In this document: in pieces, positions 1 through 64,000 of the stretch
How the letters are laid out: every line of letters begins with the position of its first letter
Position numbering within the stretch: the first letter of the stretch is position 1
NCBI RefSeq assembly: GCF_019649055.1
Contig: NW_026570395.1
Location: 1 to 64,000 of the forward strand
DNA from: Paramacrobiotus metropolitanus
Lineage: Eukaryota; Tardigrada; Eutardigrada; Parachela; Macrobiotidae
Reading direction: 5' to 3'
Length of the DNA stretch: 64,000 bases
Program-made: the position numbers and the translations under genes
Notes under the pieces: model-generated
Told to the model about the DNA's origin: nothing
The model's input: the letters and a program-made list of their open reading frames with translations, nothing else
The model's database searches: none

Positions 1-198
1 CAAATGATACTGACAAGTTGCTTGCCAATTTGACAGATTTTTGACAAATTGACATACGGATGAAAAATTGACAAGGTGGTTAAAAAAGTTGTGTTTTGTT
101 GTAGAAGACAATTTTTCCAGCTTTAACAAGTTTTTATTTAGGGCTGCAGTATTTTCTTTCTGATATGCCGAACAAGCTAATGGTTACAACAGTATTTT

Positions 199-218
199 CG
201 AAACATCCGGATGTTTCG
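199..218. repeat. Example of the satellite's 20-bp perfect palindrome
   Basis: CGAAACATCCGGATGTTTCG equals its own reverse complement. Beyond one mismatch three further pairs (TTT/AAA) extend it. It occurs once in nearly every unit and is among the best preserved parts; the commonest variants change only the centre (CATCTGGATG) or one arm base (CGAAGCATCC in the ATTCTGAAC family). A dyad of this length would suit a dimeric DNA-binding protein or a cruciform; no binder is known from the sequence. Confidence 0.9.
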
Positions 219-332
219 CAAAATAATTCAGAATCGTCTTCTGCTGACTGAGGCGAGCTGATTTTTCTTCAACTCGGTTCTTTTGTGAACAGGATTGCGG
301 GTCAATCGTTTAGAAAGGAAGCCAAATGATAC

Positions 333-396
333 TGACAAGTTGCTTGCCAATTTGACAGATTTTTGACAAATTGACACACGGATGACAACTTGACAA
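333..396 (+). repeat. Example of the unit's phased TGACA cluster
   Basis: Within about 65 bases TGACA occurs six times on the same strand, the later copies 8 and 11-12 bases apart (TGACAAATTGACA followed by TGACATACGGATGACA in many units). The pattern recurs in most units of the array. TGACA is the core recognised by TALE homeodomain proteins such as Meis/TGIF; a link is only a guess. Confidence 0.75.
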
Positions 397-3300
397 GGTG
401 GGTGAAAATCCCGTGTTTTTGTTTTTAAATAACTATTTTCCAGCTTTGACAAGTTTTTATTTAGGGGCTGTAGTTTCTTCCTGATATCCCGAACAAGCTA
501 ATATACAACAGTATTTTCGAAACATCCGGATGTTTCGCAAAATAATTCAGAATCGTCTTCTGCTGACTGAGGCAAGCTGATTTTTCTTTCAAGTTCGGTT
601 CTTTTTGTAAACAGGATTGCGGGTAAATCGTTTAGAAAGGAAGCCAAATGATACTGACAAGTTGCTTGCCAATTTGACAGATTTTTTGACAAATTGACAT
701 ACGGATGACAAATTGACAAGGTGGGTAAAAATCCCGTGTATTGTTTTAAATAACTATTTTTCCAGCTTTGACAAGTTTTTATTCAGGGCTGCAGTAGTTT
801 TTTTTCCTGATATGCCGAACAAGCTAATGGTTACAACAGTATTTTCGAAACATCCGGATGTTTCAAAATAATTCAGAATCGTCTTCTGCTGACTGAGGCG
901 AGCTGATTTTTTTCCCAACTCGGTTCTTTTGTGAACAGGATTGCGGGTCAATCGTTTAGAAAGGAAGTCAAATGATAGTGACAAGTTGCTTGCAGAATTG
1001 ACGGATTTTTGACAAATTGACACACGGATGACAACTTGACAAGGTGGGTAAAAATCCCGTGTTTTGTTTTAAATAACTATTTTTCCAGCTTTGACAAGTT
1101 TTTATTTAGGGCTGCAGTAGTTTCTTTCCTGATATCCCGAACAAGCTAATAGTTACAACAGTATTTTCGAAACATCTGGATGTTTCGCAAAATAATTCAG
1201 AATCGTCTTCTGCTGACTGAGGCAAGCTGATTTTTCTTTCAAGTTGGTTCTTTTGTAAACAGGATTGCGGGTAAATCGTTTAGAAAGGAAGCCAAATGAT
1301 GCTGACAAGTTGCTTGCCAATTTGACAGATTTTGACAAATTGACATACGGATGACAAATTGACAAGGTGGGTAAAAAATCCCGTGTATTGTTTTAAATAA
1401 CTATTTTCCAGCTTTGACAAGTTTTTATTCAGGGCTGCAGTAGTTTTTTTCCTGATATGCCGAACAAGCTAATGGTTACAACATAGTATTTTCGAAACAT
1501 CTGGATGTTTCGCAAAATAATTCAGAATCGTCTTCTGCTGACTGAGGCGAGCTGATTTTTCCCAACTCGGTTCTTTTGTGAACAGGATTGCGGGTCAATC
1601 GTTTAGAAAGGAAGTCAAATGATAGTGACAAGTTGCTTGCAAATTGACGGATTTTGACAAATTGACACACGGATGACAACTTGACAAGGTGGGTAAAAAT
1701 CCCGTGTTTTGTTTTAAATAACTATTTTTCCAGCTTTGACAAGTTTTTATTTAGGGCTGCAGTAGTTTCTTTCCTGATATGCCGAACAAGCTAATGGTTA
1801 CAACAGTATTTTCGAAACATCCGGATGTTTCGCAAAATAGTTCAGAATCGTCTTCTGCTGACTGAGGCGAGCTGATTTTTTCTTCCAACTCGGTTCTTTT
1901 GTGAACAGGATTGCGGGTTAATCGTTTAGAAAGTCAAATGATAGTGACAAGTTGCTTGCAGATTTGACGGATTTTTGACAAATTGACATACTGATGACAA
2001 ATTGACAAGGTGGGTAAAATCCGTGTTTTGTTTTAAATAACTATTTTTCCAGCTTTGACAAGTTTTATTTAGGGCTGCAGTATTTTCTTTCCTGATATGC
2101 CGAACAAGCTAATGGTTACAACAGTATTTTCGAAACATCCGGATGTTTCGCAAAATAATTCAGAATCGTCTGCTGACTGAGCCGAGCTGATTTTTCTTTC
2201 AGTTGGTTCTTTTGTCAACAGGATTGCGGGTAAATCGTTAGAAAGAAACCAAATGATACTGACAAGTTGCTTGCCAATTTGACAGATTTTGACAAATTGA
2301 CATACGGATGAAAAATTGACAAGGTGGTTAAAAGTTCGTGTTTTGTTGTAAATACAATTTTCCAGCTTGTAAGTTTTTTTAGGGCTGCAGTATTTTCTTT
2401 CCTGATATGCCGAACAAGCTAATGGTTACAACAGTATTTTCGAAACATCCGGATGTTTCGCAAAATAGTTCAGAATCGTCTTCTGCTGACTGAGGCGAGC
2501 TGATTTTTCTTCCAACTCGGTTCTTTTGTGAACAGGATTGCGGGTCAATCGTTTAGAAAGGAAGCCAAATGATACTGACAAGTTGCTTGCCAATTTGACA
2601 GATTTTGACAAATTGACACACGGATGACAACTTGACAAGGTGGGTGAAAATCCCGTGTTTTGTTTTTAAATAACTATTTTTCCAGCTTTGACAAGTTTTT
2701 TATTTGGGGCTGCAGTAGTTTCTTTCCTGATATGCCGAACAAGCTAATAGTTACAACAGTATTTTCGAAACATCTGGATGTTTCGCAAAATAATTCAGAA
2801 TCGTCTTCTGCTGACTGAGGCAAGCTGATTTTTCTTTCAAGTTGGTTCTTTTTTGTAAACAGGATTGCGGGTAAATCGTTTACGAGAGGAAACCAAATGA
2901 TACTGACAAGTTGCTTGCCAATTTGACAGATTTTGACAAATTGACATACGGATGACAAATTGACAAGGTGGGTAAAAATCCCGTGTGTTTTGTTTTAAAT
3001 AACTATTTTTCCAGCTTTGACAAGTTTTATTCAGGGCTGCAGTAGTTTTTTCCTGATATGCCGAACAAGCTAATGGTTACAACAGTATTTTCGAAACATC
3101 CGGATGTTTCGCAAAATAGTTCAGAATCGTCTTCTGCTGACTGAGGCGAGCTGATTTTTTTCCCAACTCGGTTCTTTTGTGAACAGGATTGCGGGTCAAT
3201 CGTTTAGAAAGGAAGTCAAATGATAGTGACAAGTTGCTTGCAGAATTGACGGATTTTTGACAAATTGACACACGGATGACAACTTGACAAGGTGGGTGAA

Positions 3301-6300
3301 AATCCCGTGTTTTGTTTTTAAATAACTATTTTTCCAGCTTTGACAAGTTTTTATTTAGGGCTGCAGTAGTTTCTCTTCCTGATCAGCCGAACAAGCTAAT
3401 GGTTACAACAGTATTTTCGAAACATCCGGATGTTTCGCAAAATAATTCAGAATCGTCTTCTGCTGACTGAGGCAAGCTGATTTTTCTTTCAAGTTGGTTC
3501 TTTTGTGAACAGGATTGCGGGTAAATCGTTTAGAAAGGAAGCCAAATGATACTGACAAGTTGCTTGCCAATTTGACAGATTTTTGACAAATTGACATACG
3601 GATGACAAATTGACAAGGTGGGTAAAATCCCGTGTATTGTTTTAAATAACTATTTTCCAGCTTTGACAAGTTTTATTTAGGGCTGCAGTAGTTTTTTTCC
3701 TGATATGCCGAACAAGCTAATGGTTACAACAGTATTTTCGAAACATCCGGATGTTTCGCAAAATAGTTCAGAATCGTCTTCTGCTGACTGAGGCGAGCTG
3801 ATTTTTTCTTCCAACTCGGTTCTTTGTGAACAGGATTGCGGGTCAATCGTTTAGAAAGGAAGCCAAATGATACTGACAAGTTGCTTGCCAATTCCGACAG
3901 ATTTTTGACAAATTGACACACGGATGACGAAAAAATTGACAAGGTGGGTAAAAATCCGTGTTTTGTTTTAAATAACTATTTTTCCAGCTTTGACAAGTTT
4001 TTATTTTAGGGCTGCAGTAGTTTCTTTCCTGATATGCCGAACAAGCTAATAGTTACAACAGTATTTTCGAAACATCCGGATGTTTCGCAAAATAATTCAG
4101 AATCGTCTTCTGCTGACTGAGGCCGAGCTGATTTTTTCTTTCCAAGTTGGTTCTTTTGTCAATAGGATTGCGGGTAAATCGTTTAGAAAGGAAGCCAAAT
4201 GATACTGACAAGTTGCTTGCCAATTTGACAGATTTTGACAAATTGACATACGGATGACAAAATTGACAAGGTGGTTAAAAAGTTCGTGTTTTGTTGTAGA
4301 AGACAATTTTTCCAGCTTTAACAAGTTTTATTTAGGGCTGCAGTATTTTCTTTCCTGATATGCCGAACAAGCTAATGGTTACAACAGTATTTTCGAAACA
4401 TCCGGATGTTTCGCAAAATAGTTCAGAATCGTCTTCTGCTGACTGAGGCGAGCTGATTTTTTCTTCCAACTCGGTTCTTTTGTGAACAGGATTGCGGGTC
4501 AATCGTTTAGAAAGGAAGCCAAATGATACTGACAAGTTGCTTGCCAATTTGACAGATTTTGACAAATTGACACACGGATGACAACTTGACAAGGTGGGTG
4601 AAAATCCCGTGTTTTGTTTTAAATAACTATTTTTCCAGCTTTGACAAGTTTTTATTTGGGGGCTGCAGTAGTTTCTTTCCTGATATGCCGAACAAGCTAA
4701 TAGTTACAACAGTATTTTCGAAACATCCGGATGTTTCGCAAAATAATTCAGAATCGTCTTCTGCTGACTGAGGCAAGCTGATTTTTCTTTCAAGTTGGTT
4801 CTTTTGTGAACAGGATTGCGGGTAAATCGTTTAGAAAGGAAGCCAAATGATGCTGACAAGTTGCTTGCCAATTTGACAGATTTTTGACAAATTGACATAC
4901 GGATGACAAATTGACAAGGTGGGTAAAAAATCCCGTGTATTGTTTTTAAATAACTATTTTTCCAGCTTTGACAAGTTTTTTATTCAGGGCTGCAGTAGTT
5001 TTTTTCCTGATATGCCGAACAAGCTAATGGTTACAACAGTATTTTCGAAACATCCGGATGTTTCGCAAAATAATTCAGAATCGTCTTCTGCTGACTGAGG
5101 CGAGCTGATTTTTTCCCAACTCGGTTCTTTTGTGAACAGGATTGCGGGTCAATCGTTTAGAAAGGAAGCCAAATGATAGTGACAAGTTGCTTGCCAATTT
5201 GACAGATTTTGACAAATTGACACACGGATGACAACTTGACAAGGTGGGTAAAAATCCCGTGTTTTGTTTTAAATAACTATTTTCCAGCTTTGACAAGTTT
5301 TTATTTAGGGCTGCAGTAGTTTTTTCCTGATCATGCCGAACAAGCTAATGGTTACAACAGTATTTTCGAAACATCCGGATGTTTCGCAAAATAGTTCAGA
5401 ATCGTCTTCTGCTGACTGAGGCGAGCTGATTTTTCTTCCAACTCGGTTCTTTTGTGAACAGGATTGCGGGTTAATCGTTTATAAAGGAAGTCAAATGATA
5501 GTGACAAGTTGCTTGCAGATTTGACGGATTTTTGACAAATTGACATACTGATGACAAATTGACAAGGTGGGTAAAATCCCTTGTATTGTTTTAAATAACT
5601 ATTTTTCCAGCTTTGACAAGTTTTTATTTAGGGCTGCAGTATTTTCTTTCCTGATATGCCGAACAAGCTAATAGTTACAACAGTATTTTCGAAACATCCG
5701 GATGTTTCGCAAAATAATTCAGAATCGTCTATTGCTGACTGAGCCGAGCTGATTTTTCTTTCAAGTTGGTTAATTTGTCAATAGGATTGCAGGTAAATTG
5801 CTACGAGAGGAAACCAAATGATACTGACATGTTGCTTGCCAATTTGACAGATTTTTGACAAATTGACATACGGATGAAAAATTGACAAGGTGGTTAAAAA
5901 GTTCGTGTTTTGTTGTAGAAGACAATTTTTCCAGCTTTAACAAGTTTTTTTTTAGGGCTGCAGTATTTTCTTTCCTGATATGCCGAACAAGCTAATGGTT
6001 ACAACAGTATTTTCGAAACATCCGGATGTTTCGCAAAATAGTTCAGAATCGTCTTCTGCTGACTGAGGCGAGCTGATTTTTCTTCCAACTCGGTTCTTTT
6101 GTGAACAGGATTGCGGGTCAATCGTTTAGAAAGGAAGCCAAATGATACTGACAAGTTGCTTGCCAATTTGACAGATTTTTGACAAATTGACACACGGATG
6201 ACAACTTGACAAGGTGGGTGAAAATCCCGTGTTTTGTTTTAAATAACTATTTTTCCAGCTTTGACAAGTTTTTATTTGGGGCTGCAGTAGTTTCTTTCCT

Positions 6301-9300
6301 GATATCCCGAACAAGCTAATAGTTACAACAGTATTTTCGAAACATCTGGATGTTTCGCAAAATAATTTAGAATCGTCTTCTGCTGACTGAGGCAAGCTGA
6401 TTTTTCTTTCAAGTTGGTTCTTTTTGTAAACAGGATTGCGGGTAAATCGTTTAGAAAACCAAATGATGCTGACAAGTTGCTTGCCAATTTGACAGATTTT
6501 TGACAAATTGACATACGGATGACAAATTGACAAGGTGGGTAAAAATCCCGTGTATTGTTTTAAATAACTATTTTTCCAGCTTTGACAAGTTTTTATTCAG
6601 GGCTGCAGTAGTTTTTTTCCTGATATGCCGAACAAGCTAATGGTTACAACAGTATTTTCGAAACATCCGGATGTTTCGCAAAATAGTTCAGAATCGTCTT
6701 CTGCTGACTGAGGCGAGCTGATTTTTTTCCCAACTCGGTTCTTTTGTGAACAGGATTGCGGGTCAATCGTTTAGAAAGGAAGTCAAATGATAGTGACAAG
6801 TTGCTTGCAGAATTGACGGATTTTTGACAAATTGACACACGGATGACAACTTGACAAGGTGGGTAAAAATCCCGTGTTTTGTTTTAAATAACTATTTTTC
6901 CAGCTTTGACAAGTTTTTATTTAGGGCTGCAGTAGTTTCTCTCCTGATCAGCCGAACAAGCTAATGGTTACAACAGTATTTTCGAAACATCCGGATGTTT
7001 CGCAAAATAGTTCAGAATCGTCTTCTGCTGACTGAGGCGAGCAGATTTTTCTTCCAACTCGGTTCTTTTGTGAACAGGATTGCGGGTTAATCGTTTATAA
7101 AGGAAGTCAAATGATAGTGACAAGTTGCTTGCAGATTTGACGGATTTTTGACAAATTGACATACGGATGACAAATTGACAAGGTGGGTAAAAATCCCTTG
7201 TATTGTTTTAAATAACTATTTTTCCAGCTTTGACAAGTTTTTATTTAGGGCTGCAGTAGTTTCTCTCCTGATATGTACAAGCTAAGGTTACAACAGTATT
7301 TTCGAAACATCCGGATGTTTCGCAAAATTTTTCAGAATCGTCTTTTGCTGACTGAGGCGAGCTGATTTTTTTTCCAACTCGGTTCTTTTGTGAACAGGAT
7401 TGCGGGTCAATCGTTTAGAAAGGAAGCCAAATGATACTGACAGGTTGCTTGCCAATTTGACAGATTTTTGACAAATTGACACACGGATGACAACTTGACA
7501 AGGTGGGTAAAAATCCCGTGTTTTGTTCTAAATAACTATTTTTCCAGCTTTGACAAGTTTTTATTTAGGGCTGCAGTAGTTTCTCTCCTGATATGCCGAA
7601 CAAGCTAATGGTTACAACAGTATTTTCGAAACATCCGGATGTTTCGCAAAATAGTTCAGAATCGTCTTTGCTGACTGAGGCGAGCTGATTTTTTCCAACT
7701 CGGTTCTTTTGTGAACAGGATTGCGGGTCAATCGTTTAGAAAGGAAGCCAAATGATACTGACAGGTTGCTTGCCAATTTGACAGATTTTGACAAATTGAC
7801 ACACGGATGACAAATTGACAAGGTGGGTAAAAATCCCTTGTATTGTTTTAAATAACTATTTTTCCAGCTTTGACAAGTTTTTATTTAGGGCTGCAGTAGT
7901 TTTTTCCTGATATGCCGAACAAGCTAATGGTTACAACAGTATTTTCGAAACATCCGGATGTTTCGCAAAATAGTTCAGAATCGTCTTCTGCTGGCTGAGG
8001 CGAGCTGATTTTTTTTCCAACTCGGTTCTTTTGTGAACAGGATTGCGGGTCAATCGTTTAGAAAGGAAGCCAAATGATACTGAGAGGTTGCTTGCCAATT
8101 TGACAGATTTTTGACAAATTGACACACGGATGACAACTTGACAAGGTGGGTAAAAATCCCGTGTTTTGTTCTAAATAACTATTTTTCCAGCTTTGATAAG
8201 TTTTTATTTAGGGCTGCAGTAGTTTCTCTCCTGATATGCCGAACAAGCTAATGGTTACAACAGTATTTTCGAAACATCCGGATGTTTCGCAAAATAGTTC
8301 AGAATCGTCTTTTGCTGACTGAGGCGAGCTGATTTTTTTTCCAACTCGGTTCTTTTGTGAACAGGATTGCGGGTCAATCGTTTAGAAAGGAAGCCAAATG
8401 ATACTGACAGGTTGCTTGCCAATTTGACAGATTTTTGACAAATTGACATACGGATGACAAATTGACAAGGTGGGTAAAAATCCCTTGTATTGTTTTAAAT
8501 AACTATTTTTCTAGCTTTGACAAGTTTTTATTTAGGGCTGCAGTAGTTTTTTTCCTGATATGCCGAACAAGCTAATGGTTACAACAGTATTTTCGAAACA
8601 TCCGGATGTTTCGCAAAATAGTTCAGAATCGCCTTCTGCTGGCTGAGGCGAGCTGATTTTTTTTCCAACTCGGTTCTTTTGTGAACAGGATTGCGGGTCA
8701 ATCGTTTATAAAGGAAGCCAAATTATACTGACAGGTTGCTTGCCAATTTGACAGATTTTTGACAAATTGACACACGGATGACAACTTGACAAGGTGGGTA
8801 AAAATCCCGTGTTTTGTTTTAAATAACTATTTTTCCAGCTTTGACAAGTTTTTATTTGGGGCTGCAGTAGTTCATCTCCTGATCTGCCGAACAAGCAAAT
8901 AGTTACAACAGTATTTTCGAAACTTCCGGATGTTTCGCAAAATAATTTAGAATCGTCTTCTGCTGACAGAGGCAAGCTGATTTTTCTTTCAAGTTGGTTT
9001 TTTTTGTAAACAGGATTGCGGGTAAATCGTTTAGAAAGGAAGCCAAATAACACTGACAGGTTGCTTGCCAATTTGACAGATTTTTGACAAATTGACAAAC
9101 GGATGACAAATTGACAAGGTGGGTAAAAAGTTCGTGTTTTGTTGTAAATGACTGTTTTTCCAGCTTTGACAAGTTTTTATTTGGGGCTGCAGTAGTTTCT
9201 TTCCTGATATGCCGAACAAGCTAATAGTTACAACAGTATTTTCGAAACATCCGGCTGTTACGCAAAATAATTTAGAATCGTCTTCTGCTGACTGAGGCAA

Positions 9301-12300
9301 GCTGATTTTTCTTTCAAATTGGTTCTTTTTGTAAACAGGATTGCGGGTAAATCGTTTAGAAAGGAAGCCAAATAACACTGACAGGTTGCTTGCCAATTTG
9401 ACAGATTTTTGACAAATTGACAAACGGATGACAAATTGACAAGGTGGGTAAAAAGTTCGTGTTTTGTTGTAAATGACTATTTTTCCAGCTTTGACAAGTT
9501 TTTTTTAGGGCTGCAGTAGTTTCTTTCCTGATATGCCGAACAAGCTAATGGTTACAACAGTATTTTCGAAACATCCGGATGTTTCGCAAAATATTCAGAA
9601 TCGTCTTCTGCTGACTGAGGCGAGCTGATTTTTCTTCCAAGTTGGTTCTTTTTGTCAACAGGATTGCGGGTTAATCGTTTAGAAAGGAAGCCAAATGATA
9701 CCGACAAGTTGCTTGCCAATTTGACGGATTTTTGACAAATTAACATACGAATGACAAATTGACAAAAGGGATAAGAAGTTCGTGTTTTGTTGTAAATGAC
9801 TATTTTTCCAGCTTTGACAAGTTTTTATTCAAGGCTGCCGTAGTTCCTTTCCTGATATGCCGAACAAGTTAATGGTTACAACAGTATTTTCGAAACATCC
9901 GGATGTTTCGCAAAATAATTCAGAATCGTCTTCAGCTGACTGAGGCGAGATCAATTTTTTTTCTGGTTGGTTTTTTTGTCAACAGGATTGCGGGTGAATC
10001 GTTTAGACAGGAAGCCAAATAATACTGACAAAATGCTTGCCAATTTGACAGATTTTTGACAAATTGACATACGGGTGACAAATTGACAAGGTGGGTAAAA
10101 GGTTCGTGTTTGTTGTAAACGACTATTTTTCCAACTTTGGCAAGCTTCTATTTAGGGCGGCAGTGGTTTCTTTCCTGATATTCTGAACAAGCCTATGGTT
10201 ACAACAGTATTTTCGAAGCATCCGGATGTTTCGCAAAATAATTCAGAATCGTTTTCAGCTGACTGAGGCAAGCTCATTTTTCTTTCAGGTTGGTTTTTTT
10301 TGTAAACAGGATTGCGGGTAAATCGTTTAGAATGGAAGCCAAATGACACTGACAGGTTGCTTGCCAATTTGACAGATTTTTGACAAATTGACATGCGGAT
10401 GAAAAATTGACAAGGTGGTTAAAAAGTTCGTGTTTTGTTGTAGATGACAATTTTTCCAGCTTTAACAAGTTTTTTTTTAGGGCTGCAGTATTTTCTTTCC
10501 TGATATGCCGAACAAGCTAATAGTTACAACAGTATTTTCGAAACATCCCGATGTTTCGCAAAATAATTCAGAATCGTCTATTGCTGACTGAGGCAAGCTG
10601 ATTTTTCTTTCAAATTGGTTCTTTTTGTCAACAGGATTGCGGGTAAATCGTTTAGAAAGGAAGCCAAATGATACTGACAAGTTGCTTGCCAATTTGACAG
10701 ATTTTAAACAAATTGACATACGGATGACAAATTGACAAGGTGGGTAAAAGGTTCGTGTTTGTTGTAAACGACTATTTTTCCAGCTTTGACAAGCTTCTAT
10801 TAGGGCGGCAGTGGTTTCTTTCCTGATATTCTGAACAAGCCTATGGTTACAACAGTATTTTCGAAGCATCCGGATGTTTCGCAAAATAATTCAGAATCGT
10901 TTTCAGCTGACTGAGGCAAGCTCATTTTTCTTTCAGGTTGGTTCTTTTGTCAACAGGATTGCGGGCGAATCGTTTAGACAGGAAGCTAAATGATACTGAC
11001 AAGTTGCTTGCCAATTTGAAGAATTTTTGACAAATTGACATACGGATGACAAATTGACAAAGGGGATAAGAAGTTCGTGTTTTGTTGTAAATGACTATTT
11101 TTCCAGCTTTGACAAGTTTTTTTTAGGGCTGCAGTAGTTTCTTTCCTGATATGCCGAACAAGCTAAAAGTTACAACAGTATTTTCGAAACATCCGGATGT
11201 TTCGCAAAATATTTCAAAATCGTCTTCTGCTGACTGAGGCGAGCTTATTTTTCTTTCAAGTTAGTTGTTCTGTCAAAAGGATTGCGGGTTAATCGTTTAG
11301 AAAGGAAGCCAAATGATACCGACAATTTGCTTGCCAATTTGACGGATTTTTGACAAATTAACATACGGATGACAAATTGACAAAAGGGATAAGAAGTTCG
11401 TGTTTTGTTGTAAATGACTATTTTTCCAGCTTTGACAAGTTTTTATTCAGGGCTGCCGTAGTTCCTTTCCTGATATGCCGAACAAGTTAATGGTTACAAC
11501 AGTGTTTTCGAAACATCCGGATGTTTCGCAAAATAATTCAGAATCGTCTTCAGCTGACTGAGGCGAGATCATTTTTCTTTCTGGATGGTTCTTTTGTCAA
11601 CAGGATTGCGGGTGAATCGTTTAGACAGGAAGCCAAATAACACTGACAAGTTGCTTGCCAATTTGACAGATTTTTGACAAATTGACATACGGGTGACAAA
11701 TTGACAAGGGGGATAAGAAGTTCGTGTTTTGTTGTAAATGACTATTTTTCCAGCTTTGACAAGTTTTATTTAGGGCTGCCGTAGTTCCTTTTCTGATATG
11801 CCGAACAAGCTAATGGTTACAACAGTATTTTCGAAACATCCGGATGTTTCGCAAAATAATTCAGAATCGTCTTCAGCTGACTGAGCCGAGCTGATTTTTC
11901 TTTCAAGTTGGTTAATTTGTCAATAGGATTGCAGGTAAATTGCTACGAGAGGAAACCAAATGATACTGACAAGTTGCTTGCCAATTTGACAGATTTTTGA
12001 CAAATTGACATACGGATGACAAATTGACAAGGTGGGTAAAAATCCCGTGTTTTGTTTTAAATAACTATTTTTCCAGCTTTGACAAGTTTTTATTTAGGGC
12101 TGCAGTAGTTTCTTTCCTGATATGCCGAGCTAGCTAATGGTTACAACAGTATTTTCGAAACATCCGGATGTTTCGCAAAATAGTTCAGAATCGTCTTCTG
12201 CTGACTGAGGCAAGCTGATTTTCTTTCAAGTTGGTTCTTTTTGTAAACAGGATTGCGGGTAAATCGTTTAGAAAGGAAGCCAAATGATGCTGACAAGTTG

Positions 12301-15300
12301 CTTGCCAATTTGACAGATTTTTGACAAATTGACACACGGATGACAACTTGACAAGGTGGGTAAAAATCCCGTGTTTTGTTTTAAATAACTATTTTTCCAG
12401 CTTTGACAAGTTTTTATTTAGGGCTGCAGTAGTTTCTCTCCTGATCTGCCGAACAAGCTAATGGTTACAACAGTATTTTCGAAACATCCGGATGTTTCGC
12501 AAAATAGTTCAGAATCGTCTTCTGCTGACTGAGGCGAGCTGATTTTTCTTCCAACTCGGTTCTTTTGTGAACAGGATTGCGGGTTAATCGTTTATAAAGG
12601 AAGTCAAATGATAGTGACAAGTTGCTTGCAGATTTGACGGATTTTTGACAAATTGACATACGGATGACAAATTGACAAGGTGGGTAAAAATCCCTTGTAT
12701 TGTTTTAAATAACTATTTTTCCAGCTTTGACAAGTTTTTATTTAGGGCTGCAGTAGTTTCTCTCCTGATCTGCCGAACAAGCTAATGGTTACAACAGTAT
12801 TTTCGAAACATCCGGATGTTTCGCAAAATAGTTCAGAATCGTCTTCTGCTGACTGAGGCGAGCTGATTTTTCTTCCAACTCGGTTCTTTTGTGAACAGGA
12901 TTGCGGGTCAATCGTTTAGAAAGGAAGCCAAATGATACTGACAGGTTGCTTGCCAATTTGACAGATTTTTGACAAATTGACACACGGATGACAACTTGAC
13001 AAGGTGGGTAAAAATCCCGTGTTTTGTTCTAAATAACTATTTTTCCAGCTTTGACAAGTTTTTATTTAGGGCTGCAGTAGTTTCTCTCCTGATCTGCCGA
13101 ACAAGCTAATAGTTACAACAGTATGTTCGAAACTTCCGGATGTTTCGCAAAATAATTTAGAATCGTTTTCAACTGACTGAAGCGAGCTCACCTTTCTTTC
13201 AGGTTGGTACTTTTGTCAACAGGATTGCGGGTGAATCGTTAAGACAGGAAGCCAAATGATCCTGACAAGTTGCCTGCAGTTTGACAGATTTTTGACAAAT
13301 TGACATACGGATGACAAATTGACAAGGTGCGTAAAAAGTTCGTGTTTTGTTGTAAATGACTGTTTTTCCAGCTTTGACAAGTTTTTATTTGGGGCTGCAG
13401 TGGTTTCTTTCCTGATATGCCGAACAAGCTAATAGTTACAACAGTATTTTCGAAACATCCGGCTGTTACGCAAAATAATTTAGAATCGTCTTCTGCTGAC
13501 TGAGGCAAGCTGATTTTTCTTTCAAATTGGTTCTTTTTGTCAACAGGATTGCGGGTTAATCGTTTAGAAAGGAAGCCAAATGATACCGACAAGTTGCTTG
13601 CCAATTTGACGGATTTTTGACAAATTAACATACGGATGACAAATTGACAAAAGGGATAAGAAGTTCGTGTTTTGTTGTAAATGACTATTTTTCCAGCTTT
13701 GACAAGTTTTTATTCAGGGCTGCCGTAGTTCCTTTCCTGATATGCCGAACAAGTTAATGGTTACAACAGTGTTTTCGAAACATCCGGATGTTTCGCAAAA
13801 TAATTCAGAATCGTCTTCAGCTGACTGAGGCGAGATCATTTTTCTTTCTGGATGGTTCTTTTGTCAACAGGATTGCGGGTGAATCGTTTAGACAGGAAGC
13901 CAAATAACACTGACAAGTTGCTTGCCAATTTGACAGATTTTTGACAAATTGACATACGGGTGACAAATTGACAAGGGGGATAAGAAGTTCGTGTTTTGTT
14001 GTAAATGACTATTTTTCCAGCTTTGACAAGTTTTATTTAGGGCTGCCGTAGTTCCTTTTCTGATATGCCGAACAAGCTAATGGTTACAACAGTATTTTCG
14101 AAACATCCGGATGTTTCGCAAAATAATTCAGAATCGTCTTCAGCTGACTGAGGCGAGATCAATTTTCTTTCAGGTTGGTTTTTTTTGTAAACAGGATTGC
14201 GGGTAAATCGTTTAGAAAGGAAGCCAAATCACACTGACAGGTTGCTTGCAGATTTGACGGATTTTTGACAAATTGACAAGGTGGGTAAAAGGTTCGTGTT
14301 TGTTGTAAACGACTATTTTTCCAACTTTGGCAAGCTTCTGTTTAGGGCGGCAGTGGTTTCTTTCCTGATATTCTGAACAAGCCTATGGTTACAACAGTAT
14401 TTTCGAAGCATCCGGATGTTTCGCAAAATAATTCAGAATCGTTTTCAGCTGACTGAGGCAAGCTCATTTTTCTTTCAGGTTGGTTTTTTTTGTAAACAGG
14501 ATTGCGGGTAAATCGTTTAGAAAGGAAGCCAAATCACACTGACAGGTTGCTTGCAGATTTGACGGATTTTTGACAAATTGACATACGGGTGACAAATTGA
14601 CAAGGTGGGTAGAAGGTTCGTGTTTGTTGTAAACGACTATTTTTCCAACTTTGGCAAGCTTTTGTTTAGGGCGGCAGTGGTTTCTTTCCTGATATTCTGA
14701 ACAAGCCTATGGTTACAACAGTATTTTCGAAGCATCCGGATTTTTCGCAAAATAATTCAGAATCGTCTTCAGCTGACTGAAGCGAGCTCACCTTTCTTTC
14801 AGGTTGGTACTTTTGTCAACAGGATTGCGGGTGAATCGTTTAGACAGGAAGCCAAATGATCCTGACAAGTTGCCTGCAGTTTTGACAGATTTTTGACAAA
14901 TTGACATACGGATGACAAATTGACAAGGTGCGTAAAAAGTTCGTGTTTTGTTGTAAATGACTGTTTTTCCAGCTTTGACAAGTTTTTATTTGGGGCTGCA
15001 GTGGTTTCTTTCCTGATATGCCGAACAAGCTAATGGTTACAACAGTGTTTTCGAAACATCCGGATGTTTCGCAAAATAATTCAAAATCGTCTTTAGCTGA
15101 CTGAGGTGAGCTCTTTTTTCTTTCAGGTTGGTTTCTTTTTTACCTCAACAGGATTGCGGGTGACTCGTTTAGAAAGGAAGCCAAATGATACTGACAAGTT
15201 GCTTGCCAATTTGACAGATTTTTGACAAATTGACAAGGTGGGTAAAAATCCCGTGCTTTGTTTTAAATAACTATTTTTTCCAGCTTTGACAAGTTTTTTT

Positions 15301-17799
15301 TAGGGCTGCAGTAGTTTCTTTCCTGATATGCCGAACAAGCTAAAAGTTACAACAGTATTTTCGAAACATCCGGATGTTTCGCAAAATATTTCAAAATCGT
15401 CTTCTGCTGACTGAGGCGAGCTTATTTTTCTTTCAAGTTGGTTGTTCTGTCAACAGGATTGCGGGTTAATCGTTTAGAAAGGAAGCCAAATGATACCGAC
15501 AAGTTGCTTGCCAATTTGACGGATTTTTACAAATTAACATACGGATGACAAATTGACAAAAGGGATAAGAAGTTCGTGTTTTGTTGTAAATGACTATTTT
15601 TCCAGCTTTGACAAGTTTTTATTTAGGGCTGCCGTAGTTCCTTTCCTGATATGCCGAACAAGCTAATGGTTACAACAGTATTTTCGAAACATCCGGATGT
15701 TTCGCAAAATAATTTAGAATCGTCTTCTGCTGACTAAAGCAAGCTGATTTTTCTTTCAAGTTGGTTCTTTTTGTAAACAGGATTGCGGGTAAATCGTTTA
15801 GAAAGGAAGCCAAATGATACTGACAGGTTGCTTGCAGATTTGACGGATTTTTGACAAATTGACATACGGGTGACAAATTGACAAGGTGGGTAAAAGGTTC
15901 GTGTTTGTTGTAAACGACTATTTTTCCAACTTTGGCAAGCTTCTGTTTAGGGCGGCAGTGGTTTCTTTCCTGATATGCCGAACAAGCCTAATGGTTACAA
16001 CAGTATTTTCGAAACATCCGGATGTTTCGCAAAATAATTCAGAATCGTTTTCAGCTGACTGAGGCAAGCTCATTTTTTCTTTCAGGTTGGTTTCTTTTGT
16101 ACCTCAACAGGATTGCGGGTAAATCGTTTAGAAAGGAAGCCAAATGATACTGACAAGTTGCTTGCCAATTTGACGGATTTTTGACAAATTGACATACGGA
16201 TGACAAATTGACAAGGTGGGTAAAAGGTTCGTGTTTTGTTGTAAACGACTATTTTTCCAACTTTGGCAAGTTTTTGTTTAGGGCTGCAGTAGTTTCTTTC
16301 CTGATATGCCGAACAAGCCTAATGGTTACAACAGTATTTTCGAAACATCCGGATGTTTCGCAAAATAATTCAGAATCGTCTTCAGCTGACTGAGGCGAGC
16401 TCTTTTTCTTTCAGGTTGGTACTTTTGTCAACAGGATTGCGGGTGAATCGTTTAGACAGGAAGCCAAATGATACTGACAAGTTGCTTGCCAATTTGACAG
16501 ATTTTTGACAAATTGACATACGGATGACAAATTGACAAGGTGGGTAAAAGTTCGTGTTTTGTTGTAAATGACTATTTTTCCAGCTTTGACAAGTTTTTAT
16601 TTGGGGCTGCAGTGGTTTCTTTCCTGATATGCCGAACAAGCTAATGGTTACAACAGTGTTTTCGAAACATCCGGATGTTTCGCAAAATAATTCAAAATCG
16701 TCTTTGCTGACTGAGGTGAGCTCTTTTTTCTTTCAGGTTGGTTTCTTTTTACCTCAACAGGATTGCGGGTGACTCGTTTAGAAAGGAAGCCAAATGATAC
16801 TGACAAGTTGCTTGCCAATTTGACAGATTTTTGACAAATTGACAAGGTGGGTAAAAATCCCGTGCTTTGTTTTAAATAACTATTTTTTCCAGCTTTGACA
16901 AGTTTTTTTTAGGGCTGCAGTAGTTTCTTTCCTGATATGCCGAACAAGCTAAAAGTTACAACAGTATTTTCGAAACATCCGGATGTTTCGCAAAATATTT
17001 CAAAATCGTCTTCTGCTGACTGAGGCGAGCTTATTTTTCTTTCAAGTTGGTTGTTCTGTCAACAGGATTGCGGGTTAATCGTTTAGAAAGGAAGCCAAAT
17101 GATACCGACAAGTTGCTTGCCAATTTGACGGATTTTTGACAAATTAACATACGGATGACAAATTGACAAAAGGGATAAGAAGTTCGTGTTTTGTTGTAAA
17201 TGACTATTTTTCCAGCTTTGACAAGTTTTTATTTAGGGCTGCCGTAGTTCCTTTCCTGATATGCCGAACAAGCTAATGGTTACAACAGTGTTTTCGAAAC
17301 ATCCGGATGTTTCGCAAAATAATTCAGAATCGTCTTCAGCTGACTGAGGCGAGATCGTTTTTCTTTCTGGTTGGTTCTTTTGTCAACAGGATTGCGGGTG
17401 AATCGTTTAGACAGGAAGCCAAATAACACTGACAAGTTGCTTGCCAATTTGACAGATTTTTGACAAATTGACATACGGGTGACAAATTGACAAGGTGGGT
17501 AAAAGGTTTGTGTTTGTTGTAAACGACTATTTTTCCAACTTTCGCAAGCTTCTGTTTAGGGCTGCCGTAGTTCCTTTCCTGATATGCCGAACAAGCTAAT
17601 GGTTACAACAGTATTTTCGAAACATCCGGATGTTTCGCAAAATAATTCAAAATCGTCTTTAGCTGACTGAGGCGAGCTCTTTTTTCTTTCAGGTTGGTTT
17701 CTTTTTTACCTCAACAGGATTGCGGGTGACTCGTTTAGAAAGGAAGCCAAATGATACTGACAAGTTGCTTGCCAATTTGACAGATTTTTGACAAATTGA

Positions 17800-18712
17800 C
17801 AAGGTGGGTAAAAATCCCGTGCTTTGTTTTAAATAACTATTTTTTCCAGCTTTGACAAGTTTGTATTTAGGGCTGCAGTAGTTTCTTTCCTGATATGCCG
17901 TACAAGCTAATGGTTACAACAGTATTTTCGAAACAGCCGAATGTTTCGCAAAATAATTCAGAATCGTCTTCTGCTGACTGAGGCAAGCTGATTTTCTTTC
18001 AAGTTGGTTTTTTTTGTCAACAGGATTGCGGGTGACTCGTTTAGAAAAGAAGCCAAATGATACTGACAAAATGCTTGCCAATTTGGCAGATTTTTGACAA
18101 ATTGACATACGGATGACATATTGACAAGGTGGGTAAAAAGTTCGTGTGTTGTTGTGAATGACTATTTTTCCAGCTTTGACAAGCTTTTATTCAGGGCTGC
18201 AGTAGTTTCTTTCCAGATATGCCGAACGAGCTAATGGTTACAACAGTATTTTCGAAACATCTGGATGTTTCGCAAAATATTTTCAGATTCGTCTTCAGCT
18301 GACTGAGGCAAGCTCATTTTCTTTCAGGTTGGAATTTCTGTCAACAGGAGTGCGGGTAACCCGTTACGAGAGGAAACCAAATGATACTGACAAGTTGCTT
18401 GCTAATTCGACGGATTTTTGACAAATTTTCATTCGGATGACGAATTGACAAAGGGGATAAGAAGTTCGTGTTTTTCTGTAAAGGACTAATCTTCCAGCTT
18501 TGACAAGTTTTTATTTAGGGCTGCAAGAGTTTTTTTCCTGATATGCCGAACAAGCTAATGGTTAGAACAGTATTTTCGAAACATCCGGATGTTTCGCAAA
18601 ATAATTCAAAATCGTCTTTAGCTGACTGAGGCGAGCTCTTTTTTCTTTCAGGTTGGTTTCTTTTTTACCTCAACAGGATTGCGGGTGACTCGTTTAGAAA
18701 GGAAGCCAAATG
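17800..18712. repeat. Segmental duplication inside the array, copy 1 (partner 25,897-26,808)
   Basis: About 0.9 kb, including the rare variants GCCGTACAAGC and AAACAGCCGAATG, is repeated 8,097 bases downstream with only a handful of substitutions. Copies diverge after about 18,715 and 26,812. Confidence 0.85.
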
Positions 18713-21700
18713 ATACTGACAAGTTGCTTGCCAATTTGACAGATTTTTGACAAATTGACATACGGATGACAAATTGACAAAGGGGATAAGAAGTTCGTGT
18801 TTTGTTGTAAATGACTATTTTTCCAGCTTTGACAAGTTTTTATTCAGGGCTGCAGTAGTTTCTTTCCAGATATGCCGAACGAGCTAATGGTTACAACAGT
18901 ATTTTCGAAACATCTGGATGTTTCGCAAAATAATTCAGAATCGTTTTCAGCTGACTGAGGCAAGCTCATTTTTCTTTCAGGTTGGTTTCTTTTTTACCTC
19001 AACAGGATTGCGGGTGACTCGTTTAGAAAGGAAGCCAAATGATACTGACAAGTTGCTTGCCAATTTGACAGATTTTTGACAAATTGACATACGGATGACA
19101 AATTGACAAGGTGGGTAAAAATCCCGTGCTTTGTTTTAAATAACTATTTTTTCCAGCTTTGACAAGTTTTTATTTAGGGCTGCAGTAGTTTCTTTCCTGA
19201 TATGCCGAACAAGCTAATGGTTACAACAGTATTTTCGAAACATCCGGATGTTTCGCAAAATAATTCAGAATCGTCTTCAGCTGACTGAGGCGAGATCATT
19301 TTTCTTTCAAGTTGGTTGTTCTGTCAACAGGATTGCGGGTTAATCGTTTAGAAAGGAAGCCAAATGATACCGACAAGTTGCTTGCCAATTTGACGGATTT
19401 TTACAAATTAACATACGGATGACAAATTGACAAAAGGGATAAGAAGTTCGTGTTTTGTTGTAAATGACTATTTTTCCAGCTTTGACAAGTTTTTATTTAG
19501 GGCTGCCGTAGTTCCTTTCCTGATATGCCGAACAAGCTAATGGTTACAACAGTGTTTTCGAAACATCCGGATGTTTCGCAAAATAATTCAGAATCGTCTT
19601 CAGCTGACTGAGGCGAGATCATTTTTCTTTCTGTTTGGTTCTTTTGTCGACAGGATTGCGGGTGAATCGTTTAGACAGGAAGCCAAATAACACTGACAAG
19701 TTGCTTGCCAATTTGACAGATTTTTGACAAATTGACATACGGGTGACAAATTGACAAGGTGGGTAAAAGGTTCGTGTTTGTTGTAAACGACTATTTTTCC
19801 AACTTTGGCAAGCTTCTGTTTAGGGCGGCAGTGGTTTCTTTCCTGATATTCTGAACAAGCCTATGGTTACAACAGTATTTTCGAAGCATCCGGATGTTTC
19901 GCAAAATAATTCAGAATCGTTTTTGTTGACTGAGGCAAGCTGATTTTTCTTTCAGGTTGTTCTTGTCAACAGGATTGCGGGTGAATCGTTTACGAAAGGA
20001 AGCCAAATGATACTGACAAGTTGCTTGCCATATTGACAGATTCTTGACAAATTGACATACGGATGACAAATTGACAAAGGGATAAGAAGTTCGTGTTTTG
20101 TTGTAAACGACTATTTTTCCAGCTTTGACAAGTTTTTATTCAGGGCTGCCGTAGTTCCTTTCCTGATATGCCGAACAAGCTAATGGTTACAACAGTGTTT
20201 TCGAAACATCCGGATGTTTCGCAAAATAATTCAGAATCGTCTTCAGCTGACTGAGGCGAGATCATTTTTCTTTCTGGTTGGTTCTTTTGTCAACAGGATT
20301 GCGGGTGAATCGTTTAGACAGGAAGCCAAATAACACTGACAAGTTGCTTGCCAATTTGACAGATTTTTGACAAATTGACATACGGGTGACAAATTGACAA
20401 GGTGGGTAAAAGGTTCGTGTTTGTTGTAAACGACTATTTTTCCAACTTTGGCAAGCTTCTGTTTAGGGCGGCAGTGGTTTCTTTCCTGATATTCTGAACA
20501 AGCCTATGGTTACAACAGTATTTTCGAAGCATCCGGATGTTTCGCAAAATAATTCAGAATCGTTTTTTGTTGACTGAGGCAAGCTGATTTTTCTTTCAGG
20601 TTGGTACTATTGTCAACAGGATTGCGGGTGAATCGTTACGAAAGGAAGCCAAATGATACTGACAAGTTGCTTGCCATATTGACAGATTCTTGACAAATTG
20701 ACATACGGATGACAAATTGACAAAGGGATAAGAAGTTCGTGTTTTGTTGTAAACGACTATTTTTCCAGCTTTGACAAGTTTTTATTCAGGGCTGCCGTAG
20801 TTCCTTTCCTGATATGCCGAACAAGCTAATGGTTACAACAGTGTTTTCGAAACATCCGGATGTTTCGCAAAATAATTCAGAATCGTCTTCAGCTGACTGA
20901 GGCGAGATCATTTTTCTTTCTGGTTGGTTCTTTTGTCAACAGGATTGCGGGTGAATCGTTTAGACAGGAAGCCAAATAACACTGACAAGTTGCTTGCCAA
21001 TTCGACAGATTTTTGACAAATTGACATACGGGTGACAAATTGACAAGGTGGGTAAAAGGTTTGTGTTTGTTGTAAACGACTATTTTTCCAACTTTCGCAA
21101 GCTTCTGTTTAGGGCTGCCGTAGTTCCTTTCCTGATATGCCGAACAAGCTAATGGTTACAACAGTGTTTTCGAAACATCCGGATGTTTCGCAAATTAATT
21201 CAGAATCGTCTTCAGCTGACTGAGGCGAGATCATTTTTCTTTCTGGTTGGTTCTTTTGTCAACAGGATTGCGGGTGAATCGTTTAGACAGGAAGCCAAAT
21301 AACACTGACAAGTTGCTTGCCAATTTGACAGATTTTTGACAAATTGACATACGGGTGACAAATTGACAAGGTGGGTAAAAGGTTCGTGTTTGTTGTAAAC
21401 GACTATTTTTCCAACTTTGGCAAGCTTCTGTTTAGGGCGGCAGTGGTTTCTTTCCTGATATTCTGAACAAGCCTATGGTTACAACAGTATTTTCGAAGCA
21501 TCCGGATGTTTCGCAAAATAATTCAGAATCGTTTTTTGTTGACTGAGGCAAGCTGATTTTTCTTTCAGGTTGGTACTATTGTCAACAGGATTGCGGGTGA
21601 ATCGTTACGAAAGGAAGCCAAATGATACTGACAAGTTGCTTGCCATATTGACAGATTCTTGACAAATTGACATACGGATGACAAATTGACAAAAGGGATA

Positions 21701-22429
21701 AGAAGTTCGTGTTTTGTTGTAAACGACTATTTTTCCAGCTTTGACAAGTTTTTATTCAGGGCTGCCGTAGTTCCTTTCCTGATATGCCGAACAAGCTAAT
21801 GGTTACAACAGTGTTTTCGAAACATCCGGATGTTTCGCAAAATAATTCAGAATCGTCTTCAGCTGACTGAGGCGAGATCATTTTTCTTTCTGGTTGGTTC
21901 TTTTGTCAACAGGATTGCGGGTGAATCGTTTAGACAGGAAGCCAAATAACACTGACAAGTTGCTTGCCAATTCGACAGATTTTTGACAAATTGACATACG
22001 GGTGACAAATTGACAAGGTGGGTAAAAGGTTTGTGTTTGTTGTGAACGACTATTTTTCCAACTTTCGCAAGCTTCTGTTTAGGGCTGCCGTAGTTCCTTT
22101 CCTGATATGCCGAACAAGCTAATGGTTACAACAGTGTTTTCGAAACATCCGGATGTTTCGCAAAATAATTCAAAATCGTCTTTAGCTGACTGAGGCGAGC
22201 TCTTTTTTCTTTCAGGTTGGTTTCTTTTTTACCTCAACAGGATTGCGGGTAAATCGTTTAGAAAAGAAGCCAAATGATACTGACAAGTTGCTTGCCAATT
22301 TGAAGAATTTTTGACAAATTGACAAACGGATGACAAATTGACAAAGGGGATAAGAAGTTCGTGTTTTGTTGTAGATGATTTTTTTTCTAGCTTTGAAAAG
22401 TTTCTTTTAGGGCTGCAGTAGTTTCTTTC

Positions 22430-25010
22430 CAGATATGCCGAACGAGCTAATGGTTACAACAGTGTTTTCGAAACATCCGGATGTTTCGCAAAATAATTCA
22501 GAATCGTCTTCAGCTGACTGAGGCGAGATCATTTTTCTTTCTGGTTGGTTCTTTTGTCAACAGGATTGCAAGTGAATCGTTTAGACAGGAAGCCAAATAA
22601 CACTGACAAGTTGCTTGCCAATTTGACAGATTTTTGACAAATTGACATACGGGTGACAAATTGACAAGGTGGGTAAAAGGTTCGTGTTTGTTGTAAACGA
22701 CTATTTTTCCAACTTTGGCAAGCTTCTGTTTAGGGCGGCAGTGGTTTCTTTCCTGATATTCTGAACAAGCCTATGGTTACAACAGTATTTTCGAAGCATC
22801 CGGATGTTTCGCAAAATAATTCAGAATCGTTTTTTGTTGACTGAGGCAAGCTGATTTTTCTTTCAGGTTGGTACTATTGTCAACAGGATTGCGGGTGAAT
22901 CGTTACGAAAGGAAGCCAAATGATACTGACAAGTTGCTTGCCATATTGACAGATTCTTGACAAATTGACATACGGATGACAAATTGACAAAAGGGATAAG
23001 AAGTTCGTGTTTTGTTGTAAATGACTATTTTTCCAGCTTTGACAAGTTTTTATTTAGGGCTGCCGTAGTTCCTTTCCTGATATGCCGAACAAGCTAATGG
23101 TTACAACAGTGTTTTCGAAACATCCGGATGTTTCGCAAATTAATTCAGAATCGTCTTCAGATGACTGAGGCGAGATCATTTTTCTTTCTGGTTGGTTCTT
23201 TTGTCAACAGGATTGCAAGTGAATCGTTTAGACAGGAAGCCAAATAACACTGACAAGTTGCTTGCCAATTTGACAGATTTTTGACAAATTGACATACGGG
23301 TGACAAATTGACAAGGTGGGTAAAAGGTTCGTGTTTGTTGTAAACGACTATTTTTCCAACTTTGGCAAGCTTCTGTTTAGGGCGGCAGTGGTTTCTTTCC
23401 TGATATTCTGAACAAGCCTATGGTTACAACAGTATTTTCGAAGCATCCGGATGTTTCGCAAAATAATTCAGAATCGTTTTTTGTTGACTGAGGCAAGCTG
23501 ATTTTTCTTTCAGGTTGGTACTATTGTCAACAGGATTGCGGGTGAATCGTTACGAGAGGAAGCCAAATGATACTGACAAGTTGCTTGCCATATTGACAGA
23601 TTCTTGACAAATTGACATACGGATGACAAATTGACAAAAGGGATAAGAAGTTCGTGTTTTGTTGTAAATGACTATTTTTCCAGATTTGACAAGTTTTTAT
23701 TTAGGGCTGCCGTAGTTCCTTTCCTGATATGCCGAACAAGCTAATGGTTACAACAGTGTTTTCGAAACATCCGGATGTTTCGCAAATTAATTCAGAATCG
23801 TCTTCAGCTGACTGAGGCGAGATCATTTTTCTTTCTGGTTGGTTCTTTTGTCAACAGGATTGCAAGTGAATCGTTTAGACAGGAAGCCAAATAACACTGA
23901 CAAGTTGCTTGCCAATTTGACAGATTTTTGACAAATTGACATACGGGTGACAAATTGACAAGGTGGGTAAAAGGTTCGTGTTTGTTGTAAACGACTATTT
24001 TTCCAACTTTGGCAAGCTTCTGTTTAGGGCGGCAGTGGTTTCTTTCCTGATATTCTGAACAAGCCTATGGTTACAACAGTATTTTCGAAGCATCCGGATG
24101 TTTCGCAAAATAATTCAGAATCGTTTTTTGTTGACTGAGGCAAGCTGATTTTTCTTTCAGGTTGGTACTATTGTCAACAGGATTGCGGGTGAATCGTTAC
24201 GAGAGGAAGCCAAATGATACTGACAAGTTGCTTGCCATATTGACAGATTCTTGACAAATTGACATACGGATGACAAATTGACAAAAGGGATAAGAAGTTC
24301 GTGTTTTGTTGTAAATGACTATTTTTCCAGCTTTGACAAGTTTTTTTTAGGGCTGCAGTAGTTTCTTTCCTGATATGCCGAACAAGCTAAAAGTTACAAC
24401 AGTATTTTCGAAACATCCGGATGTTTCGCAAATTAATTCAGAATCGTCTTCAGCTGACTGAGGCGAGATCATTTTTCTTTCTGGTTGGTTCTTTTGTCAA
24501 CAGGATTGCAAGTGAATCGTTTAGACAGGAAGCCAAATAACACTGACAAGTTGCTTGCCAATTTGACAGATTTTTGACAAATTGACATACGGGTGACAAA
24601 TTGACAAGGTGGGTAAAAGGTTCGTGTTTGTTGTAAACGACTATTTTTCCAACTTTGGCAAGCTTCTGTTTAGGGCGGCAGTGGTTTCTTTCCTGATATT
24701 CTGAACAAGCCTATGGTTACAACAGTATTTTCGAAGCATCCGGATGTTTCGCAAAATAATTCAGAATCGTTTTATGTTGACTGAGGCAAGCTGATTTTTC
24801 TTTCAGGTTGGTACTATTGTCAACAGGATTGCGGGTGAATTGTTACGAGAGGAAGCCAAATGATACTGACAAGTTGCTTGCCATATTGACAGATTCTTGA
24901 CAAATTGACATACGGATGACAAATTGACAAAAGGGATAAGAAGTTCGTGTTTTGTTGTAAATGACTATTTTTCCAGCTTTGACAAGTTTTTTTTAGGGCT
25001 GCAGTAGTTT
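22430..25010. repeat. Higher-order repeat block, two-unit period of ~646 bp
   Basis: The diagnostic ATTCTGAACAAGCC variant appears at 22,758, 23,405, 24,052 and 24,698, spacings of 647, 647 and 646, alternating with a GATATGCCGAACAAGC unit. Neighbouring dimers are almost identical, so the two-unit block was recently amplified as one. Similar but less regular copies lie at 19,848, 20,491 and 21,460. Confidence 0.85.
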
Positions 25011-25896
25011 CTTTCCTGATATGCCGAACAAGCTAAAAGTTACAACAGTATTTTCGAAACATCCGGATGTTTCGCAAAATATTTCAAAATCGTCTTCTGC
25101 TGACTGAGGCGAGCTTATTTTTCTTTTAAGTTGGTTGTTCTGTCAACAGGATTGCGGGTTAATCGTTTAGAAAGGAAGCCAAATGATACCGACAAGTTGC
25201 TTGCCAATTTGACGGATTTTTACAAATTAACATACGGATGACAAATTGACAAAAGGGATAAGAAGTTCGTGTTTTCTTGTAAATGACTATTTTTCCAGCT
25301 TTGACAAGTTTTTATTTAGGGCTGCCGTAGTTCCTTTCCTGATATGCCGAACAAGCTAATGGTTACAACAGTGTTTTCGAAACATCCGGATGTTTCGCAA
25401 AATAATTCAGAATCGTCTTCAGCTGACTGAGGCGAGATCATTTTTCTTTCTGGTTGGTTCTTTTGTCAACAGGATTGCGGGTTATTCGTTTAGACAGGAA
25501 GCCAAATAACACTGACAAGTTGCTTGCCAATTTGACAGATTTTTGACAAATTGACATACGGGTGACAAATTGACAAGGTGGGTAAAAGGTTTGTGTTTGT
25601 TGTAAACGACTATTTTTCCAACTTTTGCAAGCTTCTGTTTAGGGCTGCCGTAGTTCTTTTCCTGATATGCCGAGCAAGCTAATGGTTACAACAGTGTTTT
25701 CGAAACATCCGGATGTTTCGCAAAATACTTCGGAATCGTCTTCAGCTGACTGAGGCGAGATCATTTTTCTTTCAGGTTGGTTCTTTTGTCAACAGGATTG
25801 CGGGTGAATCGTTTAGACAGGAAGCCAAATAACACTGACAAGTTGCTTGCCAATTTGACAGATTTTTGACAAATTGACATACGGATGACAAATTGA

Positions 25897-26808
25897 CAAG
25901 GTGGGTAAAAATCCCGTGCTTTGTTTTAAATAACTATTTTTTCCAGCTTTGACAAGTTTGTATTTAGGGCTGCAGTAGTTTCTTTCCTGATATGCCGTAC
26001 AAGCTAATGGTTACAACAGTATTTTCGAAACAGCCGAATGTTTCGCAAAATAATTCAGAATCGTCTTCTGCTGACTGAGGCAAGCTGATTTTCTTTCAAG
26101 TTGGTTTTTTTTGTCAACAGGATTGCAGGTGACTCGTTTAGAAAAGAAGCCAAATGATACTGACAAAATGCTTGCCAATTTGGCAGATTTTTGACAAATT
26201 GACATACGGATGACATATTGACAAGGTGGGTAAAAAGTTCGTGTGTTGTTGTGAATGACTATTTTTCCAGCTTTGACAAGCTTTTATTCAGGGCTGCAGT
26301 AGTTTCTTTCCAGATATGCCGAACGAGCTAATGGTTACAACAGTATTTTCGAAACATCTGGATGTTTCGCAAAATAATTTCAGATTCGTCTTCAGCTGAC
26401 TGAGGCAAGCTCATTTTCTTTCAGGTTGGTACTTCTGTCAACAGGAGTGCGGGTAACCCGTTACGAGAGGAAACCAAATGATACTGACAAGTTGCTTGCC
26501 AATTCGACGGATTTTTGACAAATTTTCATTCGGATGACGAATTGACAAAGGCGATAAGAAGTTCGTGTTTTTCTGTAAAGGACTAATCTTCCAGCTTTGA
26601 CAAGTTTTTATTTAGGGCTGCAAGAGTTTTTTTCCTGATATGCCGAACAAGCTAATGGTTAGAACAGTATTTTCGAAACATCCGGATGTTTCGCAAAATA
26701 ATTCAAAATCGTCTTTAGCTGACTGATGCGAGCTCTTTTTTCTTTCAGGTTGGTTTCTTTTTTACCTCAACAGGATTGCGGGTGACTCGTTTAGAAAGGA
26801 AACCAAAT
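25897..26808. repeat. Segmental duplication inside the array, copy 2 (partner 17,800-18,712)
   Basis: This is the second copy of the 0.9-kb segment. Visible differences include GATTGCAGGTG for GATTGCGGGTG and GACTGATGCG for GACTGAGGCG. A further short duplication follows: the rare block with AATTTTCATTCGG is at about 26,520 and again at about 26,845. Confidence 0.85.
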
Positions 26809-28043
26809 GATACTGACAAGTTGCTTGCCAATTCGACGGATTTTTGACAAATTTTCATTCGGATGACGAATTGACAAAGGGGATAAGAAGTTCGTGTTTT
26901 TCTGTAAAGGACTAATCTTCCAGCTTTGACAAGTTTTTATTTAGGGCTGCAAGAGTTTTTTTCCTGATATGCCGAATAAGCTAATAATTAGAACAGTATT
27001 TTCGAAACATCCGGATGTTTCGCAAAATAAGTCAGAACCGTTTTCAGCTGACTGGGGCAAGCTCATTTCTCTTTCAGGTTGGTTCTCTTGTCAACAGGAT
27101 TGCGGGCGAATCGTCTAGACAAGAAGCTAAATGATACTGACAAGTTGCTTGCCAATTTGAAGGATTTCTGACAAATTGACATACGGATGACAAATTGACA
27201 AAGGGGATAAGAGGTTCGTGTTTTGTTGTAAATGACTATTTTTCCAGCTTTGACAAATTTTTATTAAGGGCTGCCGTAGTTTTTTTCCAGATATGCCGAA
27301 CAGGCTAATGGTTACAACAGAATTTTCGAAACATCCGGATGTTTCGCAGAATAATTCAGAATCGTCTTCAGCTGACTGAGGCGAGATCATTTTTATTTCA
27401 GATTGGTTCTTTTGTCAACAGGATTGCGGGTGAATCCTTTAGACAGGAAGCCAAATAATACTGACAAGTTGCTTGCCAGTTTGACAGATTTTTGACAAAT
27501 TGACATACGGATGACAAATTGACAAGGTGGGTAAAAAGTTCTTGTTTTGTTGCAAATGACTATTTTTCCAGCTTTGACAAGTTTTTATTCAGGGCTGCAG
27601 TCATTTCTTTCCTGATATGCCGAACAAGCTAATAGTTACAATAGTATTTTCGAAACATTCGGATGTTTCGCAAAATAATTCAGGATCGTCTCCTGCTGAT
27701 TGAGGCGAGCTGATTTTTCTTTCAAGTTAGTTCTTTTTGTCAAAAGGATTGCGGGTAAATCGTTTAGAAAGGAAGCCAAATGATACTGACAAGTTGCTTG
27801 CCAATTTGACAGATTTTTGACAAATTGACATACGGATGACAAATTGACAAGGGGGATAAGAAGTTCGTGTTTTGTTGTAAATGACTATTTTTCCAGCTTT
27901 GAAAAGTTTTTAGTTATGGCTGCAGTTGTTTCTTTCCTGATATGCCAAACATGCTAAACTGGCATGACAGGGTGCATGCCAATTTGACAAATTTTTTGAC
28001 AAATTGACATACGAAGATACCATAAGGTTTGCAACGAAAGTAA

Positions 28044-28475
28044 ATGTTTGCAAATGACCGTTGTTGGGTTTTGCAGTTATCGATGAGCACAGTCGCAGGA
28101 TCACTGGTTCTTACTGACAGTGATATCACGCTATGGGAAATCCAAGTAATTTCACTGTTTTGGGGCATGCTGCTGTATTTTGTTTCCATCAGCGTGCAGA
28201 CGATCATCTTTACATGCGGCATAATAATTTGGGTTTGTGTGCGATCATTGAATCGAGTGGTGCTACTGTCGCAGATATGTAATATATGTTCCAGTAAAAA
28301 TATACCGAAGATCCACTTGGTACAGGAGTTGGAGGGTTTAATTACATCCACGCGACTAGCCGGCAGAAAGGTTTACGGGTTTATGGTTTACGATCAAAGA
28401 AACCGTGTAAACCTTCCCTCCGGAATTCGGCAGAAAGACACACGCGCAGTTGCACGTGGTAATGCAAGCCTTTAA
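28044..28475 (+). other. Exon-like ORF at the satellite boundary, unknown or gene fragment
   Basis: A 143-aa open frame begins with ATG just past the array. A better reading is an exon starting after TTGGGTTTTGCAG (about 28,074). It encodes a long hydrophobic stretch (ISLFWGMLLYFVSISVQ, IIFTCGIIIWVCV) and then LAGRKVYGFMVYDQ, faintly like the late region of the Gr-like receptors at 35.8-43.5 kb. No partner exons were found and the upstream side is satellite, so it may be a truncated pseudogene or chance. I do not assign a function. Confidence 0.25.
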
Positions 28476-28490
28476 TCTAGAGATGGCAAC

Positions 28491-28609
28491 GGCCGGCTAA
28501 ACGGCTGACCTTTCGCATGACGGCCGGCTGAAGCCCTTAGCCGGCTAACTCAACGCGGCTGGAAGTCTCAACCGGCTAGAGCGGCTGACCAAATTTTCCA
28601 GCCGGCTAC
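28491..28609. repeat. Cluster of CCGGCTA / CGGCTGA words
   Basis: Eight copies of (C)CGGCT followed by A or G lie within 119 bases (28,491; 28,502; 28,521; 28,541; 28,554; 28,572; 28,581; 28,601), with irregular spacing. It is much more GC-rich than its surroundings and may be a degenerate minisatellite. The remaining bases from 28,610 to 29,085 show no gene I can support. Confidence 0.6.
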
Positions 28610-29085
28610 GGTTGTAGTTGTACATTGCACTCCGTAGCATTTTTTTGAAGTTCCACTCATGTTGAAATGTTTTGTTGGTGTTGTGCAAAGTTCATTACAT
28701 TGGCTCCTCTCTTCCTTAAAAATTAATAATTTCACGCACGATTACTGAGTTTATGAATAGAGATCTGAATAGAGTTTTGGTGAAGAAAACGCTGAAATAA
28801 ATGTGGTGAACAGTTTACCAAAATTTCTCACATTAGCCGAAATTCAATTTTCGTTCACTATGAAACGTAGAGAAATTTTTGCTTCAGATTGCATTAAAGC
28901 GCCACGGTTTTCATATGGTGTGCAAGCTGAACGTTCGCGACTCCGCATGGCGCTTGATTTGGGTAAAAGATGTTTCCGCTCATCGAATTTTGCCACACAT
29001 ACAGTATTAGTGGCATCACCACGTGCAGATACTGAAAATAGTGCTACTAAACTGGGTTTCTAAATTCCTTAAAAAAGGCACTACA

Positions 29086-32000
29086 TTATCGATTTCCTTT
29101 AGCATCGCGACCTTTGGAAAGATTCTCTTCTTTCCCTTCAACATTGTGCGACCAGGCAGTTAACCAAAATGTCATCATATCGTTTTTGCCTTTCACAGCC
29201 AGAAGGCCCCGGGTTTCCACCACAAAGTGGTGGTTCTTGCCCAGTAGCTGGTGGGTATCAACACTCAAATGGATACGTCCCGGCAGGCCTTGACTGCACA
29301 TCCGCGAGGCCACATTGATCGTATCACCAAATCTGGAAGAAACGGAACACTGCCTCAACAAATTTAAATTTTGGCTGATTCTGCCATGGACGTACAGACA
29401 ATAGCGCGGTCTTTTTGTGCCCATTATACCAGCGGCGCAAGGACCTAAAAAATTAATGACTGCTTATTTATAACGTCATGCTATTCGAAGCTGTCAGGGT
29501 GCTTCGATCATAACTGATTCTTTACCAGTATGAATGCCGATTCGGAAGCAAAGTTTCTCTGGTAAGCTTAGCGCTGATCCCGTCTGCATAACTTTAAGGG
29601 CAAATGCGCAGATGTAGCGAACATGTGAATCGCCGTTCCGCTGCGGCAGACCACTGGCAGCCTTCAGCAAAAAACGCGCCAAATTATTCATAGTACGTAC
29701 AGATGGTCCAAACATAATTCCTGTAATCTTTGTGAATTTACGTAGTGGATTTAAAAATTAAAAGGTACTGAAAAAGTACCAGGAACATGTCCCCAACGGC
29801 CTCCACTTTATAAATGTCGCACTGTGTGCATAGTCTATCGAAAAAGTCTTCGACTTTGCCGATAAGGGATATCGTCACTTCCGGTGGCTCAGCACTGACA
29901 AACTCCACAAAACCGTACAGGTCGGTGAAACTGAGCGTGACACTGTTGAATACCTCGGGTGCCACTGCCAGACCAACACGTAATCGGCTGACAATCTCCC
30001 TAGAAAGCAGACGTCATTGCGTGGCTCCGGGCTCGTATAAAATATGGATACAACAACAATAGAATAAATCAAACAACATTGTGGTTTAGACTTTGTGTAT
30101 ATACCGTGGTAAGATTTGGCTGATGAGAGTATCGCATTTAACCATTTCCTCGTGCAGCAATTTGGTTCTGGTCTCCACTTCCCACTCCAATTGGTCAGCG
30201 TAGGCCGCTAAGCGCTGCTGGATCTTATCGAACAGTTTAAACCGACGCATGCCGGGCGCTAGTGACGGCGAGACAATGGCTAACCGGGCACGCAGTTGCC
30301 CTATGGTTGGGCGCCCGGTTGGGTCACGGTCCACGCACGCCCGAATAATCGCAGCTAACGGTTCCACTTCAGCGTAGTCGATGGCGTTTACCAAAGGATT
30401 CTCGGTAGGTTCATTTTGATGATAGCCCTTTTTATCTGCAGTTTCCCAAGGCGCTAACAAATGGTAATGTTGTAAGACAGTTAGCTAATCTTACTATGCG
30501 AAATGTCCCCCATTTTCTTGCACAGGGAACTCCTCGTCAATATATCGTAGAGGATCAATCCAGTGGAAAAAATATCAACAGCTTGCATGCTTTTGGTTTG
30601 ACGGCGGCCGACGGGCAGTGTAGCATCCTGGAACAGCTCTGGCGGCGACCAAAAATGCTCTTCCCAGGTTGCCGAGAAGGGCCAAGGACAGTTGGTAAGC
30701 TTGCTTGCGCCAGCAGCCTGTATCGTAGGAAATAATCTATCGCTGGCTAAATGCATTAGCTTCAAGGTGAAGTGCTTGTCGATCCAGCAGTTAAACACGC
30801 TTAACCGCCCATGATACCCAAACGCCGAATTATGTACTGCTTCAACACCCTGCAAACGAAAACGTGGCTTACCAACAATAAACCCTTAAAATTCGGTAGA
30901 AAGATTATGAAAAATTAAGACTGAAAGTTTCGAGGTGGTTACTTGAAGATAGTCCAAGATTAGTGAGCTGACCAGGGCAAAGTCATTGGTGATAAAACTG
31001 TGCGACAATAACGGTAGAGTGCCTCGCGATGGGCATTCGAAAACAGCTGATATGTCAGCAATGCCGATTGACCTTTTATCTATACTTAATCCATAAAACC
31101 GGCAGGTATTAAGCTGTTCAAATCCATAGAACTGCAACCAGCGTGCACGGTTATTCAATTTATACGAATAAAAACGTTTGCTTTCTAAATCATACCATTT
31201 TCAGCATACTGGACAGTTCTCGGTTGGAACCCAGCTCCCCGAATGTTATTGTGGTTGTCGCATGTTTTATTATCGCGACAGGATAGCCGATCACTCCGAT
31301 TCCTTTATGTAAGGCGCGGAATCCGGAAATATGGACGTCCTAAATTGACCACAAGGAATGTGTAAACACAGACTTTTTACGCTTGATTTGCCATGGCTCG
31401 AGCAGTAGTAAAATTAACTCTGGAAAAGGGTATGTGGATTTAGTAACTTAAATGTCGCATTATGGAGCAACACTAGCACGAGCTGATTTACTACATTACC
31501 AAACCTGAGCTAACTGCACAACGGAAAAAAAAGAGTTCGCACAAATTATGCACTGCCTTGCCTAAGTTTGATTATAAAATCGCTTACAAAGTTTATTTAC
31601 AAACAGATGTTGGGAGAAACATGTTAAATTAATATGCCTGAATGGCTCGTACATTGTCATCGTAAGCAACACCATCGTAGTGCTCGGCTTTTGCCTCCGC
31701 GAATACCGATGAATACAGTGTTCGCAAAGCGGATGGATGGGAGATGCTGTCAAGCGTCAACTGCCACCATGTATTATGAATCAGCTGACCGTGGGCTTTG
31801 CGCTTGGCAGACCTTTAAAGAGCACGGGTAAAGGTTATAATAGCAGCTGTGCGTAGGATAAGCCGATTGCCTTGCATCACGCACGTACCTGACGCAGCAT
31901 ATTATCACGGTGAACACAAGGAGGACAACTCCCGCAATAGTAAACCCAATGATGTAAGTTTGATTACTGCCATCTGTAATTCCATAATGCCAGTATTATG

Positions 32001-34795
32001 TAATTAAAGAGCGGAATATCCAGAACACCCTTGTTTTCTTGGTTACCGAAATAAAGTAACAAAAATTTTTGCTATACCGAAATAAAGCGCTAAGAACTAT
32101 TTGAAAAAAACGTAAAACGGGAAAAAATCCCTTTGAATATAAAGTAGCGAGATACAAATTTACCACTAGTTGTCGAGCAAAAAAGAGTTTAGAGCTTTTC
32201 CAAAGAATGCCTACATTTTTGCAGGCATGCCGGTTTCTGGTGTAAGTAACCGCAAATCGGTTCGCTCAGCGGGGGGAACGATGCGGTGGACGAATTGCCC
32301 CAGTGGTCGAGCTGTGTGATTTCTATCCAGGACCGCGTCATCCCATCTCTTGCGACCAGCCGCTGAATACCATCACATTCGGTATCATGTTTCGCCATAT
32401 TCTGCTACAATAGGTACTGTGTTTACAATATTTCGATTACCTCACGAACGCCACTGGACAAGAAATACGATACAACGAAATCCGTACGCCGTTGGCCATT
32501 CTCGTCAATGTAGAACGTGCCGTACTCATTAGTAAAAGTACGGTTAAGGAAACGACGTGCCAGCGCTCTACCATCGCCCAGGTCCCGGATGTGACCTTCC
32601 CTTATTGAATCGTTTAGAACCTTTGCAAAAACTCGCACATTTTGATATGAAAATTGGTTACCTACAGTAGAAATTTGCCACTTACCGTTGCTATCGTCGG
32701 AAAGGCCAAGTAGCTGTCAACAATCGGCAAAAATGGCTGCAAAACAGTACAATCTAAACCGTATACCGAGTAGGTATTTCTCGGAACTATGGTGCACATT
32801 TGCAAAAAGAATATTTCCGGTTACAATTAAATAGAATGTTTTTACAACCAGTAGGTTTCTCACCGGCGATGTACTGCATCTTCAGGCGCAAAATTACCGC
32901 CTATCGTTTTCTGAGTATATCAAATCAGTGCATTATAATTTATTGTATTTGTCTAATGATGGCTATAATTAATTTATTTGCTGATTCACCGACCTGATCT
33001 TGAAGGCTGTATGTAAAGTTATAATCGAGAAAGGAGCGCCGGATGAATTCTGGTCCTAAGCGCAGATCGGTGCCCATGTCCACGTTCTTCTGGTGGACAA
33101 TCAGCAGCGATTGGAAGGCTTGCAGCGCTTTCTACAACGTAGCGGCAACCAGATTGCATTTGCATCACGTTGCAAAGGTTGTTTGCGGGGTAGGTACCTC
33201 GTCGTTGGCGTCGTCATACTTCCAGTTCAGTCGGCCGAGAATCTTGTTGCGCATACTTTCCACGACGATGTAGACCTACAGTTGACGCATTATACAGAAA
33301 ACTGCCATGTGAATGCTGAAAACAGCAGCTCATTTTTTATGTGTAATGTTATCGTCTTACATATTCTCCGTTAGTCATGCCCATATTGGCGGCGGTAATC
33401 TACAAACAAAATGACGCATATTATTCCGTCACTAACTACGATACCCACGCATTTTTATAATAAACTAACCAGGAATTCACGCAGGAATGCGTTGTGGCCA
33501 AAAAAGAGGACGACTAAATGCAAAATGCACTGTTATTTATTTTAGTTGTTTTTAAAGTTAACAAGTGCGAAAAAAGAGCAAATGTTTCTGCTATGAAACC
33601 ACTTAACCTCGGCTGATTTTGCGTATGTCTTCCAGGATTGGTCCGAACTGTCCAAACGAAGCTCCGGGTTTTGTGGGGATTTCGCGCACAATTGGCGTGA
33701 CGATGCGATTCTGTTTCAGGTCGTCAAGCAAATTGGACGCAATGATGGGATAAACCGGCGGTGATCCTTTATCGATAAGGACGAAGATTGTCGTCCAATT
33801 GTATCGTTTAAACAAGTCAATGTAGAATTCCGAGCACTGCGACGGGGCAAAATGGGTAACGGCGATCCATGAGGGATTCGCTTGTCGGTCACGAATCTGC
33901 CGACTGGTCGACTGACTGCACAAGAAACGCATTAAAGCAAATTGTTGCATTAACCAACTTTACTACTCTATAGTATAGAAGTAAGGCATTTTAATTCTTT
34001 TGGTGCGCGCGTTCAGAGGCTGCGTGCGAGTGCTATATTATATATATATATAGGTTCTCACTATCTTTTTACGTTAGAGTTAAAGAGAATGTATACATAC
34101 GTGGAAATCCACAACATGTTCCATTGGCTCATAAAAGAGGGAATATCGCTGTTTTCCACGCAAGCTATACAACGAATAGAGAGTAACCGCTAGACATTTG
34201 AAAAAATGTATTTCACTTAATTTTAGAACGGTCGTAAAGTTTAACACAAATTATAAAAGTCGAAGCCACTGTAATAAGCGCACAGGTTTCTTGTGACGGC
34301 TTTCGTCTTGGTTGTAGCGGTTTTCCGCTAAAACGTCCACGTCGCGCTTTTGACACGGGGCTTAATAATTATTAAGCGAAATACTGTATCATAATAAACG
34401 CAAATTAATCAGCAGAGTGCCGAAAAACCACTACATAGCACAATACCGTTATTCAGATAAATCGTCAGATCGCTGGGATCCCGCTGCCGGTAGTGCCAGT
34501 CGGCCGCCATCCGTACCGCCACATCATCTAAATCCGGACATGTGTTGCGCAATGGATCTGTCAGGAAGCGGAAGGTAAATCGGATGCTGTCGGCATACGT
34601 TCGCTGTACGTATTCCACGCCTAATGACATGGCTGGTCCGATGTAGACGAGCGAGCTGAGCCCGATGGGTGCAGTGTACCCAATGGCCACTAGACTGATA
34701 TTCAGCACGGGATGCCGGCTTTCTTCGGCGGCCACACGCAAGCCTATACACACCGCGAAGCTGAGCCGCCACAGCACGTCCGCTAGCATCATCAT
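29086..34795 (-). CDS. Receptor guanylyl cyclase (natriuretic-peptide-receptor type), 19 exons
   Basis: A single-pass receptor making cGMP from GTP. Exons on the minus strand, 5' to 3': 34795-34447, 34164-34101, 33915-33608, 33513-33470, 33399-33361, 33275-33198, 33131-32990, 32661-32441, 32401-32215, 31973-31813, 31760-31653, 31339-31196, 31131-30943, 30849-30495, 30453-30105, 29999-29780, 29661-29526, 29444-29396, 29332-29086. All junctions are GT-AG and join in phase; total 3,390 nt, 1,129 aa plus stop. Order: signal peptide (MMMLADVLWRLSFAVCIGLR), ANF-receptor ligand domain (RYNWTTIFVL, MGMTNGEYVYI), one membrane segment near residue 485-505, degenerate kinase-homology domain (HGRLSVFNC instead of an active HRD loop, no DFG), coiled-coil dimerisation region (about 870-913), cyclase domain. 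Metal aspartates (SFTD, EAVGD), the guanine-selecting E (KVEAVGD) and C (PRYCLFGD), and NVASR are all present, so the enzyme should be active. The exon 11 to 12 junction is the least certain. Confidence 0.9.
34034..34052. repeat. TA dinucleotide microsatellite in intron 2 of the cyclase gene
   Basis: A run of TA repeats (interrupted once by TT) lies between the exons ending at 34,101 and starting at 33,915. Confidence 0.8.
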
Positions 34796-35813
34796 AAATT
34801 AATATTCACAGAATGTTGGCGCACCTGGGTTTCGTCCAACAAGCGCAAATCATGATGCAGATTAGTGTAAACCCGTAACGATTTTTCAGTTTAACTTTGA
34901 ACGGCTTTGCGGTTATGCAATATTGTTCCAGAAGGGCTCAAATTTGCACCCGGGACGCACGCTGTACTGGATATCTTATTGCATAAGAAAGAGTGTAAAG
35001 GTTATTGCGCGTGTCTCTGCCATGAAAATATGGCTGGGAGCATTACTTTCTTCTAGGAGAAAAAACGTCAACATAGCACTCAATATGCCAACTATACGAT
35101 CCTCCACACGCTGGATATATCTGTATCTTCTTCGCGTAACATAAATCCGCATACTGTGCAGGCGGCCACCTTGCAGCCAATCAATATTGATCTCAACTTA
35201 GCCAAGACTCGGTCTGTTAATTCAAATGCATGACGTTGGGAAAGATATTAAATGACGGATGTTACCTCATTGGTCACCATTTTTGGCAGATTCAGTTAAT
35301 GCGCCCAACGCAGACATAAGCGTGAGAATCGTGAAAAAAGGTTGCACGTGTTCTGGGCGATAATTACCTCGAAGAAAAAAAGTGTTGCATAATATTTTAC
35401 AGGATACTGCGTTGTCGAGTGCTAGTGTGCGGAAAGACGCAACACACCGGTGCAAGAAGACCTTGACAGTTGGCAGATTTTCGTGCAGTTCATTCTGTCT
35501 CGATCGGTGGGAGAAAAGAAAGAACATCCGGTGGATGAACGCTGCCCGCTTTATAAGGATTACTTAACCCGATTAGCTGCCGTACCTTTAGTAATCAGTT
35601 GCTCATGTGGGTGCTGGCGGCAAGTGACGTGGTAAATGCGCATTTAATTACTACCCCAGTGATAGCACGTTTAACTGTTGGTGTCGTTTGATTAATAACC
35701 GGTGACAGTAGCTTTTAAATGTATTTGTGAAAAATATGAACTACTCTAGGTAATCTTTACATGGAGATTAAGCAAGTTCCCTTTTGGTGCACTTTCAACC
35801 ATGCCAGTAAGGG
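34796..35813. other. Intergenic stretch with one exon-like ORF
   Basis: This separates the start of the cyclase gene from the 3' end of the first Gr-like gene. On the plus strand, 35,429-35,590 has a protein-like open frame after a GTGCTAG acceptor-like site (reading VQEDLDSWQIFVQFILSRS and then PVDERCPLYKDYLTRLAA). At 35,021 an ATG opens MKIWLGALLSS, which resembles a signal peptide. I could not join them into a gene; they could be exons of a small secreted-protein gene or chance. Confidence 0.3.
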
Positions 35814-37489
35814 TTAGTAAATCTCTTTTTTAAGACAGTGCTGCAAACATGCGGACCAGTTTCTCGGGAGTGCCTCCGATGCGTTATGCAGGAAAATATT
35901 GTTGACTAGAACGTTGGACGCTGTATCATCGGAAGAACGGTTGGCAAGATCTCGCACGACTAGCACGTAGGTTAGAAACACTCCCAACATCTGCAAGGCG
36001 CAATTTATGTCACCATACTACAACTGTAATTTACGCATGTGGCAGATGCGATTCCTGGGAAAAATATTTCGAAAATTGATTTCGTCAAAGAGTTCAGAAA
36101 TTCCTGCTTAAACTTACCGACAGTGCCAGATTGCGATCAATGTTAACGAACTTCCCTGCGGTAAGGACCCACGGATTCTGGCGGAAGACATGAAGTCGCG
36201 ACAGCAGCTTCATTTCGCTGCGCCAGTCGACCCCACTTTTCCCGGCTAGACTAGGGCAGTGCAAGCGTTCTTCGATGACCTCAATCAGCTTTTCAATCTA
36301 CATTATCGCGAAAGTCCGTCGTTACCAAACATAAAGCTTGGTCCAATATTTTGCCACATAAATATTTCGCTTACTTGGTAAATTTTTAAACCAATAAAAG
36401 TCGGCGTCGAATGTACGAATTTATACTTACAGCAGCGTTGTATCGTACAGCAATAAAAATTGGCACAGATACCAAAGCGGAAGCATACCACAAGATGATT
36501 ATAATGGGAAATAATGGCGCCAAGGTCGTTCCTTGATTAGTTAGCTCTTTGCTGTCAAACGACGATGAGAACGATAAAATCGTACTGAGCATGTTCAGGA
36601 AATGGAGGAAGAGAATGCTGGAAAACACTTTATCCAGAGATTTGCCGGTTCTCTGAACATGCGATATGGCCGAGTTAAACACTTGCAATGTACATTGATC
36701 CGAATGGTGTTGACATTCCTGTTTCTGACAAATCGCGTGAATTAATGTGCGGTACAATTGGGTATTCCAGGACACGACGAAACAGAAAAAGACGATGATT
36801 AGATGTTCACCCCAGACGACAACATTCTGGGTCAACAGTAAAGCGACTTCAATACCGCAAAACGATGCATTGCGAGACAGTGGCCAGTATTCTATACCGG
36901 ACATTACAGTCCATTGGGTTAAATAGGCGAATTCAATTTCGTGGATAATGAAAATAATTATTACGAATACCGTACCAAAAATCACGACTAAGCGTTCGTA
37001 ATACAGGAGTTTTCCTCGGATTCGGCCAACGACTTCGCTGCCATATAAATCGATGACAAATGATTGCATTCTTTGTTGATTATGGAATGTATTATCGAAT
37101 CGCGATCTGGATGCGTAGAAGCAAATGAGAGCCAGAAAAGAGAACACTACTTTACCAATCCACTTAAATTCGACGAAAACGAAAAAGGTAGTAATGCGGT
37201 TAAAATAGAAAAAGTGGAATACGCTACTAACTTCGCGCAACGTTGCTAGAAGAACGATGGTGATGTACAGGCATTTACTGATGAAAACTAACCATCGGAA
37301 GAACTTTGTCCAAGCTGATACGTAAGTTGGGGGCGTGGTCAGTGTGAAGAACTGCAGAATGTGCTGACTGTGCCATGGGACCTGAATTAGCACACCCTGT
37401 AGAACGACGAAGGGTTTACGGTTTAACCGATACAAAAGCAACTTGTTCTTTGTTGAATTACTTACCGAGTGCGCCAACTGTTTTAACAT
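35814..37489 (-). CDS. Gustatory-receptor-like 7TM protein, copy 1
   Basis: Three exons on the minus strand: 37489-36431, 36297-36118 and 35990-35814, all phase 0, giving 471 aa. Exon 1 carries five or six hydrophobic segments (VFISKCLYITIVLLATLRE, VVIFGTVFVIIIFIIHE, GEHLIIVFFCFVVSW, APLFPIIIILWYASALVSV). Exon 2 encodes WVLTAGKFVNIDRNLALS and exon 3 LGVFLTYVLVVRDLANR, matching the Gr family ending (TAGxFFxLDR then TYxxVLxQF) with the final QF replaced by RD. A consensus donor within exon 1 (GCGCACTCG before GTAAGT, 37,465) and an acceptor at 37,397 would remove 69 in-frame bases, so the protein may be 448 aa. It shares its upstream region with the divergent copy 2. Ligand unknown. Confidence 0.75.
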
Positions 37490-37802
37490 CTAGTGACTTT
37501 TTTACTCAGAAAGCGCGCATTTAAAAAAAATACTTTTCTACTTGTTTAGAACTGTTTGTTTGGTCCGAAGCCCGCTTTGCTTAATGTATCTCTCTATAAG
37601 CAACAATGCCATTCCATCGCGTTTTTGCAGCATCAACCTGCTGGTTTTCCCCAAGGACCATCCTACAACATTTTCGGCGCGGTATTCGATGCAGGGTTAT
37701 TGATTTGTGCAACGTTGTACAGTTCCTCACTACGAAAACGGTGCGACATTATCAACGGAAACACTTGGGCTTTTGAAATTGAAAATCCAAAGGTCATTCA
37801 CA
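37490..37802. promoter_or_regulatory. Shared divergent promoter of two Gr-like genes
   Basis: Only 313 bases separate the ATG of copy 1 (minus) from the likely ATG of copy 2 (plus), so both must be transcribed from this stretch, which also holds both 5' UTRs. CTATAAG at 37,594-37,600 is a TATA-like word in the plus direction. Coordinated expression of the pair is inferred from spacing alone. Confidence 0.5.
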
Positions 37803-39282
37803 ATGCAATTTCTTTCGTGGAATCTTCTCCAGTTCTTTATCATCCGCCGACCATCTTCTTCTCTGAGTTCACGCCAGAAACTGATGCAATGGACCGTGTT
37901 ACTTCTGAAAATAACGTACATGATTGTCGTTGGTCTGACTATCCTCCGTGAAGACACCAACAGTCTTCGGATGTATTTCATGCAAGGTCTCCATTCATCC
38001 ATATTCTTTACGGATTTTAAATGGACGGGTAAAGTTGCCTGCTCGCTGTTGACACTCATCTGTTACCATGCATCACAGAAGCAGTTTACTAGCTTATTTC
38101 TGCGTCAAGGTAAACTGGAAGTTTTCATTAGTAATATCTGTTCAGATAAAAACGCTTTCCTGAGCCGGCAAACCGCAGTCTATCGCGAACGCTTTGCCGT
38201 AATCATTGGAACGATATTGATGATTCTGATTTTCGTGACCCATGAAGCAGAGTTTGCCTATGACAACCAATGGAACATTACATACAATATGGATTACTGG
38301 CCAATCTCCGCACATTTTCCATTTTACATCGTTGAGGTTATCTTAATACTGACCCAGAATGTTGTCGTTTGGGGCGAACATCTGCTGATAGTCTTCTTCT
38401 GCTCGATCGTATTCTATCATGCGCAACTTTTTGACGTGCTAAGACATTCGATCCATCAAGAAAAGATTCCACACCGTCAAGATTTTCAAATGACCCCGGA
38501 AATCTTGGAAGGCTTTAACTCCATAATAGCACAAGTGAGGAACTCCAGTAAATCTTTGGAAAAGACGTTTTTCAAGATTCTTTTTCTCCACTTCCTCAAC
38601 ATGTTGAGTACGATTCTCTGCTTCTCATCGTCATTCGATGATAAATCCTTAACTAAAAAAGGAACAGCTTTGGCACCGCTGTTTCCCGTTATTATCATAC
38701 TATGGTACGCACTGGCGCTGGTAGCAGTTCCAATCTTCTTTTCTGTACGCTTTGCCTCTGCGGTAAGTCGTTCTGCTTAACGTAAAATGCCATCTTGTAA
38801 CATGTCGACAACGACAGAATGAGATTTTTAGATCGAAAAGCTGTTTGAAGCCATCGAACACCGTCTGCATGCCGGTGACCTTTCTGGAAAGGGGGAGGCT
38901 GAATGGCGCTGCCAGATGAAAATTCTGATGCGCATACAGGGCCTACGTCAAAACCCACTCGTTCTAACGGCCGGAAAATTCTTCAACGTTGACCGTAACC
39001 TGGCTTTATCGGTAATACAGAACTGGGCACTATACAGTTAAATTCGCAGTGCTAAAAGTATTTCGACAAACGTGATACACGTAAACATGCAATTGTTTGC
39101 AGATGCTTGGTGTATTTCTCTCTTATATACTGGTCGTGCGCGATCTGGTTAACCGAGTGCCCGAAGAGAATAACACATCCGTCATGTACAATATTTTTCA
39201 TTGCAACTCCACGCGAATGGTAGCCAGCAACTGGTCAATGTGTATTAATGCAACTGAAATATACAGTAGCACACTAGTCTGA
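37803..39282 (+). CDS. Gustatory-receptor-like 7TM protein, copy 2
   Basis: Exons 37803-38762, 38832-39011 and 39103-39282, phase 0 throughout, 439 aa. The open frame reaches back to 37,707 but only with a GTG; the first ATG (37,803, MQFLSWNLLQFF) lines up with the SWNIL start region of copy 3, so I chose it. It is clearly paralogous to copy 1 (both have LTQNVVVWGEHL, ILFLHFLNMLSTIL, WPLS/WPIS) and the exon 2 length of 180 bases is identical. The ending VLTAGKFFNVDRNLALS plus LGVFLSYILVVRDLVNR gives the Gr-family signature. The extracellular or cytoplasmic tail holds NxT/NxS sites. Likely plasma-membrane chemoreceptor; ligand unknown. Confidence 0.75.
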
Positions 39283-39886
39283 AATCGATTTTTTGGAATG
39301 AATGTTGCGGGTGTTTTCTAATTTTGCTTAGTATCATAAAATTCGTTGTCTGTACTACAGACTGTGGTTGTACAGCAATGAGACAACATATCATGCAGTT
39401 TTCAGAACAAACGCTATCTTACGTTTTTTTAGGCAAAAGACGGGTTGACACACCTGCTTTTCTGTTTAAATTGTGAACTGCCGGTATTACAGACACCGAA
39501 AACAAATGGATTTTCCTGATAGTGTTGTTAAAAAATCGATAAAATATATCGGTGCTATTTCGGTGCTATTAGAAGTAAGACTATTTCAACGGTATGGTAA
39601 TAATCTCGGAAATACGTAGTCTCTCAGTTGTCATCAGTTTTCCCAAGCAAACACTTGGGCAAACTTTCATTTTGTTCAACCTGTGTTTTCCTTACCCAGT
39701 GCTTTGGATCGTCGGCTTTTATGAGGCTCGTAGAGGCATACAAAACGATCGCCGATTAACGATTGTTTGCTCTTAAAAGTAAGGAAACGTCATTTTAAAG
39801 CCATCTATGTAGAATTAAAGATCTCTTTATCAAAGCCGACGAATAACTGTTTTTAACGTTTGTTTGTGCTTCATCTCAGAGAAGCA
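39283..39886. other. Intergenic, no gene seen
   Basis: This separates Gr-like copies 2 and 3. It is AT-rich; the 60-aa open frame here has no supporting features. Confidence 0.6.
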
Positions 39887-41347
39887 ATGTTTAATTTCGA
39901 AGAAACTAAAATGCTAAACGATGATTCGCATCAGCTCTTAAGCTGGAACATTCTGCGAAAATTGCTTCCAACAGCGTATGTATCCAACGAAATTCCAGGC
40001 ACTGGGTGCAAACTTTTCTTTAAAAAATGTTGGCATTATTTTCTCCAGTTTTGGAAAGTAATATACATCATCTGCCTTACTGTGGCGGTTATAAGGGAAC
40101 CCTTCAACTCTATCCGCTACTACATTATAACGAACGACAGATTAACGATTCGCATGTTCCTGTCTGATTTTAAATGGACCGGCAAAATCAGCTTATGTGG
40201 CGCGACGGTAGTTTATTACTATGTGACCATCAAGAAGATGAACGGGTTAAACCAGATGTACCATAATATCGCGAGACTTCAAGGGGAAGTACTTGGCGAA
40301 AAGACCGTATTGGAAATACATCGAAAGGTCACGCGTTTGGATCGCGTTTTTGTCATACTCGGAGCCATTCTGTTCCTGTTAATATTTGCAACACACGAAG
40401 CCGAGTACGCGTATCTGTACCCGAAGATCCTGACGGAAGGCCGGGATTACTGGCCGTCAACCCACAACGAACCGTTTCTCCCGTTAGAAGTGTACTACGT
40501 ACTGGGACCCGGTGGGGCAGTCTTTTTGGAACAACTGATCATTACACTGTTCTCCACGCTCTTATATTTCGGTATACTGTCGCTGAATGCTTTTCACCAT
40601 TTTGTGGAGAACAGCAAACCGTCTCCTCACACCACGCAACATCTGTGGAAAGTCATTGCACAGAGTCGTTTGATCTTCCAGTCCATCGAGGCGTGTTTCA
40701 GTAAGATCCTGTTTCTGCATTTTGTCAACATGGCCATGACCATCTTGTCCTTTACACCGGCCTTCGACGGGGTGTCGCCGGGAGATCCGGGATTGAAGCG
40801 TCCCTGGGCGCCGCTCTTCCCGCTGATTGTAATCACGTGGTATGGAGCGATATTGATCGCCCTGCCGGTGGAACTCTCCACACAGTGTTCACAATCGGTA
40901 TGACGGTTTTCGATGTAATTAAGTTGATGATGAAGTTCAAGTTCGTTATGGCTGTTTCTCGTCTGCAGATGAGTAAACTCATGGAAGCGATGCACGAGAG
41001 TGTCTGTTCGGTCAACAGTGGTGTTGATAAATGGGCGACATTTGGGAATGAGCTGAAACTGCTGCTGACGATCAATTTCACCCGGCAAACCTCTCCCGCC
41101 ATCACCGTTGCCGGATTCTGTGTCGTCGATCGCACCTTTGCAATTTCGGTATGAATAATCATTAATATTGTTGTCGATTAATTTCGATTACTCATTTTTC
41201 CACAACAGGCTTTTAGTGCATACGGCTTTTTTTTTGCAGCTCTTCGGCTTGTTCCTTACCTACGTCTTCGTCGTGCGCGAGATCATTAATCGCACTGGAG
41301 AAGACCTGTGCGAAGGTCTCCGGCGCTGCAATGGAACAGTGTATTAA
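39887..41347 (+). CDS. Gustatory-receptor-like 7TM protein, copy 3
   Basis: Exons 39887-40897, 40969-41148 and 41240-41347, phase 0, 432 aa. The open frame extends upstream to 39,860 only with TTG, so the first ATG (MFNFEETKML) is used. The membrane segments include VIYIICLTVAVIRE, VFVILGAILFLLIFATHEAE and APLFPLIVITWYGAILIAL; exon 2 ends ITVAGFCVVDRTFAIS and exon 3 starts LFGLFLTYVFVVREIINR, the Gr-like ending. The short tail stops with NGTVY. FKWTG in the first third and THEAE after the third segment are shared with copies 2 and 4. Forms a tandem pair with copy 4, to which it is closer than to copies 1 and 2. Confidence 0.75.
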
Positions 41348-41978
41348 TATATATCTACAATATCCACGAATGCTTTTTCATAATTTACATATTCCATAAC
41401 ACAACTTTAGCATGCTTTTTCTTAATTTACAATAATTATTCCATAAGTGACTCATACCGCTTGATATGAGGCGCCGCAAAAGGACCGATTTGCTGCCAAC
41501 TAGCTGGAAACTTTGTATTAACAACGTTTGCACTTTAGCTCCCTAAAAAGCTTGTTTTCGGTAGAAAATGGCTTTATGCGAAGCCCTGATAATACGTAAT
41601 TACGATATGCACCGTGAACACATGCTATAACTATGCTCCCTCATTATTTTGAGCAGTTATTTGGCGTTACCAGAGGAGAGGACTGGGATTCTCCTCAGTG
41701 TAAATATGAACATACGTCAGCAATTGTGATGCATGTTGGTATGACGGTGATCAGCAAATTTGTATGCTGATGTTCCTGTTGAGTATTACAGTCAGTCAGA
41801 ACATAAATTTTGAAAATATGATTGTGTTCATAATAACAAAGTGCACCATATTTCTGCTACGCCTTTTACGTTGTATTAGTGGTAGGTTTTAGCTGCCAGG
41901 TATTAAGTGGCGGTCCACGATGGCTACGCCGCTACCCACCATCTGAATCATCTAGATGTGCTTTTAAGCTTCAGGATA
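41348..41978. other. Intergenic, no gene seen
   Basis: This lies between Gr-like copies 3 and 4. From about 41,910 to 41,978 the frame of copy 4 is open and still resembles the N-terminus of copy 3 (LDVLLSFRIMQNLLPVRYV) but without an ATG; see copy 4. Confidence 0.5.
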
Positions 41979-43511
41979 ATGCAAAACCTACTTCCGGTAC
42001 GCTATGTCGGAAAAGCCATGCACAACTCTGGGACTGAGACCGTACTAAGACGAATTTCTCACTGCGTTCTTCAGTTCTTAAAGGCAGTGTATCTCATATG
42101 CTGCATCCTAGCCGTTATCCGGGAACTAGGCAGCAGTATTTGTTTCAACGTTTTCGATAGCGATCGCATAACCATGCGGATGTTCCTATCGAATTTTAAA
42201 TGGACAGGGAAAATCCTTTTTTCTGGCTTGACAGTTGTTTATTACTACTGTAATAGCACAAAAATACAGGAGCTCAAACAGATGTGCGGAGCCGTCGAAA
42301 AACTACACAGAGAACTCTTCGGCAAAAGTGTTATGCCGCAACTGACTCGCAAAGTCAAGCGTTTAGACCGTATCTTTACCATCGTTGGAGCGATCTTATT
42401 TATTCTAGTTTTTGTAACTCACGAGGCAGAATATGCGTATTCGTATCCAAACGTAATGACGGACGGCAGAGATTTCTGGCCTGCACAACAGAACGAACCC
42501 TTTCTTCCTTTAGAACTCTACTATGTTCTTGGGCCGGGAAGCGTCGTCTGGATGGAGCAATTGATTATCACAGTTTTCTTAACGATAGTGTATTCTGGTA
42601 TACTCGCGTTGAATAATTTCACACGGTTTGTTGTAAGCCAGCCGTCAACGGAAACGGTACAACATTTCTGGAAAATCATCCTACATGGTCGATTGATCTT
42701 TCATTCTATTGAGTCATGTTTTAGCAAGATTCTCTTGCTGCATTTTGTCAACATGGTCATGACGATTCTGGCGTTTATACCGACATTCGACGGTGTATCG
42801 CCCGATGTCCCCAAATTAAAGCGTCCTTTGGCGCCGCTGTTTCCCCTGATTATCATCGCATGGTATGGTTTGTTAATCGCCCTACCGGTAAAACTGTCAG
42901 CACAGTGCTCGGTTTCGGTATGAAAGTTGAGTATACTGTAATTTCAACTGATGATCTGAGTAACAGCCTTTGTTATTTGCAGATATATAATCTTTTGGAT
43001 GCAATGCACGATATCGTCTGTGGAACCAATGGAAACGTAGCGACAAATCTTGTACCCGAGAAGTCGGAAAGGGATCTAAACTGTTGAATGCCATCAGCTT
43101 TGAACGACAAAAATGCCATGCGATAACCATAGCCGGCTTGTGTCCGCTTGACCACACGTCTGCCATTTCGGTAAACAGATATGATGAGGCACTGCGGTCA
43201 CCGTAAAATTGTTCTGCTAACTGTATTTGCAGCTCTTTGGCCTGTTTATGACCTATGTATTCGTCGTCCGTGAAGTAACCGACGGGAAAAGCGGCGATGT
43301 GGGCGACTTGCGACGTTGTAGCGTAACACCAGGTTTCACTGCTTTGAGACGGATCGGATTTGACAAAATTTACTGTAGAATAATGACAATTATTCCAGTT
43401 AAAAAGAAAATAATTTACTGTTGGACACACGTTGACCACATCAAGTGTCGAACTTATTATTGTTTCTTCATCAAAAATTTCACAGAAGCTTCGGAAACAA
43501 TCACATGTTAA
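41979..43511 (+). pseudogene. Gustatory-receptor-like copy 4, probably broken
   Basis: Exon 1 (to 42,917) is intact and closely parallels copy 3 (RLDRIFTIVGAILFILVFVTHEAE, YYVLGPGSVVWMEQLIITV). Exon 2, bounded by TTATTTGCAG at 42,982 and a GTAAAC donor at 43,171, is 188 bases instead of the constant 180: it starts in frame as IYNLLDAMHDIVCGTNG, runs into a TGA at 43,085, and the family ending HAITIAGLCPLDHTSAIS is found in another frame. Exon 3 from 43,233 (LFGLFMTYVFVVREVTDG) lacks the stop of copy 3 and runs on to 43,511. The conserved N-terminal region also lies upstream of the first ATG. Together this suggests a recent pseudogene; a base-calling error in exon 2 alone could account for the frameshift. 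Confidence 0.65.
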
Positions 43512-44728
43512 GCATAAATCGAAAGAGGCGGCCTGATTACAGTGTCGAATTATCGTCAACAGGAAACCGTTTTACCGCGTTTATCAAGAAATTTTGTGGC
43601 TATGCAGTTTGTCATGTACGTATTACAAACAGTTCCCCTTGTAAGTATCGTCCTCTGTGGCGAAAGCTTGTATAAGCGCACCAATGCCTTATTTTTTGTG
43701 CAATCCGAATGTTGCGTTTAGGTAAAAAAATACTGAATATGCAAGTGTAGTAATAAGGTTGCTAGACTATGAACGAGATCAACCGACTTGGAAGAATGTT
43801 AAGGTGTTGTAAAGCATATTCATGTCGTTAGCAAAGTACATACGTATATCAACATGACAACATCTATGTCTATGTACTGTACTACTGAATATGCAAGTGT
43901 AGTAATAAGGTTGCTAGACTATGAACGAGATCAACCGACTTGGAAGAATGTTAAGGTGTTGTAAAGCATATTCATGTCGTTAGCAAAGTACATACGTATA
44001 TCAACATCTATGTCTATGTACTGTACTTCCGATGCACTTCATCTGCGACCGGTTTGGATTTTTTAACACCTAATTTCCACTGTGGTATAACGGCATCATA
44101 GTTTAAACTAAGCGAGACACGGTAAAATACAGTAGTTTAGCTACGGTTGCACATTCCGATCTCGAGGATATTTTCGCAGTATTTAACGCCTGGATGGATC
44201 AGATTTCATTCGTTTGGTACGGCGTTTCATTTTAATCCGTTAACTGCAGTGAAGTAATTGAAACGAAAAATCCACAACTGGTTATCCAAACCGTTCAATT
44301 TATTTAGTTCATCTTTTTTTCCGTCTAAAGAAATTATGCTTTGAAATCCCAGGAAATAAATCAGCAGATATGGTGTATTATACGGATAGGTTTATCTGCA
44401 GTATGTTGATTATGTTCGAGGTACCAGCGTGGTGATGATCTGTTATACAATTTTCCGGTATTGTCGACACTACCGTATAAGCCATACACAGACGACGTCG
44501 TTTAAACGATCATCTCGCGCTGGGTCAGCACTGTACACCAAACAACAGCAGCGTGACCATTTGACTGCCGAGTTGAATGTCTGGATTACACGGCACATAA
44601 CGCTTTAATCCTCCGCACCGTGCACAAATCCCCAGACAATCGATTTCTATACAATCCGCCGTTCCAACAAGAAATCTTCAGCAAGAAAAAAATGCTTGTC
44701 ATCCAGCCAAAAAATCCACCGAAAACAG
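43512..44728. other. Intergenic with a 152-bp tandem duplication
   Basis: No gene is supported here. The main feature is the duplication at 43,731-44,026, described separately. Confidence 0.6.
43731..44026. repeat. 152-bp direct tandem duplication
   Basis: Copy one is 43,731-43,882 and copy two 43,883-44,026. Both begin TACTGAATATGCAAGTGTAG and end CTATGTACTGTAC. They are identical except for an 8-base deletion in copy two (ATGACAAC missing after ATATCAAC), so the event is recent. Confidence 0.95.
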
Positions 44729-44735
44729 TATATAA
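44729..44735 (+). promoter_or_regulatory. TATA box of the His/Ala-rich secreted-protein gene
   Basis: TATATAA lies 94 bases before the ATG at 44,823, placing a likely start of transcription near 44,760 and a short leader. Confidence 0.55.
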
Positions 44736-44822
44736 CCACCCTTAAGAAAACAGCCCAGATCGTGTCGCGTACGGACTACTAGAAAACTATTCGATATTCT
44801 TCTGTATCGAACCGCGGTCAGA

Positions 44823-45302
44823 ATGCGTCTCTTCCTCGCTGTTTTCTGCCTGACTATCAGCGCTGTTCTGGCCCAACACGACACCGGTCACGGCGCGCCG
44901 GCCCCCGCCCACGGCGCCACCACCAAGCCGTCCGCCCGCGGCGGCACTACCGCCAAGAAGGGCGCAGCCAGCGCTGGCGGCCATGATGCCCACGCCGCAC
45001 CCGCTTCCGGCCACGGAGCGGCCGCCGACACCCATGGAACCGATTCGCATTCCAGCTCCAGCCACGCTGCTGATTCGCATTCGTCCAGCGCCGGTCACGG
45101 AGCCGATTCCCATGGAGCTGACGCCCATGGATCAGCCAGCAGTAAAGACTCGCATGCTCCGGCTTCTAGCGGTCACGGGACACCCGCGGCTTCAGGAGGT
45201 CACGGAGCGCCGGCGGCCTCTGGAGGACACGGAGCCTCATCGGCGGCAACAGCGCGCCGAGGAGCCGCAGCGGCTAAACCGACGCCGGCGGCTCATCATT
45301 AA
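44823..45302 (+). CDS. Secreted His/Gly/Ala/Ser-rich disordered protein
   Basis: Intronless, 159 aa. A clear signal peptide (MRLFLAVFCLTISAVLA, cleavage before QHD) is followed by a low-complexity mature chain of Gly, Ala, Ser, His, Thr and Pro with irregular repeats (GHGAPAASG-like units near residues 119-140 and DSH-containing units near 70-110). About one residue in eight is histidine, often as GHG or DSH. No cysteine and no recognisable domain in the mature part. The TATA box upstream and an AATAAA at 45,450 make a compact transcription unit, and its GC-rich codons differ from the AT-rich flanks. Metal binding or a role in an extracellular coat is possible from composition only; I do not recognise the family. 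Confidence 0.8.
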   Translation: MRLFLAVFCLTISAVLAQHDTGHGAPAPAHGATTKPSARGGTTAKKGAASAGGHDAHAAPASGHGAAADTHGTDSHSSSSHAADSHSSSAGHGADSHGADAHGSASSKDSHAPASSGHGTPAASGGHGAPAASGGHGASSAATARRGAAAAKPTPAAHH

Positions 45303-46099
45303 GTTGCCTGATGGTGACCTCGCGCCGGTTGGTTCTGCTACCGGCTGCATGTATACCATATACAATTTTTCTGACATTATTTTGCGTGCGGCATATTTTT
45401 GGCGGGTAAAATGACAACAGAAATTTACACTAAATGCTAGATGGCTTCGAATAAAGGTTTGAGCGCTTGTGCTATGCTACCGAATACGTATCGAGGCAAA
45501 GTATTCATATTCGTTTTGCCTGGAATATGGTTAATTAAGGCACTAAATTATTCTGCCCGTTAGTTATACCGGTTAATTACACCGACTAATTTCAAGCCGT
45601 AATTATGAATCATATAAGGGACAATATCGGCGATTGATACTCATAAATTAATACTCATAAGAACGTCATAATAAACAAAACCTTATCTTCTGTATGATCA
45701 GGATTTCGCATAAAACCGACATGAACACATAAAATTTGATATATGGCAGATTTTATTATGCACACAAAATCTTGATCGTTTAAGAGGAACGCGCATCATC
45801 ACCGAAACTATCATCACCGTTGTCAAAAACATCTGATCACCAAGTGCAAGCCCATAACATTTATAACTCCGCGCAACGACGCCCGGCAATCAAGCCGCTC
45901 ATTATGCTTATTCCATCGCGTGCACGGCATGCTCAAAACTCAAAAGTCAAACAAACTAAGCAGTGCCCGTCCGTCTGGTGACGTCGGCGTCTAGAGATGC
46001 AGTTGCTCTTGGTCTTCCTCTCAATCCGTCTTTGTGGTACTGTTTTCCCTGACTACACAAATTAACCGACACACAGAGACGATCGATATTTATACAGCG
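45303..46099. other. Intergenic; poly(A) signal at 45,450-45,455, otherwise nothing seen
   Basis: AATAAA at 45,450 probably ends the preceding transcript. The rest is AT-rich with no supported gene. Confidence 0.55.
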
Positions 46100-46402
46100 T
46101 CACTGATCTGTCACTTCCAGTTTCTCTGAACGATACCATGCTGATGGCGCGTGATACAGTGAGAGAGGAATTTTGGATGCGTCTCGCTCGACATCCAAGA
46201 GAAACCTTATTCCATAACCTTGAAACACGATACCCAGTTCGCCCTTTTTTCGACCGCGGATAAATTCATGGCTGTATTGGTTACGGTGATTCGAGGGTTG
46301 GTACTGTGTTGAAAACGGTGTGATTTCTGTTTCCCGGTAAGTTGACGGTATGTTTACCGTGTTTTTATACGGATTAGCGGGTTTTGTGTAATCTGTTGAC
46401 AT
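46100..46402 (-). CDS. Hypothetical 100-aa protein
   Basis: A single open frame with an ATG start (MSTDYTKPANPYKNTVNIPS) and a stop at 46,100. The composition is protein-like and polar with no membrane segment or signal peptide; its middle has HEFIRGRKKGELG and the end SAWYRSEKLEVTDQ. An AT-rich TTATTATAG word lies about 40 bases upstream on the minus strand. I do not recognise it, and it could be a chance frame or an exon of a larger gene. Confidence 0.35.
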   Translation of the reverse strand: MSTDYTKPANPYKNTVNIPSTYRETEITPFSTQYQPSNHRNQYSHEFIRGRKKGELGIVFQGYGIRFLLDVERDASKIPLSLYHAPSAWYRSEKLEVTDQ

Positions 46403-47413
46403 AACTATTTCAAGAGCAGTCGAGTAGTCAATAGACTATAATAACACGCTGTGAAAGCGTCCGTAACCGGTCTTTATGGCGGCCATTCAGCACTGCACAA
46501 TTTCCAAAAATTCGATTAATTTGCACTTTTTGTGGATAACTCGCTCAGTTTATATTTTAGTCCGATATGCGAATGTGCAGTCTATGCACAGAACTCGATC
46601 ATAAATAAACGAAAGCAGTTAAATTGGCAAGCCTATCATTACCGGCAAATGTAACGGTTTTATAATTTCCGTGAGCACTGGTTTGCGTACAATTGTACAT
46701 ATCTGTATTCTGGAATACAGTATTTGGTGATCGTGCTAATTATTTAATCGTTTGTTAATCAATTTGTTGATCAGTATCGTTTTTAATTGGATTATGGTTT
46801 GCTTTTACTTGGGATATTTTATCGCTAGTAATTATGTAATTGAGCCGTCCACAACCGTTTTTCTTTAACCTACAAATACATGGAAAAGTTTTTCGAAGCC
46901 AATAAATAATTTGCTCTTTCTACTGCCTTTTTGTTAGCCATCGCTGTGTGTACAGTCTACCGTAATTATTCCTGGTGTGATAATTAATAAACCCCGGCGC
47001 ACTTATAAAAGATGCTTCAACTAGCGCTTTGTTTTATGTCAGCAGTACGTGCTGTACTTTGTGTACTTCTATCACTACTGTCTTTACCGGCTGTCCAATA
47101 CGTGTACGTGTGTATCAAAGGATACAACTTCCATTAAGCTGGACGCAAATTTAGCATCCCGGTATAGTTAGCTGCACAGGAGTCAGGATCTACCCCTCTT
47201 GTTTCCTGGATGTGAATATGCTGTACATACCTAATTTGTATAAATGCTGTTAATGAATGTCAGTAGTTCGCCCACAGGCAAATTAGTAACGCACGCCCAA
47301 TGAGCTTTAACAGTGTAAAATTAGTCTAATTTGGCCATATAAAGGCCACATGCTCTTTTATCGCGGTGCCATTGATCCTGCGCTACTAGCCATACAATAG
47401 CTGATGGGAGCTA
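46403..47413. other. Intergenic, no gene seen
   Basis: AT-rich DNA upstream of the TIR element. A TATA-like word with downstream CTTCAACTAGC is present near 47,005 but no ORF of note follows. Confidence 0.5.
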
Positions 47414-47422
47414 TTCAGTTAT
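47414..47422 (+). repeat. Candidate target-site duplication, left copy
   Basis: TTCAGTTAT directly outside the left inverted repeat; the identical nine bases follow the right inverted repeat at 50,017-50,025 in the same orientation. Confidence 0.65.
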
Positions 47423-50016
47423 GGCGCCCTATCATTTTGGCCACCGTTCATTTTGGCCACCATTCATTTTGGCCACCATTCATTTCGCCCACAACTGATT
47501 TTGTTACCGCTTTCGATTTTTAGCTAATACATGCACTCGCTACTCACTTTGTAAGACTATGATCAAGCAATTTTTTTTAAAACGAAACGAACAAAGCAAA
47601 AATAAGAACCTAAGAGACCTAAGAAGTGAACCTCCCGGATTAAAAAAGCCTCGTTTTTGAGATAAGATTCGCAGCTTGCCAACATCTGTTTACTTATGAC
47701 TTGATCTGCGCATGTTACTGGCGCAGCTCCCACAAAACGTTACTATCTGCATAATCGTGAGGTAACAGTAGCATCAGAAATTGGAACACTATTTTTTTGT
47801 CAACCACAGCATACGAAAGTACTGCCCAAGAGCGGTGCATGCCGTAAGTAAATATCAGCGAGGTATGAGAGAACTATTGTTCGAGTGCTGGGTCAATGCA
47901 AAGCAGCGGCTATTGAGGTGGTGGTTGGGAGCTAGTGCAGTACAGAAGGCGTGCGAACTAAGTATGCGTTCTCTGTTGTTTAACGCGAACGTCAATGCAA
48001 ATCCAGTCACAGTTTACCAATTTTAATAATAAATAAAAACAGCCCTGCGCTGTGAGCGAGCGCTGTAACAAATGCTTAGAAAAATATTGCCAACACCAGC
48101 AACATTAAAACACAGTTATTTATTACTTATCACATAGCTGGCCGGAGAAAAACAAAAAAACAACATCGACAGCACAATTAATTGTAGAACAAACGCGTCG
48201 ATCTGAGTTCTGCCAAAAACGATTTCGTTTTTACCAAGATATGTCCTAAAATATCGTCTTTCTTGGCGTCGGATTTCACGTGATAGTCCTTCCAGCCGTT
48301 GAAGATAGCTGTCACCAGGCCAGCAGCCAAAGCTCCCCGTTCGCGAGCTGCTCAAGTACACTGAAAAAACCCGATTTTGTTAAAATGTGTTCAGAATGTT
48401 ATAATATAATCGGCTTTTATTAATTTATTTATCTCAACCTAATAAAATGAGAAATTGAAAAGTGAAGAGGAATGGCGAAGTAACCAAAATACGAACCACA
48501 TAAAGCAAAAACATAATCTGAGGAAAACAAACGATAAAATCATAAAATTAAACGAACAGAACGATCATGCATTCCAAATACGGCGAGCTACGAAAAATAC
48601 TGTGCGGTATGTTTGTTAGTATTAAGCAAGTACAGGGATTATTCAGCTGAACCACCTTTATCACATACCTTGCTTAACGCGATCTCGCTCGTTCCTGCTG
48701 TCCGCCATATGCCGCAAAGTTCAGGATGGAATAACGACGGGTGGCTAGTCAGATAAACAAAATCATTTTTAGTAACTGCAAGATGATTAAATAACTTATT
48801 GGCAAGACTTCTGTCTCTATGTGGTTTAGCTGAGGACACTAAAACGGTAACTCGCAGTCTAACACTCGAACTGTAGTGACTCACTGTAGTGAATGCGACT
48901 CCGCTTTCCGTTGAATGGCTCGTTCTCCATGCCGCTGCTTCCCCTCCATGGCTTTTCAGCTATCCCTAGGTTGTGGCGGGGTTTTTGAGGACAAATCAGG
49001 AAAGGAAACGCGAGCAAGGGTATAAACGTCATCAGCCCAGAAGCCAGGAGAACAAGCGAAGTCGCTCAAGCTAGCAAGTAGTCCCCAGTTCCAAGCGATT
49101 TCGCGCATGGTGGCGAACAGTATTATTAAATGTACCGCAAAAGTGAAAACTGCTTTAATAAAAATAAGTTTGCAGGACCAGAAACGAGATCGCTGAAACG
49201 ACAACAACTTAAAAATTTTACGAAGACTGAATAACTTTTACTGACGGCAACCTGCAAAGCCTGAAAACCCGCGTGCAGAGCAACATCTGCGTCGACAGTA
49301 CGCATTCAAGCACGTGGATTGTGCGGTGTGCCAACCGCACAGTCACAGAGCTACATTATTTTCGGCACAGTCGCCAACCGCCCAGAGCGCTGCTTATAGA
49401 ACCCTACGGCGGTCAGAGGCCAGCGGCTAGTTTAAAAAGTTTTGCTCTGGTGGCCTGCGATTAACATCACAGCTGACACATGCGTAGCCGCTCGAACAGC
49501 CGCTGAGTTACTTGTATGTTGGCAGCGCCCAATTGTTTTGTTACTGGCACCGGAAATACAAATTTTCAAATCTGCCGTGGAAACCGGGCCTAAGAATAAA
49601 ACACAAGAAATAAACATTTCTTGACTCACAGATTCCCTTTGTCAGTACGAGTACATATACTTAAAACCTAAGAAAAAACACCAAAGAAAACCTAAGAACA
49701 CATATAAATACGAGTACATACATATAAAACCTAAGAAAAAAAACCTACGAATACCGTAAGAATACTGTAGCCGCCCGCACAAGTTGCTCCATTGGCAGAT
49801 CCGGCCGTTGCCTTCTCCATGCACGCGCTGCGCTAAACAGCGAGCAATGTGAGTGCAAATATGCGTACACCTCACTCTGTGGAGCAACTTGTGCGGGCGG
49901 ATACAGTAACTTAAGACAATCGAGCGCGGTATTAACCAAATCAGTGATGGCCGAAATGAATGGTGGCCAAAATGAACGGTGGCCAAAATGAATGGTGGCC
50001 AAAATGAATGGACACG
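47423..50016. mobile_element. 2.6-kb terminal-inverted-repeat element with subterminal 16-bp tandem repeats
   Basis: The left end (47,423 to about 47,512) matches the reverse complement of the right end (about 49,925 to 50,016). Each arm holds three tandem copies of a 16-bp unit, (A/G)TTCATTTTGGCCACC, followed by ATTTCG, then ACTGATTT(T/G)GTTA and CCGC. A 9-bp direct repeat, TTCAGTTAT, flanks the element, as expected for a target-site duplication. The interior has only short ORFs (plus 47,781-48,026, minus 48,116-48,361 and others) that I cannot match to a transposase, so it is probably a non-autonomous DNA transposon of a group making 8-10-bp duplications (Mutator-like or hAT-like are options). 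It ends 210 bases before the sugar-transporter ATG. Confidence 0.75.
49763..49908. repeat. Hairpin element with 28-bp arms, nested in the TIR element
   Basis: CCGCCCGCACAAGTTGCTCC (49,771-49,790) is exactly complementary to 49,881-49,900. With one mismatch the arms extend outwards through TACTGTA to 28 bases. The loop is about 90 bases. No counterpart is seen at the left end of the larger element, so it may be a separate small insertion. Confidence 0.85.
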
Positions 50017-50025
50017 TTCAGTTAT
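50017..50025 (+). repeat. Candidate target-site duplication, right copy
   Basis: TTCAGTTAT, the same nine bases as at 47,414-47,422, directly outside the right inverted repeat. Confidence 0.65.
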
Positions 50026-50226
50026 TGCGTCAGCCTCTTTTAGTCAGATTATATGTATAGCGAGGTTTCTCACGATTGACAACTGAAGTAAATCGCGCGA
50101 TTTTCTGATTTGTCGCTGTTATTTAGATATCTTAAAATTACATTACAAAAATATTGGCGGTAGATAACTAAAGATTTATCGTTTTGTGTATTATCGCTAA
50201 AGATTATCGCGATCTCCATCCGCACC

Positions 50227-51753
50227 ATGTCCGACCAGGGGAAGCTGACCGGCAAACTGGCCGTGGCCCTCTTCGCTTCCACCTTCGGCACCTGGTTCCC
50301 GCACGGCCTTAGCGTCTCCGCCCTCAACGGGCCCCAGAACATCGTCCTCAACTGGATCCGCTCCGTCAAGTGCGTCCGCTGGGGCGGCCAGTTCGCCGGC
50401 AATTACACCAACAACACCGACCTCCACGATCCCAACCACTACTTGTGGTGCCGGACCATCCCTCAAGCCGAGGAAAAATCCCTGAAGCAGAACTACGAAC
50501 TGTACACCCTGTGGGCGCTGTGCTCGTCCATGCTGTGTGTCGGCGCCCTGATCGGCACCCTCCTAACCAACCTCTTCATCCACGGACTGGGCATCAAAAA
50601 GTCACTGATGCTGGGCGCCGTCATTCTCCTGGCCGGGTGTGTCCTGTGTTCCTTCGGCCCGACCGCTGGTTCATGGGAGCTGTTTCTATTGGGACGGATC
50701 GTCATCGGACTGGGCACGGGCCTGGTTACCGTGGTCACGCCTATCTACACCTCGGAGATCACCCCTGCGAAATTGCGCGGTGCCGCCGGGACCCTGCCGC
50801 CGGTGATGTACGTCCTGGGCCTGATCGTCACCACCGCCATCGGGTTCCCGTACGTCCTGGGTCACGAGACAGGGTGGCCGTATTTGGTCAGCGCCGTCAT
50901 CATCCCGGTGGTGATCGCCTGCGCCATCCTCCCGTTCTGCCCAGAGAGTCCGCGGTACCTTTATATCGAGAAGAGCCGGGAGGCCGACGCCCAGATGGCG
51001 CTTATGTGGTTTCGCGGTGCCGGTTCGGTCAAGGACGAGCTGGAGGAGATGCACACCGAGGCCGAGCACCTCAAGGGCACCCGCAACGTCACTCTCCTGG
51101 GGCTGTTCGTCGACCCCTTCCTCCGCAAGATCTGCTGGCTGGTGGCCGTGCCCATGCTGGCCCATCAGTTCTGCGGGTTCTACTGCGTGACCTTCTACTC
51201 TACCTCCATCTTCGACGATGTCGGGTTGAAGCAGATGGACGCCGTGTACGCCACCATGGGCGTCTGGGTGGTGTACCTCATCGCGCTGCTGACCTCCATG
51301 GCGTTGGTGGACCGCCTGGGCCGCCGCACCCTCCTCCTCATCAGCCACCTGGGGATGATCGTGGCGCTGGTGCTGTTCGTGGTGTTCGCCGTGACCCGCG
51401 AGCAGGGCGTGGAGTGGACCAAGTACGGGAGTGCCGCCTGTATGCCGCTCTTCATCGCCTCCTTCGCTACCGGGTCGGCGTCGGTGCCATGGATCCTCCC
51501 GGGAGAACTGTTCCCCCAGGAAGCACATAATTCATCGGCTAGCCTGGTGGCCGCAGTGTCCTGGGCGGGAGCCATTCTGACGACGCTGTTGTTCCCGCTG
51601 ATTGTGGTGGTGGCTAAGCATTATACGTTCCTCATCTTTGCCGGGTTGGTGGCGCTGGCGACGGTGCATATTGTGATTAAGCTGCCGGAAACTAAAGGAA
51701 AAACTATTGAGGAGATTCAAGCTTTATTGCGCAGTGAACGGCAGACGCGATAA
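50227..51753 (+). CDS. SLC2/GLUT-family hexose transporter, intronless
   Basis: 508 aa, one exon, ATG at 50,227. Major facilitator superfamily sugar porter of the plasma membrane, 12 membrane segments. Landmarks in order: N-glycosylation sites in the first outer loop (NYTNNT, about residue 59), GRIVIGLGTG followed by YTSEITPAKLRGA, PESPRYLY after segment 6, FYSTSIF in segment 7, DRLGRR between segments 8 and 9, PWILPGELFPQ in segment 10 and PETKGKT at the end. The usual segment-7 QQLSG sugar-contact motif reads HQFCG, so the first Gln and the Ser are changed and specificity may differ from mammalian glucose carriers. Lack of introns and high GC set it apart from its intron-rich neighbours and suggest retroposition, though no poly(A) tract is visible. 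The TIR element ends 210 bases upstream. Confidence 0.93.
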   Translation: MSDQGKLTGKLAVALFASTFGTWFPHGLSVSALNGPQNIVLNWIRSVKCVRWGGQFAGNYTNNTDLHDPNHYLWCRTIPQAEEKSLKQNYELYTLWALCSSMLCVGALIGTLLTNLFIHGLGIKKSLMLGAVILLAGCVLCSFGPTAGSWELFLLGRIVIGLGTGLVTVVTPIYTSEITPAKLRGAAGTLPPVMYVLGLIVTTAIGFPYVLGHETGWPYLVSAVIIPVVIACAILPFCPESPRYLYIEKSREADAQMALMWFRGAGSVKDELEEMHTEAEHLKGTRNVTLLGLFVDPFLRKICWLVAVPMLAHQFCGFYCVTFYSTSIFDDVGLKQMDAVYATMGVWVVYLIALLTSMALVDRLGRRTLLLISHLGMIVALVLFVVFAVTREQGVEWTKYGSAACMPLFIASFATGSASVPWILPGELFPQEAHNSSASLVAAVSWAGAILTTLLFPLIVVVAKHYTFLIFAGLVALATVHIVIKLPETKGKTIEEIQALLRSERQTR

Positions 51754-52078
51754 TTTACGAAGACAAACAGCAAACTATTAGACAATTATCCGTCACAAAC
51801 AAAAAATATCTGAGTCAAAAGTACAGATAGTCATAAACTGGGTTTCGCCATAGCTCTTTTGCATATATGAAATACTGTAGTTTTGTGGCTGTGTTACATT
51901 TACTGGTGATTTTTTCCGGATGCTTCCGTACGGAAGTTTATCACAGTTATTAAATTTGTTGCCGATGTTAGATATCTTCTCGACGTTGCAACGTTAATGA
52001 GCTACTTGAAAATACATTGTTTTATCCATGTATCAAGGCAAGAAACCGGCAATGTTATTCATCACATTGATATTATAT
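51754..52078. other. Intergenic, no gene seen
   Basis: This holds the 3' UTR of the transporter. No clear AATAAA follows the stop codon. Confidence 0.5.
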
Positions 52079-52344
52079 TCTGATAAAATGCCAACCGCGC
52101 ATAATTAAACCGTAATCCGCTGACCGCTAAGTGAAAATCGTGCTGACAGATGTGACTATGAACGAGATACCAGAAACCCGGCGGCATTGGCGATTTCCCT
52201 CCCTACCATCGGTACACACGGCCGATCCTTTACATTTTTCGATACGCTGCAGACGGTAATCATCGGCACGTAGCTGCTGCTATTTGCCCCTTTTTCCGGG
52301 ATTATTCATCGGTGTTCCTGTGTACGCCCCCAGAACCAACAATC
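52079..52344 (+). promoter_or_regulatory. Upstream region of pseudo-astacin gene A, duplicated at gene B
   Basis: The stretch from about 52,079 to 52,165 resembles 58,373-58,460: both have TGATAAAATG, GCGCATAATTAA, CGCTGACCGCT and GCTGACAGA in the same order and spacing. Similarity fades and returns before the ATG (CTGTTCCTGT/GTGTTCCTGT, CCCACAACAACC/CCCAGAACCAAC). The duplication that made the two genes therefore included their promoters; the retained words are candidate regulatory sites. Confidence 0.6.
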
Positions 52345-55300
52345 ATGGCCTCGATCACTTGGTTATGCGTGATTACGGTGTTGCTCTTAAGCGTCTTAGG
52401 TAAAACGGCTACGGGAGTTATGAATGTTGAAGAATTGTCATAGAACGGGTTTAAAAATGTAAATTAAGGTACAGATATACTGTACGTGTTCACAATAAAC
52501 AGGTAGTTTCGGGGCGTCCCAACATCTGCGCACCATCAATGTGGACGGTGCGTATGGAAAATGGAATGCATCGAGTATTCCCTACTGCATCGACGCCGAT
52601 TACTGTACGTCAATTTCTCAGTTTTTCGCGTGCAGTATAATAACGCAGTATACATACATAATCACACCCATAAGTGCTGCAATAATTTTCTTTTTACAGT
52701 ATCTAATCAGGAAAGTAACTTTCGATTTGTATAAGCACAGTAGTGCTAAGTACGAGTACTCTGTACATGGTTTTAGCGTATAAGTGGATGTTTTTGTAAT
52801 AATATTTGTAATAATATTATGTAATTTGTAATAATATTAATTTTGTAATAATATTATGTAACCATTTTGATAATGGTTTCCTCTTATACAGCCCCGACAG
52901 AAAGGTCAACAATTCAGCAGGCCATCCAGATCATGATGGATGCACTGTCCGGTAAACTGATATTTACTCCCGTGGACTGCACGGATAGCCGTTACAAGAT
53001 ACGCTTTACGGCGCTGACCGGAGGACCGTAAGCCATTATTCGAATCCGTTCGTAGGCCGACCACTCGTTTACTGTACGGTTGACTGTACGTCCGTACTGA
53101 ATCCTACAGTAGTAAAAAGGATCGGTTCGCGAACGGATTCGATGTATCTGTAAGAGTATACTAGGGTAGTACATGTTATGCAAGACAAGCCTCCGTTTCT
53201 GCTAGGGTAGAATTTATTCTAGCTTGCTCAAAGTAAGGTCTGAAATTCAAACACTTTTGAGCCGTTTTTGCAATGAGATGAAATACAATGAGATTTAAAA
53301 CTAACCAAATTATTTTACAAAAACCCCTGAAAATCTTTAATCGTTTAGGAGTTGAAGTGATTAACAATTTCTCGTCCTTTTTTATCGTTTTGTCAGCTGC
53401 CTTTCGTCAAAACTTCGTTAAATCCTGTGATACCGTAGTATAAAACTGGCTTGTTAAGAGTTTAAAATAATACTTAAAATAACCAGGTTTTAAATTAATC
53501 AGCTATTTCAAACACGCAGAAAGCCTATTTCGTTATGGAATTGATACGACGTTGTAGCTTGAAATTTTGAAAATATACCGTAAATAATTTCACCCTACTG
53601 CAGCTTAAAGCGAAGCCAACTGACCACAGTGGAAGTCGGCTTTACTGTTGGGCAACCATACTAATGATACATTTACTTAGAGTTCGAAACCCATCCTAAG
53701 ATTTTGTGCCATTCCACAGAGGCAGCGCCAACCGCATCTCCTCGTCCAGTGATCCTGGTGTTAATTCAGCCCAGCAGAGGGCGTCCCAGACCGAGCAAGT
53801 GGTGGCCATTGCCCGTGACAGTCTGGGCTGCTCCACCGATGTGCACTGTGCCCTCAAGTTCATCGCCATCTGTCTGGGCAAACGGGAGGAACAGCTGCGC
53901 AAGGATCGCGACCAGTATATTACCGTCACGCTCAGCAACGCCGTTACACCGGTACGCCAGTCATCATTAGCTTAATAAAACTGCACCGGGTTTTTACCAA
54001 ATTAAGAAGCACGTTTCCTACCTAGTCGTCCCGTGCATCGGCACTGCGCATCTAATTAAGGGGATAAGATGAAATCGGGTTGGGAATTTCGTGGAAATAT
54101 AGTGTTTGAATATAGTAACTGACAGCTTGATGGGTTCGCAGAGTCAGTTCACTACTTACCTGGACACCCAGGCGTATATTGGCCGATTCGGCTACGACTA
54201 CTGCAGCATAACGGTAAGTTTATATAACCGTTACTAATGGAGAACGTTGTGTAGTGTCGTTTCTAGTTACAGTTCCCGCGGATGAATTACCGTAAACTAG
54301 AATAATATTAACAAGTCTAAGAAGCTGTCTACCATTGTATGGTGTTCTCTGGATGACAGCATAACCAGCCGACCGATTACGCCAAACCCGGCACGGTGGT
54401 CTTCACCGTCCCTGCGGGCAAGCCAAACAGTCCGGGCTGTATCCCCAAACTCAGCAATATCAGCAACACCGACTGCCAGCTCATCAGTTTGTTGTACGGG
54501 CTCGACGCGACTTTATGCAAGCCGTGTAAGTTATGCGTGATGCATCGATCTAACTGCGGAAAATAATTCCTAACCACAATAATCAGTTAGCATAACCACG
54601 ACCTATAATAACCTTTGCTGCAGTAAACTGCGCCGCACAATCCTGCGTGACGACCACCACGACCACGACGACAACCACGCCCACCACACCGACGACCACC
54701 ACTGCCTTGACAACCACCGGGGCATCCACCGACAGCACAACGTCCACAACACCAACAACACCAACGACAACACCAACGACCGGCACGACAACGGCTATGA
54801 CCTGTCCAACGGCGGCGACGGTTCCAACAAGTATGGGAACATTTATTTTTCTATGGATATAAAATTATTAATGAAATAATTTATAAAAAAAATCACAAGC
54901 CTGCGGTGCAAAAGAATTCTTTGACTTGCAATGTAATTTTGCCATAAACGTCGTTATCTTGTTATTCCTCCTTCAGCAACCCCGCCCCCGACATGTTCCG
55001 TTGACTTCTGCGCCACACCCACTCCGACCATCGACGAGGCGAGCATTCTCTGGAACGACAAGTATTACATGTTTTCCGGTACATGATCGAGACTTTCCCG
55101 ATCCGCTAAATTTGCCGTAAAACAGTTCCGTTCAAATTGCAGGTGACTGCGCCGTACAGATCGACGATCATAACAAAATCATCGGCACGTCGGTGCCGGT
55201 CAGCTATGTCCTGCCCGGAGTCTCCGGTCCCGTGAGATCCATCTGGACGGACCTAAAATATAAGATCACGCGTGTCGTCACCGACGTACGTGCTTAAAAA

Positions 55301-56745
55301 GAAATAAAAGTAATTTGCTTAAAATACAACGTCAGCTTCCGTCGAAGAAAACTCCCGTTCTGGTGGTTATCTACGGTTATACCAATGCGGCTTGGCGAAC
55401 ATATTCTGTTGCGATGAATACAACTGCATAATTATTTTTTGGGAATATCCTTGATTCCCGTCTTTCCTTTGCAGACAACACAGTACAACTGTTATGCCGC
55501 CGGGTGTTTTCCCGTATCGCCGATGGTAGACGATATCCGACCCCGCTGGGAGTTCATTCGCACCGATTCCGGCGGACTTATGGCGACAACCAGCCCGTAC
55601 ACAACGTACTCCTACGACGGTATGCGGTGCACGCGCACAACCGCGTATCACGCCAATTCACTTGACACATCTAACCAACATCTATAACCTTTTGCAGCGG
55701 ATGTTCTGGCCTATGCAGCGGATGATGACTCGGGCAATCTGGTCGGGATCGGGAATTTGTGTATACTTACCGATCCTAACTGCAAAATCACGCAGGGATG
55801 GAATGCCGTGTACATGGTCAGTTCAAAGTGCTTATTAAGATAAAAAGCGACAAACAACAGCAAAAATAGTCGATTCCTTTGCACGGAATTTTTCTTATTT
55901 CGGCCATTCGTTAAATCATTGCCTTCTCCTTCGAAAAATTTTATAAATGGGCTCTCCTTAGCTTTGTGCTAGATGACAGTTAACTGGGTTCCCAGGTTAA
56001 CTTATGTTAAACCTTTTAACTTTGTCAATTTACTAGATGAGAGCCAGATGTGTAACCGCGTTATTGTATAAGGAAGTAACGGAGCCCATTTATAGGTTTT
56101 TTCGAAGTACGCTTAATTTACATTTATGAACCGGTCCATAAACCGGTTTTGGAATTTCCTAACAAAACACAGCTTTTAGAAATGACCAGTTTAGACCTTA
56201 GACTTTGCTCATAAGTTTGTAAGTGTACTGTGTACGGAGTACTGTAAGCTTTAAACTAAATTACCCGTACACTGATTTTTTTTAAAAATAAAATGATTGA
56301 CAGAAATTTAAACTAAAATTTAAATTCCAATGACCGGTTTACAAAGACGTGCATTTAAAGTTACTGAAATACGAAGAACGTAGCGACAGTTTTTTTTTGC
56401 CCCGCGGCCGGCGTACGACTTTGTAGCCCACCAGATGGTTAACTCTTCCGCAGTACAAAAGCACCATATTAATTAGCCACAACATCACACTCCCGCCGGG
56501 CACAAAGCAGGATTTTTCAGCTCGGCTGTTTTCAGTCCCTGTTGTTTGCTGGATGATGCACGGTAACGTAAAGTATGTATGATTAGGTGAAAGGCACCGC
56601 TGGGATAAACTATGTCAACGTTATCGGCACCGGCGACGACGGCAACCAGTACCTTAACACCATGTTCTGGGTTGCCACCGACTACTTTGCCTATTTATCG
56701 AATGGTGATCTGCTCTCCAAAGCCCTCCAGTGCCCCAGCCCGTAA
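52345..56745 (+). CDS. Secreted pseudo-astacin with Thr-rich linker and hemopexin-like tail, gene A
   Basis: Exons: 52345-52399, 52503-52604, 52892-53027, 53720-53951, 54142-54213, 54360-54525, 54624-54830, 54977-55078, 55143-55285, 55475-55619, 55698-55816, 56587-56745; 1,638 nt, 545 aa, all junctions in phase. Signal peptide MASITWLCVITVLLLSVLG, then at once an astacin-like domain (YGKWNASSIPYCIDADYS, STIQQAIQ, LRKDRDQYITV, FGYDYCSITHN, LSNISNTDCQLISLLYG). Where active astacins have HExxHxxGxxHExxRxDRD this reads KFxxIxxGxxEExxRxDRD, so the three zinc ligands and the catalytic Glu are gone and the Met-turn Met is Thr. Exon 7 is a mucin-like run of Thr/Pro. Exons 8-12 hold IDEASILWNDKYYMFSG and VPVSYVLPGV, like a hemopexin blade, and a Cys-containing tail. 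Likely an extracellular binding or structural protein. Confidence 0.8.
52794..52860. repeat. AT-rich 13-bp tandem repeat in intron 2 of gene A
   Basis: Four imperfect copies of TTGTAATAATATT lie between exons 2 and 3. Confidence 0.8.
53041..53141. repeat. Small inverted-repeat element in intron 3 of gene A
   Basis: CGAATCCGTTCG at 53,041 pairs perfectly with CGAACGGATTCG ending at 53,141; with mismatches the arms reach about 22 bases (inner CCGA/TCGG). The whole is about 100 bases and absent from the same intron of gene B. Confidence 0.65.
55929..56107. repeat. MITE-like inverted repeat in intron 11 of gene A
   Basis: The left arm (55,929-55,960: CTTCGAAAAATTTTATAAAT then GGGCTCTCCTTA) matches the reverse complement of the right arm (56,077-56,107: CGGAGCCCATTTATAGG, then TTTTTTCGAAG). 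The interior also has a near-perfect palindrome around GTTAACTGGGTTCCCAGG. It sits in the unusually long 770-bp intron. Confidence 0.7.
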
Positions 56746-58372
56746 GCAACCCCCATGGCATGCGGAGTCGGCAACCGAAATCCATGTACGATCATATCGT
56801 AGATGGGATCTTTTTTCAAAATGTGAACTGTAACTTTTGCATTGCGACCATACTGCACGTTTTATAAGTGTGACAAATTAGCCCAATTCGGCAAATCGTG
56901 CCATACTAGTAATGCAGGGAATGAACCCCTCTTACTAACTCTGCAGGTTAATGTTCTTATCGTTGATAAGACAGATTGAAAACAGGAGTTACCTTGAAAA
57001 TACCGGCAATAAATTTCCAGATTGTCTGCGCGGTCGTTCACTGAAGAGAAATAAACTGTTATGTTATACTTTGTATCATACGTACACCAGGGTAGCCAAC
57101 ATGTCTACATTTATACAACTCAGAATGTAAATTTACAAGTGAATGTAAATCTTCGCCCATTATTATTTCTATCAAGCAAAAGCTAAAAAAGTATTTTTTT
57201 CACTTTGTTGCAAAACTGATCTACGTTTCTAAGCGATACTTTACCCTTTACTTTTTTGAAGTAACCACTTCCCAACAAACACATGCTTCGCTTAAATTCG
57301 CCACTGAACAAACCGATGGAAATTGGAAATCTATCCAGCAAGCACAGATTCATTCTGGGAGCGCGTATCTTTTATGTATCCCATGCTGTCGTCCGTATGC
57401 AACAACTTCAGAATCTTAGCGTACTAGTATCCATACTGTATTCGTTTCGTATCGCTGGAGTGTCCAGTTAATTACTTCAGGTTTCTTATTATTTGATGTT
57501 CTTCGTGAATCAGGATATGTGATAGTGCCGAATTGCACCCGGCTTGGCTACTCAATAAACATTCAGTCAATCAATTAGTGGAATACATGCGGATTACTTA
57601 GAGAATACTCCAGGAATCTTGTGGAATACGGCACTGAAAAAAAAGGACGTAGAATTAGTAGGATGGCTGGAACAGTAGTAGGATACATAAAGGCTACGTA
57701 GAAGAATACTGTGGAATACGACGGGATGCTCCGGATACATATCAAACATCAACAGGTACTGAAAATTTAACTTGTACAAACTGTGCCATAAGTGTAGCTA
57801 TGAAAGTACGAACACAGTTGAGCGGTATGATTTTCTGCAAATTCAGAATTGGTACAACACCCGTGTAGACTTGTTACTCGTAAAGGCGTGGATGAATCTG
57901 ATCTTTCAGAAACGAGCGAAAATATTGAAGCACATTAAGCAAAATAGGTTAAAATTTAAGAAAGATTTCATGCTTCTCCGGTTTTTGTTGGTAATTTCTC
58001 AACATCACAAATTTTTATGTCTCGCGATGGAATTCAAAAAGGACCTCCCATTGATCTGCAACGAACAAATTCATGCAACGATAAGTCCAGCGGTAAATTA
58101 TTCCAGCGTAGCAACGAATAAATATGCTTTTGCTAATAACCACGTCAACCAAGCATTCCAAAACTAAATCTGCATACCTCGAAACGCTCTGCGACCGGCA
58201 TTCTCCCGACAATCGGAAGTCCTTTACGCACAAGTGTCTCCAGGTGAATATCTCGCGACGGCTTGTCCCGCAGCCGTATACAGAGTGTCCCCATGATCAC
58301 ATGCTCAGGGAACACAAAGCATACTGGTTTATCCATATATCGGGCATGCATCCGGCCATGTTATTATAACTC
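56746..58372. other. Intergenic between the two pseudo-astacin genes
   Basis: AATAAA at 57,008 and again near 57,050 are candidate poly(A) signals for gene A. GTGGAATACG occurs at 57,621 and 57,711 within a short GAATACT-rich stretch. A 131-residue Lys-rich open frame at 57,772-58,167 lacks an ATG at its start and has no recognisable domain, so I do not call it a gene. Confidence 0.5.
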
Positions 58373-58672
58373 TGATAAAATGTCGTCAATCAGCGCATAA
58401 TTAAGCCATAATACGCTGACCGCTGAGGGAAATTTTACGCTGACAGAAGTGATTCGCGTAGACAAAACACAAAGAACCCGGCTGTGATGACGTTGTTCCT
58501 CTCCGCCGGTAGTGTGCACTGTGCGGTGTGCGGTATGCTATACACTGAATACATCTTGTATACTCGTAGATTCCTGGTAAAGGATTATAGGCACGTGGCT
58601 GCTGGTGTGTAATCTTTTGAGGGATTGTCTGCTTATCCCTGTTCCTGTTAGCGCCCACAACAACCGAGCATT
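58373..58672 (+). promoter_or_regulatory. Upstream region of pseudo-astacin gene B, duplicated from gene A
   Basis: This is the counterpart of 52,079-52,344, with TGATAAAATG, GCGCATAATTAA, CGCTGACCGCT and GCTGACAGA conserved in order. Confidence 0.6.
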
Positions 58673-61600
58673 ATGACACTGACCCCATCGGTATGCATGG
58701 GAATAGTGCTTATTCTACAGGGTGCCACAGGTAACAGAGACAGAGTAATATAATTGCTATTAGAACAGAGTAATATAATTATTAACAGAGGTAACAATTA
58801 TTATTATTTATTATTCGAGCCTTATTGAGTCTAGGTTTTTGGCAGTCGGTAATGATTGTTGAACTGTACTTTTTTAAAATGTATGGCACTTCACGCAAAC
58901 AGGCAGTTTTGGCGCATCCCAGCATCTGCGCACCACCAACGTGGATGGGGCATATGGAAAATGGAATGCATCGAGTATACCCTTCTGCATTGATTTGGAT
59001 TACTGTACGTTGATTGAAGTGTACTGTACAATATATACCGACACACCAGTTCACCATTGCATACCTACACTTAGTCTTCAGAGTATACAAGTATAGATAG
59101 TTGTAATTTGTTAATGTAACCTATTTTTCAGTTAATACGTTCAGTTGCAGTAGTCCTCTTGATATCTTAAACAACGTTTTATCATATTGCACTGTGTGAA
59201 AATGTATCACGTGCCCATTGTAGGCGAAGACAGATCAGAGAGAACTTCATCTTGTAAAAATCGAATTTTAACTTTATATATTTATTGTTTTTAATTTAAA
59301 ATTGAAATTTATGGTGTTCTATGTAGCCGCGACAGAAAAGTCAACAATTCAGCAAGCTATCCAGATCATGACGGATGCCCTGTCCAATAAGATGGTATTC
59401 ACTCCTGTGGACTGCACGGATAGTCGCTATAAGATCCGCTTTACGGCGCTGACCGGCGGACCGTAAGTCAAATAAATATATTCGGATAAATTATAGCTAG
59501 AATATTGACTTTTTTAGCGACAGCACTTATATTTAAGACTAGACAGTCGCGCGCTTCAACATCCAGCATTTCGTACTCACGTGGCGCAGTACACTGCCCG
59601 ACAAAAGTAAAATATCCGGCTGTCGTACAGCGTACTGCGCCGCGCCACAAGCGTACCGAATGCTGGAAATTTAGTATGCAGCGTGCATTTTCTTACCGTC
59701 CTCATCAATAGAGGCAGCGCCAACCGCACCTCCTCATCCAGTGATCCCGGGGTCAATCGGGCGCTCCAGACCACCCAGACCGAGCAGATGATAGCCATCG
59801 CCCGTGACAGTCTGAGCTGCTCCACCGATGTCCACTGCGTCCTCAAGTTCATCGCCATCAGTCTTGGCAAACGGGAGGAACAACTGCGCAAGGATCGCGA
59901 CCTGTATATTACCCTGAACCTCAGCAACGCTGTTACTCCGGTACGCTTCTACCTTAGGTTATAAGGTTATACAAGCTGCGCTCTGCTGATAGATTGTTCA
60001 ATTCGCAGAGCCTCTTTACCGTTTACACGGACTCGCAGGCGTACTGGGGCCGGTTCGGCTACGACTACTGCAGCATAACGGTAATGTACTGCTGATAATT
60101 ACTGGTATTGATAAGTCTCCAGATTAATGTCGTCGCCGTGGTTATTGGACCGCTGAATGAACCCCTGGAAATGTTAATATACATATTATGAGATTGAATC
60201 AGCTTATAGTTGTACGGTGTTTCGCTTGTTGACTGCAGCATAACCAACCAACGGATTACGCCAAACCCGGCACGGTGGTCTTCACCGTCCCTGCGGGCAG
60301 GCCTAACAGTCCGGGCTGTATACCGAAACTCAACAACATCAGCAACACCGACTGCCAGCTCATCAGCATGTTTTACGGTCTCAACCCGGGTTTATGCCTG
60401 CCGTGTACGTTACTGGCCATGGTGGATACTATTCTCATCCTGATACACTTCTACTGATCGAAATGAATGATTGATGAATACAATGAATGATGATTGATGA
60501 ATACACGAAAACAATTTTCCTGTACTGCAGTGAACTGTGCCGCCCAATCGTGCGTGACCACTACGACCGCAACGACGACAACCACACCCCTAACGACCAC
60601 ACCGACAACTACAACTGCCTCGACAACCACCGGGACGTCCACTGACACCACAACGTTAACGACAATCTCGACAACGACGGCGTTGACGACGACACCGACG
60701 ACCGACACAATCACGGCTGTGACGTGTCCAACGGCGGCGACAGCTCCAACGAGTAGGGGAATTTTATTTTTACTATACAGTTACACAGAACAGCCAAACT
60801 GAAAATTAATTATCGCAAAGGGCTACACTGCACAGTTTTACAGCCGCAGTCAGGATTTTCCGTAAATAATAATAATTTTGACATTAGCTCATTGGCCCTA
60901 AATACCAAAAAACCGATGTCATAGAAAGTAAATTTTTAATAAATTTTCGTATTGCATGTTTCAGCAACCGTGCCCCCGACATGTTCCGTTAACTTTTGCG
61001 CCACGCCCACTCCGACCATCGACGAGGCGAGCATTTTGTGGAACGACAAGTATTACATGTTTTCTGGTAAAAAAATTTATCTTCTACAGCATTCGCCAAA
61101 TAAAAAGCTTTCCCTTGTCTCTGTTACAGGTGACTGCGCCGTACAGATCGACATCACCAACAAGATCATTGGCCCATCGGTGCCTGTCAGCTATGTTCTG
61201 CCGGGGGTCACCGGTCCTGTGCGCTCCATCTGGACGGACCAAAAGTATCAGATCACGCGTGTCCGCACCGATGTATGTTGTATTAGGAAGTAATTTGCAG
61301 ATCGTATGACATTTGCCGATAGTGGTACTTTAAGATAAACCGCCGCTCCGGCAGCCTACGGTGATACGTATTCCAGTTACCGTGATAGGGACTACTACGT
61401 TGATAGTTACCTGGTACTATGGTGGTGCTTCTGCGTGGCGATCGTTGTTGTATATTTCGATGGAAATGCTGGAATCGCTTTGCAGACAGCACAGTACAAC
61501 TGCTGGGCATCCGGCTGCTTTCCCGTGTCGCCGATGGTGGACGATACACGCATCCGATGGGAGTTTATTCGCACCGATTACACCGGCGCTATTTCCACGG

Positions 61601-62507
61601 TCCGCCCGTACACCACGTACTCGTTCGATGGTATTAACTGGAGCACTTCTTTGACCGCCTAATACGAATATAATAAAATTATCTGTGACCTTTTGCAGCG
61701 GATATTTCGGCTTATGAACCGGATGATGGGGGCTTTCTGGTATCGACGTCATCATTGTGTGTCATTACCAATAACTGCAAGATCACACAGGGATGGAATG
61801 CCGCTTACATGGTCAGTTAAAACTGCAGACTTTGGTATCTTTCCCATGAGAAACACTTTCGCTGTGTAATTCCTACCCTTTTCATAAAAAAATTCACCTG
61901 TAGTATCAGCACCGGGTCTAGCTCCATTTGTTTAAGGATAATAGCTGACGGAAGTTATACGGACATTATACGGTACATTCCAGTCTTAGTTTTGACATTT
62001 TTCTACTGTACGATTAAATAGTGTATTCGGAATGAACTTCTTTAACAGATACAATATCATTTTATCTTAGCCGATGCAGAAAATAATTTTATTTTTACGT
62101 GTGAACCAACGCGGAAAAATTTTGTGGCGTGTTTTATTATTCGAAGTCGAGTAGCAAAAGCTTTCTGCAGAAGGTGCAATGTAGTGGGAAAAACAACGAA
62201 GTTTAAAGGGGATTGGCAATAACGGAGCTAAAAATAATCGCTGTCTACCTTTTGTCGGGTACGGAAATTACATATGTACAAAATAGCTGTGTTACTCTCA
62301 ACGCCTCGATTGTTCATCCTCGACGATATAATATCATGTGTTCAACAGGTAAAAGGCGCCGGCAGTATGAACTATGTCAACGTAATCGGCATCGGTGACG
62401 ACGGCAACCAGTACATCGAATCCCTGTTCTGGGCTGACACCGATGTCTACGTTTTCTTGACAAATGGGGATCTGCTGTCCAAATCCCTCCAGTGTCCAAG
62501 CCCGTAA
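58673..62507 (+). CDS. Secreted pseudo-astacin with Thr-rich linker and hemopexin-like tail, gene B
   Basis: Exons: 58673-58730, 58903-59004, 59327-59462, 59712-59940, 60009-60080, 60239-60404, 60531-60752, 60965-61066, 61130-61272, 61486-61630, 61699-61811, 62349-62507; 1,647 nt, 548 aa. Structure matches gene A exon for exon; only exons 1, 4, 7 and 11 differ in length. Signal peptide MTLTPSVCMGIVLILQGA. The pseudo-active site reads KFIAISLGKREEQLRKDRD, with the same zinc-ligand and Glu losses as gene A, so inactivation predates the duplication. The Thr-rich linker is five residues longer than in gene A. The C-terminal region keeps IDEASILWNDKYYMFSG, SIWTD and a Cys in CPSP at the end. AATAAA at 62,665 is a candidate poly(A) signal. 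Hemopexin assignment is moderate; the astacin fold is well supported. Confidence 0.8.
59563..59666. repeat. Small inverted-repeat element in intron 3 of gene B
   Basis: Left arm CCAGCATTTCGTACTCACGT (then GGCGCAGTAC) from 59,563 is the imperfect complement of the right arm 59,631-59,666 (CGTACTGCGCCGCGCCACAA then GCGTACCGAATGCTGG). No matching sequence is seen in intron 3 of gene A. Confidence 0.65.
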
Positions 62508-64000
62508 TAATACCGATCTAGACAAACCCGGGGATCCGAACTCCGAATTACGACCCAACAGATGTTTTTAATGGCAGTCACCACCATAACATTCCTGTTA
62601 ACGACTGCTGCGTAATTTTCGGTCATCCTGACAGCTGTAAATTTAGATGTTGACAAAATGTTCTAATAAACTGGCCAAATTCGGGTACCATACTACGCAG
62701 TATTTGTACGTACCATACACGGGCAAAGCCTTATTTGCTGTGCGGATAGTGTCATCGCTTTAATTAGAAAAATAAATGCAAAAATTTATGTATGTAAAAA
62801 GTTTTGCCATAACCGGTGCAAAATCGTTGGTATTTATTGTATTTAACATTACTTTGTTGTGCAGTTAATAGTGAAACGCATACTGAAGTACATTATGTGC
62901 TATCAATTTATGTACGATACAGTACATTATGTACTCGTATCTCTTAACGGTTTGTGTTAACGGACTCTAGCGGCGGAAAATTACAGTGCACGTGGATAAT
63001 GTGGTGGATACATATTGTCCTACTCCGGAAACACGGAGTATTCAAATACACACCGGTATTTTGTAAAACCACTGCACTTCCGAGATCTACCATATTGACT
63101 ATGGTATCAGGCTTAGCAGCATATCTCTCGGTCTATCGTACATATGGTAGGGCGGTTTACTTTCTTCGCGATCCAGTACCATCATGTAAATTAAGTTATA
63201 GAGTAGGTAGGTAGTACATCTACACGACAAAATGACATCAGTCCTATAAATTTTGCAAAGTTTATTTGAATTTCGGTATTTTCTATTACTGTATCTGATA
63301 AACTTCTGCTAGGCTGTCGTATAAGTCTGCCAAATTATGGCTGAAATCTGCATTCCTTACTTAAGCATTCATTAATTTCGGCGTTGTACAAGCGTGGCTG
63401 AGCAGGTTTGTTTATCGTTATTATTCGTTGGCTTCAGCATCAGCGCACCACAATACACCCGTGCAGGCCTGCTGCAAACGTACGTATTTGACCCTTCCAA
63501 AAATATAACTTATTACACATGGGAATTACCGGGAACTGTTTATAAAATTATACAGCAATTTTTATTTTCACGTCACGTGCACCAAAAGCCATGGCCCATG
63601 CATCCTGCTGCATAGCCGCTGCTGCTGTAAAAACGCCAACTGCAATAAATCGTCGATCCATGCATAAACCGCCACTGTCTGTTTTGGTCGTTCCCGGCGT
63701 TTTTTAATCCAAGCCAGTTGCCATTAACAATCGCCACTTCGACGTTTTTTACCCATCCAACCCAACGGCATCTTCCGGGTGGCAGCGATTTTTAATTACC
63801 CCAGCATAATTAATAACGGCCCTTCCAGAAAGCTGTTTAATATTCTCCAGCCGGCGGATGATTATTCTGTGCACTACCGGCAAATAAATTCCTTTTCTAA
63901 CGTGTCGCTATATAAGTTTCCTTACCGATCTCTAGCAGGCTGGCTTCTGACAGTGCTGGACATTTATACACCTCGGTGACCTTGACATAGATAAAATCAT
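62508..64000. other. Intergenic, no supported gene
   Basis: AATAAA at 62,665 probably ends gene B. The rest is AT-rich with many GTAC/TACAGTAC words. Open frames at 62,954 and 63,394 (the latter starting with GTG) have no domain or splice support. About 63,437-63,460 has a short match to exon 2 of genes A and B (CAGCATCAGCGCACCAC), too little to call a third copy. Confidence 0.45.

What the first reader, a model, noticed from the sequence alone, without database searches (positions are those of the whole stretch)
53720..53951. Astacin-fold protein with every catalytic residue lost
Aligning KFIAICLGKREEQLRKDRDQ with the astacin signature HExxHxxGxxHExxRxDRDxY keeps the Gly, the second Glu, R, DRD and Y at exact spacing, but the three zinc His are K, I and E and the catalytic Glu is F. 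The N-terminal WxxxxIPYxID and C-terminal YDYxSIxH and LSxxD motifs also fit. Astacins are known as active metalloproteases; a dead astacin joined to a Thr-rich stalk and a hemopexin-like tail would be an unusual secreted pseudoprotease, perhaps a matrix or ligand-binding protein or an inhibitor decoy.
Basis: partly seen in the sequence, partly recalled or inferred. Interest (0 to 1): 0.82.

Follow-up and report, generated by a model that had tools for sequence, protein, structure and literature searches.

The report
Tardigrade dead-astacin gene family
The gene encodes a secreted-looking relative of the astacin protein-cutting enzymes that has lost its metal site but is kept intact by selection, and it belongs to a genome-wide family of about fifty such dead copies, which points to a reused rather than a decaying protein.

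Summary
Confirmed and enlarged. Exon 53720-53951 belongs to a 12-exon gene (52345-56745, 545 aa; leader, astacin domain, Thr-rich stalk, tail). The domain matches Pfam Astacin nearly end to end (E=2.5e-11), but the site reads K-F-I-E instead of H-E-H-H, and the Met-turn Met and zinc-binding Tyr are Thr and Asn. A tandem paralogue (58673-62507) has the same dead site; dN/dS is 0.19 in the domain. Seven such genes form an array on this contig. Of 109 astacin-like rows aligned from this genome, 59 are dead, 47 keep the full motif, 3 are incomplete (loci were picked, so no genome proportion). With catalytic columns masked, 52 non-active rows form a clade free of active ones (support 0.94). That clade has new conservation at the old site: Lys/Arg for His1 in 48 of 53, and an Arg beside His3 in 45 of 53 against 0 of 47 active. 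The tail is hemopexin-like by profile comparison, not by Pfam. Assembly statistics resemble the tardigrade Paramacrobiotus sp. TYO. My reading: secreted pseudoproteases whose former cleft binds something; ligand unknown.

The parts
52345..56745 (+). Gene A, 12 exons, 545 aa: leader, short pro-region, dead astacin domain, Thr-rich stalk, hemopexin-like tail
   Evidence: GT-AG exons, one open frame; Pfam Astacin E=2.5e-11
52345..52399 (+). Exon 1: initiator Met and signal-peptide-like leader
   Evidence: sequence reading; judged by eye, not by a predictor
52503..52604 (+). Exon 2: pro-region and start of astacin domain (W..IPYCID)
52892..53027 (+). Exon 3: N-terminal part of astacin domain
53720..53951 (+). 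Exon 4: former active-site helix, KFIAICLGKREEQLRKDRDQY
53856..53858 (+). Lys144 at the place of the first zinc His
53859..53861 (+). Phe145 at the place of the catalytic Glu
53868..53870 (+). Ile148 at the place of the second zinc His
53886..53888 (+). Glu154 at the place of the third zinc His
54142..54213 (+). Exon 5: first part of the former Met-turn, Met replaced by Thr199
54360..54525 (+). Exon 6: rest of Met-turn (His, then Asn201 for the zinc-binding Tyr) and end of astacin domain
54624..54830 (+). Exon 7: Thr-rich stalk
   Evidence: 75-aa stalk, 60% Thr+Ser
54977..55078 (+). Exon 8: end of stalk and first hemopexin-like repeat
55143..55285 (+). Exon 9: first hemopexin-like repeat, continued
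55475..56745 (+). Exons 10-12 (55475-55619, 55698-55816, 56587-56745): rest of the tail, no domain assigned
58673..62507 (+). Gene B, tandem paralogue, 12 exons, 548 aa, same dead site (K, F, I, E)
   Evidence: Pfam Astacin E=3.7e-9

Best explanation
A secreted pseudoprotease of the astacin (M12A) family. Shown by computation: the fold family by sequence profile, loss of all zinc ligands, catalytic Glu and Met-turn Met, intact gene models, low dN/dS, and a large related dead clade with new conserved residues at the old site. Inferred: the domain cannot bind zinc in the astacin way or cut peptides; the former catalytic cleft, now with a conserved basic residue at the first-His place and a new Arg beside the third-His place, serves as a binding surface (for an anionic or peptide ligand); the Thr-rich, probably O-glycosylated stalk and hemopexin-like tail hold it in extracellular matrix, cuticle, eggshell or secretions.
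For: Pfam match over 1-186/189. Profile-profile 98.3%, E=1.9e-14. Four site residues and Met-turn changed. dN/dS A versus B 0.19 in the domain, 0.30 in the tail, 0.26 overall. For exon 4 alone, four of six tested pairs have unsaturated dS and give dN/dS of 0.07 to 0.24. In 53 dead-clade rows H1 is K/R in 48, +2 is Arg in 45 against 0 of 47 active, -11 is Arg in 36 where 44 of 47 active have Gly, Glu103 stays in 52 and the Arg of DRD in 53. The Met-turn Met is Thr in 27 of 29 rows; the two Gln look like intron read-through. Hemopexin-like tail.
Against: No expression, protein, structure or ligand data. His to Arg is a single transition, so a basic H1 may partly be mutational drift kept by descent. 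Rows are related, so their agreement is not independent. The catalytic-Glu and second-His places vary freely (entropy 3.18 and 2.77 bits), which is not what a wholly conserved pocket would show. A and B have Glu, not the commoner Asn, at the H3 place. The tail misses Pfam Hemopexin and a PDB search without L076 found no hemopexin. That the new residues face the cleft is inferred from alignment, not from a model.
Confidence: 0.55

Rival explanations
1. Decoy regulator: the dead domains bind inhibitors, pro-peptides or substrates of this animal's many active astacins and so tune their activity.
For: The same genome holds many active astacins: 164 Astacin-model matches from 150 scored of 445 candidates (list cut); of 50 listed matches that I fetched, 44 keep the full motif, 4 are dead and 2 are incomplete. 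Glu103 and the RxDRD stretch are kept in the dead clade.
Against: The site itself has changed in a conserved way, and a faithful decoy should keep the substrate-side residues. No co-expression data.
Confidence: 0.2
2. Structural protein: an abundant building block of cuticle, eggshell, seminal or salivary secretion in which the domain is bulk material, in the way that an expanded leucyl aminopeptidase family supplies major proteins of fly sperm (PMC3078892, listing only).
For: Tandem expansions, leader, Thr-rich stalk, new Cys in the former Met-turn (24 of 27 rows with a letter there).
Against: A specific conserved basic pattern at the old site is not needed for bulk material. No proteomic data seen.
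Confidence: 0.2
3. Decaying relic: pseudogenes or genes under relaxed constraint.
For: Every catalytic residue is gone.
Against: Twelve intact exons in both copies, low dN/dS, deep dead-only clade.
Confidence: 0.04
4. Unusual metallo-site: the domain binds another metal through other residues and keeps some activity.
For: His at +5 in 35 of 53 dead-clade rows and the Met-turn His in 20 of 29.
Against: The +5 His is also common in active enzymes (21 of 47), so it is not new, and A and B have Gln there. A basic residue at H1 would repel a cation.
Confidence: 0.01

Closest known systems
Active astacins (Pfam PF01400, MEROPS M12A): crayfish astacin 1ast, zebrafish 3lqb, meprins
   Same: Domain extent, W..IPY.ID start, Gly of the helix, Glu103, RxDRD, YDY.SI; in part of both sets a possible intron after the helix at the same place and phase (19 of 47 active, 18 of 59 dead rows)
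   Different: All His ligands, catalytic Glu, Met-turn Met and Tyr ligand replaced; new basic residues at the site; in the subclade of A the intron donor is two bases later, phase 0
Pseudoprotease ADAMs (ADAM2, 11, 22, 23; M12B)
   Same: Metzincin relatives that lost zinc ligands; some act in complex assembly (PMC11266112, abstract and passages)
   Different: Different family; by that review they typically keep the Met-turn, whose Met is lost here. The word astacin occurs once in that review, in a list of metzincins
Hemopexin domains of matrix metalloproteases (collagenase-3, 1pex) and plant hemopexin-fold lectins
   Same: Tail repeat aligns
   Different: Tail misses Pfam Hemopexin, and the partner is a dead astacin, not an active MMP domain
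Drosophila sperm leucyl aminopeptidases (S-LAPs)
   Same: Lineage expansion of a metallopeptidase family that supplies major sperm proteins (PMC3078892, search listing only)
   Different: Unrelated M17 fold; that some are inactive is recalled, not read

Membership tests
Astacin family PF01400 / M12A (homology) | Whole-domain profile match above the curated cut-off | tested here: met
   A 44.1 bits, B 37.0 bits, cut-off 22.5. Of six dead exon frames of relatives scanned alone, four pass (L076, L088, L074, L019) and two do not (L068 no Astacin match, L005:4330-4629 15.7 bits)
Astacin protease (activity) | HExxHxxGxxHE zinc and catalytic motif | tested here: not met
   K, F, I, E at the four positions in A and B; no HExxH in six frames
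Astacin protease (activity) | Met-turn SxMHY with Met and Tyr ligand | tested here: not met
   SITHN in A and B
Astacin protease (activity) | Glu after the third His and RxDRD | tested here: met
   Glu155 and RKDRD in A and B; Glu in 52 of 53, second Arg in 53 of 53 dead-clade rows
Astacin protease (activity) | Zinc content and peptide hydrolysis | not testable with these tools
   needs purified protein
Astacin fold | Three-dimensional structure | not tested
   The predictor asks for proteins read letter for letter from the DNA; the spliced protein was not sent
Hemopexin domain PF00045 | Pfam match in A or B | tested here: not met
   no match at E up to 1
Hemopexin domain PF00045 | Repeat homology by profile | tested here: met
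   hhalign E=4.1e-5, 69.9%, score 30.6 versus shuffle maximum 16.3 of 40; PDB profile search 1pex E=1.4e-4 with L076 in the alignment, no hemopexin without it
Hemopexin domain PF00045 | Four-bladed propeller | tested here: inconclusive
   only the first repeat was recognised; the 216-aa tail alone has no convincing PDB match

The most novel reading that the evidence does not exclude
After losing catalysis, mainly once, an astacin lineage of tardigrades rebuilt its zinc site into a conserved cationic pocket (Lys/Arg for His1, Arg beside His3, Arg before the helix) and radiated into about fifty secreted binding proteins, some on stalks with hemopexin-like tails, that recognise an anionic ligand, for example sulfated glycans or microbial surfaces: a lectin-like repertoire built on a dead protease.
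Probability: 0.2. Interest if true: 0.82.

Novelty: new variant of a known kind. Interest (0 to 1): 0.62.

Why it matters
Pseudoproteases are known in ADAMs, carboxypeptidases and others, but my searches turned up no described dead-astacin family (listings, with passages of a few papers). A clade of about fifty dead genes beside many active ones in the same genome, with relatives that keep one His or the Glu, lets one watch how an enzyme site is dismantled and reused. It also warns that proteins named 'zinc metalloproteinase nas' in tardigrade expression lists may not be enzymes.

Tried and rejected
Alternative exon-4 frame restoring HExxH: none in six frames over either gene span. Pseudogene: opposed by intact exons and dN/dS. 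Hemopexin by Pfam alone: fails for A and B. PDB search of the tail alone gave CV39L lectin, E=0.013, through a short repeated piece, and bromodomains and a xylanase at E of 0.2 and above, which I take as chance. A PDB profile of nine tails without L076 found no hemopexin. A species check through a fatty-acid-binding-like gene was uninformative; assembly statistics served instead. Literature, listings only unless said: on astacins or tardigrade metalloproteases, on the genome. Lists were cut (15 of 17; 15 of 36). One search, six phrases for inactive astacins, returned 0 papers. PMC4826915 joined 'astacin' and 'inactive homologs'; in its passages the latter refers to S1 peptidases. PMC12167791 passages gave nothing on this.

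Rows dropped: L095, L096 and L016 are incomplete at the site and count as neither dead nor active. L083, L091, L095 and L096 have under 38 filled columns and are not on the trees; L016 is on the FastTree, where it makes up one of the 52 clade rows, and was left out of the IQ-TREE run. The 53 rows are the 59 dead rows less the six outside the FastTree clade; L083 and L091 among them are on no tree. In one search, three of nine fetched hemopexin loci (L103, L108, L109) fell to my length and motif filter. The copy at C87:282258 was not fetched.

Full report
WHAT IS THERE. The stretch 53720-53951 is exactly exon 4 of a 12-exon plus-strand gene model (A, 52345-56745) in which every intron has GT-AG ends and the 1638-nt reading frame is open to the stop. 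The 545-aa product starts with a hydrophobic leader (judged by eye), then a domain that matches Pfam Astacin over profile positions 1-186 of 189 at E=2.5e-11, 44.1 bits against a cut-off of 22.5. The best solved relatives by sequence are zebrafish 3lqb (8.1e-7), high choriolytic enzyme (2e-4) and meprin alpha (that 3lqb is from zebrafish is recalled). Aligned to HExxHxxGxxHE the residues are Lys144, Phe145, Ile148 and Glu154; the helix Gly151 and the following Glu155 are kept. The Met-turn is broken too: where active enzymes have S[IV]MHY, A has SITHN, so the Met and the fifth zinc ligand Tyr are gone. No frame across the gene holds HExxH.

A TWIN AND AN ARRAY. A second 12-exon gene model, B (58673-62507, 548 aa), repeats the architecture and the same four dead residues. 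A and B differ by dN 0.089 and dS 0.465 in the astacin part (ratio 0.19), and 0.159 and 0.530 in the tail (0.30). Searches with A's domain and tail find exon-4 and tail matches at seven places on this contig, from 53.7 to 97 kb; all seven sites are dead. A and B begin this array and five members lie beyond the window.

A LARGE DEAD CLADE. Searches of the genome with four family members led to 109 aligned astacin-like rows: 59 dead, 47 with the full H-E-H-H set, 3 incomplete. Loci were chosen partly because they matched dead queries, so this is not the proportion in the genome. As a control, 40 of 40 loci taken from the Astacin-model list keep the full motif; of ten further listed matches that I fetched, four keep it (L069, L093, L094, L098), four are dead (L085, L086, L092, L097) and two are incomplete (L095, L096). 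itself scored 150 of 445 candidates and cut its list. To avoid circularity I removed the four catalytic columns before building trees. FastTree on 105 rows gives a clade of 52 non-active rows (51 dead and the incomplete L016) and no active row, support 0.94, with six dead rows outside. IQ-TREE on 104 rows gives a pure side of 48 dead rows with SH-aLRT 95, nine dead rows outside, and the label dead/active needs 4 changes against a shuffled mean of 34.5; the tool warns of few columns (61) for so many rows, and the two trees place L015_1176, L071 and L088 differently. One main loss and a few separate ones is the best reading, not a proof. Partial losses among the dead rows: L088 keeps the Glu and His2; L012, L076 and L077 keep His2; L072, L074 and L086 keep His3; L097 lacks only His3.

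THE INTRON. A possible donor after the active-site helix at the same place and phase (offset 43, phase 1) is present in 19 of 47 active rows and 18 of 59 dead rows; 13 dead rows, gene A among them, have one only at offset 45, phase 0 (in that count row W_9611, gene B, is listed too, and one search gives its donor phase as 0; four dead rows could not be located). These donors are pattern matches, not transcripts. This fits descent from an ordinary multi-exon astacin rather than a retrocopy.

NEW CONSERVATION AT THE OLD SITE. In 53 dead-clade rows the first-His place is Lys (30) or Arg (18), that is 48 of 53. Two places after the Gly, where active enzymes have mostly Phe or Tyr, 45 of 53 have Arg and 0 of 47 active do (Fisher p=1.8e-20 treats related rows as independent and so overstates). 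At -11, 36 of 53 have Arg where 44 of 47 active have Gly. The third-His place is Asn in 32 of 53. The catalytic-Glu and second-His places vary freely (3.18 and 2.77 bits). Glu103 is kept in 52 of 53 and the second Arg of RxDRD in 53 of 53. In the Met-turn, Thr replaces Met in 27 of 29 rows and Asn replaces Tyr in 21 of 29; the two Gln and the Val at the His place look like intron letters at exon ends. Exon-4 pairs give dN/dS of 0.07 to 0.24 in four of six comparisons; of the other two, one gave no dS estimate and one had dS 1.44. Decay would not create a new conserved pattern, which is why I prefer reuse to relic.

THE REST OF THE PROTEIN. The stalk is 75 aa with 60% Thr plus Ser. The tail has no Pfam match in A or B. 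Three tests bear on 'hemopexin-like'. On C3 the locus L076 carries a dead astacin exon and, about 1.2 kb on, a Pfam Hemopexin match of E=2.5e-7; I did not build that gene model. Its hemopexin frame aligns to the tail profile of A and B at E=4.3e-5 in the small set of fetched loci. A ten-tail profile with L076 finds MMP-13 hemopexin 1pex at E=1.4e-4 and other hemopexin folds after it, but a nine-tail profile without L076 finds none. The nine-tail profile compared directly with hemopexin repeats from six loci of this genome gives E=4.1e-5, 69.9%, score 30.6 against a maximum of 16.3 in 40 column shuffles and 9.3 against active astacins. I call the first repeat hemopexin-like with fair confidence and the complete propeller unproven.

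WHERE. The genome holds 169,799,020 bases in 533 contigs and its contig C1 has 4,484,719 bases. The published Paramacrobiotus sp. TYO assembly has 170,483,395 bases, 684 scaffolds, longest 4,484,941, GC 43.46% (PMC8277472, table passage). The figures are close but not equal; I infer that tardigrade or a close version of that assembly. That this strain was later named P. metropolitanus is recalled; PMC11191345 (passages) works on a P. metropolitanus genome from an earlier study of its authors. No name was given by the tools. A tardigrade study reports NAS-type zinc metalloproteases among strongly induced genes after UVC (PMC9145152, passages); whether any of those is dead is unknown.

HOW IT WORKS, AS FAR AS ONE CAN SAY. 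Shown by computation: homology, loss of all catalytic residues, secretion-type architecture, selection, family. Inferred: no catalysis, a cleft rebuilt with positive charge, hence a binding protein, displayed on a stalk and anchored by the tail. Not shown: expression, fold, ligand, site of action. Rivals are decoy regulation of the active astacins, a bulk structural role, relic status and a new metal site, with weights in the rival list.

NOVELTY. Pseudo-metallopeptidases are an accepted kind (PMC11266112, abstract and passages). I found no paper on a dead-astacin family in seven searches of an open-access library that lacks most subscription journals; I judged from listings, two of them cut, and from passages of a few papers. 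MEROPS lists of non-peptidase homologues were not available to me. I therefore rate it a new variant of a known kind.

Noticed in passing
window 1-27957: A satellite array of 86.6 copies of a 324-bp unit, 89% match, fills the first 28 kb of the contig.
   Followed up: no
window 36386-37489 (-), 37704-38780 (+), 39857-40903 (+), 41907-42923 (+): Four long hydrophobic open frames of 338-367 aa that look alike by eye and resemble multi-pass receptors; no Pfam match above cut-off. Possible unrecognised chemoreceptor-like family.
   Followed up: partly
window 50227-51750: Intronless 508-aa sugar transporter, Pfam Sugar_tr E=6.7e-93, just upstream of the 12-exon genes; perhaps a retrocopy.
   Followed up: partly
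window 44736-45302: Open frame very rich in His, Gly, Ala and Ser, with no Pfam match and a 140-bp direct repeat pair upstream at 43716-44007.
   Followed up: no
L079, L081, L084, L090: Where the first His is Gly or Ala instead of Lys/Arg, the next residue (old catalytic Glu place) is Arg or Lys in four of five dead rows; the exception is L099. The basic residue may have shifted by one.
   Followed up: no
G000 C87:282258-282428 and C87:407946-408116: Two dead exons on opposite strands of one contig match at 100% over all 57 residues: recent duplication or assembly artefact.
   Followed up: no
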